Source: Cupriavidus sp. AU9028
Lineage (GTDB): Bacteria; Pseudomonadota; Gammaproteobacteria; Burkholderiales; Burkholderiaceae
Length of the DNA: 64,000 bases
Direction: 5' to 3'
Assembly (NCBI RefSeq): GCF_019795295.1
Contig: NZ_JAIMCG010000022.1
Location: 1 to 64,000 of the forward strand
Shown: piece by piece, positions 1-64,000 of the stretch
Position numbering within the stretch: the stretch's first letter is position 1
Layout of the letters: every line of letters begins with the position of its first letter
Translations under genes and position numbers: made by a program
The notes under the pieces: model-generated
What the model was told of the DNA's origin: nothing
Databases searched by the model: none
The model's input: the letters and a program-made list of their open reading frames with translations, nothing else

Positions 1-3000
1 CGGCAAAGCGGCCGGCGGTAGCGGGCAGCGCTTCGCCGGCATAGTGGCGCAGCACTTCGCCGAGCAGCTGCGCGGTGCTCCAGCCATCGAGCAGCAGATG
101 GTGTACGGTCCAGACCAGATGGTGGCGTGCTTCGCCGGTGCGCAACAGCGCGAGGCGCATCAGCGGCGGGCGCTCCAGGTCGAAGCGCTCGGCCAATTGC
201 TCGGCGGCGAAGCGGTCCAGATCGTCTTGCCTGCTTTCGCGCCAGTCCTCGACGCGCACCGGCAGCGTGACGTCACGTGCGATCCACTGCAGCGGTTGTT
301 CGCCGCGATGCACGAAGCCGGCGCGCAGGCTGTCGTGCCGTGCCAGCGCGGCGTGCCACGCGGCGGTGAAGCGAGCAGGATCGAGCCCGTCGATATCGAC
401 GCGCAGCTGGTTGGTGTAGGCGCTGCCGTCCGGCGCATAGACGCTGTGGAACAGCATGCCGGCCTGCATCGGCGAGAGCGGGTAGAGATCCTGCAACCGG
501 GCCGGGTCCAGACCGAGCGCATCGAGCCCGTCCTGCGTCAGCCGTGCGAGCGGGAAGTCGGACGGCGTGACGCCGCTGGTGCCGCTGGCGCCGCTGGTGC
601 AATGCGCGATCAGCGCCTGCAATTCCTGCTGCAACGCATGGGCAATGCGCTGCACCGTGGCGCGGCGATGGCGAGCCAGACTGAAGGCCAGTGTCAGGCG
701 CAGCTGGCCATCGAATACCTGCCCGCTGACAGACAGCGGATGCGACAGCGGCGCCGACGGGTCCTGACTGCTGCCGGACGAATCGGGAGACGGCCGCCAC
801 GGCGAATCGGCGGCGAAGCTGCCGTCGAACTGGCCCAGATAGTTGAACACGACATTCGGCTTCGGTACGCCGGACAGCGCGGCCTGCTGCTGGGGCGTGC
901 CGAGCCGGCGCAGCAGTCCGAAGCCGATGCCGTCGCCGGGGACAGCGCGCAGCTGTTCCTTGACGGCCCGGATGGCGTCGCCGAGGTCGCCGGTGCCATC
1001 GAGTGCGACGGGATACATCGTGGTGAACCAGCCGACGGTGCGGCTCAGGTCGAGCGTGTCGTCGATGCCGGCGCTGCGGCCATGGCTTTCCAGGTCGATC
1101 AGCACCCGAGAACGTCCGGTCCAGCGGGACAAGGCCCGTGCGAGGGCGGTCAGCAGAAGATCGTTGACGCGAGTCCGGTAGGCCGCTGGGGCTCGCTGCA
1201 GCAGCGCCTGTGTCAGCTCGGCCGGCAGGGTCAGTGTCACGCTGTCGCGTTCGGCTACCGTCATGGCACCGCCGGCGTGGTCGCACGGCAGCGTTCCGTC
1301 GGCATCCTGCAGCGCCAGCCAGTAGGGCAGTTCGTCACTCCTGCGCTCAGTAGCAGCCCGCAGCGCCTGGGACCACTGCTGATACGACGCGGTCCGTGCC
1401 GGCAGCGACGGCGCCTGGCCGCTGGCACGCTGTCGGTACGCGGTGAGCAGGTCATCGATCAGCACCCGCCACGACACACCGTCGACCACGAGATGATGGG
1501 CGACCAGCAGCAGTTGCCAGCGCTCGCCCATCTGCAGCGCGACGGCGCGGAACACGGGGCCTTGCGCAAGATCGAGACTGCGCTGCGCGGCGTCGCAATG
1601 GGCGAGCCGTTCCTCCTCGGAGCGCGCTTCACGCGTCCATAGCGAATCGGGGCCGGCGTCTTCTGCATGGCGCTGCGTCCACTGGCCATCCTCCAGGAGG
1701 TAGCGCAAGCGCAGCGCATCGTGGTGGGCCACCAGGTCATGCAGCGCCATGGCCAGCGGCTGCAATTGCAACGGCTCGCGGCAATCCAGCAGTACCGACT
1801 GGTTCCAGTGATCGCGCCGCGCCAACGGCATGGCGAAGAAATCGGACTGGATCGGCAGCAGCGGCACGACGCCGGTGGGAGCGCTGCTTTCGCCCTGCGC
1901 ATCGACGCCGACCGCTTGCACCACGGCAGCCAGTTCCGCCAGCGTCTGCCGCTCGAACAGCTGCCGCGGCGTCAGCATCCAGCCGGCTGCACGCGCTCGC
2001 GCGACGATCTGCAGGCTGAGGATCGAATCGCCGCCCAGCTCGAAGAAGTTGTCGTTGCGGCCGATCTGCGGCAAGCCCAGCACCTCGGCCCAGATTTCGG
2101 CCAGCGCCGACTCCGCCGCGCCGGTGGGCGCGACGAATTCCTGGGCGCTGTCGAACGCCGGTGCGGGCAGTGCACGCCGGTCCAGCTTGCCGTTGGGCGT
2201 CAGCGGCAGCGCGTCGACGATGACAAAGGCGGCCGGCACCATGTAGTCGGGCAACTGAGCCGACAGGGCGGCACGAAGCTGCGCCACGTCGATAGCGGAT
2301 CCAGCGCAGGGCACGACGTAGGCCACCAGTCGCGCACCCGACGGGCCGTCCACCGCAAGCACGGCCGCGTTGCCGAGCCCCGGCTGCGCCATGATCCTGG
2401 CCTCGATCTCGCCCGGCTCGATGCGAAAGCCGCGGATCTTCAGCTGCTGGTCGATGCGACCGAGGTATTCGAGCTGGCCATCGGGCAACCAGCGCGCAAG
2501 GTCGCCGGTGCGGTACAGCCGCGCGCCTTCGGCCGCGAAGGGATCGGGCACGAAGCGCTCGGCGGTCAGCGCCGGCCGGTTCAGGTAGCCGCGCGCCAGC
2601 CCGTCGCCGCCGATATACAACTCGCCAGCGACGCCGGGCGGCACCAGGTTCATGCCGGCATCGAGCACCCGAATCCCGAGGTCGGGGATACGATCGCCAA
2701 TGGGACTGCGCGCGCCGCTGGCCGGGTCCAGATCGTCGAGCGTGATGGGGCGATAGGTGACATGCACGGTGGTTTCCGTGATGCCGTACATATTGACCAG
2801 CCGCGGCGACGCATCGCCGACGCGCTCCAGCCAGGGCCGCAGCGCCTGTGGGTCCAGCGCCTCACCGCCGAAAATGACATGGCGCAACGCCAGCGGCTCG
2901 TCGTAGATGTCCGGCTGCGCGATCAGCGCGCGGAAAGCGGACGGCGTCTGGTTCAGCACCGTCACCCGCTCCCGCCGCAGCAACGCGAGAAACTCCTGCG

Positions 3001-5194
3001 GCGTCCGGCTGACCAGCCACGGCACGATCACCAGCTGGCCGCCATGGCAAAGCGCGCCGAAGATTTCCCAGACGGAGAAGTCGAAGGCGTACGAGTGGAA
3101 CAGCGTCCAGACGTCGTCGGCACCGAAGCCAAACCAGCGCTGCGTCGCCGCGAACAGGCGGGACAGGTTGCCGTGCTGCAATTGCGCCCCCTTGGGACGG
3201 CCGGTGGAACCCGAGGTGTAGATCACGTATGCCAGATGGCCGGCGCGCACCTCCACTGCGGGAGGATGGTCCTGGACCTGCGCGTCGTCAGCGCCATCGT
3301 CGAGCATCAGTACTGGAAGGCCGTCGCGCTCGGGCAGCAGGTGCCGCAACGCGGGCTGGGTCAGCAGAACGGCTATGCCGCTGTCCTCGAACAGATAGGC
3401 CAGCCGTTCGGCGGGATAAGCCGGATCGAACGGTACGTAGGCGCCGCCCGCCTTGAGAATGGCAAGCAGGCCGACGATCATCTCCGGAGACCGCTCCACG
3501 GCGATGCCGACGCGCACCTCCGGCCCGACACCCAGCGCGACGAGGCGATGCGCCAGTCCGTTGGCGCGCCTGTCCAGTTCGCCGTAGGTCACCGTAACCT
3601 CGCCGAAGCGCAGCGCGATCGCGTCCGGACGCAGCGCTGCCTGCCGCTCGATCTGGCGGTGCACGGGCTCGCCGCCTGCCTCGCATGGCTGCGGCTTCCC
3701 GGCACGCTGCTGCAATGCCAGCGCAGCATGGTCGTCCGCATCCAGCGGGGCTGCATCGCGGCTGGCGAGCAGCGGCGTGGCCGTCCAGGGCAGGTCCGGC
3801 GCTTCCAGCATGCCCGCCAGCTGCGCCAGATAGTGCCGGAGCATCCGCTGCGCGGTGCGCTGCTGGAACTGCGAACAGTCGTACTCGAGATCGATCCGCA
3901 CGGCATCGGCCTGTGCCTGAACGTCGAGAATCAGGTCGAACTTGGCGCCCGTCGCGCTGGCGTCCACCGCATCCGTATGCACCCCGGGAAATGCCAGTTG
4001 CGCCCCTTCCGAACTGGCACGCCAGTTGAACATGACCTGGAACAGCGGGCTGCGCCCGGCATCGCGAGGAACCTGCATGCTGTCGAGCAGCGCTTCGAAC
4101 GGCAATTCCGCATTGGCCAGCGCACCCAACGTATCGGCGCGCACCTTTTCGCACAGGTTTCTTGCCGTGATGCCGGCAACGGTGCGGGCCGGATAGACAT
4201 GGGTGTTGGCAAAGAAGCCGACCACCTCGTCCAGCGAGGCGTCGTCGCGACCGGCATGCGGCACGCCGATGGCGAAATCGGACTGTCCGCTGTAGCGGCT
4301 GAGCAGCGCCTGCCATGCGGCCAGCAGCACGACGAAGGGTGTACAGCGCTGCGCGGCACAGAACCCGCGCAGCCGCGAGGACAGCGCCGCCGGCAGCGTG
4401 GCACCGACACGGCGGGCAATCTGCTTTCCGGTGGCGCGTTCCATCGGGATATCGGTGGGGAGCTGCAGCGCCGGCACATGGCTGCCCAGCTGCTGCCGCC
4501 ACCAGGCATGCTGCGAATCGAGCGCGCCGCTGTTCATCCTGTCGCGCTGCCGGCGCGCATGGCCGGCGAAAGACGCGGCAGGCGAGGGCAACCGTACCGC
4601 CTCGCCTGCCAGCGCCTGCGCATAGGCGCGGGCCAGATCGCGCGCGATGATGGCGTTCGACACCGCGTCCGAGACGATATGGTGCAGCGACAGCAGCAAT
4701 ACGTGATCGTACTCGGCACGCGCCACCAGCGTAGCGCGCAGCAGCGGAGCGCGGCTCAGATCGAAGGGACGCGCCGCCTCCTCGTCGATACGCGCGCGCA
4801 GCGGCGCTTCTCCGTGGGCAAGCACGGCATGCGACATCTCGAAGGCGGCTTCGGCATCGACGATCTGGCGCGGCAAGCCGTCGCCTGGACCTTCGCCTGG
4901 TACAAAACGCGTGCGCAGCGCGGGATGGCGCGCGATGACGCCACGAAAAGCCGCTTCCAGCGCCTGCCGGTCGAGACTGCCGCGCAGCACGAAGGCGCGC
5001 GTTTGGTTGTAGGCGGTGCTGTCCGGCTCGTACTGCAGCAGGAACCAGAGCCGTTGCTGAGAGAACGACAGTGGCGCGTCGCCGTGACCCGGATCGGCGT
5101 CGGCGAAGGCCAGCGCGCCGTCCTGATCGGCATCCTGTTCGAGCAGCAGGGCCAGCAGCGCCGCGTCGTGCGCGGAGGACGAGGATGACGTCAT
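1..5194 (-). CDS. Non-ribosomal peptide synthetase, C-A(Thr)-T-E-C..., 3' end outside window
   Basis: A reading frame starts at the ATG at 5194 and stays open to the left edge, giving 1731 visible residues. Domains in order: condensation (about 20-460; HHxxxDG motif reads HHIVSDA near 170), adenylation (about 490-990; YTSGSTGRPKG near 656), thiolation (GGDSI near 1058), epimerization (HHLVVDGVSWR near 1238), and a second condensation domain (LYPLSPMQ near 1571, HHLLLDGWS near 1697). The A-domain specificity residues read D-F-W-N-I-G-M-V-H, the known threonine code, so the E domain should give a D-configured Thr-type residue. The C domain after E has the look of a DCL type. The gene is last in view of a minus-strand operon, 36 bp after the preceding NRPS. 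Domain identity is firm; substrate and siderophore role are inferred. Confidence 0.93.
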   Translation of the reverse strand, partial: MTSSSSSAHDAALLALLLEQDADQDGALAFADADPGHGDAPLSFSQQRLWFLLQYEPDSTAYNQTRAFVLRGSLDRQALEAAFRGVIARHPALRTRFVPGEGPGDGLPRQIVDAEAAFEMSHAVLAHGEAPLRARIDEEAARPFDLSRAPLLRATLVARAEYDHVLLLSLHHIVSDAVSNAIIARDLARAYAQALAGEAVRLPSPAASFAGHARRQRDRMNSGALDSQHAWWRQQLGSHVPALQLPTDIPMERATGKQIARRVGATLPAALSSRLRGFCAAQRCTPFVVLLAAWQALLSRYSGQSDFAIGVPHAGRDDASLDEVVGFFANTHVYPARTVAGITARNLCEKVRADTLGALANAELPFEALLDSMQVPRDAGRSPLFQVMFNWRASSEGAQLAFPGVHTDAVDASATGAKFDLILDVQAQADAVRIDLEYDCSQFQQRTAQRMLRHYLAQLAGMLEAPDLPWTATPLLASRDAAPLDADDHAALALQQRAGKPQPCEAGGEPVHRQIERQAALRPDAIALRFGEVTVTYGELDRRANGLAHRLVALGVGPEVRVGIAVERSPEMIVGLLAILKAGGAYVPFDPAYPAERLAYLFEDSGIAVLLTQPALRHLLPERDGLPVLMLDDGADDAQVQDHPPAVEVRAGHLAYVIYTSGSTGRPKGAQLQHGNLSRLFAATQRWFGFGADDVWTLFHSYAFDFSVWEIFGALCHGGQLVIVPWLVSRTPQEFLALLRRERVTVLNQTPSAFRALIAQPDIYDEPLALRHVIFGGEALDPQALRPWLERVGDASPRLVNMYGITETTVHVTYRPITLDDLDPASGARSPIGDRIPDLGIRVLDAGMNLVPPGVAGELYIGGDGLARGYLNRPALTAERFVPDPFAAEGARLYRTGDLARWLPDGQLEYLGRIDQQLKIRGFRIEPGEIEARIMAQPGLGNAAVLAVDGPSGARLVAYVVPCAGSAIDVAQLRAALSAQLPDYMVPAAFVIVDALPLTPNGKLDRRALPAPAFDSAQEFVAPTGAAESALAEIWAEVLGLPQIGRNDNFFELGGDSILSLQIVARARAAGWMLTPRQLFERQTLAELAAVVQAVGVDAQGESSAPTGVVPLLPIQSDFFAMPLARRDHWNQSVLLDCREPLQLQPLAMALHDLVAHHDALRLRYLLEDGQWTQRHAEDAGPDSLWTREARSEEERLAHCDAAQRSLDLAQGPVFRAVALQMGERWQLLLVAHHLVVDGVSWRVLIDDLLTAYRQRASGQAPSLPARTASYQQWSQALRAATERRSDELPYWLALQDADGTLPCDHAGGAMTVAERDSVTLTLPAELTQALLQRAPAAYRTRVNDLLLTALARALSRWTGRSRVLIDLESHGRSAGIDDTLDLSRTVGWFTTMYPVALDGTGDLGDAIRAVKEQLRAVPGDGIGFGLLRRLGTPQQQAALSGVPKPNVVFNYLGQFDGSFAADSPWRPSPDSSGSSQDPSAPLSHPLSVSGQVFDGQLRLTLAFSLARHRRATVQRIAHALQQELQALIAHCTSGASGTSGVTPSDFPLARLTQDGLDALGLDPARLQDLYPLSPMQAGMLFHSVYAPDGSAYTNQLRVDIDGLDPARFTAAWHAALARHDSLRAGFVHRGEQPLQWIARDVTLPVRVEDWRESRQDDLDRFAAEQLAERFDLERPPLMRLALLRTGEARHHLVWTVHHLLLDGWSTAQLLGEVLRHYAGEALPATAGRFA

Positions 5195-5230
5195 GAATGC
5201 GATTCCGGATGAGGATTCAAGTGAGGCGGG

Positions 5231-8200
5231 TCAGGCGGGGCTGTCGACTGCGGTGCCGGCCGAGGCTCGCAGCGCGGCGCGCGCCTCGGGCGACATCGTT
5301 GCCAGTTGCCGTTGCAGCGCGGCCAGCGTTTCCAGGGCGGCGCGGTTGTCGGCCCGGGCGTCCAGCGCGCAGGCCAGCGCCGCGGCGCTGGGCGCATCGA
5401 ACACCACGGCCGGTGCGATCTCCAGCTTCAGCAGCTTGCGGATGCGGGCGACCAGCTTGATCACCAGCAGCGAATGCCCGCCTGCCTCGAACAGGTCATC
5501 CTGTACGCCCAGTTGCGGCGCCTCCAGCAGCTCGCGCATCTGGTCCAGCAGCAGCGCTTCCAGCGCAGTGGCGGGTTCGCGTCCCGGCGCTGCGTCGTCC
5601 CGGTGCGCGAAGGCTGACTGCATCAACGCCGCACGGTCCACCTTGCCGTTCGGCAGGCGGGGCAGCGACGCGACCGCGAACCACTGCGCCGGAATCATCG
5701 GTTCCGGCAGACGCTCGGCCAGCGCCTGGCGCAGCGCCTTGCGATGGGCGGCGGACAGTGGCACGTTGGACGGATCGTCGGGGACCAGCCATGCGGCAAG
5801 GCAGGGCGGCTCGCCGGGCATGACGAACGGCATGACCAGCGCCTGCCGCACGCCGGGCAATTTCGCCAGCGCATGTTCGATCTCGCCGCATTCGATGCGA
5901 AAGCCCCGGACCTTCAGCTGGCCGTCGGCGCGGCCGAGCAGTTCGATGCCGCCTTGCGGCAGGTAGCGGGCCCGGTCGCCGCTGCGATACAGGCGCTGGC
6001 CGGCACGCGTGGGGTGCGGCAGAAAGGGATCGTCTGGCGTGGCCGGGGTATGGCCCAGGGCGGTGCGGCCCAGATAGCCGTCGCACAACTGGGCGCCGCC
6101 AAGAACCAGTTCGCCGGTCTCTCCCGTTGCCGCGAGGTGGCCGGCCGCGGTGCGCACCTGCGCTTCGCAGTTCGCCAGTACGCGCGTCAGCGGCAGCGGT
6201 TCGCCGGTCAGCGACTGCGCGCTGCCGGCGTCATGAACGAGGATGCCGACGGTCGCCTCTGTCGGTCCATAGTGGTTGCAGACGCGCGCCTGCGGCGCAC
6301 GCTCGCGCAGACGCGACAGTAGCGCCGGCGAGGCCGCTTCGCCGCCGAGCACGATGACGGTACCCGCTGGCAGCGGCAGCGCGCCGCCGTCACCGTCGAT
6401 CAGTGCATCCAGATGGGAAGGCACGATCTTCAGGCACTGCACGCGCTCCCGGGCGAGGAAGGCGGCGAAGCTTGCGGCGTCGCGCATATCGCCTTCGTCC
6501 GCCACGCACAGGCATGCGCCATGCCAGAACGCCCCGAACAGCGTGGTGTTGCCCAGGTCAGCGGCGACGGTCGATGTCAGTGCGAACCGTTGGCAGGTGT
6601 CCAGCTTCAGCGCGTCGCCCGACGCGGCCGCGTAGTTCAGCAATGCACGGTGCGACACGGCAACGCCCTTGGGCGTGCCGGTCGAGCCCGACGTGTACAG
6701 GATGTACGCGGGCTGCGCAGCGTCGAGCGGAGGCAGGGCGCGGCTCGCGCCGGCTTCCGCCCCAGCTGGCGACCCTTTTGACCAACCATCGAGCGCCGCG
6801 ACATCGACATGGCGCGCGGGACCCTGCACGACTGGCAGGTGGGACGCGTCGGTCAGCACCAGCGCGGCCCCGGCGGCGCCAAGGATCGAAGCTCGCCGCG
6901 CGGCCGGCCAGGCCGGGTCCAGCGGCAGATAGGCGCCGCCCGCCCGCATCACCGCGAGCAGGGCCACCACGAGATCGGCGCTGCGGGGCAGCAACAGGCC
7001 GACCGGATCGCCGGGCTTCACGCCGAGCCCGATCAGGCGGGAAGCGAGCGCATCGACGCGGCGATTCAGTTCCCCGTAGTTCCATTGCAGGCCGGGCGCC
7101 GACAGCGCGGGCTCCAGCGGCCGCTCTCGGCCCCACTGCACGAGGCGGTCCGGCAGCAACGGTGTGCCGGCAACCAACGCCGGCACATGCATCGCCTCCG
7201 CACGCGCCGCGTCTGCGACGGTAGCCAGCGGCAGCGCTTCGATCGGCGTGTCCGCGTGCATGCGCAGCGTGCGCAGCAGAGTGGCGTACCCATCCAGCAG
7301 GCAGGCCATTGCATCGGCACGATAGCGCTGGGCGTCGTAGTGCAGCGTCATCTGCACCGCAGCGTCCGCTTCGCTGCTGCGGACCTCCAGCGCCAATTCG
7401 AACCCCGGCACCAGCGAGTCCACTGCCTGCACCCGCCACCGCAGCCCTGCCTGGTCTACAGCAGCTACATCGCTGGCCATCGCGAAGCCCACCCGGCCCG
7501 GCTGACCGGCGGCTGCGTCGGGCGGGCAGTGTTCGCGCCAGTCCAGATGCTGCTCGCATTGCCCGGCCAATTGCGCCAGCCATGCTGCAAACGGCGCGCG
7601 AGGGTCAGGGTCGATCGCCACGGGCAACACGGCTTCATAACGGCCAACGCTACCCGCCAGCGCCTCGAAATCGGCGCGGCAGTCGTGCTGCCAGCCGCCA
7701 CAGAATTCACCGGCCGGATCCATCCGTGCCAGCAGCAGCCACCAGGCGGCTTGCAGCACCACAGGCAGCGGTTGCCCCAGCGTGCCGGCCCAGTCGCGCA
7801 GTGCAGCAGCTTCGCCCGCTTCGAGAGGGACAGACTCGTTGGCAAGCGCAGCGGCGCCCGCAATGCCGCCCCGGCGCCACGGCAAGCGTGGGGCATTCAG
7901 TGTTGCAATGCGCTGCTGCACCTGAGCCCAGTATTCGCCGCCCGATTCCCGATTCTCCTGCGCCAGAGCCGCGGTCCAGTCCAGATAGTCGGCAAACGAA
8001 AGCGCGGAGTCGTCGCCCGGCAAGGCATCGGCGCAGGCTTGCGCCAGTTCACCGACCAACGTCTTCAGGCTGGCGCCATCGAGAGCGAGCGGATGGGCGG
8101 ACAGCGTCAACCGGTGCCGTTCGGGGCCGAGCGAGTCGAGCCTAGCCTGCAGGGAGGGTGCGGCGTCGCCAGGCCGGATGGCGTCGGCCAGCAGCGGCGG

Positions 8201-8449
8201 TACGTCAGCGAATTGCTGGCGCAGGCCGAGCAGGCCATCGACCTGGCCAAACACCAGTCCGCTGGCGGGATGCCGAGCGGCAATGGCGAGCAAGGCCTGA
8301 CGCAGGCGCTCGGGGTCGAGCACCCCGTCGATGGTGGCGGTCAGCGTCACGGGCAGCAATGCGGATGTGCCGCCTTGCTTTGCCAGCGCCAGTTGTTCGC
8401 GGCCCAGCATCTGCGCGTGCAGGGCGAAGTCGGACGTCGGAGCGTTCAT
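5231..8449 (-). CDS. NRPS C*-A(Asp)-T with degenerate N-terminal condensation-like domain
   Basis: The protein has 1072 residues. Residues 1-400 have a condensation fold, but the HHxxxDG motif reads HPLALDG (H119, P120, D124), so the usual catalytic second His is missing. The A domain (about 430-930) has YILYTSGSTGTPKG and specificity residues D-L-T-K-V-G-H-V-G, the known aspartate code. A carrier domain follows with phosphopantetheine serine at about 993 (GGHSLL). The start codon lies 3 bases after the stop of the upstream gene, so the two are probably translationally coupled. That upstream protein ends in a TauD/SyrP-like hydroxylase. A condensation-like domain with a lost catalytic His next to an Asp A domain resembles the 'interface' domains described for beta-hydroxyaspartate siderophores. 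That match is from memory of the family and is inferred. Confidence 0.94.
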   Translation of the reverse strand: MNAPTSDFALHAQMLGREQLALAKQGGTSALLPVTLTATIDGVLDPERLRQALLAIAARHPASGLVFGQVDGLLGLRQQFADVPPLLADAIRPGDAAPSLQARLDSLGPERHRLTLSAHPLALDGASLKTLVGELAQACADALPGDDSALSFADYLDWTAALAQENRESGGEYWAQVQQRIATLNAPRLPWRRGGIAGAAALANESVPLEAGEAAALRDWAGTLGQPLPVVLQAAWWLLLARMDPAGEFCGGWQHDCRADFEALAGSVGRYEAVLPVAIDPDPRAPFAAWLAQLAGQCEQHLDWREHCPPDAAAGQPGRVGFAMASDVAAVDQAGLRWRVQAVDSLVPGFELALEVRSSEADAAVQMTLHYDAQRYRADAMACLLDGYATLLRTLRMHADTPIEALPLATVADAARAEAMHVPALVAGTPLLPDRLVQWGRERPLEPALSAPGLQWNYGELNRRVDALASRLIGLGVKPGDPVGLLLPRSADLVVALLAVMRAGGAYLPLDPAWPAARRASILGAAGAALVLTDASHLPVVQGPARHVDVAALDGWSKGSPAGAEAGASRALPPLDAAQPAYILYTSGSTGTPKGVAVSHRALLNYAAASGDALKLDTCQRFALTSTVAADLGNTTLFGAFWHGACLCVADEGDMRDAASFAAFLARERVQCLKIVPSHLDALIDGDGGALPLPAGTVIVLGGEAASPALLSRLRERAPQARVCNHYGPTEATVGILVHDAGSAQSLTGEPLPLTRVLANCEAQVRTAAGHLAATGETGELVLGGAQLCDGYLGRTALGHTPATPDDPFLPHPTRAGQRLYRSGDRARYLPQGGIELLGRADGQLKVRGFRIECGEIEHALAKLPGVRQALVMPFVMPGEPPCLAAWLVPDDPSNVPLSAAHRKALRQALAERLPEPMIPAQWFAVASLPRLPNGKVDRAALMQSAFAHRDDAAPGREPATALEALLLDQMRELLEAPQLGVQDDLFEAGGHSLLVIKLVARIRKLLKLEIAPAVVFDAPSAAALACALDARADNRAALETLAALQRQLATMSPEARAALRASAGTAVDSPA

Positions 8450-8452
8450 CGT

Positions 8453-12994
<4,542 letters not shown>

Positions 12995-13080
12995 GCTCGG
13001 TTCTGGATTGACGGTGGACGTTCTCGGATGCGCTGGCGTCAGCAAGCGGTAGTGCGCGCCATGCTTGGCGCAGCGCTGGT

Positions 13081-13863
13081 TCAAGCGGGAAGGGACGGAC
13101 AGGGAACGAAGCGGCTGGCACGCTCGGGCAGCAGCGCGCCCGTGCGCTCGCACAGCGCACCGAGCCGGCGCAACAGTTCCGGCTGGCTCTCGTGCACGAA
13201 GAAGTGGCCGCCGGCGAACCAGTCCAGCGTATGGCCGGCGGCGCTCTCCAGCGCCCATGCCCGCAGGTCCGCTTCCCCGATGGGATCGTCGCGTCCGGCA
13301 AACACATGCAGCGGCAGCGGTAGCGGTGCAGCGTCGCCGCGGCGGAAGCTCTCGCAGACGCGGTAGTCGGCGTCGAGCACGTCCAGCGTCAGGCGCAGCA
13401 GTTCCGCATCGGCGAAGACCGCTTCGGGCGTGCCGCCGTGCTTGCGCAGCTCCGCGGTGAGGGCGGCGTCGCCACGCAGCCTGGCAAAACGGCGGGGGTC
13501 GCGCCGGCTCGGTGCGGCGCAGCCGGAAACCACCAGCCAGCGGGGCATGGCAAGTCCGCGTTGCCAAAGCAGATGACAGACACGCCAGGCCAGCAGTCCG
13601 CCCATGCTGTGTCCGAACAGCGCGAACGGCGCAGCTCCGGGTCTTTGCGTCGGCTTTCGCGTCAGCTGACGGCACAACTGGTTGGTCATATCGGCGGCCA
13701 ATGCGTCGAAATCGCGCAGCAGCGGCTCATCAAGCCGAGCTCCACGGCCTGGAGGCTCCAGCGGCACCAGCTCCACGCCGGCGGGCAAGGCCCGCCGCCA
13801 GCGCAGATAGGCCGTCGCACTGGCGCCGGCATACGGCAGGCAGAACAGCTGCAGCGCCGGCAT
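13081..13863 (-). CDS. Type II thioesterase of the NRPS operon
   Basis: This 260-residue alpha/beta hydrolase belongs to the external thioesterase family that removes misprimed acyl groups from carrier domains. It has FCLPYAGASA near the N-terminus, the nucleophile elbow GHSMGG (Ser86), an Asp in GRDDPIGEADLRAW and the His in FAGGHFFVHE. The ATG at 13863 was chosen over an upstream in-frame start because it sits two bases after the stop of the MbtH gene, giving tight coupling, and because the protein then begins MPALQLFCLP as family members do. The NRPS initiation protein starts 86 bases downstream. Confidence 0.93.
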   Translation of the reverse strand: MPALQLFCLPYAGASATAYLRWRRALPAGVELVPLEPPGRGARLDEPLLRDFDALAADMTNQLCRQLTRKPTQRPGAAPFALFGHSMGGLLAWRVCHLLWQRGLAMPRWLVVSGCAAPSRRDPRRFARLRGDAALTAELRKHGGTPEAVFADAELLRLTLDVLDADYRVCESFRRGDAAPLPLPLHVFAGRDDPIGEADLRAWALESAAGHTLDWFAGGHFFVHESQPELLRRLGALCERTGALLPERASRFVPCPSLPA

Positions 13864-13865
13864 GG

Positions 13866-14087
13866 TCAGGCATCCGCCCGCGTTTGCTCCTCCATGAAGC
13901 GGCGCAGGCTCAGCGGCCGCATATCGGTCCAGATGCGCTCGATATGGTCCAGGCACGCCTGCCGCTCCCCGCTGAAACCAGCGGGACGCCAGCCGCCTGG
14001 CACCGGCTTCCATTCCGGCCAGATCGAGTACTGCTCTTCATGGTTGACGAGGACGAGAAACGTGGCGTCGTCGCGGTCGAAGCTCAT
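13866..14087 (-). CDS. MbtH-like NRPS accessory protein
   Basis: The 73-residue protein has the MbtH signature: [12 protein letters not shown] (residues about 15-26) followed by VPGGW and a tryptophan in [16 protein letters not shown]. MbtH proteins bind NRPS adenylation domains and are often needed for their solubility and activity. It is the first gene of the operon, about 80 bases below a putative iron-starvation promoter, with a GGAAGC ribosome-binding site before the ATG. MbtH is the usual leading gene in beta-proteobacterial siderophore operons, which supports the siderophore reading. Confidence 0.96.
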
Positions 14088-14165
14088 GGCTTGCTTCCGT
14101 TCGAGGGTCGGTTGAAGTGCGAATCGCCCGCGCTGACATCGGCGCGGCGGTCATCCCTCTGTTCG

Positions 14166-14190
14166 ACGAAGCGCCTCGGGGAATATTTAG
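14166..14190 (-). promoter_or_regulatory. Putative iron-starvation ECF sigma promoter for the NRPS operon
   Basis: On the minus strand the sequence reads CTAAAT, 16 bases, then CGTCGAAC. TAAAT-N16-CGT is the arrangement of PvdS/OrbS-type iron-starvation promoters. The CGT element lies about 80 bases upstream of the MbtH start codon, a plausible leader length. No sigma-factor gene is visible in the window, so the assignment rests on motif and context. Confidence 0.6.
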
Positions 14191-14311
14191 AGGACGGAAG
14201 GTGAAGGCAGGGCGCGGAGGAAGGTGCGAGCAGAAGCGCCCGGGCATAAGGGCGGCTCTTGTATGATGGAAGATCTCGGCCACATCCCGCAGCGAGCCGC
14301 TGCATCCCCCA

Positions 14312-14520
14312 ATGCTATGGATCGACAAGGCGGGCCAATGGGCGCGGCGCCTGCGCCAGCACGCACTGACGCTATGGTTCTCACGCTCTCATCGGGACAC
14401 GCCCTGGCATGCCAGGGCCATGGCCGTCGCCGTGGTGGCCTACGCGCCATCGTCATCGTGCTGCTGTGGATACCGGCCGCGGCAGTGTGCATTGTTGCAC
14501 TGCGCGCCATGCTGCAATGA
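14312..14520 (+). pseudogene. DUF1232 (YkvA-like) membrane protein relic with internal deletion
   Basis: The frame starting at 14312 encodes WARRLRQHALTLWF, TPWHARAMAVAVVAYA, which looks like the N-terminus of DUF1232 proteins. In intact relatives this is followed by a conserved LSPIDLIPDF block and a Leu-Asp-Asp motif. Here that block is absent. Reading continues instead in the next frame as AIVIVLLWIPAAAVCIVAL, like the C-terminal membrane segment of the family, ending with TGA at 14520. The join lies near 14448-14460. The simplest reading is an internal deletion that removed roughly half the gene and shifted the frame. The family assignment is from memory of its motifs. A short real membrane peptide cannot be excluded. 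Confidence 0.5.
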
Positions 14521-14529
14521 CGCCGCGGG

Positions 14530-14973
14530 CTACCGGGCCTCGGAATTGCCTCGCGTGTCCACCCCGACGGCATGCTCGTACACCATCTTGCCGCCCAGCC
14601 AGCCTGAGGCGCCGAGCAGTGCGATCGAGGCGAGCGACAGCCAAACCAGCATCTCCGAGGGCTGGCGCAGCCGCAGCCACAGGTTGACGATGTAGAGCGC
14701 GACCACCGCCAGATTGATCGCCATGTGCATCAACGCGATACGGCGCGGGCGGCCGGACAACGACAGCATGTCGATGGTCCCGGGAACGGCGGCGATCAGC
14801 GCGCCGACGATGCCGCCCGCCATGGTGTAGCGGGCCACCACCTCCCAGGCGGGATCGGTGCCGCCGAAGACGCGCACCAGATCGCAGACGAACGAGAATA
14901 GCCACAACCCGATGGGGAGCGTGATCAGCATCGGGTGGATTGGGTGCTTGCGGATGCTTGCCGGGGTCTGCAT
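14530..14973 (-). CDS. DUF2231-type integral membrane protein
   Basis: The 147-residue protein starts at the ATG at 14973, directly after a strong GGAGGAACCACC ribosome-binding site. It begins MQTPASIRKHPIHPMLITLPIGLW, with the HPIHPMLxxxPIG motif of DUF2231 proteins. Four hydrophobic segments follow, around residues 15-35, 50-68, 82-100 and 110-128. Its biochemical role is unknown. A far longer frame continues upstream of this start, but it lies antisense to the acyl-CoA dehydrogenase genes and is not coding. Confidence 0.85.
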   Translation of the reverse strand: MQTPASIRKHPIHPMLITLPIGLWLFSFVCDLVRVFGGTDPAWEVVARYTMAGGIVGALIAAVPGTIDMLSLSGRPRRIALMHMAINLAVVALYIVNLWLRLRQPSEMLVWLSLASIALLGASGWLGGKMVYEHAVGVDTRGNSEAR

Positions 14974-15044
14974 GGTGGTTCCTCCGTACGCGAACAGCTT
15001 CGCCCCACGCAACAACCATGCCGCCCGCAGCCAGGCAGGTGAGA

Positions 15045-16034
15045 CTACTGCTTGGGAATCCCGGCCAGCGCCGCCGCGGCGGACCAGCGCTTGATCTCGT
15101 CGAGCTGGAACTGGCGCAGCACTTCCGGCCCGCCGGCGAAGATCTGCCCATTGGTGCGGGCAATGAAGGCCTCCGCATCCTTGCCCTTGAAGATCTCCAC
15201 CGCGGCGTTGCCGAGCCTGGCGACGATCTCGCGCGGCGTTTTGGCCGGAGCGAACAGCGACACCCAATTGACCATGTAGTAATCCTTGAAGCCCAGTTCC
15301 TGCAGCGTGGGCACATCGGGCTGGACCGACAGCCGCTTGTCGCCGGCCACTGCGAGGATGCGCGTCTTGCCCGCCTGTGCCAGCGCGGCCGCCGCGGTGT
15401 AGTCCGACATGGCGAAGTCCACTTGCCCGCCCGCGAGGTCGGCCACCGCAGGCGCCGCGCCCTTGTACGGGATCGCCACGGCGGTCACGCCCGCCTGCTT
15501 CAGGAAGAGCTCGGTCGCGATCTGGTAGGAGGCCGAGCCCGAGCCATAGCTCAGCTTGCCCGGGTTCGCCTTTGCCGCCCGCACGAGATCCTGCACGGTG
15601 CGGTAGGGCGAGCTCGCCGGCACCGACAGCACCATGGCGCCGTAGTACAGACGCGCAACCGGCGCGAAGTCCTTGACCGGGTCGTAGGGCAGCGACTTGA
15701 ACTGCGCCACATTGGTGGCCATCGGCGAATTGCTGGCGAGAAACAGCGTATGCCCGTCCGGATCGGCGCGGGCCACCGCCTGCGCGGCGATGAAGCTGTT
15801 GGCGCCGGGCCGGTTCTCCACGACGAAGGACTGGCCGAAGCGCGCCTCCAGCTGTTGGGCGAGGAAGCGTGCAGTACTGTCCGAGCCTGTGCCGGGCGGG
15901 AACGACACGATGATCTTCACCGGGCGGCTGGGATAGCTGGCCGCGTCCGCCAGCGCGACGGCGGGCATGCACAGCAGCAACGGCAAGAGCGGCTTCGAGA
16001 GGGTACGCAAGGTGGCGCGCAGGAAGAAGCGCAT
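15045..16034 (-). CDS. Bug/TctC-family periplasmic substrate-binding protein
   Basis: The protein has 329 residues with a signal peptide (MRFFLRATLRT...LLLCMPAVALADA). It carries family hallmarks: YPSRPVKIIVSFPPGTGSD, VENRPGANS, DGHTLFLASNS, VAIPYKGAAP and DVPTLQELG. These proteins capture carboxylates in the periplasm for tripartite tricarboxylate transporters. No TctA/TctB membrane genes are near, as is common for this expanded Burkholderiales family. The start at 16034 follows GGAGACCTG and gives a clean signal peptide. It is divergent from the acyl-CoA dehydrogenase operon across 295 bp, suggesting shared control and a substrate fed into that pathway. Confidence 0.93.
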   Translation of the reverse strand: MRFFLRATLRTLSKPLLPLLLCMPAVALADAASYPSRPVKIIVSFPPGTGSDSTARFLAQQLEARFGQSFVVENRPGANSFIAAQAVARADPDGHTLFLASNSPMATNVAQFKSLPYDPVKDFAPVARLYYGAMVLSVPASSPYRTVQDLVRAAKANPGKLSYGSGSASYQIATELFLKQAGVTAVAIPYKGAAPAVADLAGGQVDFAMSDYTAAAALAQAGKTRILAVAGDKRLSVQPDVPTLQELGFKDYYMVNWVSLFAPAKTPREIVARLGNAAVEIFKGKDAEAFIARTNGQIFAGGPEVLRQFQLDEIKRWSAAAALAGIPKQ

Positions 16035-16329
16035 GGACAGGTCTCCTGGCTGGCGGTGTCTCCCGCCCTGATCGTTCGAGGTTGCAGCGTAAGTCTCCTC
16101 TTCCGCTGCCCGCAATTCTGTCTCCGGCATATCGACTATGCCGCTGCCGCATGTGCAGGCGCCACGGGGTGACCATGGCACGCACCACCGTCATCGCGCC
16201 GGGAGCCGCGCCAGCGGCCGAATTATCGTTATGCCTTCCACGCGATGGATGCAGACCGGGCCTGCCGACTAAGCTGCATCCGTCCTCGCTTCGCAAGCGG
16301 CGAGCCAACATCCGAACACAGGAGAGGGC

Positions 16330-17481
16330 GTGGAGACCGCCAGCAAGATCGTCATTCAACCCGCGGCGCCGGACGGCGACCTCGCCCCGCTGCGGCAGCA
16401 GGTGCGCGCATTCCTCGCCCGCACCATCCCGGACCGGCCCGCGCCATTGCGCGCGAAGAGCTGGTCCGGCTACGACCCAGCCTTCAGCCGCGCGCTGGGG
16501 GAACAGGGCTGGATCGGCATGACCTGGCCAAAGGCCTACGGCGGTGGCGAGCGGTCCATGCTGGAGCGCTATGTCGTGCTGGAGGAGCTGCTGGCCGCCG
16601 GAGCGCCAGTCGGCGGCCACTGGGTGGCCGAACGCCAGAGCGGCCCGCTGCTGATGCGCTATGCCGATCCGGAGGTCGCGCGCGAGATCGTGCCGCGCAT
16701 CTGCAAGGGCGAGCTGCGGTTCTGCATCGGCATGAGCGAGCCGGACTCCGGGTCGGACCTGGCGTCCATCCGCACCCGCGCCGACCGCGTGGAGGGCGGC
16801 TGGGTGGTCAACGGCACCAAGCTGTGGACCTCCAACGCGCACCACTCGCAATACATGATCGCGCTGGTTCGCACCGACCGCAGCGCCGCCGACAAGCACC
16901 AGGGGCTGTCCCAGTTCCTGATCGACATGCGCTCGGAGGGCCTGCAGGTACGGCCCATCCGCAATCTCGCCGGGGACGAGGGCTTCAACGAAGTGGTGTT
17001 CGACAACGTCTTCGTGCCGCAGCGCATGCTGATTGGCACGGAGGGGGAGGGGTGGGCGCAGGTGACGGCCGAGCTTACCTTCGAGCGCAGCGGGCCGGAG
17101 CGCTATCTCAGCAGCTATGCCCTGCTGGCCGAAATGGTGGCGCATGCCGATGCCGACGATCCCCGCCACGCCGTCGAGCTGGGCCACCTGATTGCCGAAC
17201 TGTCGACGTTGCGCCAGATGTCGCGCGGCATCGCCGCCATGCTGAACCGTGGCGAGAATCCGCAGCTGGCCGCCGCCAACGTCAAGGACCTGGGGGCGCT
17301 GTTCGAGCAGCGCATTCCGGAAGTGGCGCACCAGCTGTTCGACCACGCGATGCTGCCGGATGACGACCCCTTCGTCGCCACGCATTGCTATCTGACACAG
17401 GTGGTGCCGTCGTTCTCGCTGCGCGGCGGCACCCGCGAGATCCTGCGCGGCATCATTGCCAAGGGGCTGGGAATCCGATGA
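16330..17481 (+). CDS. Acyl-CoA dehydrogenase, subunit 1
   Basis: The 383-residue flavoprotein starts at a GTG preceded by GGAGAGGGC. Family signatures are MTWPKAYGGGERS, FCIGMSEPDSGSDLASIRT (FAD/substrate loop), NGTKLWTSNAHHSQYM and a C-terminal FSLRGGTREILRGIIAKGLGIR. It should oxidise an acyl-CoA to an enoyl-CoA, passing electrons to electron-transfer flavoprotein. It overlaps the next acyl-CoA dehydrogenase gene by four bases (ATGA). The pair looks like a two-subunit enzyme of the kind used for branched or cyclic acyl-CoAs. The substrate is not known. Confidence 0.92.
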   Translation: METASKIVIQPAAPDGDLAPLRQQVRAFLARTIPDRPAPLRAKSWSGYDPAFSRALGEQGWIGMTWPKAYGGGERSMLERYVVLEELLAAGAPVGGHWVAERQSGPLLMRYADPEVAREIVPRICKGELRFCIGMSEPDSGSDLASIRTRADRVEGGWVVNGTKLWTSNAHHSQYMIALVRTDRSAADKHQGLSQFLIDMRSEGLQVRPIRNLAGDEGFNEVVFDNVFVPQRMLIGTEGEGWAQVTAELTFERSGPERYLSSYALLAEMVAHADADDPRHAVELGHLIAELSTLRQMSRGIAAMLNRGENPQLAAANVKDLGALFEQRIPEVAHQLFDHAMLPDDDPFVATHCYLTQVVPSFSLRGGTREILRGIIAKGLGIR

Positions 17482-18554
17482 GCGAACTCCAACAGATGCT
17501 GACCGACAGCGCGCAACGGCTGTTCGGCAAGGAAGTCACGGTGGCGCAGATCGAAGCCGCCGAACGGGGGGAATGGCCCGCTCCGCTGTGGCGCACGGTC
17601 GAGGACAGCGGGCTGCCGCGCATCTTCGCGCCCGAAGCCGCCGATGGCGCGGAGGCGAGCTGGCTCGAGGCGCTGCCGGCCCTGCTGGCGGCGGGGCGGG
17701 CGCTGGCGCCGCTGCCCTTCGTCGATACGGCACTGTGCGGCTGGGTGCTGGCGCGGCTGGCCATGCCCATGCCGGACGGCCCGCTGACGCTCGGACAGCC
17801 GTCCTCCGGCGCCGTGGCCAGCAACGGCTCGGGCCAATGGGTGTTCGACGGCGAAGTGCAGGCGCCGTGGGGACGGCATGCCAGCCATGTGTTGCTGCGT
17901 GCAGAGGCCGGAGATATTGCCGGAGGCAGCATCTGGCTGCTGTTGCCCACCAGCGGCGCTGCGGTAGAGCCGGGCAAGAACCTCGCGGGCGAACCGCGCG
18001 ACACGCTGCGCTTCCAGTCGTGCACTGCGATTGCCGCCGCCGACGACGGCGCCGCTGCCGGCCTTGGCGACGACGCCGCGCCCCGGGCGCTCGGCGCGCT
18101 TGCCCGCGCGATCCAGATTGCTGGCGTGCTCGAACGCGTGCTGGACCAGACCGTGCAGTACGCCGGCGAACGCACCCAGTTCGGCAAGCCGATCGGCAAG
18201 TTCCAGGCGATCCAGCAGCAACTGGCGGTGCTGGCCAACGAGGTGGTCGCGGCGCGCATGGCCGTCGCCACCGCCTGTGCGCAGATGCACGAGCCGGGGT
18301 GGTTGTGGCATGCCATGGTGGCCAAGGTGATCTGCGGCCATGCCGCCGGTCGCGTCGCCGCCATCGCGCATCAGGTGCACGGCGCGATCGGCTTTACCTA
18401 CGAGCACAGCCTGCATTTCGCCACGCGCCGTCTGTGGAGCTGGCGCGCTGAATACGGCAACGAGGCGCACTGGTCGCGGGCCATCGGCGCACGGGCGATC
18501 CAGCGTGGCGCGGCTGCGCTGTGGCCGGACATCACGGGCACGAGCGCCAGCTGA
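17478..18554 (+). CDS. Acyl-CoA dehydrogenase, subunit 2 (divergent partner)
   Basis: This 358-residue protein starts at the ATG overlapping the stop codon of subunit 1. The fold shows mainly in the C-terminal half: QYAGERTQFGKPIGKFQAIQ (about 230-250) and HQVHGAIGFTYEHSLHFATRRLW near the end. The middle beta domain is poorly conserved. A less conserved subunit coupled to a canonical one is the pattern of heteromeric acyl-CoA dehydrogenases, in which each chain supplies part of the FAD site. Function as a partner of the preceding protein is inferred. Confidence 0.9.
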   Translation: MSELQQMLTDSAQRLFGKEVTVAQIEAAERGEWPAPLWRTVEDSGLPRIFAPEAADGAEASWLEALPALLAAGRALAPLPFVDTALCGWVLARLAMPMPDGPLTLGQPSSGAVASNGSGQWVFDGEVQAPWGRHASHVLLRAEAGDIAGGSIWLLLPTSGAAVEPGKNLAGEPRDTLRFQSCTAIAAADDGAAAGLGDDAAPRALGALARAIQIAGVLERVLDQTVQYAGERTQFGKPIGKFQAIQQQLAVLANEVVAARMAVATACAQMHEPGWLWHAMVAKVICGHAAGRVAAIAHQVHGAIGFTYEHSLHFATRRLWSWRAEYGNEAHWSRAIGARAIQRGAAALWPDITGTSAS

Positions 18555-18572
18555 CATGGATTGAGCGCCTTG

Positions 18573-18685
18573 CCCTCTGCCCCAGCCCCTCTCCGCCAGG
18601 CGGGCGAGGGGAGCAACCCGACGACACATGCCAGGCCAACGGTTTTCCCCTCGCCCCTTCAAGGGAGGAGGGCCGGGGAGAGGGG
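18573..18685. repeat. Two inverted CCCCTC...GAGGGG intergenic hairpin repeats
   Basis: Two GC-rich units with the arrangement CCCCTC...GAGGGG lie at about 18585-18612 and 18647-18685, each able to form a hairpin. They sit between the acyl-CoA dehydrogenase operon and the next Bug gene. A third related unit is at 59244. They look like dispersed palindromic (REP-like) elements. Confidence 0.6.
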
Positions 18686-18734
18686 TTGGTCTTGCAACTG
18701 AACCCGCCCACAAAAAAGACAGAGAGGAGACACC

Positions 18735-19706
18735 ATGCGACCACTGGCAAGCCTGCTTGCAGGTCTGATGCTGCTTGCGGCCCACCCCGCGGCCAAGGCG
18801 ACCGATTCGGCGACGGACTTTCCCTCGAAGCCGATCCGCGTGATCGTGCCGTTCACCTCCGGCAGCGGTTCGGATTCGTCGGCGCGCTATTACGGTGAAG
18901 CGCTCGGCAAGGCGCTCGGGCAACCGGTGGTGGTCGAGAACCGCCCGGGGGCCAACGGCGTCATCGGCATCCAGGCGCTGAAGAACGCGCCCGCCGACGG
19001 GCACACCATTCTGCTCGCCAGCAACTCGCCGATTTCGGTCAATCCCATCGTCATGAAGAACTTGCCCTACGACCCGATGGCGGACCTGCGCCCCGTCGCC
19101 GGGCTGAGCCGCAACATGAACGTCTTCATCACCGCGGTGGACTCGCCGCTCAGGTCGATGGACGACGTCGTCGCCGCGGCAAAGCAGGGCAACGGCCTGC
19201 CGGTGGCGACCTACTCGGCGGGCTATCAGCTGGCCGCCGCGTGGTTCGCCAACCTTGCCGGCGCCCGCTTCGTCAACGTGCCCTACAAGGGTCAGGCGCA
19301 GATCATGACCGACATCATGGGCAAGCAGCTGCAACTGGCGCTGGTCGACACCGGTGGCGCGCTGACCCTGATCCGGCAGGGCAAGCTGCGCGCGCTGGCG
19401 GTGTCCGGCGAGCAGCGTCACCCGGACCTGCCTGACGTGCCGACGGTGCGCGAGCTCGGCTACCCGGACTACCGGCAATACAGCTGGGTTTCGTTCTACG
19501 TGCGCGCCGAAACGCCGGACGCGATCACCGACAAGCTGGCCGCGGCGATGCAGCGTGTACTGAAGACGCCCGAATCGCAGGCGTTCATGCGCGCCAAGGG
19601 CAGCGACCTGATGCCTTACCCGCCCGCCGAAATGCGCGCGTTCCAGCAGGCAGAAGTGGACCGCTTCCGCCGCGTGGCGGCCGCAGCCGGGATTCGCGCC
19701 GAATGA
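18735..19706 (+). CDS. Bug/TctC-family periplasmic substrate-binding protein
   Basis: The protein has 323 residues with a signal peptide (MRPLASLLAGLMLLAAHPAAKA). Hallmarks include FPSKPIRVIVPFTSGSGSD, VVENRPGANG, DGHTILLASNSPIS, FVNVPYKGQAQ and DLPDVPTVRELGYPD. It should bind a carboxylate in the periplasm. An AGAGAGGAGACACC ribosome-binding site precedes the ATG. It ends five bases before the converging LysR gene and shares its direction with the acyl-CoA dehydrogenases. It is much like the protein at 15045-16034, so the pair may be paralogs serving one pathway. Confidence 0.93.
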   Translation: MRPLASLLAGLMLLAAHPAAKATDSATDFPSKPIRVIVPFTSGSGSDSSARYYGEALGKALGQPVVVENRPGANGVIGIQALKNAPADGHTILLASNSPISVNPIVMKNLPYDPMADLRPVAGLSRNMNVFITAVDSPLRSMDDVVAAAKQGNGLPVATYSAGYQLAAAWFANLAGARFVNVPYKGQAQIMTDIMGKQLQLALVDTGGALTLIRQGKLRALAVSGEQRHPDLPDVPTVRELGYPDYRQYSWVSFYVRAETPDAITDKLAAAMQRVLKTPESQAFMRAKGSDLMPYPPAEMRAFQQAEVDRFRRVAAAAGIRAE

Positions 19707-19711
19707 GCGCC

Positions 19712-20686
19712 CTAGACTGCCAGGCCGCGCGCCACCGACGTCAGCATCGTCCGAAGCAGCGAAACGAAGGGATGCGAATGCACGTTGTTGTGCCAGCACA
19801 GATGAACCGGCAGCGACAGCGCGGGGTCGTCGATGGCGATGAATCGCACGCCGGGATGGCGGCACAGCACCGGCGCGAGATAGCGCGGCACCATCGCATA
19901 CAGATCGGTGCCGGTGATGGCATCGGCCACCGCCAGATAGCTGGTCAGCGTGCAGTCCACCATGCGCTGCACGCCATGCCCGGTGAAGTAGCGGTCCACC
20001 ATGCGCGTGATCACGCCGAACTGCGAGATGTCGAGGCAAGGCAGGGCGGCGAGGTCGGCGGCGCTGGGCGCATCGCGCAAGCGCGTATTGCCGGCATCGC
20101 AGAGGCAGCCGAACTGCGCGTGGAACAGCAGCTCCGAGCGCAACGCATCCGATTCGACAGGATAGAAGGCCACCATCGCGTCGATCGCCCCGCTGGTCAT
20201 CGCGCTCAGGCCGCTGGGCAACGGCACCGGATGCAGCCGCACACGGGCGCGGGGGGCCACGCGGCGCAGCTCCGCCAGGAAGGCGGGCGCGATCAGCGCC
20301 TGCAGGGAGTCGTTGATGCCGATGGCGTAGGAGCCGGTCTCCTGCGCCGGGTCGTAGTGCTCGATCTGCGTGTAGATGCTCTCGATGGTGCGCAGCGCTG
20401 CCTCCAGCGCCGGGCGCAGCTCCTGCGCGCGCCGCGTCGGCAGCATCTTCAGGGCGCTCTTGATCAGCAGCGGGTCGCCCAGTTCCTCGCGCAGCCGCTC
20501 CAGCATCCGGCTGGTGGACGGCTGGCTGCTGTCCAGCCGCCGCGCCGCTTCGCTGACGCTGTTGGTCTCCAGCAGCGCCGCCAGCACCACCAGCAGGTTC
20601 AAGTCCTTCTGCCGCAGTTCCGCCAGCGGCAGGCGCCGCGCATCGCTGGCCCGGGCCGCGGCATCGTCGATATCAACTTGGGTCAT
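19712..20686 (-). CDS. LysR-family transcriptional regulator
   Basis: The 324-residue protein has an N-terminal helix-turn-helix of LysR type: LRQKDLNLLVVLAALLET, SVSEAARRLDSSQPSTSRMLERLREELGDPLL (about 25-75). A C-terminal periplasmic-binding-like effector domain follows. It is divergent from the enoyl-CoA hydratase operon across 111 bp, the usual LysR arrangement, and most likely controls that operon and perhaps the acyl-CoA dehydrogenase genes. The intergenic segment holds ATAACCGATTAT at 20718-20729, a possible dyad site. Confidence 0.92.
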   Translation of the reverse strand: MTQVDIDDAAARASDARRLPLAELRQKDLNLLVVLAALLETNSVSEAARRLDSSQPSTSRMLERLREELGDPLLIKSALKMLPTRRAQELRPALEAALRTIESIYTQIEHYDPAQETGSYAIGINDSLQALIAPAFLAELRRVAPRARVRLHPVPLPSGLSAMTSGAIDAMVAFYPVESDALRSELLFHAQFGCLCDAGNTRLRDAPSAADLAALPCLDISQFGVITRMVDRYFTGHGVQRMVDCTLTSYLAVADAITGTDLYAMVPRYLAPVLCRHPGVRFIAIDDPALSLPVHLCWHNNVHSHPFVSLLRTMLTSVARGLAV

Positions 20687-20797
20687 GGGAGGACGAGCGC
20701 TTCATGTTGAGTCAGGCATAACCGATTATCCAGATCCTTCGCCCCGGCAACCACCGGCACTTTCCCCAAGCCCAGCCGCCCCGCACCCAGGAGCCGC

Positions 20798-21601
20798 ATG
20801 ATGTCCCAACCCTCTCCCAGTCCGTCTTCGTCGTCGTCCGCACCGGACGCCGTGCATGTCAGCCGCGCCGGCCACGTAGCGACCGTCACGCTGAACCGGC
20901 CGCCGCACAACCATGTCGATCCCGGCTGCATGGCCGCGCTTGCAGATGCGCTTGATGAACTCGACCGGGACGACGACTGCCGCGCGGTCGTGCTCGCCGC
21001 GCAAGGCAAGTCCTTCTGCGCCGGCGCCGATTTCGGCGCGCAGGATGCCGGCATCGATCGCGATCCGGCTCCGTTCTATCGCCACGCGATGCGGCTGTTC
21101 CGCACGCGCAAGCCCATCGTCGCCGCCGTGCACGGGGCAGCGGTGGGCGCCGGCGCGGGGCTGGCGCTGGTCGCAGATTTCCGCGTCACCTGCCGCGAAG
21201 CGCGCTTCAGCGTCAATTTCAATCGGCTCGGCTTTCATCCCGGCTTCGGCCTGAGCCTGACGCTGCCACGGCTGATCGGCGAGCAGCGCGCCGCGCTGCT
21301 GTTCTATACCGGGCGCCGCATCGACGGCGAAACGGCCGTGCAGATGGGCCTGGCCGACGTGCTGGTGGAGCAGCAGGCCGTGCTGGAGCAAGCCCGCATC
21401 CTGGCCGAGGAAATCGCCGCCTCGGCGCCGCTGGCGGTGGAAAGCACCCGCGCCACGCTGCGCGCGGGTCTGGCCGACCGCATCGAAGTCGCCAACCGGC
21501 ACGAACTGGCGGTGCAGTTGACCCAGTTCCCTACCGAGGATTTCCGCGAGGGCGTGAAGGCGATGGCCGAACGCCGCCTGCCGCAATTTCACCGCCGCTA
21601 A
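20798..21601 (+). CDS. Enoyl-CoA hydratase/isomerase family protein
   Basis: The 267-residue crotonase-fold protein has GKSFCAGADFGA (first oxyanion-hole region), IVAAVHGAAVGAGAGLALVADFRV (second oxyanion segment) and ARFSVNFNRLGFHPGFGLSLTLPRLIG. It should hydrate or isomerise an enoyl-CoA in the same acid pathway as the acyl-CoA dehydrogenases upstream. The canonical catalytic glutamates are not obvious: the second is replaced around GFHPGFGLS, so another crotonase-type reaction is possible. AGGAGCCGC precedes the start, where two ATGs are adjacent and either may be used. It is first in a three-gene plus-strand operon. Confidence 0.9.
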   Translation: MMSQPSPSPSSSSSAPDAVHVSRAGHVATVTLNRPPHNHVDPGCMAALADALDELDRDDDCRAVVLAAQGKSFCAGADFGAQDAGIDRDPAPFYRHAMRLFRTRKPIVAAVHGAAVGAGAGLALVADFRVTCREARFSVNFNRLGFHPGFGLSLTLPRLIGEQRAALLFYTGRRIDGETAVQMGLADVLVEQQAVLEQARILAEEIAASAPLAVESTRATLRAGLADRIEVANRHELAVQLTQFPTEDFREGVKAMAERRLPQFHRR

Positions 21602-21632
21602 GCGCGGCACCAGCACGCAAGGAGCAAGATCC

Positions 21633-22871
21633 GTGGAAGCACGCAAGGCATGCCAGCAGCGGGCCGGGCACGACGCGCCCGTCCAGGACGGGCCGCTGCA
21701 AGGGGTCCGGGTACTCGATCTGTCGTCGGTGGTGCTCGGGCCGATGGGTACCCAGGTACTGGCCGACATGGGCGCGGACGTGATCAAGGTGGAAGCGCCC
21801 GAGGGCGACCTGATGCGCTCCAATGGGGTCGTCGAGCACGCCGGCATGAGTTCGATCTACCTGGCGCTGAACCGCAACAAGCGCTCGGTGGTGCTGGACC
21901 TGAAGCATCAGGACGGCATCGACGCGTTGCATGCGCTGATTCCCCGGGTGGACGTGCTCGTCCACAACATGCGCGTCGGCGCGATCGAGCGGCTGGGCCT
22001 GGGCTATGAGGCGGTCGCGCGCCTCAATCCGGGGATCGTCTACTGCGCGGCGACCGGCTTCGGCCAGGACGGTCCCGACCGCGACAAGCCGGCGTTCGAC
22101 GATATCGTCCAGGCCGCATGCGGGCTGGTCGGCGCGGGCTGCGCCACGGGCCAGGAGCCGGACTATCTGCCCAGCCTGATCGCCGACAAGACCACGGGCC
22201 TCGCCGTGGCGAACGCCGTGCTCGCGGCGCTGTTTCATCGCGAGCGCCATGGCGTGGGCCAGTACGTCGAAGTGCCGATGCTGGAAACCATGACGGCCTT
22301 CGTGCTGACGGAACATATGGGGGGCATGACCTTCCCCGCCTCGCAGGCGAAGGCCGGCTATGCACGGCTGCTGGAAGGCGGCCGCAAACCCGTGCGCACC
22401 GCGGACGGGTGGGCGAGCATGCTGCCCTATACCGAGCGCCACTGGAAGGCGTTCTTCCGCGAGATGGGCCGAGACGATCTGGCCCAGCGCTACAACATCG
22501 CCAGCCGGCGGGAGCGCAACGCCAACATCCGCGCGCTGTACGGCCACCTCGCCGAGCTTGCGCCACTACGCACTACTGAACAGTGGATGGCGCTGTGCGC
22601 GCAGCTGGATATTCCCGCCACGCCGATCTACCGTCTGGAGGACCTGCCGCGGCATCCTCACCTGCAGGCGGTAGGCATGTTCCAGGAATCGGTCCACCCG
22701 ACCGTCGGTCCCATTCGAGAGATCCGCCCGGCCACGCGCTTCTCCCGCACCCCGACCCGCATCCGCCGCCACGCGCCGGCGCTGGGGGAGCACACCGAGG
22801 AGGTGCTGCGCGAAGCGGGCGTGCCGGCGCAGCGCATCGAGACCATGCTGCAGCGAATGCGCGAAGGGTAA
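21633..22871 (+). CDS. Family III CoA-transferase (CaiB/BaiF type)
   Basis: The 412-residue protein starts at a GTG with AAGGAG eleven bases upstream. Family motifs are VRVLDLSSVVLGPMGTQVLADMGADVIKVE, NRNKRSVVLDLKHQDG, LGLGYEAVARLNPGIVYCAATGFGQDGP and a C-terminal LGEHTEEVLREAGV. Such enzymes move CoA between carboxylic acids through an enzyme-bound aspartyl intermediate. It lies 31 bases after the enoyl-CoA hydratase and probably activates the acid taken up through the Bug proteins. The acid itself is unknown. Confidence 0.92.
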   Translation: MEARKACQQRAGHDAPVQDGPLQGVRVLDLSSVVLGPMGTQVLADMGADVIKVEAPEGDLMRSNGVVEHAGMSSIYLALNRNKRSVVLDLKHQDGIDALHALIPRVDVLVHNMRVGAIERLGLGYEAVARLNPGIVYCAATGFGQDGPDRDKPAFDDIVQAACGLVGAGCATGQEPDYLPSLIADKTTGLAVANAVLAALFHRERHGVGQYVEVPMLETMTAFVLTEHMGGMTFPASQAKAGYARLLEGGRKPVRTADGWASMLPYTERHWKAFFREMGRDDLAQRYNIASRRERNANIRALYGHLAELAPLRTTEQWMALCAQLDIPATPIYRLEDLPRHPHLQAVGMFQESVHPTVGPIREIRPATRFSRTPTRIRRHAPALGEHTEEVLREAGVPAQRIETMLQRMREG

Positions 22872-22934
22872 ACTCGAGCCAGCGTTTTCCCGAACGCCAT
22901 CCGTCCGTACCGACACCGGAGCAAGCCCGTCACC

Positions 22935-23822
22935 ATGGCAGACGCCGCGCCTATCGACATCCCTTCCAGCATCCGCCCGGACACTGGCGCCAATGCGATC
23001 CTCGCCCGCCTCGCCGCCGCCACCCAGGTGCGTGTCGATACGGCGGGTCGCACCCGCATCGTCTGGCGTACGATCGGGCAGGGCTCGCCACTGGTGCTGA
23101 TCCATGGCGGGCACGGCAGCTGGCTGCATTGGGTGCGCAATATCGAGGCGCTCAGTGCCGCCCATACCGTATGGCTGCCCGACCTGCCCAGCTTCGGCGA
23201 GTCCGGCGACCTCGGCGTCGAGCCGCACGCACCGGATCGTCTGGACCGGCTCGTCGATGCGGTCGCGGGCAGCATGCGACGGGTGCTCGGTTCCGCCACC
23301 GATCCAGGCCTGGCCGGTTTCTCGTTCGGCGGCCTGGTCGCCGCGCACCTCGCCACGGCGGTACCCGGCATCGCCCGAATCGCGCTGCTGGGCTCCGCCG
23401 GGCATGGCAGCATGCGCCGGCAGAAGCTGGAGATGATGGACTGGCGCACCGAAGATCCCGAGCAGAGCAGGGCTGCGCTGCGGCACAATCTCGCCGCGCT
23501 GATGCTGCACGAGGAAGCCAGCATCGATCCGCTGGCACTGGCCGTGCATGCGCACAGCTGCAGGACGACACGCTTTCGCAGCAAGGCCATCTCGCGCCAT
23601 CCGCTGCTGGAGCCCGCGCTGGACCGCTTTGCGGGGCCGACGCTGCTGATCTGGGGCGAGCACGACGTCACCGCCGCGCCGGCCGACACCGCGCGCCGTC
23701 TTGTCGCCAACGCGCCCAACCGGGACTGGTCGATCATCGCTGGGGCGGGCCATTGGGTCCAGTACGAGCGCGCGCAGCAGATCAACCAGCGCTTGCTGCA
23801 GTGGTTCTCTCCCGCCGGCTGA
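22935..23822 (+). CDS. Alpha/beta hydrolase
   Basis: The 295-residue protein has an oxyanion HGG motif (LVLIHGGHGSWLHW), a nucleophile elbow GFSFGG near residue 133, an Asp in LLIWGEHDVT and the catalytic His in GAGHWVQYERA. No signal peptide is seen, so it should be cytoplasmic. It is the last gene of the hydratase/CoA-transferase operon and may hydrolyse an ester, thioester or ring-cleavage product in that pathway. The specific reaction cannot be read from the sequence. Confidence 0.9.
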   Translation: MADAAPIDIPSSIRPDTGANAILARLAAATQVRVDTAGRTRIVWRTIGQGSPLVLIHGGHGSWLHWVRNIEALSAAHTVWLPDLPSFGESGDLGVEPHAPDRLDRLVDAVAGSMRRVLGSATDPGLAGFSFGGLVAAHLATAVPGIARIALLGSAGHGSMRRQKLEMMDWRTEDPEQSRAALRHNLAALMLHEEASIDPLALAVHAHSCRTTRFRSKAISRHPLLEPALDRFAGPTLLIWGEHDVTAAPADTARRLVANAPNRDWSIIAGAGHWVQYERAQQINQRLLQWFSPAG

Positions 23823-23864
23823 CGGCTGGCTGACGGCTGTCTGGCTGACGGCCGGCTGCGACCG

Positions 23865-24674
23865 CTAGTCGCTTTCCCGCGCGCTCAACGCGCCGCTGGC
23901 CAGGATCTGTTCGAGGCTGAGCGACGCGATCGGGCCATCGAAGCGCGCCGCGGGACCACCGAGCGTGATCGTGGCCTGCCGCGCCATCGCCAGCAGGCTG
24001 GCGACCGCGGCGAACATGGTTGGCGCCATGCCGAGCCTCGAGAGGGGACCGGACAACGTCAGCGCCCCGATGATGTCGCCCGCGGCATCGAACACTGGCA
24101 CCGACGCCGCCGCCGTCTCCGCATCGCGCTCGCCATACGACACCGCCCACATCCGTTGCCGGACCTGCGACCACGCGTCGTCCGCCGGCTGGCCGAACGC
24201 CAGCAGCACCTTGCCCGACGCGCCATGGTCGATCGGGAAGTGGTCGCCGACGCCGATCGATACGCGCACCGCGCGGGCGGGCTCGACGCGATACAACACC
24301 AGCCGCTGGTCGCCCTGGCGGACATAGAACGAGGAGGTCTCGCCCAGTTCCCGGCTCAGTTGTGCGAGCAGCCGCTCGATCACCGGGCCGACCCGGAACG
24401 AGCGCTGATAGATGGCCGCCAGCCGCAGCGGCTCCGGCCCCACCGCATATTGCCCGTCATCCAGCTTGCGGATGAAGCCGCCGTGCTCGAGCGCGCCCAG
24501 CAGCCGAAGCACCGTGCTCTTGTACAGGCCGGACCGCCGCGATAGCTCCGTCAGCGTCAGCCGCTCGTCGGTGGGCCCGAACGCGCCAAGGATGGCGAAG
24601 GCCCGATCCAGCACGGCGACGCCGCTCGATTCGCCCTCAGTGTCGGCGCGGGTGCGCAAAGTCTTGTCGGTCAT
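23865..24674 (-). CDS. IclR-family transcriptional regulator
   Basis: The 269-residue protein has an N-terminal winged helix (VLDRAFAILGAFGP, LTLTELSRRSGLYKSTVLRLLGALEHGGF) and a C-terminal IclR effector domain (VSIGVGDHFPIDHGASGKVLLAF). The ATG at 24674 was preferred to an upstream in-frame start because the longer version would read through an operator-like inverted repeat. It is divergent from the Bug/CoA-transferase/citryl-CoA-lyase operon. Two matching inverted repeats in the gap suggest that it controls both itself and that operon. Confidence 0.93.
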   Translation of the reverse strand: MTDKTLRTRADTEGESSGVAVLDRAFAILGAFGPTDERLTLTELSRRSGLYKSTVLRLLGALEHGGFIRKLDDGQYAVGPEPLRLAAIYQRSFRVGPVIERLLAQLSRELGETSSFYVRQGDQRLVLYRVEPARAVRVSIGVGDHFPIDHGASGKVLLAFGQPADDAWSQVRQRMWAVSYGERDAETAAASVPVFDAAGDIIGALTLSGPLSRLGMAPTMFAAVASLLAMARQATITLGGPAARFDGPIASLSLEQILASGALSARESD

Positions 24675-24691
24675 GGATGATGGGATGCGAA

Positions 24692-24708
24692 GTTCTGCGC
24701 AGTAGAAC
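24692..24708. promoter_or_regulatory. IclR operator candidate 1 (GTTCT-N7-AGAAC)
   Basis: The sequence is GTTCT, seven bases, AGAAC: a perfect dyad 18 bases upstream of the IclR start codon. The same dyad with the same spacer recurs at 24778-24794, so both are likely bound by one dimeric regulator. The position fits autorepression. Confidence 0.6.
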
Positions 24709-24777
24709 ATAGCGATGGACGTTTGAACAGCCGCCGGGGGTAAACCCCGGTTAGCCACCCGGTTGCGCGCTGCTATA

Positions 24778-24794
24778 GTTCTTTTCCATAGAAC
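24778..24794. promoter_or_regulatory. IclR operator candidate 2 (GTTCT-N7-AGAAC)
   Basis: This is the second copy of GTTCT-N7-AGAAC, centred 80 bp upstream of the Bug gene and overlapping a TATAGTT promoter-like stretch. A further AGAAC half-site follows at 24811-24815. Centre-to-centre distance to copy 1 is 86 bp, about eight helical turns, which would suit looping or independent control of the two divergent promoters. Confidence 0.6.
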
Positions 24795-24873
24795 ATCGAT
24801 CTATCAGGCAGAACATAATGCGGCGCGTGCCGCGGTCATGCCAGCTGCCTGCGCCACCGCATCAGGAGACAAC

Positions 24874-25884
24874 ATGCCGCATCCCTTCGCCCCCCGCACC
24901 GCCCGTGCCGCGCGCCCGCTGGCGCGCGCCTGCCTTTGCCTGGCCTTGCCCGCCATGCTGGCCCTTGCCGCCCCGGCGCAGGCTGCCGACGCCTACCCCG
25001 CACAGCCGATCCGACTGATCGTGCTGTTCCCCCCGGCAGGCGGCACCGATGTGCTGTCCCGTCTCGTCTTCAACAAGATCGGCATGGCGTCGGGCTGGAA
25101 CGTGGTGGTGGAAAATCGCGCGGGCGCCGGCGGCAACATCGGCATGGAGCTGGTGGCCAAGGCAAAGCCCGACGGCTATACGATCGGCATGGGGCAGACC
25201 GCCAACCTGGCGATCAACGCCACGCTGTACCCGAAAATGCCGTACAACACCGTGAAGGACTTCACGCCCGTGGCCCTGGTCGCCGCGCAACCGGTGGTGC
25301 TGATCGTGCGCGCGGACTCCGCATACAAGACGGTCGCCGATCTCGTCGCCGCGGCCAAGGCGAAGGAGCTGTCCATGGCCTCCGCCGGTACCGGCACGGT
25401 CGGACATCTGACCGGCGAGATGTTCGCCCGCCGCGCCGGCATCAAGGTGCTGCACGTTCCCTACAAGGGCGCGTCGCCCGCGCTGAACGACCTGCTGGGC
25501 GAGCAGACCGACTTCTATTTCGCCACGCCGCCGATCGCCATGCCGATGATCCGTGCCGGCAAGATCCGCGCGCTTGCCGTCACGTCGGCCAAACGCCTGC
25601 CGTTGCTGGAGTCGGTGCCGACCGTGGCCGAATCCGGCTATCCGAAGTTCGAGGCCGAGGACTGGAAGGCGCTGGTCGCCCCGGCCGGTACCCCGCCCGA
25701 CGTGGTGGCCCGGCTGAATGCGCAGGTCAACAAGGCGCTGGGCGACGCGGACACCGTGCGCAAGCTGCGTGACGAGGGCAGCGAGCCGCGCGGCGGCTCG
25801 GCCGCCGAGCTTGGCAAGTTCATCCAGAGCGAGAATGCCCGCTGGGGCGACATCGTGCGCCAGTCCGGCGCCCGGGTAGAGTAA
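24874..25884 (+). CDS. Bug/TctC-family periplasmic substrate-binding protein
   Basis: The start at the ATG at 24874 follows AGGAGACAAC and gives 336 residues with a signal peptide (ARPLARACLCLALPAMLALAAPAQAADA). Hallmarks are YPAQPIRLIVLFPPAGGTD, NVVVENRAGAGGNIG, PDGYTIGMGQTANLA, VLHVPYKGASPAL and ESVPTVAESGYPKFE. It is first in an operon with a CoA-transferase and a citrate-synthase-like lyase, so its ligand may be citrate or a related di/tricarboxylate. The ligand is inferred from context only. Confidence 0.93.
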   Translation: MPHPFAPRTARAARPLARACLCLALPAMLALAAPAQAADAYPAQPIRLIVLFPPAGGTDVLSRLVFNKIGMASGWNVVVENRAGAGGNIGMELVAKAKPDGYTIGMGQTANLAINATLYPKMPYNTVKDFTPVALVAAQPVVLIVRADSAYKTVADLVAAAKAKELSMASAGTGTVGHLTGEMFARRAGIKVLHVPYKGASPALNDLLGEQTDFYFATPPIAMPMIRAGKIRALAVTSAKRLPLLESVPTVAESGYPKFEAEDWKALVAPAGTPPDVVARLNAQVNKALGDADTVRKLRDEGSEPRGGSAAELGKFIQSENARWGDIVRQSGARVE

Positions 25885-25931
25885 TCATTTCGCGGCGACG
25901 CCCGCCCGTGTCGCCGCAACGGAAGCCATTT

Positions 25932-27131
25932 ATGCAAAAGCCCTTGCGCGACATCCGCGTGCTCGACCTGACCAACGTGCTGGCCGGGCCGTTCTGCTGC
26001 CATCAGCTGGCCCATATGGGGGCGGAGGTCATCAAGGTGGAGACGCCGGGGACCGGCGACCTGGCCCGCCAGCTCGGCGCCGATGCCGAGCTGAACCAGC
26101 GCCTGATGGGCGTTTCGTTCCTCGCGCAGAATCCCGGCAAGCAGTCCATCACCATCAACCTGAAGCATGCGCGCGGCAAGGAAGTGTTCCGCAAGCTGGT
26201 GCAAAGCGCGGACGTCGTCGTCGAGAACTTCCGCCCCGGCGTGATGGACCGGCTGGGCCTGGGCTACGAGACGCTGAAGCAGGACAATCCCCGGCTGATC
26301 TACTGCGCGATCTCTGGCTTCGGCCAGGACGGCCCGCTGGCCGAACTGCCCGCCTATGACCAGATCATCCAGGGCATGTCGGGCGTGATGAGCATCACCG
26401 GCGACCCGCAGACGGCGCCATACCGCGTCGGCTATCCGGTCTCCGACACCATTGGCGGCCTGACCGCGGCGTTTGCCGTGGCGGCGTCGCTGGCCGACCA
26501 CCGGCGCACCGAAGGCTATTTCCTCGACGTCTCCATGCTGGAAGCGACCCTCGCCACCATGGGCTGGGTCGTCTCCAATCACCTGATCGCCGGCAAGGCG
26601 CCGGTGCCGATGGGCAACGAGAACATGACCGCCAGCCCCTCCGGCACCTTCCGCACCGGCGACGGCCTGCTCAACATCGCCGCCAACAAGCAGGAACAGT
26701 TCGAGGCCGTGTGCCAGGTGATCGGCCGCCCCGATCTCGCTGTCGACGAGCGCTTCGCCCAGCGCCAGGCGCGGCTGGCCAACCGTGCCGCACTGACCGC
26801 CGCGCTGGAAGCGGAGCTGGCCAGCAAGCCGGCGGTGCAGTGGTGGCAGCTGCTGAACGAGGCAGGCGTGCCGGCCGGGCCCGTGATGGATGTTCCCGAT
26901 ACGCTCGCCCATCCGCAGGTGCGCGACCGCGGCATGATCGGCGAATTCCGCGATGCCCCCGGCGTCGGGCGCGACATCCGCGTGGTCCGTACCGGCTTCA
27001 AGGTCAATCGCGAGGCGCCCTCGGTCGATACCCCACCGCCCGAGCTGGGCCAGCACACCCGCACGGTGCTGGCGGCCCTGGGCTACAGCGACACCGACAT
27101 CGAACAACTGGCGAAGGAGCGCGCAATATGA
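25932..27131 (+). CDS. Family III CoA-transferase, probably for a citrate-like acid
   Basis: The ATG at 25932 follows GGAAG at suitable spacing and gives 399 residues; a GTG at 25908 is the alternative. Motifs are LRDIRVLDLTNVLAGPFCCHQLAHMGAEVIKVE, NPGKQSITINLKHARG, VENFRPGVMDRLGLGYE and YCAISGFGQDGP. It should transfer CoA to a carboxylate. The next gene overlaps it by four bases and encodes a citryl-CoA-lyase-like protein, which suggests the acid activated is citrate or a homolog. That link is inference from gene order. Confidence 0.92.
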   Translation: MQKPLRDIRVLDLTNVLAGPFCCHQLAHMGAEVIKVETPGTGDLARQLGADAELNQRLMGVSFLAQNPGKQSITINLKHARGKEVFRKLVQSADVVVENFRPGVMDRLGLGYETLKQDNPRLIYCAISGFGQDGPLAELPAYDQIIQGMSGVMSITGDPQTAPYRVGYPVSDTIGGLTAAFAVAASLADHRRTEGYFLDVSMLEATLATMGWVVSNHLIAGKAPVPMGNENMTASPSGTFRTGDGLLNIAANKQEQFEAVCQVIGRPDLAVDERFAQRQARLANRAALTAALEAELASKPAVQWWQLLNEAGVPAGPVMDVPDTLAHPQVRDRGMIGEFRDAPGVGRDIRVVRTGFKVNREAPSVDTPPPELGQHTRTVLAALGYSDTDIEQLAKERAI

Positions 27132-27994
27132 GCGGCATCGAGCAACAAGCAGCCGGCGATGAAATGGATGCCGGCCAGCGCCTGTCGCAGGACTGGTGGC
27201 GCACCAGCATCATCGACATGCGCCCCGGCGAGATTCGCTACCGTGGCTATCCCATCGAGCAGTTGATCGGGCGCGTATCGTTCGCGCAGATGATCTGGCT
27301 GATGCTGCGCGGCGAGCTGCCGGGCCAGGGGCAGGGCGAACTGCTCGACGCCGCGCTGATGGCGGCCGTCGACCACGGCCCGCAGGCACCGAGCATCGCG
27401 ATCGCCCGCATGGCGGCAACCTGCGGCGTTGGCCTGAACAACGCCATGGCGTCCGCGGTCAACGTGCTCGGCGACGTGCACGGCGGCGCCGGCGAGCAGG
27501 CCGTGGCGCTGTACGAGGACGTCGCTGCGCGGATGGAGACCGGGCTGGCGCTGCCAGAGGCAGTTGGCGCCGCGCTCGCCCACTATCGCGAGCACCACGG
27601 CAAGTTCGTCTCCGGCTTTGGCCACCGTTTCCACCCGGTCGATCCGCGCGCGCCGCGCCTGCTCGCGCTGGTCGACGACGCTGCCAGGAAAGGCATCGTC
27701 AGCGGCCGCTACGCCACCATCGCCCGCGCCATCGAAGCGGCACTCGGCGAGGGCCGCAGCAAGCCGATCCCGATGAACATCGATGGCGCCACCGCCGTCA
27801 TCTACGCCGAACTCGGCTTTCCCGCCCCCCTGGCGCGCGGGCTGTTCTGCCTGTCGCGCTCGGTCGGCATCCTCGCGCACGCCTGGGAGCAGACTGGCCA
27901 GGGCGGCCGCAACAAGGGACCGATTCCGCGCCAGTTCCTGTGGACCTACGACGGCGAGCCGCAGCGGGACGTGCCGCAGGCGCCGCCGAAGTAG
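27128..27994 (+). CDS. Citryl-CoA lyase / citrate-synthase-like protein
   Basis: The 288-residue protein starts at the ATG overlapping the CoA-transferase stop. It has a citrate synthase fold but is shorter than housekeeping citrate synthase (about 430 residues). All three catalytic residues are recognisable: His118 (DVHGGAGEQA), His166 (GFGHRFHPVDPRAPRLL) and Asp219 (PMNIDGATAVIYAELGFP). A short catalytically intact homolog after a CoA-transferase fits cleavage of citryl-CoA, or a substituted citryl-CoA, into an acyl-CoA plus a 2-oxo acid. The reverse condensation, or a different acyl group such as malyl/methylcitryl type, cannot be ruled out. Confidence 0.85.
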   Translation: MSGIEQQAAGDEMDAGQRLSQDWWRTSIIDMRPGEIRYRGYPIEQLIGRVSFAQMIWLMLRGELPGQGQGELLDAALMAAVDHGPQAPSIAIARMAATCGVGLNNAMASAVNVLGDVHGGAGEQAVALYEDVAARMETGLALPEAVGAALAHYREHHGKFVSGFGHRFHPVDPRAPRLLALVDDAARKGIVSGRYATIARAIEAALGEGRSKPIPMNIDGATAVIYAELGFPAPLARGLFCLSRSVGILAHAWEQTGQGGRNKGPIPRQFLWTYDGEPQRDVPQAPPK

Positions 27995-28063
27995 CGCGTT
28001 CGAGTAGGGAAGGGCGCGGCGCAAGGACACGGTCCGCGCAGGACCGTCTATAACGGTGCAAGC

Positions 28064-28975
28064 ATGGAAGAGGCAGACTCCGACCGCCGCGCCGTATCGC
28101 CACCCGCCAAGGGCCGGGCGTCGGCCCTTGTCGCGCCGCTGACGGCCCTGACCATGGTGGCATTCGCCGCCAACTCCCTGCTGGCGCGCGCGGCATTCCA
28201 GACCACCGCCATCGACGCCGCCTCCTTTACCGCCATCCGCGTCACCTCCGGCGCGCTGACGCTGCTGGTGATCCTGCTGGTGCAGGGCCAACGGCTGCCG
28301 ACAGCCAGGGCCGGCCCGTGCTCGGCGCTGCTGCTGTTCATCTACGCCGCCACCTTTTCCTTCGCCTACCGCGACATCAGCACCGGCGCCGGCGCGCTCG
28401 TGCTGTTCGCCGCCGCGCAACTGCTGATGATCGCGTATGGCTTCCTGCGCAAGGGCGAGCGCACCAGCATTCCCGGCCTCATGCTGGCATTGGGCGGCAT
28501 GGTGGCGTTCCTCGGCCCCTCGGCGTCCGTGCCATCCTTTCGCGCGGCGGCGCTGATGGCGGTGGCCGGCTTCGCCTGGGGCGGGTTCTCGCTGCTCGGC
28601 CGCTCCAGCGAATCGCCGACCGCCAGCACCGCCGCCAGCTTCCTGTGGTCGGTTCCGCTCGCACTGCTCCTGCTGCTGGCCCAATCGGACGCCCTGCGCA
28701 TCGATGCGCAGGGCGTCATCTATGCGCTTGTCTCCGGCACCGTGACCTCCGCCCTTGGCTACGTCATCTGGTATTGGGTCCGCGTGCGGATGACCGCCAT
28801 CAGCGCGGCGGCGGTGCAACTGTCCGTCCCCGTATTGACCGCCGTTCTCGGCGTGGTGTTGTTGAGCGAAGCGGTGACATGGGCGGGCGCCGTCGCCTCG
28901 CTTGCCACCCTGGCCGGCGTGGCATGGGTCACGCTGACGGCCAGAGGCCGGCCCCTGAAGGGTAACGACGGCTAG
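28064..28975 (+). CDS. EamA/DMT-family transporter
   Basis: The 303-residue integral membrane protein has about ten hydrophobic segments in two repeated EamA halves. The first half has ITLLVILLVQG-type helices and a DISTGAGALVLFAAAQLL segment; the second has YALVSGTVTSALGYVIWYWV and a PVLTAVLGVVLLSEAVTWAG segment typical of the family. It should export a metabolite. It stands 70 bases after the lyase operon and may be read through from it or have its own promoter. The substrate is unknown. Confidence 0.88.
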   Translation: MEEADSDRRAVSPPAKGRASALVAPLTALTMVAFAANSLLARAAFQTTAIDAASFTAIRVTSGALTLLVILLVQGQRLPTARAGPCSALLLFIYAATFSFAYRDISTGAGALVLFAAAQLLMIAYGFLRKGERTSIPGLMLALGGMVAFLGPSASVPSFRAAALMAVAGFAWGGFSLLGRSSESPTASTAASFLWSVPLALLLLLAQSDALRIDAQGVIYALVSGTVTSALGYVIWYWVRVRMTAISAAAVQLSVPVLTAVLGVVLLSEAVTWAGAVASLATLAGVAWVTLTARGRPLKGNDG

Positions 28976-29035
28976 GCGAAGGCATCGTCAGCTCGCTCTG
29001 CCGCTCTTTGCCCCGCCAGGCTGGGCAGGCAGCGC

Positions 29036-30802
29036 TCACGTTCGCTCTGCATCGAACAGGGACAAGCGGTATAGCCATTCCGGATATGACGCCCGGCGCT
29101 GGTGCAGCGGCATGGCGTTGTCCTGGCATATCGACTCACCATGCCGGAAGGCCGGTAGCGCCGTGCCGGTATAGCTGGCATCGATCAGCTGCGACAGGCA
29201 GTAGAAGGGGCGGGCGTCCGCCTTGCGCGCCAGCTCCGTCAAACGTGCCTCGTCCGCGTGCAGGACATAGACGGGCACGTCACCCATCCGCGCAGGGGAG
29301 ATGCGGTCATCGAACACGAAATCCTCGTCGCGGTCGCCGATGCGGCGAAAGTCGCTGCGCTCGAACACACCGTTGGCCAGGAAATAGCGCGTCAGCGCGG
29401 GCTTGTGATCCGCCGCCACCACGATCAACGCATCCGGAAACCGGGACCGGACCTTGCGCGAGAACTCCGCAATGGTGCCAACCGTCGCGTGCAGGCGGCG
29501 CTCGTAGTCCCTCATGCCCATGTCGTCCTCGTCCTGGTAGGGGCCATGCGTGTGGACGGTGGTGAGGAACATGAAGACCGGCTGCTCTCCAGCTTCCCGC
29601 AGCTTGTCGTACGCCGCATCGAAGAGGATGCTGTCCGGCGGGAAATACTCGTCGCCGTCGTATTGCAGGTCCTCCAGCCCGACATATTCGTCGAAGCCGA
29701 ATTTTCCCTTGATCACATGCCTGCGCCAGAAGGTCCTCTGGAAATTGTGCATGGCGATGCTGCGATAGCCCAGCTCCCGCATTGCCCGCGGCCACGCACG
29801 GGCGTGCGATGAAAACAGGTCGGCATACTCCTGGTAGATGACGCCCCACAGCACGTTCTCCGAGGGCAGGCCCGTGAGCAGCTCGAACGAGGCATTGACC
29901 GTGCTGCCGCCGTACACGGGCGAGATGCCGCGCAAGTGGGCGAACCCCTGGTCACGAAGCGGGCGAAAGACCCCCTGGAAGTTGCGCTCGTCGTGCCAGC
30001 ACGATTCGCACAACACCACGATGACCTTGCCTGGCCGCGTCATCTGCGGCGCGTCTGTCAGCGGCGCGTCGGTCAGCAGCGCCTGGAAGCGATCCCGCTC
30101 GGCGGCCGTCGGCACGCGCGGCACGATGCGCCGGCTGGTATGGACCAGATGCATGAGCAAGCCATTGCGGCGCACGTCGTCCTTCCAGTCCCATGGCACG
30201 TACCAGACATCGAACTTCGCCAGCACCGGCTTCATCGCATAACGTGCCGGCACAAGGCTGTCCCAGTAAGGATGCAGCAGCACCGGGAGCAGCAACGCCA
30301 GCGCCGCGAGACGCGGCAGCACCGCGGTATTGCGCGCCGGGAAGCGCCGACCCAGCACATATACCGGCAGGGCGATCAGCAGTGCGACCCCCAGCAACAT
30401 CAGGCCCACCCGCCAATCGATATAGCGGACCACCACCGACAGGTTCTCGACGGCGGTCAGGTCGTTCCAGTTCAGCGGCTCATCGGTCAGCGCCAGTTTC
30501 CATCGATTGGCCATCGTCAGCACGATGGTCAGCGCGCACACCAGCGCCCCGGCCAACGCAGCGCGCATCAGGAAGGACAGCGCGAGGACGGCAACCAGAA
30601 CCGGCAGCACCGAAGCCAGGATGGAGGTCCAGCGTATGGAGCCGCCCAGCTCGAACAGAAAGTCGGTGAAGACATGCGCGCAGCCCAGCTGGACCGCGAC
30701 GGCCACCCCCAATGCCAGCATCAGTTCCGCATGCGCCGGCCGGCCAGGTGTGGCCGTGGCCGGCAGATCGATCCTTGCGCCACCCAACACGTTCCCTTTC
30801 AT
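29036..30802 (-). CDS. LTA-synthase-like sulfatase-fold membrane enzyme
   Basis: The protein has 588 residues. The N-terminal 195 hold about five membrane helices. The rest is a periplasmic alkaline-phosphatase/sulfatase fold: VIVVLCESCWHDE (metal-binding start, about 265), YGGSTVNASFELLTGLPSENV (Thr/Ser nucleophile region), FLTTVHTHGPY and IVVAADHKPALTRY (metal-binding Asp-His). This is the layout of phosphoglycerol or phosphoethanolamine transferases such as LTA synthase, OpgB and EptA relatives. Which lipid headgroup it transfers is not evident. It stands alone, convergent with the EamA gene, and an 18-bp palindrome lies just upstream of its start. Confidence 0.88.
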   Translation of the reverse strand: MKGNVLGGARIDLPATATPGRPAHAELMLALGVAVAVQLGCAHVFTDFLFELGGSIRWTSILASVLPVLVAVLALSFLMRAALAGALVCALTIVLTMANRWKLALTDEPLNWNDLTAVENLSVVVRYIDWRVGLMLLGVALLIALPVYVLGRRFPARNTAVLPRLAALALLLPVLLHPYWDSLVPARYAMKPVLAKFDVWYVPWDWKDDVRRNGLLMHLVHTSRRIVPRVPTAAERDRFQALLTDAPLTDAPQMTRPGKVIVVLCESCWHDERNFQGVFRPLRDQGFAHLRGISPVYGGSTVNASFELLTGLPSENVLWGVIYQEYADLFSSHARAWPRAMRELGYRSIAMHNFQRTFWRRHVIKGKFGFDEYVGLEDLQYDGDEYFPPDSILFDAAYDKLREAGEQPVFMFLTTVHTHGPYQDEDDMGMRDYERRLHATVGTIAEFSRKVRSRFPDALIVVAADHKPALTRYFLANGVFERSDFRRIGDRDEDFVFDDRISPARMGDVPVYVLHADEARLTELARKADARPFYCLSQLIDASYTGTALPAFRHGESICQDNAMPLHQRRASYPEWLYRLSLFDAERT

Positions 30803-31171
30803 CGTCCATGCTCACAACCGGGGAGGGCCGGACGGCCCAACCGCGGTTGGGCAAGGCGGGCACGGGAATGTTCCCTGAAGTCCACATTGAAGCCCGTCGC
30901 CGTGCTCGCAGTTGACCTTCCGGGGGTGTTCCTGTGCTTCAATCGTGTTGCTATCATCATGTTCAGCCCCGGTATGGCAGTCACGGGCTGTAGTCTCGCG
31001 GATGCAGGTATCGTTCGTCCGTTTTCGCCAAGGCTGCAAGCCGGACGCGCGTTATGCAGATAATGACCAACATGAACACCCTGCAAGCATGAACTGAACG
31101 CTCGAGCGCGCACCTGCCCTCAACAGGGTGATGCTGCATCGTCTTCCATTCTCCAACTACCGGGGACTCGG
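30803..31171. other. 369-bp divergent intergenic region
   Basis: No convincing gene was seen between the sulfatase-fold and LysE genes. The segment is less GC-rich than its surroundings. It holds the 18-bp palindrome at 30835-30852 and a TATCATC promoter-like stretch near 30952, and should carry both divergent promoters. Confidence 0.5.
30835..30852. promoter_or_regulatory. Perfect 18-bp palindrome upstream of the sulfatase-fold gene
   Basis: GCCCAACCGCGGTTGGGC is a perfect palindrome with no spacer, 33 bases upstream of the start codon at 30802. It could be an operator for a dimeric regulator. It is not followed by a T-tract, which argues against a terminator. Confidence 0.4.
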
Positions 31172-31789
31172 ATGTCGTTTGACCATTGGATTGCTTTTTT
31201 GCTGACCAGTGTCTTGATCCTGGCGATTCCGGGACCGACGATACTTCTCGTGATCGGCGATGCCTTGGCTCATCGCGGGAAGTCGGCCTTTGCTACGGTG
31301 GCCGGCGTTGCCGCTGGAGATCTGACGGCCTTCACCTTGTCCATGGCCGGGCTGGGCGCGGTCCTGGCGACTTCCGCCTCACTCTTCACATCCTTGAAGT
31401 GGGCTGGGGCAGCGTATCTCATCTATCTTGGTGTCCAAGCCCTCCGGAGAGCAGCGCGGAGCGGCGCAAGCCAGGTACCAGTAAGTGAAGGCCGTCCGTT
31501 GCAGCGCTTCGGCAAGGCTTGGCTGGTAACGGCACTGAACCCGAAGAGCATTGTGTTTTTCGTCGCCTTCGTCCCGCAGTTCATTGATGCCAGTCGTTCA
31601 TTCCTGCCTCAGGCGAGCATCCTTATTCCGACCTTCGTGGTCATGGCGGGAGCCAACGCCGCAATCTATGCCATGTTGGCCCGATCTTTGGCTACCCGGC
31701 TGACCAGCGCCCGCGCGCAGGCCAATGTAGAGCGCGTGGGGGGCCTGACGTTGATCGGCGCTGGGGCACTGGTGGCGTCCCGGGCCTGA
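31172..31789 (+). CDS. LysE/RhtB-family amino-acid exporter
   Basis: The 205-residue membrane protein has the LysE/RhtB layout: an N-terminal ILAIPGPTILLVIGDALAHRGKSAF motif, a WAGAAYLIYLGVQALRRA segment, a conserved FGKAWLVTALNPKSIVFFVAFVPQFI block and a final LTLIGAGALVASRA helix. It should export an amino acid or homoserine-lactone-like compound. Its codons use more A/T at third positions than neighbouring genes, which may indicate a different history. The following LysR gene may not be related. Confidence 0.9.
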   Translation: MSFDHWIAFLLTSVLILAIPGPTILLVIGDALAHRGKSAFATVAGVAAGDLTAFTLSMAGLGAVLATSASLFTSLKWAGAAYLIYLGVQALRRAARSGASQVPVSEGRPLQRFGKAWLVTALNPKSIVFFVAFVPQFIDASRSFLPQASILIPTFVVMAGANAAIYAMLARSLATRLTSARAQANVERVGGLTLIGAGALVASRA

Positions 31790-31996
31790 GGGCTCACAGC
31801 AGGGCAGACGGCAAGAGCGTCCCAGCCGCTTGACTTCCCCTGCACTGATTCGTCTGTGTGTGGCCTGGCCGGATGGTACGCCTTCGATAGCGCACCCTGT
31901 AGGGCAGGGCAGAGCCGCCAGCATGCGTGCGGCCCCTGCGCGCCTCCACTAGAATGGCGTTCCCCACACTGCGCGGCCCGACGCGAACGAGACCAC

Positions 31997-32911
31997 ATGC
32001 ATACCCGTTGGCTTGAGGACTTCGTCTGTCTCGCGCAGGCGGGCAGCTTCGCGCGCGCGGCGGAGCTGCGCAACGTGACCCCTCCCGCGTTCGGGCGGCG
32101 CATCCAGGCGCTGGAGGTCTGGGCAGGCGCGCCGCTGATCGATCGTGGCGTCTTTCCGGTGCGGCTTACCGCCGAGGGCCGGCAGTTCCTGGAAGCCGCA
32201 CAGTCGGCGCTGGGGACGCTGGACGAGGTACGCGTGTCGCTGCGCGCGAGCCGCCGCGCCGATGCGCATACGGTCGTCATCGCCACCGGCAAGACGCTGG
32301 CGCGCTCGATGGTTCCTGCCTGGCTCGCCCACCTGCGCGAGACGCTGCGGGACCATCCGCTCGCCGCGAACTTCCGCACCCGCCTGTCGACGTATTCGAT
32401 GCACGACGCGCTCGCCGTCTTCACCGCCGGCGACGCCGAATTCCTGCTGTGCTACAGCCCGCCGGACGCGCCCGTGACGCTGGACGACGCGCAATACCAG
32501 TTCCACGCCGTCGGCATCGAGCGACTGGTCTGCGCCAGCGCCGCCGACGATGCCGGAGACGCGTTGTACAGGCTCTCCGCGCGCGCCAAGGCGCCGGTGC
32601 CGATGATCGCCTACGCGGAGACGCTGACGATGGGCCGCATGGTCAACCATGAGGTCGCACGCCGCAAGCTGGCTACGCGTCTGGACGTGATCGCCGTCAG
32701 CGACTTCGCCGAGTCGGTGCACGAAATGGTGCGCGAGCGCATGGGCCTGGCCTGGCTGCCGGCCCGCCTGATCGCAGACGACCTGCGCGCCGGCCGGCTG
32801 GTGCGCGCCGATGCCGGCGAGACCGACCTGGCCTTGCAGATCCGGCTGTACCGCCCGCGCGCGCCGCTGCGGCCGCTGGCCGAGGCGTTCTGGCAAGCCG
32901 CCTCCGCCTGA
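31997..32911 (+). CDS. LysR-family transcriptional regulator
   Basis: The 304-residue protein starts at the ATG at 31997. It has the LysR helix-turn-helix (MHTRWLEDFVCLAQAGSFARAAELRNVTPPAFGRRIQALE), although the usual 'SQPAxS' recognition helix reads VTPPAFGRR. A C-terminal effector-binding domain follows. The gene lies 156 bp upstream of, and in the same direction as, the Bug/aspartoacylase-like pair. An inverted repeat in that gap is a candidate target. Confidence 0.9.
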   Translation: MHTRWLEDFVCLAQAGSFARAAELRNVTPPAFGRRIQALEVWAGAPLIDRGVFPVRLTAEGRQFLEAAQSALGTLDEVRVSLRASRRADAHTVVIATGKTLARSMVPAWLAHLRETLRDHPLAANFRTRLSTYSMHDALAVFTAGDAEFLLCYSPPDAPVTLDDAQYQFHAVGIERLVCASAADDAGDALYRLSARAKAPVPMIAYAETLTMGRMVNHEVARRKLATRLDVIAVSDFAESVHEMVRERMGLAWLPARLIADDLRAGRLVRADAGETDLALQIRLYRPRAPLRPLAEAFWQAASA

Positions 32912-32941
32912 AACCGGTCGGCGCGCGGCTTCCGGCCAGCC

Positions 32942-32958
32942 ATTGCCGAAACGGCAAT
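32942..32958. promoter_or_regulatory. Inverted repeat ATTGCCG-AAA-CGGCAAT, candidate operator
   Basis: A perfect 7-bp dyad with a 3-bp spacer lies 30 bases after the LysR gene and 110 bases before the Bug gene. A degenerate half copy (GTTGCCAAAGCCG) follows at once. The position suits a LysR-regulated promoter for the downstream pair. Confidence 0.45.
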
Positions 32959-33067
32959 CCCCGTTGCCAAAGCCGCACGCAGCGCCGGGCCGGTGTTTCC
33001 TAAGATCGCGTCACAACAAACCGCGTCACCATCAACGACACGCGACCACCAAGGGGAAACCACTGCC

Positions 33068-34045
33068 ATGAACGCCATGCTGCGCGCGGCTGCCGCCGCC
33101 TCCATCTGCCTGTCCGTCCTTGCGGCCGGCCAGGCCCAGGCCAATCCTTGGCCCGCCAAGCCAATCTCGCTGGTGGTGGGCTACACCGCCGGCGGCAGCG
33201 TCGACCTCGTGGCCCGCACGATCGCGCCGGAACTCGGCAAGCGCCTTGGTCAGAGCGTGGTGGTTGACAACCTCGGCGGGGCGGGCGGCACCATCGGCGC
33301 CGCGAAGGTCGTCAAGGCCGAGGCCGACGGCTACACGTTGCTGATGGGATCGGGCAGCGAAGTCTCCATCGCGCGCCTGACCAACCCGGCGGTGCGCTAC
33401 GACGGCGAGAAGGATCTGGCGCCGGTGACCTTCGTCGGCACCCAGCCGATGGTGCTGGTCGGCAAGGCTGCGCTCGCGGCCAACAATGCGGACGAGCTGA
33501 TCGCGCTGGCGCGTGCCCAGCCGGACAAGCTGTCCTATGCCTCGTCGGGCGTGGGTACGCCCCTGAACCTGGCCGGCGAGCTGATCAAGCAGCAGGGCAA
33601 GGTCCGCATCACCCATGTGCCGTACAAGGGCGCGCCCGCGATGGCCACCGATCTGCTGGGCGGTCAGATCGACCTGGCGGTGATGGTGCTGTCGTCGGCG
33701 CTGCCTCACATCCAGTCCGGCAAGGTCAAGGCCTATGGCGTTACCGAGACGCGCCGCGCGGCGGTGGCCCCGAACGTGCCGGCGCTCGCCGAGAGCGCGG
33801 CGCTCAAGGGCGTCGACATGAGCGTCTGGTTTGGGCTGATGGCGCCGGCCAACACGCCCAAGGCGGTGGTCGAGCGTCTCAATACCGAGATGCAGGCGGT
33901 GCTCGCCATGCCGGAGGTGCGCCGCAAGCTGGCGGAAGCCGGCGTGGAGGTGACGCCCGGCAATCCCGACCAGTTCGCCGCCTTCGTCAAGCGCGAGACG
34001 GCCAAGTACCGCGGCATCGTGCAGACTGCCGGCATCCAGCAATAA
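33068..34045 (+). CDS. Bug/TctC-family periplasmic substrate-binding protein
   Basis: The ATG at 33068 follows AAGGGGAAACC and gives 325 residues with a signal peptide (MLRAAAAASICLSVLAAGQAQA). Hallmarks are WPAKPISLVVGYTAGGSVD, VVDNLGGAGGTIGAAKV, ADGYTLLMGSGSEVS, ITHVPYKGAPAMATDLLGG and PNVPALAESAALKG. It lies 16 bases upstream of an aspartoacylase/succinylglutamate-desuccinylase-like gene, so the ligand may be an N-acyl amino acid or a related carboxylate. That is inference from context. Confidence 0.92.
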   Translation: MNAMLRAAAAASICLSVLAAGQAQANPWPAKPISLVVGYTAGGSVDLVARTIAPELGKRLGQSVVVDNLGGAGGTIGAAKVVKAEADGYTLLMGSGSEVSIARLTNPAVRYDGEKDLAPVTFVGTQPMVLVGKAALAANNADELIALARAQPDKLSYASSGVGTPLNLAGELIKQQGKVRITHVPYKGAPAMATDLLGGQIDLAVMVLSSALPHIQSGKVKAYGVTETRRAAVAPNVPALAESAALKGVDMSVWFGLMAPANTPKAVVERLNTEMQAVLAMPEVRRKLAEAGVEVTPGNPDQFAAFVKRETAKYRGIVQTAGIQQ

Positions 34046-34061
34046 CAGCGAGCACGCCCAG

Positions 34062-35021
34062 ATGACCATCGAACACTATCCCGTCGACGTCGCGTTTCCC
34101 GACATCCGGCCTTATGCCGCCGGTACCGATGGCATCCCGTACGTCCATACCTTCGACAGCGGCGTGCCCGGTCCGCACGTGATGATCAACGCGCTGACGC
34201 ACGGCAACGAGGTATGCGGCGCGATCGCGGTCAAGGACCTGCTGGACCTCGCGCTGCGCCCGCGCCGGGGCCGGCTGACGCTGGCCTTCGCCAACGTCGA
34301 GGCCTATGGCCGCTTCGATGCGTCGCGCCCGGATGCATCCCGCTATGTCGACCAGGACTTCAACCGGGTGTGGACCGCCGCAGTGCTGGACGACACGACG
34401 CGTGACTCGTCCGAGCTGCGCCGCGCGCGCCAGATGCGCCCAGTGATCGATACGGTGGACCTGCTGCTGGACCTGCACTCGATGCACGAGAAGAGCCTGC
34501 CGCTGATCGTGTCCGGCCCGCTGGACAAGGGCATCGCGCTCGCCCGCAAGCTCGGCGCGCCGGCGCACGTGATCGTCGACGAAGGCCATCCGGAGGGCCG
34601 CCGCATGCGCGACTACGGGGGCTTCGGCGACCCGGCCAGCGCGAAGAACGCGCTGCTTGTCGAGTGCGGCCAGCACTGGGAGCCGGCTGCAGTGGAGGTC
34701 GCGCGCGACAGCGCCGCGCGCTTCCTGCTCGAGGCCGGCGTCATCGATGATCGCGACGTGCCGCCCGGGTGGACGATGCCGCCGGCGGCCCCGCAGCGGG
34801 TAGTGCGGGTCACCGAACCGGTGGTGGCGACCAGCATGGATTTCCGCTTCGCGGGGAACTATACGGGCCTCGAGACCTTTGCCGAGGCCGGCACGGTCAT
34901 CGGCTGGAACGGCGGCGAGCCGGTCACTACGCCGTATCCGGACTGCGTGCTGGTGATGCCGTCGCTGCGCCAGCTGCGGCCGGGCGTGACGGTGGTACGG
35001 CTGGGGCGCCTGCAGTCCTGA
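34062..35021 (+). CDS. Succinylglutamate desuccinylase/aspartoacylase-family zinc hydrolase
   Basis: The 319-residue protein has the M14-like zinc site of this family: MINALTHGNEVCGAIA (His and Glu ligands, about 41-56), DQDFNRVW (a conserved Asn-Arg) and LLLDLHSMHEKSLPLIV (third ligand His). The C-terminal part ends with a beta-rich segment containing ETFAEAGTVIGWNGGEPVTTP. It should release an amino acid or acid from an amide or ester. The preceding Bug protein probably delivers the substrate. The specific substrate cannot be told. Confidence 0.88.
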   Translation: MTIEHYPVDVAFPDIRPYAAGTDGIPYVHTFDSGVPGPHVMINALTHGNEVCGAIAVKDLLDLALRPRRGRLTLAFANVEAYGRFDASRPDASRYVDQDFNRVWTAAVLDDTTRDSSELRRARQMRPVIDTVDLLLDLHSMHEKSLPLIVSGPLDKGIALARKLGAPAHVIVDEGHPEGRRMRDYGGFGDPASAKNALLVECGQHWEPAAVEVARDSAARFLLEAGVIDDRDVPPGWTMPPAAPQRVVRVTEPVVATSMDFRFAGNYTGLETFAEAGTVIGWNGGEPVTTPYPDCVLVMPSLRQLRPGVTVVRLGRLQS

Positions 35022-35128
35022 GCCCCGGCGCCACCGTCGCTCAGGCGCGCGGTTCATCGATGCGTTGCCTTGGGGGGCGAGCGGTCCTGGGCAATCATGG
35101 CGGCTTGAGAGTTCTTGACCTTCAGGAA

Positions 35129-36196
35129 TCAGGGGATAAGCCGCGCCGCTCGCAGTTGAGAAAACAGATTGAAAAACGATTCGTCGGTCGCCTGATACGC
35201 CGTGAAGCCAAGCTTGCGGCTCTTCGCCATATCGGTCATCACCTCGAGTGGCCGACCCAAATCGAGGTCCGTATGCCAGGGCGACGCAAGGCGGTCGAGA
35301 TCTGCCTCGACGAGCCCGTGGCGCTGCGCGATTTCCCGCCACACCTCATGATCGTTCTTCATCGCGGTTTCCAACGGCTGGATGCTGCCGCTAAAGCCCA
35401 TCGCCTGCACGCCGAACCATTCCGCCAGCCTCGCCCAGAGCCAAGACCAGCGAAAGACATCGCCGTTCACTATATTGAAGGCCTCGTTGCGAGCAGCGTC
35501 AGTATCAGCCGCCCAGAGGAGTTGGCTAGCGAGCATCCGTGCATCCGTCACATCCGACAGCCCGTTCCATTGGGCCTCGGATCCGGGAAACTGGAAGACG
35601 CGGCCAGTCTCCTTGCAGATCGACGCATACACGGCAAGCGTCGTACCCAGATTCATTGCGTTTCCCACCGCCATGCCGATGATGGTATGGGGACGATGAA
35701 TGGTCCAGGTGAAACGGTCGCGCTCGGCGGCAGCGTACACCTCGTCCTCCTGCGCGTAGTAGAAATTCTCTTCAGGCAGGCGCGGCTGTGTCTCACGCAG
35801 CGGTGTGTCGGGCAAAGTACCGGATTGCGCGTAGGCTTCGAACGGACCGAGGTAGTGCTTCAAGCCCGTGACCAGAGCCACATGACGCAGCGTCTTCTTT
35901 GATGCCAGCGCAGCAAGCAGATTGCGAACCATAGCGGCATTGACCCGGATGTTCTCCGCCTCGGTGGCCTGACGCATCCAAGTCGTGATGAACACGTGCG
36001 TCGGCTCAACACCGCCAAGGGCGACCTCCAGGCTTTCCATATCAAGCAGATCGGCAGCGACTGGTGTCACATTACCCGGCTCACCACTCGGGCGGCGTGC
36101 TAGCCCGTAGACCCTCCATCCACTTGCAACGAGTTGACGGGCAACGTAGCTTCCGCCGATGCCGGTAGCACCGACGACGAGAGCAGTTCTTCCCAT
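35129..36196 (-). CDS. PRISE-type NAD(P)-dependent enone reductase (extended SDR)
   Basis: The 355-residue protein has a Rossmann motif at the N-terminus (ALVVGATGIGGSYVARQL), a TGLKHYLGPFEAY motif with the Lys typical of progesterone 5-beta-reductase/iridoid-synthase-like (PRISE) enzymes, and ENFYYAQEDEVY with the family's catalytic Tyr. Such enzymes reduce enones in small molecules. GC content and codon use look lower than in nearby metabolic genes, and an IS remnant lies just upstream of its start, so recent acquisition is plausible. The substrate is unknown. Confidence 0.88.
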   Translation of the reverse strand: MGRTALVVGATGIGGSYVARQLVASGWRVYGLARRPSGEPGNVTPVAADLLDMESLEVALGGVEPTHVFITTWMRQATEAENIRVNAAMVRNLLAALASKKTLRHVALVTGLKHYLGPFEAYAQSGTLPDTPLRETQPRLPEENFYYAQEDEVYAAAERDRFTWTIHRPHTIIGMAVGNAMNLGTTLAVYASICKETGRVFQFPGSEAQWNGLSDVTDARMLASQLLWAADTDAARNEAFNIVNGDVFRWSWLWARLAEWFGVQAMGFSGSIQPLETAMKNDHEVWREIAQRHGLVEADLDRLASPWHTDLDLGRPLEVMTDMAKSRKLGFTAYQATDESFFNLFSQLRAARLIP

Positions 36197-36292
36197 GAGC
36201 TTTCTCTCCTTGAGGGCCTTTGCTAGGTTAGTACGACATTGGAATAAAAGGCCAACATCCTCTGTTTGGTGCGGCTTTTGATGTCCCGGCGC

Positions 36293-37351
36293 TGGCTATT
36301 TCCAAATGTCAGTCCGAACGTGCTTTTTGTGATGTGGGGCAGTCTAGCTGGCCGGTGCTCGATGCCGTCTCAACAGGGCGGGGCGGTCGCACTTTGGATC
36401 GCCCGTTCCAGATCTAGCCGATTGATCTGCCGCTTGCGCTTGGTATGGGGTGCCGCCTTGGTTGACACGCCATTCATCCGCTCCACGCGGCCCTTGGCCT
36501 GGCTCGAGTTCGCGCACAGGATGTCGATGTTCAGCTCGAACAGTGCCCGCCCAAACTGCGTATAACCCCGTCCATCAGGCCCATCCTTGGCATTGACCCG
36601 GAAGATGCCCGCCTTGTCGCTGTAGAACGGGACCGGCTTGCCGTGCCGCTCGAGGTAGCTGCGGGTCGCCTCGAAGTAAGCGAAAGTCGATTCGGTCGGC
36701 ACGAAGTGCAGCTGCATCAGCTGACCGGTGGCGTCATCGACGTAGACCAGCAGCGTGCAAGCGGGCGCCCGCTCCTCGAACCAGCGGTGGTCGCTGCCAT
36801 CGATCTGGATCAACTCGCCCAGGCAGGCGCGCCGATGCCTCGGCTGGTGGACCTTGGGCGGGCGCAGCTTCCTCGGGACCCAGAAGCCGGCATCGATCAT
36901 GAATCGGCGGATACAGGCCTTGGAAACGTCGATCCCGTGACGCTCGCATAGCTTCTCCCACGCCAGGGTTGGGCCGAAGTCCGCGTAGCTGTCCCGGATC
37001 AAGCCACGTATCCGCGCTTCCAGCCCCGCAGGCAATTGTCGGTTGCTCGGGCGCCCACGTTTGCGCGACATCAGCCCGCTAGGGCCGTCTTCCTGTAGTC
37101 GGACGACCAACCTTCGCACTTGGCGCACCGTGATGCCTAGCCGCTCCGCGGCTCGCCACTGCGCCAGCCGTCCTTCGGTCACCGCTTGGATGACCTTCAG
37201 CCGATCGAGATCTCGCATGCTCATCGTCACGAATCCTGGCTCGTCCACAGCGGTCTCCCGGACAGCCGGGCGAGAAGTTGGAGATGACGGTCATTTAGCA
37301 ACTAGCGGACATGTCTAATCATCCAGAAGCGGACATTTCTATTCGAAGCCA
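36293..37351. mobile_element. ISNCY-type insertion sequence remnant
   Basis: The element surrounds the internally deleted transposase gene. The possible left end (36293-36310) begins TGGCT and ends AAATGTC, and the possible right end (37332-37351) read inward also begins TGGCT and ends AAATGTC, giving weak imperfect terminal repeats. No clear target duplication was found. A similar GCCAACAYCCTC string occurs in direct orientation near both ends (about 36251 and 37349), so the exact borders are uncertain. Confidence 0.5.
36370..37248 (-). pseudogene. ISNCY-family DDE transposase, internally deleted
   Basis: The 292 residues start with a helix-turn-helix region (LKVIQAVTEGRLAQWRAAERLGITVRQVRR) and a rve-type catalytic core: Asp in LIQIDGSDHRWFEE, Asp in VPFYSDKAGIF and Glu in SSQAKGRVERMN. 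In full-length relatives (roughly 430 residues or more, from memory) RVERMN is followed by a long further region. Here it is followed directly by a tail, HTKRKRQINRLDLERAIQ, that resembles the extreme C-terminus of such proteins. An in-frame internal deletion of perhaps 130-150 residues is the simplest reading. The frame is open, but the protein is unlikely to be active. Confidence 0.75.
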
Positions 37352-37599
37352 ACACCCTCGCTGCCGATAATGTTTGTTATGTTAAATGCCTGATGCAGGC
37401 AACTGCCATGACGCGCCTCCATGGCGATCAGCCTCCCCTGGTGAGGCGCGTCCCTTACATCGCCCCAAACAGATCGGAACCCGGAATTTCCACTAGCGAA
37501 CCATGGAACTCGTCGCCGCAGTGCTTTCTCCTGATCGCACCAGGTGCCTCGCCTGCATCGCTGCCTTGAAGGTCGCCAGTCGCCGGTGGCCGCTATCCG
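37352..37599. other. Intergenic region between IS remnant and nic operon end, with a 10-bp inverted repeat
   Basis: No gene was seen. A perfect inverted repeat GACGCGCCTC (37410-37419) / GAGGCGCGTC (37443-37452) with a 23-base loop lies here, preceded by a small TGCCTG-ATG-CAGGCA hairpin at about 37387. Neither has a T-tract. They may help end transcription of the nic operon or be remnants of mobile DNA. Confidence 0.45.
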
Positions 37600-39858
37600 C
37601 TATCCGACCGGCACGGCGTCGCGTCGGTCGTGCGTACCACGCGTTGGACCGAGGCCGCACGTTGGGGCGTTCCCAGCCAACGAAGACTCCAACGCCTTCC
37701 GCACCGCCTCGGGAGTAAACGGCGCCTGCCGGAACCGCACCCCCGTCGCGTCGAACAGCGCATTGGCAATCGCCGGCGCACCGGGTAACGACGCCGACTC
37801 GCCGGCACCCAGCGGGCTCTCGGTCTGCCTCGGCATCAGCAGCACCTCGATGGGGGGCACGTTCACGAACGTCGCGATCGGGTAGCTGCCCCATTCCCGG
37901 CTCGCGACACCTCGCTCGTCGAAGCGGACCTGTTCCCGCAGTGCCCGGCTCAGCGTCTGCACGACGTTGCCGTGGATCTGGTGACGGACGCCGTCGGGAT
38001 TGACCATCATCCCCGTGTCCTGGCCCACATGCAGGCGCGTCACCCGCACGTCGCCCGTGTGCGCATCCACTTGGACATCGACGATCCACGCCGACCATGC
38101 GGCGCCGAAGCCGGGGAACTTGCTGTGGATGTAGCGCGCATAGGCAATGCCTCGCCCATGCAGGAGTCCATCGCCATCCGGCACCCCACGCGAGCCCCTC
38201 TGCCCTTCTTGCCACTGCGCCGCCTGGGCCAGCGCGACCAGCAATTCGGTGGCCCGGGTGTCGGCAAGGTGCCGGAGGCGGAACGCCAGCGGGTCGGCGT
38301 CACACAGCTGCGCCAGTTCATCGATGAAGGATTCGTGCGCGAAGGTATTGGGCAACGCCGACACCCCGCGCAGCCAGGAGGCCCGTGCAATCGCGGGCGT
38401 ATCGTCGCAGGCGATGTGCAAGGCCGGATAACCGTACGCGGGCACGGCGGTGCGGTCGCCCATTTCCAGCATCCGTGGCGCGGCCGATACGCGGCCCGTC
38501 AGCAGCAACGCAAGCATGGGCGCGTCGTTGGACGGGTATCGGCTGACGAAATCGTACCCGGTGAGCCTGCCGTCCGCGGTGGCGCCACCGCGCACGTCCA
38601 TCAGCTGTGCGGCACCCTTCGGCTCCCACATATGCTCCTGCTCGCGCGTGAGTTGCACGCGCACGGGCTGGCCCACGGCGCGGGACAACAGCACCGCATC
38701 CGCACACACGTCGTCGGCGCAATTGCGGCCGTAGCAGCCGGCGGCCTCCATCCGGACGATCTCGATCTCGCCTTCGTCCATGCCGGTGAGACGGGCGAGG
38801 TCGATGCGCAGCACATGCGGGTTCTGCGTGCCCGACCAGACGGTCAGGCGATCCTCGCGCCAGTCGGCGACGGCGCAGGATGGGCCGATGGAACCGTGCA
38901 ACTGGTAAGGCCAGACATAGCTGCGCGAGAGGCGATGCGCGCCTTCGGCAATCGCGGCGTCGACGTCGCCAACCTGCAGCAATTCGCGACGCTGCGCGGC
39001 AGCGGCGCGCAGCGCCGGTTCGGGGTCGTTCAGGTCCGGCAGCGGCGGTACCGGTTTCCATTGCGCCTTCAGGCGCCGGGCCGCTTCGATGGCCTGCTCT
39101 TCCCGCTGCGCCACCACGCCGATGAAGTCGCCCTCGACCACCACACGGACCAGTCCTGCCACGCCGGCGACCGACGCTTCGTCGACCGAGACCAGGCTGT
39201 GGCCAACGAATTCTCCGCTGTCGCGCCCCGCGTACGGTGGCCGGACGACCCGTCCATGCAGCATGCCGGGCACCCGCACGTCGTGCACAAAGGTCAGTTC
39301 GGCGGTCGCCTTCGCCGGGATATCGACACGCGGTATGCTGCGACCGACGACGCGGTACTGATCCACCGGCTTGGTCACAACCTCATCGGCCAGCGTCAAT
39401 TCCACATGCTGGCCGGCCAGCAATGCAAGTAGGTCCGGCGTGCGGCCCTCCCCTGCCCTGGCCCGCAGCCAGGCACCGGCCTGCGCCGCGGCGCGCCGCA
39501 GTGGCAAGGCCGAAATCTGTATCGATGCGCTGGCGATGGTGGGCCCCTGGTTCGGCGTCGCCTCGGTATGACCGAGCACCATCGTGACCCGCTCCGGCTC
39601 AACTTCCAGCTCTTCCGCAACGATCTGCGCGAGCGCGGTACGGATTCCCGTGCCCAGGTCGACATGGCCGTTGAACGCGAACACTTCGCCGTTCGCCCGC
39701 ACCGCGATGAAAATGTCCGGCAGGTCGGAGACGAAGTCGGAGGCGGCACCCGGCTGGCCCGGAGACGGGCGCGGCGCCGCCGCGGCGGGCCGCGTCACCA
39801 GCAGCACGCCCTGCTCCCGCAGCAACGTTTCGCGCAGCGCGCGCGGCGTGTCCCTCAT
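37600..39858 (-). CDS. Nicotinate dehydrogenase molybdopterin-binding (catalytic) subunit
   Basis: The 752-residue protein belongs to the xanthine dehydrogenase/isoquinoline oxidoreductase molybdopterin family. Seen motifs are FNGHVDLGTGIRTALAQI, GHTEATPNQGPT, VWSGTQNPHVLRIDLARLTG, EAAGCYGRNCADDVCADAVLL and the catalytic Glu of GAGESASLPGAPAIANAL (about 687). It should hydroxylate nicotinate to 6-hydroxynicotinate at Mo, passing electrons to the 2Fe-2S subunit and cytochrome. It lacks the cytochrome domains that Pseudomonas NicB carries; these are on the protein at 45364-48240. The start at 39858 follows GGAGAACAGGC. The last 25 residues after KALESS look unlike the family, perhaps because of rearrangement near the IS remnant. 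It is last in the minus-strand nic operon. Confidence 0.87.
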   Translation of the reverse strand: MRDTPRALRETLLREQGVLLVTRPAAAAPRPSPGQPGAASDFVSDLPDIFIAVRANGEVFAFNGHVDLGTGIRTALAQIVAEELEVEPERVTMVLGHTEATPNQGPTIASASIQISALPLRRAAAQAGAWLRARAGEGRTPDLLALLAGQHVELTLADEVVTKPVDQYRVVGRSIPRVDIPAKATAELTFVHDVRVPGMLHGRVVRPPYAGRDSGEFVGHSLVSVDEASVAGVAGLVRVVVEGDFIGVVAQREEQAIEAARRLKAQWKPVPPLPDLNDPEPALRAAAAQRRELLQVGDVDAAIAEGAHRLSRSYVWPYQLHGSIGPSCAVADWREDRLTVWSGTQNPHVLRIDLARLTGMDEGEIEIVRMEAAGCYGRNCADDVCADAVLLSRAVGQPVRVQLTREQEHMWEPKGAAQLMDVRGGATADGRLTGYDFVSRYPSNDAPMLALLLTGRVSAAPRMLEMGDRTAVPAYGYPALHIACDDTPAIARASWLRGVSALPNTFAHESFIDELAQLCDADPLAFRLRHLADTRATELLVALAQAAQWQEGQRGSRGVPDGDGLLHGRGIAYARYIHSKFPGFGAAWSAWIVDVQVDAHTGDVRVTRLHVGQDTGMMVNPDGVRHQIHGNVVQTLSRALREQVRFDERGVASREWGSYPIATFVNVPPIEVLLMPRQTESPLGAGESASLPGAPAIANALFDATGVRFRQAPFTPEAVRKALESSLAGNAPTCGLGPTRGTHDRRDAVPVG

Positions 39859-39945
39859 TGCCTGTTCTCCTTCCAGCCTGTCGTCATGCAAATCCGTCTC
39901 GCCCCCCATTATCCCGGGCGACGGCAATGTCGGCGCCCCTTGCGG

Positions 39946-40596
39946 CTACGCGGTCGCCACGGTCGCCGCTCCGATGGCCTCCAGCGCGGCATCGCGCGGC
40001 ATCACCATCGCATACTTCTGCTGCATGTCGAACAGGTTCGCCTCATGCGGCCCGATCGCGCGATCGCCTACGCAGTCGGACACCACCAGCGGGCGAAAGC
40101 CCCACGACATGGCATCGACCACACTGGCGCGCACGCAGCCGCTGGTAACGCAGCCCGCCACCAGCAAGGTCTGAACGCCGCGCTGCGTGAGCCATGGCGC
40201 AAGCGACGTGCCAAAGAACGCCGATGGCACTGTCTTGCGTACCACCAGTTCGCCGGGCACCGGGGCCAGCGACGGCACGATTTGACTGGCCGCGCCGTCT
40301 TCCTTCAGCGTCAGCATGCCCGGCACCTTCAGCGTGAAGATATTGTGGTCGCCGTCATCGTCGGCGAAGACGATGCGGCTGTGCGCCACCGGCCAGCCCA
40401 ACGCGCGCGCGGTCGCCAGCAGCGGCCCGGTATTGGCGATTGCCTCGGAGATATTGCCGCCGCCGAACACGGCCGGGTCGGCAAAACCGTTGACGAAGTC
40501 GATGATCAGCAGGCCATAGGGCGCTTTCAGTTCCATCGCCGTGCCAAAGCCCTGGCGCAGGTAGGTTTGCACCTCGTCGCGGGCGCGCTCAGACAT
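39946..40596 (-). CDS. nicF: Maleamate amidohydrolase
   Basis: The 216-residue protein is of the isochorismatase/cysteine-hydrolase fold. The catalytic triad is visible: Asp33 (LLIIDFVNGF), Lys121 (VVRKTVPSAFFGT) and Cys154 (AGCVTSGCVRAS), with the non-prolyl cis-peptide region before the Cys. NicF hydrolyses maleamate to maleate and ammonia in nicotinate breakdown. It overlaps the end of nicX by eight bases, which supports co-translation. Naming rests on family motifs plus the complete nic gene set around it. Confidence 0.88.
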   Translation of the reverse strand: MSERARDEVQTYLRQGFGTAMELKAPYGLLIIDFVNGFADPAVFGGGNISEAIANTGPLLATARALGWPVAHSRIVFADDDGDHNIFTLKVPGMLTLKEDGAASQIVPSLAPVPGELVVRKTVPSAFFGTSLAPWLTQRGVQTLLVAGCVTSGCVRASVVDAMSWGFRPLVVSDCVGDRAIGPHEANLFDMQQKYAMVMPRDAALEAIGAATVATA

Positions 40597-41656
40597 GGGT
40601 TACCTCCTCTTCGTGGATCGCCGCGTTGTCCATCACCTTCCCGGCCGCGACCACCACTTCGCCGTCCAGGCGCACGGTGCAGTTGCGCACCGGGATGTCG
40701 ATATGGCAGGCGGTGGTGCGGCTGCCGCCGGCTTCGTTGTTCGGACCGAACGAGCACAGGAAGTTGCCTTCGTACGCACGGGCATCCATGCCGATGGTGG
40801 CCTCGCGGTCGTACATGGCGAGGGTGGACCAGCGCGCGCGCGGCTGCAGCCCCCAGCCGATATGCGACATGGCATACGACTCGGGATCGTTGAACGAGGC
40901 CATGTAATCGGCCAGCAATTCCGCCTCGAGCCCGCCCTCGATGGCGGTGACGTACCCGTTCTTCACGGTGACGTGGATCGGCTCGCGGACATAGGACTTC
41001 ATCGGCAGAAGAATCGCGCCGCGATCGAGCACCAGATGGCCGTTGCTTCCGCCCTCGTTGGGCCAGGTCAGCACGAAGCCGCTGGGCCAGTGGTCCCAGC
41101 GGCCGGGCTCGTCAACAAAGCCGTATTCGCTGATGGCGGGAAATTCGCCCAGCGCGCAATGCAGATCCGTGCCCGCATCCGAGGTGATATGCATCGAACG
41201 CGCCCGCGACAGGCGCGCAGTGGCGGCCTTGACCCGCGTGCGGTCCGCTTCCGTCGGCACCAGCCGCGCAAGGACCTCGGGCGGCTCCACAGCAAGCAGG
41301 ATCTTCGTTCCGGTCGACAGGATCTCGTGCTGCTCGGGCGAGAACAACAGCGTCATCAGGTCCAGCACCAGGTCGCTGGCCTTGAGCGCAGCCAGCGCGG
41401 CCGGATTGCCGGTCAGCGGCGTGGTGCCCAGATAGGCCAGTGAATCGCGGCTCAGCGCCTTCTCGCCATTCACCGGGGGCAGGTCCAGCCGGTTGACGAT
41501 GGCGCCCATCGATGCGGCGGCAACCAGCGCTGTGCGCAGCGTCTGCGGATGCGTGTCCGCGCCCGTCAGCACCGTCACCGTCTGGCCGGGTTGCAGTTTG
41601 GACAGCGCGAGGACCTGCTTCCACGCGCAGGTCAGGTCGTGATCGCTAACAGCCAT
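40589..41656 (-). CDS. nicX: 2,5-dihydroxypyridine 5,6-dioxygenase
   Basis: The 355-residue protein starts at an ATG after AAGGAGCGGAGC. It is an iron-dependent ring-cleaving enzyme of the leucyl-aminopeptidase-like NicX family. Probable metal ligands are the His in AMSHIGWGLQP and the His and Asp in TTACHIDIPVRN near the C-terminus. It opens 2,5-dihydroxypyridine to N-formylmaleamate. The length matches the family (about 350). It lies between nicD and nicF in the minus-strand operon. Confidence 0.9.
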   Translation of the reverse strand: MAVSDHDLTCAWKQVLALSKLQPGQTVTVLTGADTHPQTLRTALVAAASMGAIVNRLDLPPVNGEKALSRDSLAYLGTTPLTGNPAALAALKASDLVLDLMTLLFSPEQHEILSTGTKILLAVEPPEVLARLVPTEADRTRVKAATARLSRARSMHITSDAGTDLHCALGEFPAISEYGFVDEPGRWDHWPSGFVLTWPNEGGSNGHLVLDRGAILLPMKSYVREPIHVTVKNGYVTAIEGGLEAELLADYMASFNDPESYAMSHIGWGLQPRARWSTLAMYDREATIGMDARAYEGNFLCSFGPNNEAGGSRTTACHIDIPVRNCTVRLDGEVVVAAGKVMDNAAIHEEEVTHV

Positions 41657-41679
41657 GCTCCGCTCCTTCGATAGTGTGA

Positions 41680-42507
41680 TCAGTTGGCAAGCGGCGCGCC
41701 GAGGAAGTCGCCGAAAGCAGCATAGAAGCCGGCTTCGTTGTCCCACGGGATCATGTGTCCGGCGTCGGGCACTCGCACCTCCAGCAATCCCGGCCGCAAG
41801 CGGCGCATTTCCTCGACATCGGCCGCCAGCACCACATCGCCCCGGGCGGCGGTGATCAGCAGCGTCGGCACGTCGATGGCCGGCAGGTCGGCGTGGATAT
41901 CGTCGGTATGAAATCCCTCGAAGCTGGCGAGCACCGCGCGCTCGTCGCAGGTATGCAGCCACTCGGCGCGCAATTGCCGGTGCGCCTCCGTCCAAGTCGG
42001 ACAGTACTGGCGCATTCCCTCGGCGTCCGTGCCCTGGCTGGCGAGCCGGATGGAATCGACATACCAGGGCAGCTGGGCCGGATAGGCACGCCGCCCCGGC
42101 CCCGACACCGGCGGGTCCACCATGACCAGCCGGCTGAGGCCGGGGGGACGGCTGCGGGCGGCACGGATGCCGATGCGGGCGCCCATCGAATGGCCGACGA
42201 TCTGGTAGCGCGCGAGGCCCACGGCCTGCGCAAACGCAATCACGTCAGCGGCTTGCGCATCGAGGCCGTAATCCAGCCCCTCGCCGGCCGATGACAGGCC
42301 GCGGCCGCGCACGTCGAGGACCCAGGTATCGAACTGCTTGCCGAACTGCTCGCCGACGAAACCCCAGGTAATGGCCGGACTGGTGATGCCCGGCACGATG
42401 ATCACGGCATCGCGCGCGTCACGCCCGCCGCCGGCGCCGCCATAGCGCAGGTAATGTTGCCGGATCCCGTTGGCGTGAACGTTGCCCCCATGGATGAACG
42501 TAGACAT
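41680..42507 (-). CDS. nicD: N-formylmaleamate deformylase
   Basis: The 275-residue alpha/beta hydrolase has an IIVPGITSPAITWGFVGEQ oxyanion region, DVRGRGLSS, a nucleophile elbow VGHSMGARIG and the catalytic His in DAGHMIPWDNE. NicD releases formate from N-formylmaleamate. The ATG at 42507 follows GTGGAGCCGGCC; another in-frame start four codons earlier abuts the nicE stop. Identity is supported by its place between nicE and nicX. Confidence 0.88.
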   Translation of the reverse strand: MSTFIHGGNVHANGIRQHYLRYGGAGGGRDARDAVIIVPGITSPAITWGFVGEQFGKQFDTWVLDVRGRGLSSAGEGLDYGLDAQAADVIAFAQAVGLARYQIVGHSMGARIGIRAARSRPPGLSRLVMVDPPVSGPGRRAYPAQLPWYVDSIRLASQGTDAEGMRQYCPTWTEAHRQLRAEWLHTCDERAVLASFEGFHTDDIHADLPAIDVPTLLITAARGDVVLAADVEEMRRLRPGLLEVRVPDAGHMIPWDNEAGFYAAFGDFLGAPLAN

Positions 42508-42519
42508 GGCCGGCTCCAC

Positions 42520-43272
42520 TCAATAGGCACCGGACAGCAGCGTGCCGCCGCCCGGCACCACCGCTTCCAGGTCCAGCGCCTTGAGCAAGGCGTAGGTGGT
42601 GGCGATCGCCGCGGTGATCACCGGCTTGCCGGTCATCGCCTCGACCTTCGCCACCACGGGCAACGACGGCATCTGCACACAGGCCGACAGCACGACGGCA
42701 TCCACGTCCTTCGTGTTCATCTGCGCCACGATGCCGGGCAGTCGCTGCGGATCGTGGCGTCCCACTTCCAGGTTGTCCGGAATCTCCAACGCCCGCCACT
42801 CCACCACCTCGAAGCCCTCATGCTGGATGTAGTCCACCACGGTTTCCGTCAGCGGCTTCATATAGGGCGCAACCAAGGCAATGCGCCTGGCGCCGATTAC
42901 CTTCAACGCTTCCACCAGCGCGCCCGCGCTGGTCACCACCGGTGCAGTGCCGCCGTTCTCCTCGGTGCGCGACTTCAGCCGCTGCTCCGACATCCGATGG
43001 TAGCCGCGACCCATCGACATGATGGCCACCAGGCAAGCGTAGCCGAGCACGTCGACACGCGCGTCGCTCAGCTCCAGCGCGCAACGGTCGGACTCGCCGT
43101 CCATCGCCGCCAGCTCTTCCTTCCTGACGGTCTTCATGCGCATGCGGCTGGAGTGAAAGGTGAACCGCTCGGGGCGCACCAGCTGGCGTGCGGTCAGCAT
43201 GGCGGGGATCTCGGTTTCCATCGTGGTGTTGGAGCTCGGCACGATCTGGCCAATCCGGAAGGTTCTTTGCAC
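42520..43272 (-). CDS. nicE: Maleate isomerase
   Basis: The 250-residue protein belongs to the Asp/Glu racemase-like maleate cis-trans isomerase family. The N-terminus IGQIVPSSNTTMETEIPAM and the two catalytic cysteines, Cys80 (LGYACLVAIMSMG) and Cys198 (VVLSACVQMPSL), are present. It converts maleate to fumarate, which enters the citric acid cycle. It is first in the minus-strand nic operon, and its promoter must lie in the 318-bp gap shared with nicC. Confidence 0.92.
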   Translation of the reverse strand: MQRTFRIGQIVPSSNTTMETEIPAMLTARQLVRPERFTFHSSRMRMKTVRKEELAAMDGESDRCALELSDARVDVLGYACLVAIMSMGRGYHRMSEQRLKSRTEENGGTAPVVTSAGALVEALKVIGARRIALVAPYMKPLTETVVDYIQHEGFEVVEWRALEIPDNLEVGRHDPQRLPGIVAQMNTKDVDAVVLSACVQMPSLPVVAKVEAMTGKPVITAAIATTYALLKALDLEAVVPGGGTLLSGAY

Positions 43273-43361
43273 GTATGACTCCGTGGTCTGTTTCGTTGTC
43301 TACCCCCCGCCAGAGCGCGGGACATGTCAGGCGCGGCTTGCGCGTCTTTCGGAAAAGTCTA

Positions 43362-43369
43362 GTGTACAC
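43362..43369. promoter_or_regulatory. GTGTACAC palindrome, nicE-side operator candidate
   Basis: The 8-bp palindrome sits 90 bases upstream of nicE, next to a TTGCATATTGG AT-rich stretch. The same 8-mer occurs once more in this gap, on the nicC side. Both are candidates for the MarR-family NicR-like regulator encoded at 50149. Confidence 0.5.
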
Positions 43370-43494
43370 ATTGCATATTGGCAACCGCGATCTCACCCCA
43401 TCCAATGCGCCCGAAAGCAGTGCAAGGATGGGCGAAAACCGTGCGCTTATGCGCTCTTGCGGGGCACCTTGTGGGCGATGGCGGTCGGAACTAG

Positions 43495-44751
<1,257 letters not shown>

Positions 44752-44839
44752 CCTGCCCGCACCGTCGCGGCGCCGCGCAGATCCCGCAAGGGACAGGCGG
44801 CGCCCGCCTCGATCTGCCACCAACGCCCCAAGACTCCGG

Positions 44840-45367
44840 ATGGCCACGCCCCGCTCCCTCGTGTTGCGTGTAAACCGGCAGACGCATGTCCTCAGCGTCG
44901 ACCCGGCAACACCGTTGCTGTACATCCTGCGCAATGATCTGGCCTGCAACGGTCCGAAGTACGGCTGCGGGCTGGGCCAGTGCGGCGCCTGCACGGTCCT
45001 GATCGACGGCGTGGCAGCACGCTCGTGCATCGTGCCGACGGCCGCCGCCGTCGGCAGAGCGGTGACGACCCTGGAAGGACTGGGCACCCGCGAGGCGCTG
45101 GACCCCGTGCAGCAGGCTTTCATCGACGAACAGGCGGCGCAATGCGGCTATTGCCTGAACGGCATGATCCTCAGCACCAAGGCCCTGCTAGCGGCAAATC
45201 CCGCCCCATCCGAAGCGCAGATCCGCGAGGCGCTGCGTTTCAATCTCTGTCGCTGCGGCACCCATGTCGAGATCCTGCGCGCCGTGCAGCGCGCCGCGGT
45301 GCTGCAACGGGAAGCGGTCGGGGCCGGCAGCGCCGATGGTGCCGATCGCTTCGATAGCGCGTCATGA
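44840..45367 (+). CDS. nicA: Nicotinate dehydrogenase 2Fe-2S subunit
   Basis: The 175-residue protein has the two [2Fe-2S] cluster sites of molybdenum hydroxylase small subunits: Cys43, 48, 51 and 63 (YGCGLGQCGACTV ... RSC) and Cys102, 105, 137 and 139 (QCGYCLNG ... LCRCGTH). It carries electrons from the Mo site of the nicotinate hydroxylase. The ATG at 44840 gives a protein of the usual length. It overlaps the next gene by four bases (ATGA). Confidence 0.93.
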   Translation: MATPRSLVLRVNRQTHVLSVDPATPLLYILRNDLACNGPKYGCGLGQCGACTVLIDGVAARSCIVPTAAAVGRAVTTLEGLGTREALDPVQQAFIDEQAAQCGYCLNGMILSTKALLAANPAPSEAQIREALRFNLCRCGTHVEILRAVQRAAVLQREAVGAGSADGADRFDSAS

Positions 45368-48240
45368 ACGCCCCGCTGCAACGGCCTCCGTTTGGCGTAC
45401 CGGCCAGCACGCTGATCGGCAAGGCGGTTCGACCCGGCACCGGCATGGCACGGCTGCTTCGCTTCGATGCCGAGGCTGCCCGTGCATGCGAGGGCGTGGT
45501 CGACGTCGTCGTCAGAGGCAATTTTCTTGCGGTAGTTGCAGCGCAGCCGCAGCAGCTGGCACAAGCGCTGGTCGCGCTGCGGCCGCAATGGGAGAGTGGG
45601 TCTCGGGCGCCGGCGCCCGCCGCGCCTCCTGTTGCGCGCGCCGGGCACGGCAACGCGACAGAAGCACTGCAGGACAACCCCCACCGGGTGGACACGGTCT
45701 ACCGCTGGCCGTTGACCAGCCTGCGCGCCAACGCCTGTGGCAGCGCGATCGCCGACTGGCGCGATGGCGAGCTGCACCTGTGGGTTGCCTGTAACCAGCC
45801 TGCCGCATTGCGGCTCGAGCTGGCCGCACTGCTGAAGATCTGCCAGGAATCCATCGTCATCGTTGCCGACAGCGTGCCCCCCGGCGAGCATGACGCGCTG
45901 TGCGCTCGACAGGCGGCCGCCGATGCCGCGCTGATCGCGCAGGCGACGGGCCGGTGCGTCCGCACGACGGTCGATGCCGCGGACCTGGGCGACCCCCGCC
46001 CGCGCCTGACCCTGGAAGTCAGTGCCGCCATCGCACCGGAGCCGGTCTATCGTATTGCGACAGCGGCAAGCCCCGCAACGCGCGTGCCGTTTGCGCTGGA
46101 CGAAACCGGTACCGCCACGCCGTATGCAGACGTGCCCGACATCGGTGCAACCCTGGTACCGCCTTACGCCGTCGACCATCTCGACGTGGCGGTATCCGGC
46201 CCAGACCAGATCCCGCCCGAGATCGCGGCGCGCGGCCATGTCTTCGCGCACGAGTCGCATCTGGACGAACTGGCGGCACGCTCGGACATGGACCCGGTCG
46301 CCCTGCGCAAGCGCTGGCTTGACGACGCGAAAGGCGCCGCGCTGATCGATCGCGTCGCTGCGCAAGCGGCGTGGGAAGGCCCGCTGAAGAGCCATGCAGA
46401 GCCCGGCCGAGGTGTTCGACGCGGCCGTGGCTTCGCCTACGCCAGCGTGCTGGACATCGAGAACGGCAGCCCTGCCCGCACCTGGTCCGCCTGGGTCGCC
46501 GATGTCGAGGTGGACAGCCGCACCGGCGACATCAGCATCACCCGGGTCACGGTCGGTCATGACCGGGAAGACATGGGCGCAGCCGTACGCCCTGCGCCGC
46601 CCCTGTCCGACGAGGTGGTCGCGATGACACGGCGCCTGACCGCCGCTGGCGGGCATTACGACGACTGGGGCGACGGCGGGCCGGCTCCGGACACCCATGC
46701 ACTACAACCGGTGTCCTCCCAGCGGGCGCTCGCCACGCCGTCGCAGGTCGACATCGTCGGCGCGCTTGCCGGCGGGCCAGCTGTCACGCTACCCGCTGCC
46801 GCGGCCGTCGCCAATGCGATCTACGATGCCACCGGCATCCGCCTGCGCGAGCCGCCGTTCAGCGCAGGACGGCTACGCGAAGCGCTGGGTGCCGCGCCCG
46901 CACGCGCGGCAGACCAAGCGGACCCCGCCACTATCAAGCCCCGGCGGCGCCGCTGGGTGGCAGCCCTCGCCCCGCTGACCGCGCTGGCGGGGCTTTGCGC
47001 GACCCTGATGCCGTGGCGCGCACCGATCGCGCCGGTCGCACCGCTGGAACCCGGTTTCTATTCGGCGGCCACCATCGAACGCGGCCGTCTGGTGGCGGCC
47101 GCCGGCGACTGCGCCGTCTGCCATACCGCACCGGGCGGCGCCCGCAATGCCGGCGGCCTTGCGCTGGAAACGCCGTTCGGTACGGTCTACAGCACCAATA
47201 TCACGCCCGACCCCGACACGGGTATCGGGAACTGGTCGTACCCCGCATTCGAGCGGGCCATGCGCGAAGGCATCCATCGGGATGGGCGCCGGCTCTATCC
47301 GGCGTTTCCCTTCACCGCCTTCGCCAAGGTCAGCGATGCCGACATGCAGGCGCTCTATGCCTACCTGATGGCGGCCGAGCCGGTAATGTCGCGGCCGCCC
47401 CAGACCGCGCTGGCATTCCCGTTCAACCTCCGGCCGCTGCTGGCAGGCTGGAATGCACTGTTTCACCGTAATGCCCCCTTCGAGCCCGATCCGCAGCGCT
47501 CGCCGCAGTGGAACCGCGGTGCGTATCTTGTCGAAGGACTGGGCCATTGCAGCGCCTGCCACTCGCCACGCAACGCGCTGGGCGCCGAACGCGGCGGCAA
47601 GTCGTATCTGACCGGCGGCATGGCGGAAGGCTGGGAGGCGCCGGCGCTCACGGCCCTGTCGAGGGCACCGGTACCGTGGACCGAGCAGGATCTGTTCGAC
47701 TATCTGCGCACCGGGTTCGCCGCCCGACACGGTGCAGCCGCGGGCCCGATGGCGCCGGTCGTGGAGAGCCTGCGGGAACTGCCGGAAGACGATGTACGGG
47801 CAATCGCGCACTATGTCGCCTCCCTGAGTCCGCCCCCTTCCCCTGATGTGCCGGAAAGGCGCGTCGAGGAGGTCGAGGCCCGCAGCGCCGCGGCCGCACT
47901 CCGATTGTCCGGGAGCACGGACCGGCTGTACCAGGCCGCCTGCGCGGTTTGCCACCAGGCCGATGCCGGAGTGCCGCAGTTCGGTGTCAAGCCGTCGCTT
48001 GCGCTCAACACCAACTTGCACAGCGTCCGGCCGGACAACGTCATCCAGGCGGTGCTGCATGGCGTCAGCGCACCCCCGCATGCCGGCATCGGCTACATGC
48101 CGGGGTTCGCCGACAGTCTGGACGATGCGCAGGTAACCCAGCTCGTGCACTACCTGCGCGCACGCTTCGCCCCCGATGAGCCGGCATGGGAAGGGGTTGA
48201 CGCAGCCGTAGCCCGCATACGCAAGTCCGCTTCGCATTAG
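45364..48240 (+). CDS. Degenerate molybdopterin-domain / tri-haem cytochrome c fusion (nicotinate dehydrogenase)
   Basis: The protein has 958 residues. Residues 1-510 resemble a shortened molybdopterin domain of the NicB type, but the region matching the catalytic GAGES loop reads VGALAGGPAVTLP, so the essential Glu is absent, and the GTQNP loop reads ACNQPA. A membrane-like helix (about 527-548) follows, then three c-type haem sites: CAVCH (about 582), CSACH (about 730) and CAVCH (about 860). It probably acts as scaffold and electron outlet to the respiratory chain, while the separate subunit at 37600-39858 does the chemistry. From memory, two nicB genes are also annotated in the Bordetella nic locus. 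It overlaps nicA by four bases. Confidence 0.88.
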   Translation: MNAPLQRPPFGVPASTLIGKAVRPGTGMARLLRFDAEAARACEGVVDVVVRGNFLAVVAAQPQQLAQALVALRPQWESGSRAPAPAAPPVARAGHGNATEALQDNPHRVDTVYRWPLTSLRANACGSAIADWRDGELHLWVACNQPAALRLELAALLKICQESIVIVADSVPPGEHDALCARQAAADAALIAQATGRCVRTTVDAADLGDPRPRLTLEVSAAIAPEPVYRIATAASPATRVPFALDETGTATPYADVPDIGATLVPPYAVDHLDVAVSGPDQIPPEIAARGHVFAHESHLDELAARSDMDPVALRKRWLDDAKGAALIDRVAAQAAWEGPLKSHAEPGRGVRRGRGFAYASVLDIENGSPARTWSAWVADVEVDSRTGDISITRVTVGHDREDMGAAVRPAPPLSDEVVAMTRRLTAAGGHYDDWGDGGPAPDTHALQPVSSQRALATPSQVDIVGALAGGPAVTLPAAAAVANAIYDATGIRLREPPFSAGRLREALGAAPARAADQADPATIKPRRRRWVAALAPLTALAGLCATLMPWRAPIAPVAPLEPGFYSAATIERGRLVAAAGDCAVCHTAPGGARNAGGLALETPFGTVYSTNITPDPDTGIGNWSYPAFERAMREGIHRDGRRLYPAFPFTAFAKVSDADMQALYAYLMAAEPVMSRPPQTALAFPFNLRPLLAGWNALFHRNAPFEPDPQRSPQWNRGAYLVEGLGHCSACHSPRNALGAERGGKSYLTGGMAEGWEAPALTALSRAPVPWTEQDLFDYLRTGFAARHGAAAGPMAPVVESLRELPEDDVRAIAHYVASLSPPPSPDVPERRVEEVEARSAAAALRLSGSTDRLYQAACAVCHQADAGVPQFGVKPSLALNTNLHSVRPDNVIQAVLHGVSAPPHAGIGYMPGFADSLDDAQVTQLVHYLRARFAPDEPAWEGVDAAVARIRKSASH

Positions 48241-48637
48241 CGCCGCAGTGGTGGGCAGCGTCCGGGCGAAAGGGTTAACGCTCGGTTTATTTGTAGCGTA
48301 GACGCTGTAATATCGATTGACAGGACGCGCCCGCGATGGAAGTGGAGCAGCACGTCGATGTCGCGGCGAAAACCGTGCATAAAGCGGTTTCGATGCCTCA
48401 AACAAGGGCATCAGTCCTTCTTCCATGAACGGATCTGGTGCTCGCAGCAACGCGCAGAACGCAGCGAACACACTATATCGAGGATTCGCAATGGCACGGA
48501 TCCTGCGAACAAGAACCTGACACAAGGTCGCATGCAGCCTCACCACCACCCGTGCTTGCGCGTTGATTTCGACAAGGCGCAAGACCCGTTGTCACGCCAC
48601 GATTCATTGTCCTAGACCTGCCAAGCGGAGTTCGGTT
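48241..48637. other. 397-bp intergenic region upstream of niaP
   Basis: No convincing gene was seen. The first 90 bases are AT-richer (GTTAACGC, TTTATTTGTAG, TGTAATATCGATTGACA) and include a small dyad AGCGT-AG-ACGCT at about 48295-48306, which may form a promoter or operator. A GATGCC...GGCATC hairpin lies at about 48392-48412. No GTGTACAC copy is present. Confidence 0.45.
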
Positions 48638-50017
48638 ATGTCAACGCCCCCGATCGCTCAAGTCCTGCCATCGCTGGACACGCCCCCCATCCAGCGCGCC
48701 CCGTCATCGACGCCGATTTCCCTCGAGCAGGGGATTCAAGCGGCCGGTGTCGGCAAGTTCCAGTATCGGCTGTTCGTGATCTTTGGGCTGGTCTGGCTGG
48801 CCGACGCGATGCAGGTGCTTTCGATCGGCTTCAGCGCGCCATCGATCGCCAAGACCTTCGGCGTAACCGTGCCACAGGCGTTGCAGACCGGCACCTTCTT
48901 CTTCGTCGGCATGCTGATCGGCGCCTTCGTGTTCGGCAGGTTGGCCGACCGCATCGGCAGGCGACCCGTGCTGATGATGGCGGTGGTGATCGACGCGGTG
49001 TGCGGTGTGGCATCTGCCTTCGCACCCGAACTGGTCTGGCTGCTCGCGCTGCGCTTCCTCACCGGCGTCGGCGTCGGCGGCACGCTGCCCGTCGACTACA
49101 CCATGATGGCCGAGTTCCTGCCCAGCGACCGGCGGGGACGGTGGCTGGTGCTGCTCGAATCGTTCTGGGCTGTCGGCACGATCTGCCTGGCGCTGCTGGC
49201 GCTCGTCGCGGCGTCCTACGGCGACGACGCCTGGCGAGTGATCTTCTTCGTCACCGGCGTGCCGGCGCTGATCGGCGTGGTGCTGCGGTTCTATATTCCC
49301 GAATCGCCGATGTTCCTGAATCGAAGCGGAAAGTCGGAGAAGGCCCGCGAAGTCCTCGAGCGCGTGGCCGCTGCCAACGGCAAGACCGTCGGCATCCCGC
49401 CATTGAAGGCAGAACGCTTCGAGCACAAGTCCGTCTTCGCCATCTTCTCGGCCGACTATCGCCGGCGCAGCATTGCATTGCTCGCCGCCTGGGCGCTGAT
49501 CTCCATTGCCTACTACGGCGTCTTCGTCTATCTGCCGATCAGGCTGAGCAGCGAGGGGTTCTCGTTCATGCGCGGACAGGTGTTCCTGGTCATCCTCGCG
49601 CTGGTACAGCTTCCCGGCTTCGCGTTGTCCGCCTATGGCGTGGAGCGCTGGGGGCGCAAGCCGACGCTGATCGGCTTCCTGTTGCTGAGCGCGGTGGGCT
49701 GCCTGCTGTACAGCCTCGGCACCGCGCCGGCCCTGGTCGTCGGTTCCACCTTGCTGATGAGCTTCGCCCTGCTCGGTACCTGGGGAGCGCTGTACGCTTT
49801 CACGCCGGAGGTCTATCCAACCGACCTGCGAGCGACCGGCATGGGCACGGCGGGCGCCATCGCGCGCTTTGGCGGACTGTTCGCACCCGCCATCATCGCC
49901 CCGGTGATGAGCACCCATTTCACCACCGCCATCGTGATGATCTCCAGCATGCTGGTGGCAGGCGCCGTGGCCATTGCCGCGGTGAACGTCGAATCGCGCA
50001 ACCGGGCACTGGATTGA
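48638..50017 (+). CDS. niaP: NiaP-like MFS niacin transporter
   Basis: The 459-residue protein has twelve predicted membrane helices and sugar-porter-like MFS motifs: GRLADRIGRRPVLM in loop 2-3, GVGVGGTLPVDYTMMAEFLPSDRRGRWLVLL with the acidic, charge-rich loop typical of NiaP, VPALIGVVLRFYIPESPMFL and TPEVYPTDLRATGMG. NiaP proteins take up nicotinate and nicotinamide. Its place directly after the nicotinate catabolic operon supports this. The ATG at 48638 was chosen because the frame upstream lies in the apparently non-coding leader. Confidence 0.85.
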   Translation: MSTPPIAQVLPSLDTPPIQRAPSSTPISLEQGIQAAGVGKFQYRLFVIFGLVWLADAMQVLSIGFSAPSIAKTFGVTVPQALQTGTFFFVGMLIGAFVFGRLADRIGRRPVLMMAVVIDAVCGVASAFAPELVWLLALRFLTGVGVGGTLPVDYTMMAEFLPSDRRGRWLVLLESFWAVGTICLALLALVAASYGDDAWRVIFFVTGVPALIGVVLRFYIPESPMFLNRSGKSEKAREVLERVAAANGKTVGIPPLKAERFEHKSVFAIFSADYRRRSIALLAAWALISIAYYGVFVYLPIRLSSEGFSFMRGQVFLVILALVQLPGFALSAYGVERWGRKPTLIGFLLLSAVGCLLYSLGTAPALVVGSTLLMSFALLGTWGALYAFTPEVYPTDLRATGMGTAGAIARFGGLFAPAIIAPVMSTHFTTAIVMISSMLVAGAVAIAAVNVESRNRALD

Positions 50018-50148
50018 GTGGCCCAGCCAGCGCCGCGTGCGGGGGCGAGAGCCTGCCGTCTCCCGCACAGCGGCCGCCGGATGCGCAACCCGGCCACGAT
50101 GGGCGGTCAGGCGGTAAACTGTCCCATTTCCCCGACAGCAAGCTGCAT

Positions 50149-50583
50149 ATGTCCGCTTCCGGCGACGTCTACGATTTCCACGATCAGATCGGCCATCTGT
50201 TGCGGCGCGCCTACCAGCGGCATGTCGCGATCTTCCAGGAGTCCATCCCCGACTCCGACCTGACGGCCGCCCAGTTCGTCACCCTGTGCGCCGTCAAGGA
50301 GATGGAAGGCTGCTCGCTCAATGACATCGTCAAGGCGACGGCCATCGATCAGGCGACCATTCGCGGCGTCATCGAGCGCCTGAAAGCGCGCGGCTTCCTC
50401 GCCGTTGCCGCCGACCCGAACGACCGAAGAAAGCTGATCGTCAGGATGACGAGCAAGGGTCTCGCCCTGGTGGACAAGACCATCCCCTTCGCCAAGGCGG
50501 TGACGGAGGCCACATTCGGCGACCTGAACGAGGCGGAGCGAGTCGCCCTTCTCTTCCTGCTGCGCAAGATGCTGTCGATGTAG
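50149..50583 (+). CDS. nicR: MarR-family regulator of nicotinate catabolism (NicR-like)
   Basis: The 144-residue protein has the MarR winged helix: LTAAQFVTLCAVKEMEGCSLNDIVKATAIDQATIRGVIERLKARGFLAVAADPNDRRKLIVRMTSKG. The DPNDRRKxxVxxT wing is typical. In Pseudomonas and Bordetella a MarR protein of this kind represses nic genes and is relieved by 6-hydroxynicotinate. Context makes it the likely regulator here, and the GTGTACAC palindromes near 43.4-43.6 kb are its candidate sites. The ATG at 50149 was chosen since the longer frame overlaps niaP. Confidence 0.87.
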   Translation: MSASGDVYDFHDQIGHLLRRAYQRHVAIFQESIPDSDLTAAQFVTLCAVKEMEGCSLNDIVKATAIDQATIRGVIERLKARGFLAVAADPNDRRKLIVRMTSKGLALVDKTIPFAKAVTEATFGDLNEAERVALLFLLRKMLSM

Positions 50584-50607
50584 CGCCGTCGGGACGGTCT
50601 CCCCGCG

Positions 50608-52086
50608 TCAGTGCCCCGTCAGCAGGTCCGGCGCGCCGTCCTTGTCGTGGACCCCGAACTTGTCCACCATCGTGGCGCTGGCCTCGTTCAGCCCGATCAC
50701 CTCCACCTCGGCGCCGGCACGGCGGAACCTGGTCACCACCTTGTCCAGCGCGCCGATCGCGGTGATATCCCAGAAGTGGGCACGGCTCACGTCGATGCGC
50801 ACCGTGCCGATGGCCTCCCTGTAGTCGAACGCGTTGGCAAAGCGCGCGGCGGAAGCAAAGAACACCTGGCCGGCGACGGTGTAGACGCGCACGCCCGCTT
50901 CGTCGTCGATGCTGGAACTGACGCGCAGGATCTGCCCCACCTTGTGGGCGAAGAAGACGCCCGACAGCAGCACGCCGGCGAGCACGCCGCGCGCCAGGTC
51001 GTGCGTGGCGACGACCACCACCACCGTGGTCAGCATCACCGCGCTGGAGCTCTTCGGATGATGGCGCAGATCGCGGATCGACGACCAGCTGAAGGTGCCG
51101 ATCGACACCATGATCATTACGGCCACCAGCGCGGCCATCGGAATGCGCGCGACCCAGTCGCCGGCGAAGACCACCATCACCAGCAGCAGCACGCCAGCGG
51201 CAAGTGTCGACAGTCGCCCACGTCCGCCCGACTTGGTATTGATGACCGATTGTCCGATCATCGCGCAGCCCGCCATGCCGCCGAGAAAACCGGTGACGAC
51301 GTTGGCCACGCCCTGCCCCACGCATTCCCGGTTCTTGTCGCTGGAGGTGTCGGTCATGTCGTCGACGATGGAGGCGGTCATCATCGATTCGAGCAGGCCG
51401 ACCACCGCCAGCGTCGCCGAGTACGGGAAGATGATCGCCAGCGTTTCCAGGTTCAGCGGCACGTCGGGCAGCAGAAAGACCGGCAGGCTGTCCGGCAGCT
51501 GCCCCATGTCGCCAACGGTACGGATGTCCAGGCCCAGGGTGATCGCAACAATCGTCAGCACGACAATGGCCACCAATGGCGAGGGCACGGCGCGGGTCAC
51601 ATAGGGGAACAGATAGATGATGGCCAGCCCGGCGGCCGTCATGGCATAGACATGCCAGCTGACGTTGGTCAGCTCCGGCAACTGGGCCATGAAGATCAGG
51701 ATGGCCAATGCGTTGACGAAGCCGGTGATCACCGAGCGCGAGACGAAGCGCATCAACACCCCGAGGCGCAGCCAGCCGGCGACCACCTGCAGGACACCCG
51801 TCAGCACCGTAGCGGCAAGCAGGTACTGCAGCCCGTGCTCCTTGACCAGCGTCACCATCACCAGGGCCATGGCGCCAGTAGCGGCGGAGATCATGCCCGG
51901 CCGCCCACCGGCGAAGGCGATCACGGTGGCCATGCTGAAGGAAGCGTAGAGCCCGATCTTGGGGTCGACGCCCGCAATGATGGAAAACGCAATGGCCTCC
52001 GGAATCAGCGCGAGCGCGACGACGAGGCCCGCGAGCAGATCGTTGCGGACATTGGAAAGCCAATCCTGGCGAAGGGATTTGATCAT
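50608..52086 (-). CDS. SulP-family anion transporter with STAS domain
   Basis: The 492-residue protein begins with the SulP membrane domain ([64 protein letters not shown]). It ends in a cytoplasmic STAS domain (about 390-480; [29 protein letters not shown]). Homologs transport sulfate, bicarbonate or C4-dicarboxylates; the anion cannot be chosen from sequence. It is convergent with nicR, 25 bases apart. A 236-bp leader separates it from the upstream hydrolase gene. Confidence 0.9.
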
Positions 52087-52275
52087 GGGTGCTTCAGATG
52101 GAGGCCGCCAGGAGGAAGGCGGCGAACAAACGGGATGCGTCCCTGGACGTAGGGAACGAAAGGACGATCCCGATGCTGACGATGCGGGACCACAGGACGC
52201 GACAAATCGGACGTGCAGCCTCGCGCGAGAAAGAGGGGAACAACAGGAGAGCTCGCGGCGAGGAGGAGGCTTACA

Positions 52276-52329
52276 CGGGTAGAACTCCGATCAGGGTCTT
52301 TCGGCTTGAAACGCCGCGCATTCTACCCG
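52276..52329 (-). repeat. 9-bp inverted repeat CGGGTAGAA/TTCTACCCG after the hydrolase gene
   Basis: CGGGTAGAA (52276-52284) and TTCTACCCG (52321-52329) form a perfect 9-bp dyad with a 36-base loop. The right arm contains the hydrolase stop codon. A smaller CGGC...GCCG hairpin lies within the loop. It may form a transcript end or leader structure upstream of the SulP gene. No T-tract is seen. Confidence 0.35.
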
Positions 52330-53186
52330 CGATGCTGCTGTGCAGCAAGACCGGTCTGGCCAGGTACCTGGCGCCCGACCGGCACATACTGCCGTTCGTT
52401 GGCTTCCAGCCACGCCGCCGACGCGGAGGCATCGTGCTGCGCCGGGTGGAAATCGCGCCGGAAGTAATCCCGCCAGGCGCCGAAGGTGTTGCGGATCAGC
52501 CCGTCCCGGCCAAACAGGAAACGCCCCGCCCCCGCCCAGGTACGCCATTGCCACAGCGTGCCGTCGCGACGCAGATTATCGAGGGTCTGCCGCAAGGCAT
52601 CGAGCAGGAAGCCGTAGCTGACCCGGCGGAACCAGCGGATGCGCCATTCGTGCGAGCCGTCCAGCGCCTGATACAGGTCGAAGGCCACCGTGCGGTGCTC
52701 GGCTTCCTCGGCGCTGTGCCACAGCCATAGCGTCGCCAGACGCGGGTCCTGCTTGCCCAGCACGCCGGGATGTTCCAGCAGCCAGGTGGCGAAGATCGCG
52801 GTGAAGTGCTCGTAGGCCGCCGTGATCGCCAGCGGATGGCGCGGGTCCGCGCCCTCCAGCTGTTTCAGGCGCGCCTGGGAACGCGGCGCCCAACCATTGA
52901 CCATGCCCAGCTGCGCGAGGTGGTCGTTGTAGAGCCCGTGCAGACGGCGGTGGGTCGCCTCCTGCCCGACGAAGCCCTGCACCTGCGCCTGGAACCGTTG
53001 CTGCGCCTGTTCCGGCAGCGCCTTGAAGCCGCCGCGCACGGCATCGATAAAGAACTGCTCGCCCACTGGAAAGCTCATCGACAGCGCGTTGAGGAACGCA
53101 GTGCGAAACGGATCGCCGTCGCACCAGTGGCGCGCAATCGGCGCTTCCATGTCGACCAGCAGGCGGCGGACGATCAGTTCGGACAT
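52323..53186 (-). CDS. Predicted metal-dependent hydrolase (PF10118-like)
   Basis: The 287-residue protein starts at an ATG after GAGGAGACGCC. It has a mostly helical, ferritin-like arrangement with metal-ligand-like motifs: FPVGEQFFIDAVRGG, FVGQEATHRRLH, YEHFTAIFATWLL and WHSAEEAEHRTVAFDLY. This matches the PF10118 family of uncharacterised putative di-metal proteins. It is divergent from a TetR gene, with two matching operators between them, so it is probably induced by a small ligand of that regulator. No substrate is known. Confidence 0.85.
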   Translation of the reverse strand: MSELIVRRLLVDMEAPIARHWCDGDPFRTAFLNALSMSFPVGEQFFIDAVRGGFKALPEQAQQRFQAQVQGFVGQEATHRRLHGLYNDHLAQLGMVNGWAPRSQARLKQLEGADPRHPLAITAAYEHFTAIFATWLLEHPGVLGKQDPRLATLWLWHSAEEAEHRTVAFDLYQALDGSHEWRIRWFRRVSYGFLLDALRQTLDNLRRDGTLWQWRTWAGAGRFLFGRDGLIRNTFGAWRDYFRRDFHPAQHDASASAAWLEANERQYVPVGRQVPGQTGLAAQQHRG

Positions 53187-53220
53187 TGGCGTCTCCTCGT
53201 GGAACCGGGCTTGAAACCGC

Positions 53221-53240
53221 TTGGTACGCGCCCGTACCAG
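53221..53240. promoter_or_regulatory. TetR operator candidate 1 (TTGGTAC-N6-GTACCAG)
   Basis: TTGGTAC, six bases, GTACCAG lies 35 bases upstream of the hydrolase start. It matches the perfect dyad at 53267-53286 in sequence and spacer, apart from the last base. Confidence 0.65.
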
Positions 53241-53266
53241 CATGCCGCCAAGTTTGATAGGCATAA

Positions 53267-53286
53267 TTGGTACTGTCAAGTACCAA
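53267..53286. promoter_or_regulatory. TetR operator candidate 2 (TTGGTAC-N6-GTACCAA)
   Basis: This is a perfect 7-bp dyad with a 6-bp spacer, 39 bases upstream of the TetR start. It is centred 46 bp from copy 1. The pair would let one TetR protein repress both divergent genes. Confidence 0.65.
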
Positions 53287-53324
53287 ACGTCCGCTGCCCG
53301 CTGCACACCCCTTCTCCATCCGCC

Positions 53325-53999
53325 ATGCCCGAAAGCAACCTGAACTTCGCCCTGGATACGCTGCTGTCGGATGTGCAGCACGAGCATTACCGCCGCCTGG
53401 TGAAGGGGTTGGCGCAGGCCTTGTCAGCGAAGCCGTATGCCGACCTCACCATCACGGACATCGTGCGCGAGGCGGGCGTGTCGCGCCGCACCTTCTACGA
53501 GCACTTCGAAGGTAGAAGCGACTGCCTGCTGGCGCTCTACGCCGCGGCGAGCCGACAGGCGCTGCAGGCGCTGCGCGAGGCGATCGCCCCGGGCCGGCCC
53601 TGGCGGGAACAGGTAGAAAACGGGCTGCGGGCCTATCTGGGTCACCTTGGCGGCAATCCAACGCTGCTGCGCACCCTGCTGATCGAGATCTGGACGCTCG
53701 GCGACGCCGGCCTGTCCGTGCGGCGCGAGGTGAACCGGGAGATTGCCGCCTTCATCCAGCAGGCCGTACGTGGCGCGGGTGCCGAGCTGCCCTACCCGCT
53801 GGCGCTGGCAGTGGTTGGCGCGATCCACGAACTGATCCTGGAGCGGATCGAACCCGGCGCCGGCGCGCCGCTGGAGGCGCTGCTGCCGCACGTCACGGAA
53901 CTGGTCTCGCGCGTGGCACAGGCCGGTGACTGCACCGGTCGTGAACCGGCAATGAACCCGTCGGCAACCGGCTCCGGCCTCCCGGCTGGCCCGACATGA
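53325..53999 (+). CDS. TetR-family transcriptional regulator
   Basis: The 224-residue protein has the TetR helix-turn-helix near the N-terminus (ALSAKPYADLTITDIVREAGVSRRTFYEHFEGRSDCLLALY, about 30-72) and an all-helical ligand domain. The ATG at 53325 was chosen because the frame above it runs antisense to the hydrolase gene. It most likely represses itself and the divergent hydrolase through the two TTGGTAC-N6-GTACCAA sites. Confidence 0.92.
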   Translation: MPESNLNFALDTLLSDVQHEHYRRLVKGLAQALSAKPYADLTITDIVREAGVSRRTFYEHFEGRSDCLLALYAAASRQALQALREAIAPGRPWREQVENGLRAYLGHLGGNPTLLRTLLIEIWTLGDAGLSVRREVNREIAAFIQQAVRGAGAELPYPLALAVVGAIHELILERIEPGAGAPLEALLPHVTELVSRVAQAGDCTGREPAMNPSATGSGLPAGPT

Positions 54000-54047
54000 T
54001 GCGATGCTTCCGCGTGTCCAGCGCAGCCCGATTGCTCCGGGCGCTCG

Positions 54048-55112
54048 CTACCGGCGGAACCAGAGCATCGACAGTGCACACGCCGCCACCAGCAACAGCA
54101 CCGACGCCGCAGCGAACAGGCCGCTCAGTTCGGTTTCCTTGCGCTCCAGCGCGAAGCGCGAGCTGAGCTTTCGATAGACCTGGCTCAGGTCGGCGGCCGA
54201 TCCCGCCTGGAAGTATTCGCCGCCGGTCATCGTCGCCACCGCTCGCAGCGAGGGCTCGTCCAGCTGCATGTAGTAGGACAGCAGCGAGCCAGTGCCGTAG
54301 GTACCCTGCGGCGAACCGAACCCCACCGAGTAGACCCGCACGCCCCGTTTGGCAGCCATGCGCGCGGCATCCAGCGGATCGGGCCCGGAGGTACGACGCC
54401 CATCGCTGAGCAGGATCACCGCGCCGTGCCGGTAGGAACCCGGCTCGACCGCCGGGCGCTCCTGGGGCCGCTTGCGGCCGCCGTTCAGCGCGGCCGATTC
54501 GTCCAGCGGCCTGCCCTGCAGTTCGGTGCGTGCCGCGTCGTCCTGAAAAAGAATCGCCTCGAGGTCGATGCCGTCGTCGGGGAACAGCACCGCAAGCGCC
54601 TGGAACAGTCCGCTGCCCGTCGCGGTGCCGCGCTGCAGATGCAAGCGGTCCAGCGCGTCCAGCATGTCGCGCCGGTTGCTGGTCGGCGGCAGCACCACCG
54701 CCGCGGTGCCGGCGAAGGAGACGATCCCAAGGCGCACACTGGCCGGAAGATCGACGATCAGGTCGCGCGCGGCCTGTTGCGCGGCGGTCAGACGGTCGGG
54801 CTCGACATCGGTGGCTTCCATGCTGCGCGAGACGTCCATCGCCAGCACCAGCGTCAGCGTATCGCTGGGCAGCGTGACGGTCGCGCTTGGACGCGCACAG
54901 GCGAGCAGCGCGGTCCCCAGCGCGAGCAGCAACAGCAAGGGAGGAATATGCCTCCGGAGGCGCTGGCGCGGACCCAAGGCAGCACGAGGCAGGGCAAGAC
55001 TGCCGTAGAGCAGCGCGGTTTTCTTGCGCCGCGAGATCACATAAAGGTAAGCAGCTGCCAGCAGTGGGAGCGCGAGCAGCAGCCAGAGCAATTGCGGCCA
55101 GAGAAACTGCAT
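54048..55112 (-). CDS. Membrane-anchored VWA-domain protein (BatA/BatB-like)
   Basis: The 354-residue protein has membrane helices at about 5-25 and 57-72, then a von Willebrand A domain with an intact metal-binding DxSxS (Asp93, Ser95, Ser97 in AMDVSRSME), GIVSFAG and ILLSDGRRTSGPDPLDAA, and a C-terminal helix (AASVLLLVAACALSML). This is the BatA/BatB layout. It is divergent from the HtrA-like gene and pairs with the second VWA gene at 58122-59222. It contains an insertion (about 180-215, rich in charged residues) like the one in that paralog. Confidence 0.9.
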   Translation of the reverse strand: MQFLWPQLLWLLLALPLLAAAYLYVISRRKKTALLYGSLALPRAALGPRQRLRRHIPPLLLLLALGTALLACARPSATVTLPSDTLTLVLAMDVSRSMEATDVEPDRLTAAQQAARDLIVDLPASVRLGIVSFAGTAAVVLPPTSNRRDMLDALDRLHLQRGTATGSGLFQALAVLFPDDGIDLEAILFQDDAARTELQGRPLDESAALNGGRKRPQERPAVEPGSYRHGAVILLSDGRRTSGPDPLDAARMAAKRGVRVYSVGFGSPQGTYGTGSLLSYYMQLDEPSLRAVATMTGGEYFQAGSAADLSQVYRKLSSRFALERKETELSGLFAAASVLLLVAACALSMLWFRR

Positions 55113-55186
55113 GCTCTGCTCCTTGGCCCATGGTTAAGAGGATGGTACTGTATTTTCCACGGCGGGACGCGAGCTCGGAGGCTGAG

Positions 55187-56104
55187 ATGAAACGCGTGAC
55201 GTTCTATGCATGGCTTTCGGCAGCGATCGCGCTGATCTTCGCGTTGGGGGTAGCGTCGGCGTTGCTGTTGCAACCGCCACCTCGCCCGCTGACGCAGAAG
55301 GACATCGACTCCGCCGTGCTGCACACGCTGCACACGAAGACCTTGCCGTCGCAGACCGCACGCGCCGCGGAGGTCATCCGCGAGTCGGTCGTCGAAGTGC
55401 GCAGCTTCTCCGCCGTGCAGGAGGCGATCGAGAAGGCGGCCGACGGCGCACCCGCCCCACCCGCCCCACCCGCCGCGCGACGCGACCGCCATCCACCCGC
55501 CAAGCCGCCCGACTCCCGTCAGTCCGGTCCGGCCAAGGATGCGCAAGCCAATGCGGAACTGGCCGAAGCACGCCATATCGGCTCCGGCGTGGTGGTCACC
55601 GAAAGCGGCATGGTCATCACCAGCCATCATGTCGTGGCCGGCGCCCATCGGCTGGAAGTGCGATTTCACGACGGCCACACCGCGCAAGCCGTCATGGTCC
55701 AGGCCATTCCCGAACGGGACCTGGCCATCCTGCAGCCCGCTTCCATCCCCGACGACCTGCCGCCCGCCACGCTGGGATCGAGCCGCGACCTGGCGCCCGG
55801 CGCGGACGTGGTCGCGGTCGGCTTTCCCTTCGGCATCGGCCCGTCGGTGTCGGCCGGCGTGGTCTCCGGGCTGGACCGCCAGTTCGTGTCACCTGATACG
55901 CGCGAGAGCCTGGACCGCCTGATCCAGTTCGACGCAGCGGTCAATCCCGGCAACTCCGGCGGCCCGCTGATCAACATGAACGGCGAAGTGGTCGGCATCG
56001 TCACCGCCATTCTCAATCCGAGCCAAAGCGGCACCTTCGTCGGCATCGGCTTTGCCACCACCATCGAAAGCGTGGGCGGCTCCCTTGGTTTTTCACCCTT
56101 CTGA
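55187..56104 (+). CDS. Membrane-anchored trypsin-like (HtrA/DegP-type) serine protease lacking PDZ
   Basis: The 305-residue protein starts after CGGAGGCTGAG. A single N-terminal helix (about 7-29) should anchor it, with the rest in the periplasm. A Pro/Ala-rich linker (88-118) precedes the protease domain, whose triad is His148 (VITSHHVVAG), Asp178 (IPERDLAIL) and Ser257 (NPGNSGGPL). The chain stops soon after the domain (FVGIGFATTIESVGG), so no PDZ domain is present. It is 13 bases upstream of a MoxR ATPase gene, suggesting envelope quality control or processing with the MoxR-DUF58-VWA set. That role is inferred. Confidence 0.9.
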   Translation: MKRVTFYAWLSAAIALIFALGVASALLLQPPPRPLTQKDIDSAVLHTLHTKTLPSQTARAAEVIRESVVEVRSFSAVQEAIEKAADGAPAPPAPPAARRDRHPPAKPPDSRQSGPAKDAQANAELAEARHIGSGVVVTESGMVITSHHVVAGAHRLEVRFHDGHTAQAVMVQAIPERDLAILQPASIPDDLPPATLGSSRDLAPGADVVAVGFPFGIGPSVSAGVVSGLDRQFVSPDTRESLDRLIQFDAAVNPGNSGGPLINMNGEVVGIVTAILNPSQSGTFVGIGFATTIESVGGSLGFSPF

Positions 56105-56117
56105 AGGCGACAGGCAC

Positions 56118-57131
56118 ATGAACGAGCAAACCTTCGGCGCAGCGGAAAGCGCCACCCTGATGGAGCGTCTGCTGTACGAGGTCAAGCGCGTGGTGGTCGG
56201 CCAGGATCACTTTCTGGAGCGGGTGCTGGTGGCGATCCTTGCCGGCGGCCACCTGCTGGTCGAAGGAGTGCCCGGCCTGGCCAAGACGCTGACGGTCAAC
56301 ACCCTGGCGCGCACCATGAGCGGCTCGTTCAAGCGCATCCAGTTCACCCCCGACCTGCTGCCCGCCGACCTGATCGGCACCCGCATGTACCACCAGGGCA
56401 CCGGCGAATTCTCCACCGTGCTCGGACCGGTGTTCGCCAATCTGCTGCTGGCCGACGAGATCAACCGCGCCCCCGCCAAGGTGCAAAGTGCACTGCTCGA
56501 AGTGATGCAGGAAAAGCAGATCACGATCGCCGGCGAAACGCACCGGGTGCCGACGCCCTTCCTGGTGATGGCGACGCAAAATCCGATCGAGACCGAAGGC
56601 ACCTACCCGCTGCCCGAGGCGCAGGTGGATCGCTTCATGATGAAGGTGCTGGTCGGCTATCCCAGCGAGGAAGAGGAAGTCGTGATCGTCAACCGGGTGA
56701 CGGGGCCGCGCATCAGCGTGCGCCCGATCGCCACGCCGGTGCAGCTGACCGGGCTCCAGGAGGAGTGCCGCGCCGTCTATGTGGACCCGGGCCTGATCCA
56801 GTACGCGGTGCGCGTGGTCGCCGCTACGCGCAAGCCAGGCAACTACGGCCTGGCGGAGCTGGACCGTTTCGTCGCGTTTGGGGCCAGTCCGCGCGCGACC
56901 ATCGGCCTGATCGAAGGGGCGCGTGCGCTGGCCTACCTGCGCGGGCGCCACTACGCGGTGCCGGAGGATGTCACGGACCTGGTGCCCGATGTGCTGCGCC
57001 ACCGGCTGGCGCTGTCGTACGAGGCGCTGTCCGAAGGCGTCAACCCGGACCAGCTGATCGCCCGCATCCTGCAGGCGCTGCCGGTGCCCGAACGTCCGCT
57101 GGAATCCCATGTTCGGCCGGCTGCGCGCTAG
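56118..57131 (+). CDS. MoxR-family AAA+ ATPase
   Basis: The 337-residue protein has Walker A (EGVPGLAKTLT, 49-59), Walker B (LLLADEINRAP), sensor 1 (VMATQNPIETEGTYPLPEAQ) and sensor 2 (ASPRATIGL) typical of MoxR. These ATPases act as chaperones, often with VWA proteins. The following DUF58 gene starts 23 bases before its end. The set DUF58-VWA downstream is the classic MoxR partner arrangement. Confidence 0.95.
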   Translation: MNEQTFGAAESATLMERLLYEVKRVVVGQDHFLERVLVAILAGGHLLVEGVPGLAKTLTVNTLARTMSGSFKRIQFTPDLLPADLIGTRMYHQGTGEFSTVLGPVFANLLLADEINRAPAKVQSALLEVMQEKQITIAGETHRVPTPFLVMATQNPIETEGTYPLPEAQVDRFMMKVLVGYPSEEEEVVIVNRVTGPRISVRPIATPVQLTGLQEECRAVYVDPGLIQYAVRVVAATRKPGNYGLAELDRFVAFGASPRATIGLIEGARALAYLRGRHYAVPEDVTDLVPDVLRHRLALSYEALSEGVNPDQLIARILQALPVPERPLESHVRPAAR

Positions 57132-58125
57132 GCGCCGCGACGGCGGCGGCACCGCCGAACCGCCCCCGCCAGCGGCCGGGGGCGCGGCATCGCTCGCCCC
57201 TGCCGGGGCCACGGGCCGCACTGACGCGCTGCTGCGCCGCCTCGAATGGACAGTGGTGCGGCGGCTCGACGGCCTGCTGCAGGGTGATTACCGCACGCTG
57301 TTCCGCGGCTTCGGGCTCGATCTGGCGGACCTGCGCGAGTACAACCCGGGCGATGACGTGCGGCACATCGACTGGAACGTCACCGCGCGGCTGCAGACGC
57401 CGCACGTGCGCGAGTTCCAGGAGGACCGGGAGGTCAGCGTGTGGTTCGTGCTGGATCTGAGCGGATCGATCGACTTCGGCTCCGGGGACGTGCGCAAGCG
57501 CGACTTGCTCGGCGACTTCACCACGGTGCTGGCGCTGCTGCTGACGCGCTACGGCAACCGCGTCGGCGCGCTGCTCTACAACGGCGCAAGCGGCATCACC
57601 GCATCGGTGGTACCTGCCCGTTCGGGACGGCGCCAGATGCTGCATCTGTTGCAGCGAATGACCGCGACACCGGCCGCCTCGCCCGGCAGCACACGCTTGC
57701 GGGACCTGCTCGAGCGTGCCCGCGCGGTGGCGCGGCGCCGCTCGGTGCTCTTCGTCGTCTCCGATTTCATCAGCGAGCCCGGGTGGGAAGCCTCGCTCGC
57801 GCTGCTGGCGCGCCGGCATGAAGTCGTCGCGGTGCGGCTGGTCGATCCCCTGGAGCAGGCGCTGCCCGACCTCGGGCTGGTCGTGATGCAGGATGCGGAA
57901 ACGGGAGAGCAGATGGTCGTCGACACCCATGACCGCGCCTTCAGGCAGCGCTTCGCCGCCGCCGCGCAGGCACGGGAAAGCAGTCTGCAGCAGGCCTTCG
58001 CGCAAGCCGGCGTCGATTGCCTGACGCTGCGCACCGATGCGCGGCTGGACCTCGCGCTGCTGGACTTCACGCGCCGGCGGCGCGGGCGCCGCGGCGGGCG
58101 CGACCCGGCCAGGGGGGCAGCATGA
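57109..58125 (+). CDS. DUF58-domain protein (VWA-like) of the MoxR cluster
   Basis: The 338-residue protein has the DUF58 core YNPGDDVRHIDWNVTAR (about 80-97), followed by a VWA-like segment (VWFVLDLSGSIDFGS) with DxSxS. No membrane helix is seen. The N-terminal 45 residues are Gly/Pro/Ala-rich. It overlaps moxR at its start, and the next VWA gene overlaps its stop (ATGA). It is presumed to be a MoxR partner in the cytoplasm or at the membrane face. Confidence 0.92.
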   Translation: MFGRLRARRRDGGGTAEPPPPAAGGAASLAPAGATGRTDALLRRLEWTVVRRLDGLLQGDYRTLFRGFGLDLADLREYNPGDDVRHIDWNVTARLQTPHVREFQEDREVSVWFVLDLSGSIDFGSGDVRKRDLLGDFTTVLALLLTRYGNRVGALLYNGASGITASVVPARSGRRQMLHLLQRMTATPAASPGSTRLRDLLERARAVARRRSVLFVVSDFISEPGWEASLALLARRHEVVAVRLVDPLEQALPDLGLVVMQDAETGEQMVVDTHDRAFRQRFAAAAQARESSLQQAFAQAGVDCLTLRTDARLDLALLDFTRRRRGRRGGRDPARGAA

Positions 58126-59222
58126 CCGAAGCGCTCGAACGCCTGCCCGTCTTCGGCTTTCTCTGGCCCGCCATGCTGTGGCTGCTCGCGCTCGTGGTGT
58201 TGCTCGCGTTCGGCTACGTCTGGCTGGACCTGCGTCGTCGCCGGGTCACCGCCAGTTACCCGGCCCTGAAGACCGTGGGGCCGGCCAACCGCGCCGGCAG
58301 CGGCTGGCGCAGGCACGTGCCGCCGGTTCTGATGGGGCTGGCGTTGACCGCGCTGATCGTCGCCATCGCCCGGCCGCAGGCCATGCTGAAGATCCCGTCG
58401 CGCATCGAGACGGTGATCCTGGTGCTCGACCTGTCCGGCAGCATGCGCGCGCAGGACGTGCAGCCCAGCCGCATCATGGCCGCCAAGGAGGCCGCCAAGA
58501 TCCTGGTCAAGTCGCAGCCCTCGGGCGTCAGCACCGGCGTGGTGGCGATGGCCGGTACCGCCGCCCTGGCTCAGGCGCCGGTGCGCAGCAAGGAAGACGT
58601 CGCCACCGCGATCGACCGCCTGCAGGTCCAGGGCGGCACCGCGCTTGGCAACGGGATGCTGGTCGCGCTGACCGCGCTGTTGCCCCACACCACCGTGGAG
58701 GCGGAGCGGCTGATGAACAGCGATACCGGATCGACGCCCGAGCGGCGCTCGCAACCGAACCCGAACGCGGGCCCGCCCCCCGGCCTCGCGGTACCGGACA
58801 GCGGCGAGACGGCAACGCCCGGCTCGTACCGCGCGGGTGCCATCGTGCTGTTCTCGGACGGGGAAAGCAACGCCGGGCCCACGGCGCTGCAGGCGGCGCA
58901 GCTGGCGGCCACGCATGGCGTGCGCGTCTACACGGTTGGGGTGGGCACACCGGAAGGCGTGGTGCTGTCGGCCGATGGCTGGTCGTCGCGGGTCAAGCTG
59001 GACGAGCAGGTGCTGCGGCAGGTTGCCGATTCGACCGGCGCGGAGTACTTCCGGCTGGAGGATGCGGCCGAGCTGAAGAAGCTCTATCGCGCGCTGCGTG
59101 CGCGTCTCGCCTTCGGCAAACCGGACCAGGTCGAAGTGACCGCCTTCTTTGCGGCTGCGGGCGCGCTGCTCGCCACGCTCGCCGCACTGCTGTCGCTTTG
59201 GTGGCACGGCCGAGTGCTATAG
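58122..59222 (+). CDS. Membrane-anchored VWA-domain protein (BatA/BatB-like)
   Basis: The 366-residue protein has two N-terminal membrane helices (about 15-36 and 66-83), a VWA domain with DxSxS (Asp103, Ser105, Ser107 in VLDLSGSMR), and VVAMAG and IVLFSDGESNAGPTALQAA motifs, and a C-terminal helix (AAAGALLATLAALLSLWW). It is a paralog of the protein at 54048-55112. It starts at the ATG overlapping the DUF58 stop. BatD-type or TPR genes, which often complete Bat operons, are absent here. Confidence 0.92.
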   Translation: MTEALERLPVFGFLWPAMLWLLALVVLLAFGYVWLDLRRRRVTASYPALKTVGPANRAGSGWRRHVPPVLMGLALTALIVAIARPQAMLKIPSRIETVILVLDLSGSMRAQDVQPSRIMAAKEAAKILVKSQPSGVSTGVVAMAGTAALAQAPVRSKEDVATAIDRLQVQGGTALGNGMLVALTALLPHTTVEAERLMNSDTGSTPERRSQPNPNAGPPPGLAVPDSGETATPGSYRAGAIVLFSDGESNAGPTALQAAQLAATHGVRVYTVGVGTPEGVVLSADGWSSRVKLDEQVLRQVADSTGAEYFRLEDAAELKKLYRALRARLAFGKPDQVEVTAFFAAAGALLATLAALLSLWWHGRVL

Positions 59223-59243
59223 GGCCGGTTTGCTCAGGTTTGC

Positions 59244-59285
59244 TCCCCTCTCCGCCGCGCGAAAGAGGGGCCGGGGAAAGAGGGC
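59244..59285. repeat. GC-rich intergenic hairpin repeat (third copy)
   Basis: The unit runs from CCCCTCTCC to GGCCGGGGAAAGAGGG and resembles the units at 18573-18685, particularly the GGGCCGGGGA core. It is the only notable element in the gap between the VWA gene and the next small secreted protein. Confidence 0.5.
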
Positions 59286-59371
59286 AGCGAGCGCCTGCAG
59301 CGCAAGCCCATGCGCCAACGCCCTCCTACAATACTCCGAAGCCACCTTCCGCTTCCGCCCAAGGAGTTGCA

Positions 59372-59788
59372 ATGCCGCACCGCCTGCTGGTCCGTACTGG
59401 CGACAGGATTCGCCGCTCGCTGCCCCTGCTCCCTGCCCTGGCCGCCTTTGCCCTCCCCGCGCCTGCCGCCGCCTATTTCGACAGCTACCTGTCGACCACC
59501 ATCATCGGCACACTGACCCCCGTGCAGGCCCGGTCGTTCTCCGACGCGGTCGGCCGCACGCTGGTCAAGACGGAAGACGGGGCATCGCAACGGTGGCAGT
59601 CGCCCGCCGGCGAGAAAGGACAGCCGGTGCAAGCGACGCTGACGCCCGTCAGAAGCAAGACCGACAAGGGACAGGAATGCCGGCAGATCCGCGGACAGCT
59701 GCGCCGCGGCACGTCCTCCGAGCAATGGATGGCGTGGTTCTGCAAGCAGCCGGACGGCAAGTGGAAGTCGCGCGAAGTCACCGAATAG
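59372..59788 (+). CDS. Small secreted protein, RT0821/Lpp0805-like surface family
   Basis: The 138-residue protein starts after AAGGAGTTGCA and has a signal peptide (LPLLPALAAFALPAPAAA). The mature part includes FSDAVGRTLVKTEDGASQRWQS, a beta-rich stretch, and two cysteines in QECRQIRGQ and WFCKQPDGKWK that could form a disulfide. The last block resembles the C-terminal 'CREY...CRQPDGSW' part of RT0821/Lpp0805-type surface proteins. Function is unknown, and the family match is from memory. Confidence 0.75.
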   Translation: MPHRLLVRTGDRIRRSLPLLPALAAFALPAPAAAYFDSYLSTTIIGTLTPVQARSFSDAVGRTLVKTEDGASQRWQSPAGEKGQPVQATLTPVRSKTDKGQECRQIRGQLRRGTSSEQWMAWFCKQPDGKWKSREVTE

Positions 59789-59852
59789 CCGTCGTCGCTT
59801 GCGCTCCGGCCTCGGCCGCGCGGTCACATCTCGTTACCATTAAGTCACCTGA

Positions 59853-59874
59853 ACGGCCGCTTCCGGGCGGCCGT
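59853..59874. terminator. Hairpin ACGGCCGC-N6-GCGGCCGT
   Basis: A perfect 8-bp stem with a six-base loop lies 65 bases after the small secreted protein gene. No T-tract follows directly, so it may be a weak terminator, a REP-like palindrome or an operator. Confidence 0.35.
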
Positions 59875-59961
59875 CGTCACGCACTCGTCATGCCTGGTGC
59901 TTAGCCTTGCGGGGTTTTTCAGCGGGGAATGTCCCCGACCCCCAACGCGAGCCCAGTCCCC

Positions 59962-60123
59962 ATGCACACAGCAAGTCTGACGAAGGCGCTGCTGGTCGTC
60001 TGCCTGACGACCGTGGCCCTCGCCGCCTGCGGCGGCAACGACGACGAACCGGTCGTCACGCCCCAGCCGCCGGCCGACCCCACCCCCGCGCCCGCCAAGC
60101 CCGAGCTGCGCTGCGCGCCGTAA
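59962..60123 (+). CDS. Small lipoprotein upstream of phospholipase C
   Basis: The 53-residue peptide begins MHTASLTKALLVVCLTTVALAACGG. The lipobox LAAC (Cys23) predicts lipid modification and outer-membrane attachment. The mature part is only about 30 residues, Pro-rich, with an acidic start (NDDEPV). Asp is not at +2, so retention in the inner membrane is not predicted. It lies 33 bases before the phospholipase C gene and may share its transcript. Role unknown. Confidence 0.65.
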   Translation: MHTASLTKALLVVCLTTVALAACGGNDDEPVVTPQPPADPTPAPAKPELRCAP

Positions 60124-60156
60124 GCGCCGCCGTTTCCGAAACCGTTCCGACACCCT

Positions 60157-62394
60157 ATGACCTCCCGCCGCAAGTTCCTGCAAGCGAGCGCCGGCGCCGG
60201 CCTGTCCGCCGCCATGCTCGCCGCGTTCCCTCCCAGCATTCGCCGTGCGCTGGCCATCCCGGCCAACAATGCCACCGGCACCATCATGGATGTCCAGCAC
60301 GTCGTCATCCTGATGCAGGAGAACCGTTCCTTCGACCAGTATTTTGGCACGCTGCGCGGCGTGCGCGGATTCGGCGACCGCTTCACCATCCCGATGCCGA
60401 ACGGCCGCAAGGTCTGGCAGCAGGAGCGCAAGGATGGCAGCGTGATCACGCCCTACCATCTGGACGGCACGGCCAACAATGCGCAGCGCGTCGCCGGCAC
60501 GCCGCACTCGTGGGTCGACAGCCAGCAGGCATGGGACCACGGCCGCATGTCACGCTGGCCGGTCGCCAAGACCGATACCTCGATGGGCTACTACCGCGAA
60601 CAGGAAATCCCTTTCCAGTTCGCGCTGGCCAACGCCTTCACGGTCTGCGACGCCTATCACTGCTCGATGCACACCGGCACGGATGCCAACCGCGCCTTCT
60701 TCCTGACCGGTACCAACGGTCCGGTCCCCCAGAACGTCGCCTTCGTCAACAACGAGTGGGATGCGATCAACGGCGTGCCGTCGGACGCCAACATCGGCTA
60801 CACCTGGAAGACCTATGCCGAGCGCCTTGAAGAGGCGGGGGTGAACTGGATCTGCTACCAGAACATGCCGGACGAATGGGGCGACAACATGCTGGGCGCG
60901 TTCCAGACGTTCCGCCGCGCCAACCTGGCCTCGGGCTTTCCGGTTTCCAGCGGCGGTGCCCCCGGCAAGCCTTACAGCGACACCGGACAGCCGCTGCCCT
61001 ACCACGCCTACGATGCGGCGACGGACAACCCGGGCAACCCGCTCTACAAGGGCATCGCCAACACCTTGCCCGGCGAGCAGCCCGACCAGTATCTCGACGC
61101 GTTCCGCCGCGACGTGCTCGAAGGCCGGCTGCCGCAGGTATCGTGGATCAACGCCCCGTCGATCTACTGCGAGCACCCCGGCCCGTCCAGTCCGGTGCAG
61201 GGCGCGTGGTTCCTGCAGGAAGTCCTCGATGCGCTGACCGCCAATCCCGAGGTCTGGAGCAAGACCGTGCTGCTGGTCAACTTCGACGAGAATGACGGCT
61301 ACTTCGACCATATGCCCTCGCCGTCGGCACCCTCGCGCACCGCGAACGGCAGCTACCTCGGCAAGACCACGCTGAACGAAGCCGACCTGGCCGCGGAGTA
61401 CTTCACGCAGCCGGCGCCAGAGGGCAGCAGGACGCAGCCGGCCCCTGACGGCAACGTCTTTGGCCCGGGTCCGCGCGTCCCCATGTACGTCATCTCGCCC
61501 TGGAGCCGCGGTGGCTGGGTCAATTCGCAGGTGTTCGACCACACCTCGGTGCTGCGCTTCCTCGAAGCACGCTTCGGCGTGCAGGAGCCCAACATCAGCC
61601 CGTTCCGCCGCGCCGTCTGCGGCGACCTGACCAGTGCCTTCAATTTCCGCACGCCGAACGTGGAGGCGCTGGAGACGCTGTCGGGACGGACCACCAGATC
61701 GGCTGCCGATACCTTGCGGGCCGAACAGCAGAAGCTGCCAGCGGTGCCGGTGCCGCGCGACATGCGCTTGCCGTTGCAGGCCCCGGGTACCCGCCCCTCC
61801 CGCGCCCTGCCTTACGAGCTGCATACCAGCGCGCGCTGCCATGCCAACGGCCAGGTAGAGCTGCTGTTCGCCAATACCGGCAACCACGCCGCGGTCTTCC
61901 ACGTCTACGACTGCTACCAGCTGGATCGCATTCCCCGCCGCTACATGGTCGAAGCAGGCAAGACGCTGTCCGATGTCTGGAATGCCGGACTCGACAACTT
62001 CGGCCGCTACGATCTGTGGGTGCTGGGCCCCAACGGCTTTCACCGCCATTTCAAGGGGGACACCAGCCGACTGGGGGCGACGCAGGCGGCGCCGGAAATC
62101 CGGGTTTGCTACGACATCGCCAATGGCGACGTCTACGTCGACCTGCTGAACCCGGGCACCGCCGCGTGCCGCTTCACCATTGCGCCGCTCGCATACCGCG
62201 GCGATGGCCCGTGGGAACACGAGGTCGGGGCCAGCGCCTCGGTGTCGCAACACTGGGCGTTGCGTGACAGCGGGCAGTGGTACGACTTTGCGGTGACCAG
62301 CAGCAGCGACCCCACCTTCTACCGGCGCTTCGCCGGACGCGTGGAAACGGGCCAGCATACGGTCAGCGATCCGGCGATGGGACAGACTGCCTGA
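60157..62394 (+). CDS. Phospholipase C, phosphocholine-specific, Tat-exported
   Basis: The 745-residue protein starts with a twin-arginine signal (TSRRKFLQASAGAG). The phosphoesterase domain has HVVILMQENRSFDQYFGTLRGVRGF, the MHTGTDANRAFFLTGTN region, LLVNFDENDGYFDHMPSP and VFDHTSVLRFLEARFG, all typical of bacterial PC-PLC (PlcH/PlcN type). The last 230 residues are the two beta-rich C-terminal domains of this family. It should cleave phosphatidylcholine-type lipids outside the cell. No PlcR chaperone gene was seen beside it. Confidence 0.94.
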   Translation: MTSRRKFLQASAGAGLSAAMLAAFPPSIRRALAIPANNATGTIMDVQHVVILMQENRSFDQYFGTLRGVRGFGDRFTIPMPNGRKVWQQERKDGSVITPYHLDGTANNAQRVAGTPHSWVDSQQAWDHGRMSRWPVAKTDTSMGYYREQEIPFQFALANAFTVCDAYHCSMHTGTDANRAFFLTGTNGPVPQNVAFVNNEWDAINGVPSDANIGYTWKTYAERLEEAGVNWICYQNMPDEWGDNMLGAFQTFRRANLASGFPVSSGGAPGKPYSDTGQPLPYHAYDAATDNPGNPLYKGIANTLPGEQPDQYLDAFRRDVLEGRLPQVSWINAPSIYCEHPGPSSPVQGAWFLQEVLDALTANPEVWSKTVLLVNFDENDGYFDHMPSPSAPSRTANGSYLGKTTLNEADLAAEYFTQPAPEGSRTQPAPDGNVFGPGPRVPMYVISPWSRGGWVNSQVFDHTSVLRFLEARFGVQEPNISPFRRAVCGDLTSAFNFRTPNVEALETLSGRTTRSAADTLRAEQQKLPAVPVPRDMRLPLQAPGTRPSRALPYELHTSARCHANGQVELLFANTGNHAAVFHVYDCYQLDRIPRRYMVEAGKTLSDVWNAGLDNFGRYDLWVLGPNGFHRHFKGDTSRLGATQAAPEIRVCYDIANGDVYVDLLNPGTAACRFTIAPLAYRGDGPWEHEVGASASVSQHWALRDSGQWYDFAVTSSSDPTFYRRFAGRVETGQHTVSDPAMGQTA

Positions 62395-62415
62395 CGCTGC
62401 ACCGATGTCCCGTCG

Positions 62416-62455
62416 AAACCGGCGCGGGGACCCCCGCCTCCCCGCGCCGGTTTTT
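62416..62455. terminator. Strong rho-independent terminator after phospholipase C, likely bidirectional
   Basis: AAACCGGCGCGGGG pairs with CCCCGCGCCGGTTT across a ten-base loop, and TTTTTCC follows on the plus strand. It lies between the converging phospholipase C and NRAMP genes. On the minus strand a shorter run of T also follows the stem, so it may serve both. Confidence 0.85.
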
Positions 62456-62469
62456 CCTTGCGACCTGCC

Positions 62470-63840
62470 TCAGCCAGCGCCCAATACCAGCGCCACCAGC
62501 GTCATGTTCATGCCGATGATCAGCGTCACCGCGATGCAGGCCAGCACGGTGACCAGCCGGCCGTTTACGTAGTCGCCCATCACGCTGCGTCGGCTCGTCA
62601 GCCAGATCAGCGGGACCACGGCGAACGGCAATTGCAGGCTCAGGATCACCTGACTGAGCACCAGCAGCTTGCCGATGCCACTCTCGCCATAGGCGAGCGC
62701 GACGAACATCGCCGGAATCACCGCCACCCCGCGCGTCAGCAGGCGGCGTGCCCATGGCGGCAGGCGCAACCGCACGAAGCCCTCCATCACGATCTGCCCG
62801 GCCAGCGTCGCCGTCACGGCCGAGCTCTGGCCGGACGCCAGCAGCGCCACGCCGAACAGCACGCTGGCCAGCGCCGTGCCGGTCAGCGGGCCCAGCAGCT
62901 GGTAGGCTTCGCGCAGATCGGCCACTTCCTGCAGCCCTTCGGTATGGAAGGCGGCGCCGGCGGTGATCAGGATCGCCGCGTTGATGAAGAAGGCCAGCAC
63001 CAGCGCGATCATGATGTCGGCGGTGTAGTAGCGTAGCCGCGTCGCCTTGTCCTCGCTCGCGCTGGCCAGCCGCTGCGGACCGACCATCGACGAATGCAGG
63101 TACAGGTTGTGCGGCATCACCGTGGCCCCGATGATGCCGATGGCGATGTAGAGCATGTCCACGTCGACCACCAGGCGTCGCTGCGGGATGAAGCCGCGTA
63201 CCACCTCGCTCCACTGCGGCTGCACCAGCACCAGGTTGATGGCGAAACACAGGAAGACCACCGCCAGCAGCGCGATCACCACCGCCTCCAGCTGACGGTA
63301 GCCACGCTGCTGCAAGGCGAGGATCAGCAGCACGTCGAGCACGGTCAGCGCCACGCCCCAGGACAACGGAATGCCGAACAGCAGGTTCAGCGCGATGGCC
63401 GTGCCGATGACCTCGGCCAGATCGGTCGCGCAGATGGCCAGTTCGCACAGCACCCATTGGGCGAAGGCCGACTTCCGTCCCGAATTGCGCCGGCATGCCT
63501 GCGCCAGGTCCATGCCGGTGATGACCCCCAGCCGGACCGCCAGGGTCTGCAGCAGCATGGCGATCAGGCTCGAGACCAGCACGATCCATAGCAGCGAATA
63601 GCCATACCCGGACCCCGCGGCGAGATCGGTGGCCCAATTGCCCGGATCCATATATCCAACCGCCACAAGGTAGCCCGGCCCAAGGAACGCCAGCAGCCGG
63701 CGCCAGCGGACGCGGCCTGCACCCGGTGGGCGCCGTCCCAGGGACGGCTCGTCATGGGCCGGGGCAGCGGCGGCGGTCTGCGATAGCTCGGGAGGCGGCG
63801 GCAAATCGTGCTCCAGACAGGTGGCATGCCCCCGAAGCAT
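62470..63840 (-). CDS. NRAMP-family divalent metal (Mn2+) transporter
   Basis: From the ATG at 63840 the protein has 456 residues; a GTG at 63867 is an alternative and neither has a clear ribosome-binding site. About eleven membrane helices are seen. The metal-binding motifs are present: GYMDPGNWATDLAAGS in helix 1 and IIGATVMPHNLYLHSSMV in helix 6. This is MntH-type uptake of Mn2+ (or Fe2+) with protons. The N-terminal 40 residues are Pro-rich and poorly conserved. No metal riboswitch was recognised upstream. Confidence 0.9.
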   Translation of the reverse strand: MLRGHATCLEHDLPPPPELSQTAAAAPAHDEPSLGRRPPGAGRVRWRRLLAFLGPGYLVAVGYMDPGNWATDLAAGSGYGYSLLWIVLVSSLIAMLLQTLAVRLGVITGMDLAQACRRNSGRKSAFAQWVLCELAICATDLAEVIGTAIALNLLFGIPLSWGVALTVLDVLLILALQQRGYRQLEAVVIALLAVVFLCFAINLVLVQPQWSEVVRGFIPQRRLVVDVDMLYIAIGIIGATVMPHNLYLHSSMVGPQRLASASEDKATRLRYYTADIMIALVLAFFINAAILITAGAAFHTEGLQEVADLREAYQLLGPLTGTALASVLFGVALLASGQSSAVTATLAGQIVMEGFVRLRLPPWARRLLTRGVAVIPAMFVALAYGESGIGKLLVLSQVILSLQLPFAVVPLIWLTSRRSVMGDYVNGRLVTVLACIAVTLIIGMNMTLVALVLGAG

Positions 63841-63936
63841 GACTTGTGCCGGGGGAAGGCTTGCCACTGCAGGCGACCCGCTGCAGAATCGGTGGCTTCT
63901 ACCATCGCCGCCGTACCGCTGGCCCTTTCCGGTTCC

Positions 63937-64000
63937 ATGTCAGGTTCGTCCTCGCCCTTCGCCGCTCCCGACGTGCAGCCCCTGCCGCACGATGGGGATG
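63937..64000 (+). CDS. Possible start of a gene running off the right edge
   Basis: An ATG at 63937 opens a frame (MSGSSSPFAAPDVQPLPHDG...) to the window end. It would be divergent from the NRAMP gene. No ribosome-binding site is evident and too little is visible to identify it. Confidence 0.3.
   Translation, partial: MSGSSSPFAAPDVQPLPHDGD

Follow-up and report, generated by a model that had tools for sequence, protein, structure and literature searches.

Two adjacent minus-strand genes in the window (the whole 64,000-nucleotide stretch analysed here, taken from the start of a 68-kb contig) encode a protein with the architecture FAAL-ACP-C-TauD (protein 1) and a protein with the architecture C*-A(Asp)-T (protein 2), where C* denotes an interface-type domain that resembles a condensation (C) domain. 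Judged from its sequence, this locus is a member of the interface-associated aspartyl beta-hydroxylase kind, whose layout is already known. The mechanism put forward in the original prediction, acylation by the C domain of protein 1 and docking of the fused hydroxylase by C*, appeared to be the best supported one for the window. Taken alone, the window locus is unremarkable within a siderophore system that is already known. Among its relatives in the Azospirillaceae, near-identical hydroxylases occur with and without the interface domain, which can be read as a natural experiment and would permit a direct test of the role of this domain, and the domain may be dispensable in some lineages. Its role bears on the moving of hydroxylases between synthetases.

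Domain organization and proposed action of the two proteins

The domain reading of both proteins in the original prediction was borne out (Table 1). The open reading frames were found, protein 1 contained the Pfam domains AMP-binding, PP-binding, Condensation and TauD, protein 2 contained Condensation (73.8 bits), AMP-binding and PP-binding, and the motifs HPLALDG, HHIAGDG and HNE...H...R were all present, the last of these as HNESAH (9178-9161) and AHARDPYQGPR (8599-8567) in protein 1. Fatty acyl-AMP ligases (FAAL) were among the best NCBIfam names for the AMP-binding domain of protein 1, below their cut-offs. The predicted coupling of the genes was seen as well, with 3 nt on the minus strand between the stop codon of protein 1 and the ATG of protein 2. 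The specificity positions of the A domains were mapped by motif anchors; we take the code DLTKVGHVG of protein 2 to be an aspartate code, and DFWNIGMVH of protein 3 is presumably a Thr code.

Table 1. Features of the window around the hydroxylase locus
Feature	Position	Strand	Basis
MbtH-like protein, 73 aa	13866..14087	(-)	Pfam PF03621, 89 bits
Thioesterase, separate gene, 260 aa	13081..13863	(-)	Pfam PF00975, E 6e-45
Protein 1: FAAL-ACP-C-TauD, 1513 aa	8453..12994	(-)	ORF and Pfam; ATG at 12994
Fatty acyl-AMP ligase domain	11324..12952	(-)	PF00501; NCBIfam NF006624 and NF004509, both below cut-offs
Acyl carrier domain (GGNS)	11015..11224	(-)	PF00550
Intact condensation domain	9620..10960	(-)	PF00668, 307 bits; HHIAGDG at 10540-10520
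TauD-type Fe(II)/2-oxoglutarate hydroxylase domain, interface-associated type	8525..9454	(-)	PF02668, 156 bits
Protein 2: C*-A(Asp)-T, 1072 aa	5231..8449	(-)	ORF and Pfam
Interface-type C-like domain C*	7226..8449	(-)	HPLALDG at 8095-8075; GWQHDCR at 7696-7676
Adenylation domain of protein 2, code DLTKVGHVG (Asp)	5615..7159	(-)	Pfam and code positions
Peptidyl carrier domain of protein 2 (GGHS)	5360..5569	(-)	PF00550
Protein 3: C-A(code DFWNIGMVH)-T-E-C..., runs past contig start	2..5194	(-)	Pfam and code

We propose that the FAAL would load a fatty acid onto the ACP of protein 1, and that the A domain of protein 2 would load L-Asp onto the carrier next to it. Acting in trans, the TauD domain of protein 1 would hydroxylate Asp-S-PCP, and the intact C domain of the same protein would join the acyl chain to the carrier-bound Asp, also in trans. 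The HPLALDG domain would act as a non-condensing interface domain that helps the C-TauD end of protein 1 to reach the carrier of the Asp. In this scheme, the two genes would start the assembly of a taiwachelin-type lipopeptide siderophore and carry out its first elongation step. We consider the roles of the FAAL, C and TauD domains, and the assignment of C* as a non-condensing domain of the interface type, to be very probable; docking by C* seems moderately probable.

Conservation of C*, the hydroxylase and their gene order

The loss of the catalytic His claimed for the HPLALDG domain extended to all of its homologues: the second His of HHxxxDG was missing in 91 of 91 C* domains, and the motif Asp was kept in every one. 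The C domain of protein 1, which had been predicted to be intact, has the motif HHIAGDG, and HHxxxDG was found in 87 of 87 homologous domains ahead of TauD. The other C domains of the same loci kept the second His in 245 of 246 cases (211 by the strict pattern, and 34 of the remaining 35). Eight genome clusters duplicating named loci were left out of the counts, as were, for the motifs, five of the 92 C domains before TauD, which gave short matches, and those C* (L130 and L166) whose ORF does not continue into an A domain. In a C-domain tree for which each context was thinned to 35 C domains and 25 of the 47 E domains were used, with C types named by context and with no curated reference set, the 91 C* formed one clade (support 1.0), placing the HPLALDG domain apart from the active C domains. 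As expected of an interface domain, C* lacks HHxxxDG and stands immediately ahead of an Asp A domain, and the 99 A domains behind C* (duplicates kept) had the Asp code, with one readable only in part.

An AlphaFold2 model of C* (pLDDT 91) had the C-domain fold along its whole length, and its best PDB match by E-value (Foldseek) was the teicoplanin X-domain bound to OxyB (4tx3_B). The X-domain of glycopeptide antibiotic synthetases is an inactive C-fold that recruits an oxygenase to the carrier-bound substrate (PMC8949500; PDB 4tx3). However, P450s are what the X-domain recruits, and its place is between the last T and the TE, whereas C* adjoins TauD and precedes an A domain, and any recruitment by C* is putative. 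As the 50 VIA-align rows listed for the C* model included no X-domain despite the Foldseek match, we rejected the identification of C* as an X-domain and retained the analogy alone. Conservation was uneven in the 10 Cupriavidus orthologues, among which TauD was 88-91% identical and C*, the least conserved domain, 50-56%. In locus L211 (G663), C* was split into two ORFs and the TauD in front was intact.

The 2-oxoglutarate site of the hydroxylase was preserved in the window TauD, which has the HxE...H motif and the Arg for Fe(II)/2-oxoglutarate; the metal and 2-oxoglutarate residues H92, E94, H286 and R295 were invariant in 42 aligned TauDs. Its AlphaFold2 model (pLDDT 92.9) best matched At3g21360, TauD and AtsK in the PDB, and its nearest named relatives, 88-91% identical, were eight Cupriavidus records and one Ralstonia record. 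When 146 TauDs were compared in a tree, the window domain grouped with the fused, interface-type enzymes; its clade (support 0.871) had 95 members and held all 92 fused ones, and 28 of 30 standalone TauDs from the same loci fell outside it. The TauDs of the Variovorax boronicumulans loci L116 and L133 lay inside the fused clade. A published classification names the hydroxylase classes and places the SyrP clade within the IBH_Asp clade (PMC12971057). Four Pseudomonas loci (L140, L159, L162 and L175) had a second, standalone TauD followed directly by a second interface domain, and these standalone TauDs formed a clade of their own (support 0.991).

The fusion of a hydroxylase to the initiation protein, with action across a protein junction, had been thought an unusual layout, and this part of the original prediction did not stand. 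We examined the best 80 of 450 encoded TauD relatives in the named genome collection, a count that covers near relatives because only these best 80 were kept. C, TauD and then C*-A-T occurred in 79 of them, C* opened the next protein in 79, and TauD was fused behind C in 78 and was a separate ORF in the same order in the other two (L114 and L130). This recurrence is far above chance, and the gene order was constant in the loci examined outside the Azospirillaceae. C* lay behind 91 of 92 dereplicated C-TauD proteins, 33 of which were FAAL-T-C-TauD. Because this layout is the rule in the loci examined and has been published, for PtcB, we ruled it out as an oddity.

Searches with C* itself gave the same association. 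The best 22 matches in 299 Burkholderiaceae genomes (family taken from the genus; E 2.5e-14 or better, window included, at most six candidates scored per genome) all lay directly behind C-TauD, as did the six clear matches in 398 genomes of the phylum (at least 195 bits, the next being 154; at most four candidates scored per genome), two of which were already among the 22; matches weaker than these thresholds were counted as ordinary C domains and not individually read. C* was not found in the approximately 20 kb fetched of Methylomagnum and Methylosinus clusters that have only a standalone TauD. In cyanobacteria, an HH-less C-like domain opened the modules behind TauD in three plasmids and in the cyanochelin B cluster, and the four such domains from the three plasmids, which do not have GWQHDCR, formed a sister clade (0.989) to the proteobacterial C*. 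At loci L215, L216, L217, L218 and L219, an HH-less C-like domain (mostly LPALC.D) stood behind both fused and standalone hydroxylases. Locus L107, titled Mycobacterium sp. KBS0706, shared its cluster start with Inquilinus limosus, with which it grouped in a tree of C, TauD and A; the record may be mislabelled or contaminated.

Related synthetases and the predicted siderophore

Reitz 2019 reportedly defined the hydroxylase types and described TauD-type hydroxylases that go with an inactive C-like domain placed ahead of an Asp A domain, and we found nothing that sets the window apart from such interface-associated aspartyl beta-hydroxylase systems. 'I (interface)' is a listed subtype of bacterial C domains (PMC10212144). 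The same FAAL-ACP-C-TauD order, followed by C-A(Asp)-PCP, is described for potashchelin PtcB of Halomonas sp. MG34, published in 2020, for which the authors assigned the C-terminal TauD to the neighbouring module's Asp; the main text of that article uses neither 'interface' nor 'inactive' (PMC7100376). Potashchelin differs in being a nine-residue peptide and in having a second, standalone hydroxylase, PtcA (PMC7100376). Lactuchelin of Pseudomonas lactucae has the same fatty acid-OHAsp start and the domains CAL, PCP, C and TauD, but other residues (Ser, Orn) and a second OH-Asp (PMC12904278). In another strain of P. lactucae (L166), we observed FAAL, T-C, TauD and C* in this order, with the first protein in pieces. 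The cyanochelin B product has two beta-OH-Asp (PMC12628792), and its synthetase resembles the window in having an NRPS-fused hydroxylase and then a module start with an HH-less C-like domain. Two modules in that cluster that lie directly behind a hydroxylase open in this way, one being CcsL by accession and the other CcsI by gene order; the tree that gave the sister clade (0.989) covered four C* from other cyanobacteria and not these domains. TauD domains are known in the serobactin, cupriachelin and taiwachelin lines, and that of taiwachelin lies in the NRPS line, as in the window (PMC8949500). Taiwachelin comes from the genus of the window (Cupriavidus taiwanensis; C. basilensis BL-MT-10, PMC11696751), and is likened to it here by description rather than by sequence, the window cluster being cut at the contig start.

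The NRPS of the window runs off the start of contig C14, and the modules predicted for a taiwachelin-type siderophore were read in the orthologous clusters. In five Cupriavidus orthologue clusters (G172, G026, G255, G196 and G089), the A-domain codes were those of Asp, Thr, Asp, DGEGSGGVT, Ser and DGEGSGGVT, the residue names being our assignments and DGEGSGGVT presumably being the hydroxyornithine code, and E domains followed residues 2 and 4. The G172 cluster is adjoined by a TonB receptor and a FhuF-like protein. The genome of the window has matching Asp and Ser modules on two short contigs of less than 4 kb (C25 and C26; L001 and L002) and an ornithine N-oxygenase on C15 (G000:C15). The locus is probably part of a taiwachelin-like cluster for a lipopeptide siderophore, in which, by analogy with relatives of known product, beta-hydroxyaspartate would stand next to the acyl chain. 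Fused hydroxylases are reported to give the S configuration, L-threo (PMC12628792), and threo for this type is backed by PMC7100376, whereas erythro is stated for VarG (PMC10999976), in conflict with both. We infer an L-threo product, and the order of acylation and hydroxylation is likewise conjectural.

Two other readings of the window would reassign its domains. The C-domain fold along the length of the C* model could be taken to mean that condensation in this module is done by the HPLALDG domain itself, leaving the C domain of protein 1 as a spare, but with the catalytic His missing from every homologue of the former and HHxxxDG present in every homologue of the latter, this is hardly credible. 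It is also very improbable that the fused hydroxylase acts at the second of the Asp modules in the cluster instead of the first. The orthologous Cupriavidus clusters do have a second Asp module, with one TauD only in the fetched stretch, but the C domain before that module was HHLLLDG in the five clusters read, and C* lay directly behind TauD at the first Asp module only. Our preferred reading is still that protein 1 condenses and hydroxylates at the first Asp module.

Azospirillaceae loci without the interface domain

The one exception among the 92 dereplicated C-TauD proteins was L173, from the complete record of Nitrospirillum viridazoti CBAmc (Azospirillaceae), in which C-TauD was followed by A(Asp)-T and no C*; the best C* match elsewhere in this genome (150.8 bits) was an ordinary C domain. 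Including this genome (L173 and L258 are the same), 10 of 82 Azospirillaceae genomes carried this type of TauD (E 1e-170 or better). The interface domain was missing in five of the 10 (L173, equal to L258, and L260, L262, L265 and L267), where the distance from TauD to A was 30-90 nt, and present in the other five, where it was 1224-1272 nt. In all 10 loci, the residues for iron and 2-oxoglutarate and the Asp code were kept, and the C domain ahead of TauD had HHxxxDG. TauD was a separate ORF, not fused to C, in L265 and L267. A search of 385 genomes from the class of the Azospirillaceae (the family of G1035) gave no further match at E 1e-100, in a sample that was thin, as none of the Inquilinus or Methylobacterium loci was brought up by it; since the best 80 of 450 TauD relatives were examined, further interface-less loci may exist. 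Such modules were not found described in the parts of the literature searched; Reitz 2019, outside that search, could contain them.

From a concatenated C, TauD and A tree, we infer that the interface domain was lost at least twice in the Azospirillaceae. One loss fell inside the pair L258/L259 (100%), and L258 keeps a short A-domain leader as found behind C* in L259. The second, comprising one or more events, fell in the group of L260, L262, L265 and L267, whose grouping support of 67 makes three losses possible. TauD dN/dS was 0.13 and 0.14 in two close interface-less pairs versus 0.08 and 0.16 in two interface-bearing pairs, and 0.10 between L258 and L259; in the distant interface-less pair L258/L260 it was 0.25, with 0.40 for A and 0.41 for C. 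At the level of sequence, then, the TauD of the interface-less loci is intact in its active site and under purifying selection, and these five relatives argue against a strict need for the interface domain. That this domain is optional, and that the C-linked hydroxylase remained functional through its two or more losses, is a serious possibility to which we give somewhat less than an even chance. If it is true, the hydroxylase would find Asp-S-PCP via the neighbouring C domain or directly.

These loci bear on two further explanations. C* might be unneeded for hydroxylation altogether, with TauD reaching Asp-S-PCP via the fused, intact C domain that already docks this acceptor carrier, and C* being a losable A-domain scaffold or a subunit-docking piece. 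The at least two losses, the dN/dS values of the close pairs and the low conservation of C* in Cupriavidus would all be consistent with this, but we regard it as rather unlikely: C* starts the next protein behind the other 91 of the 92 C-TauD proteins, an HH-less C-like domain also follows in the four cyanobacterial loci examined, in two of the five interface-less loci TauD is not fused to C, and dN/dS was higher in the distant interface-less pair. Five changes common to all 10 Azospirillaceae TauDs also speak against it, since this lineage alone may therefore have become independent of C*. A doubtful explanation, which we hold to be less probable again, is that the C-linked TauD has ceased to hydroxylate the interface-less modules and that a standalone one takes over. 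In each of the 10 genomes, a second TauD match, to a standalone enzyme, does lie approximately 9 kb upstream on the same contig, but the five genomes with the interface domain have it just as the other five do, and the C-linked TauD keeps all of its iron and 2-oxoglutarate residues, with low dN/dS in the close interface-less pairs. For the window itself, we continue to favor docking of the hydroxylase by C*.

The five shared changes (C109A, P112V, A118C, F139L and L189P, in window residue numbers) occurred in all 10 Azospirillaceae TauDs (L258-L267), with or without the interface domain, and sit at positions that are at least 95% conserved in 99 other TauDs. No TauD change common to the interface-less loci and absent from the interface-bearing ones was found. 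At 129 such conserved positions, the Azospirillaceae ten had 5-9 changes, compared to a mean of 0.8 and at most 6 in the 99 others, a contrast that is partly expected because similarity to the window was the criterion by which most of the 99 had been chosen. The five substitutions, which would be ancestral (at window C109, P112, A118, F139 and L189), may have permitted the loss of the interface domain. The TauDs of G1035 and G1096, one with and one without an interface domain, were 91% identical.
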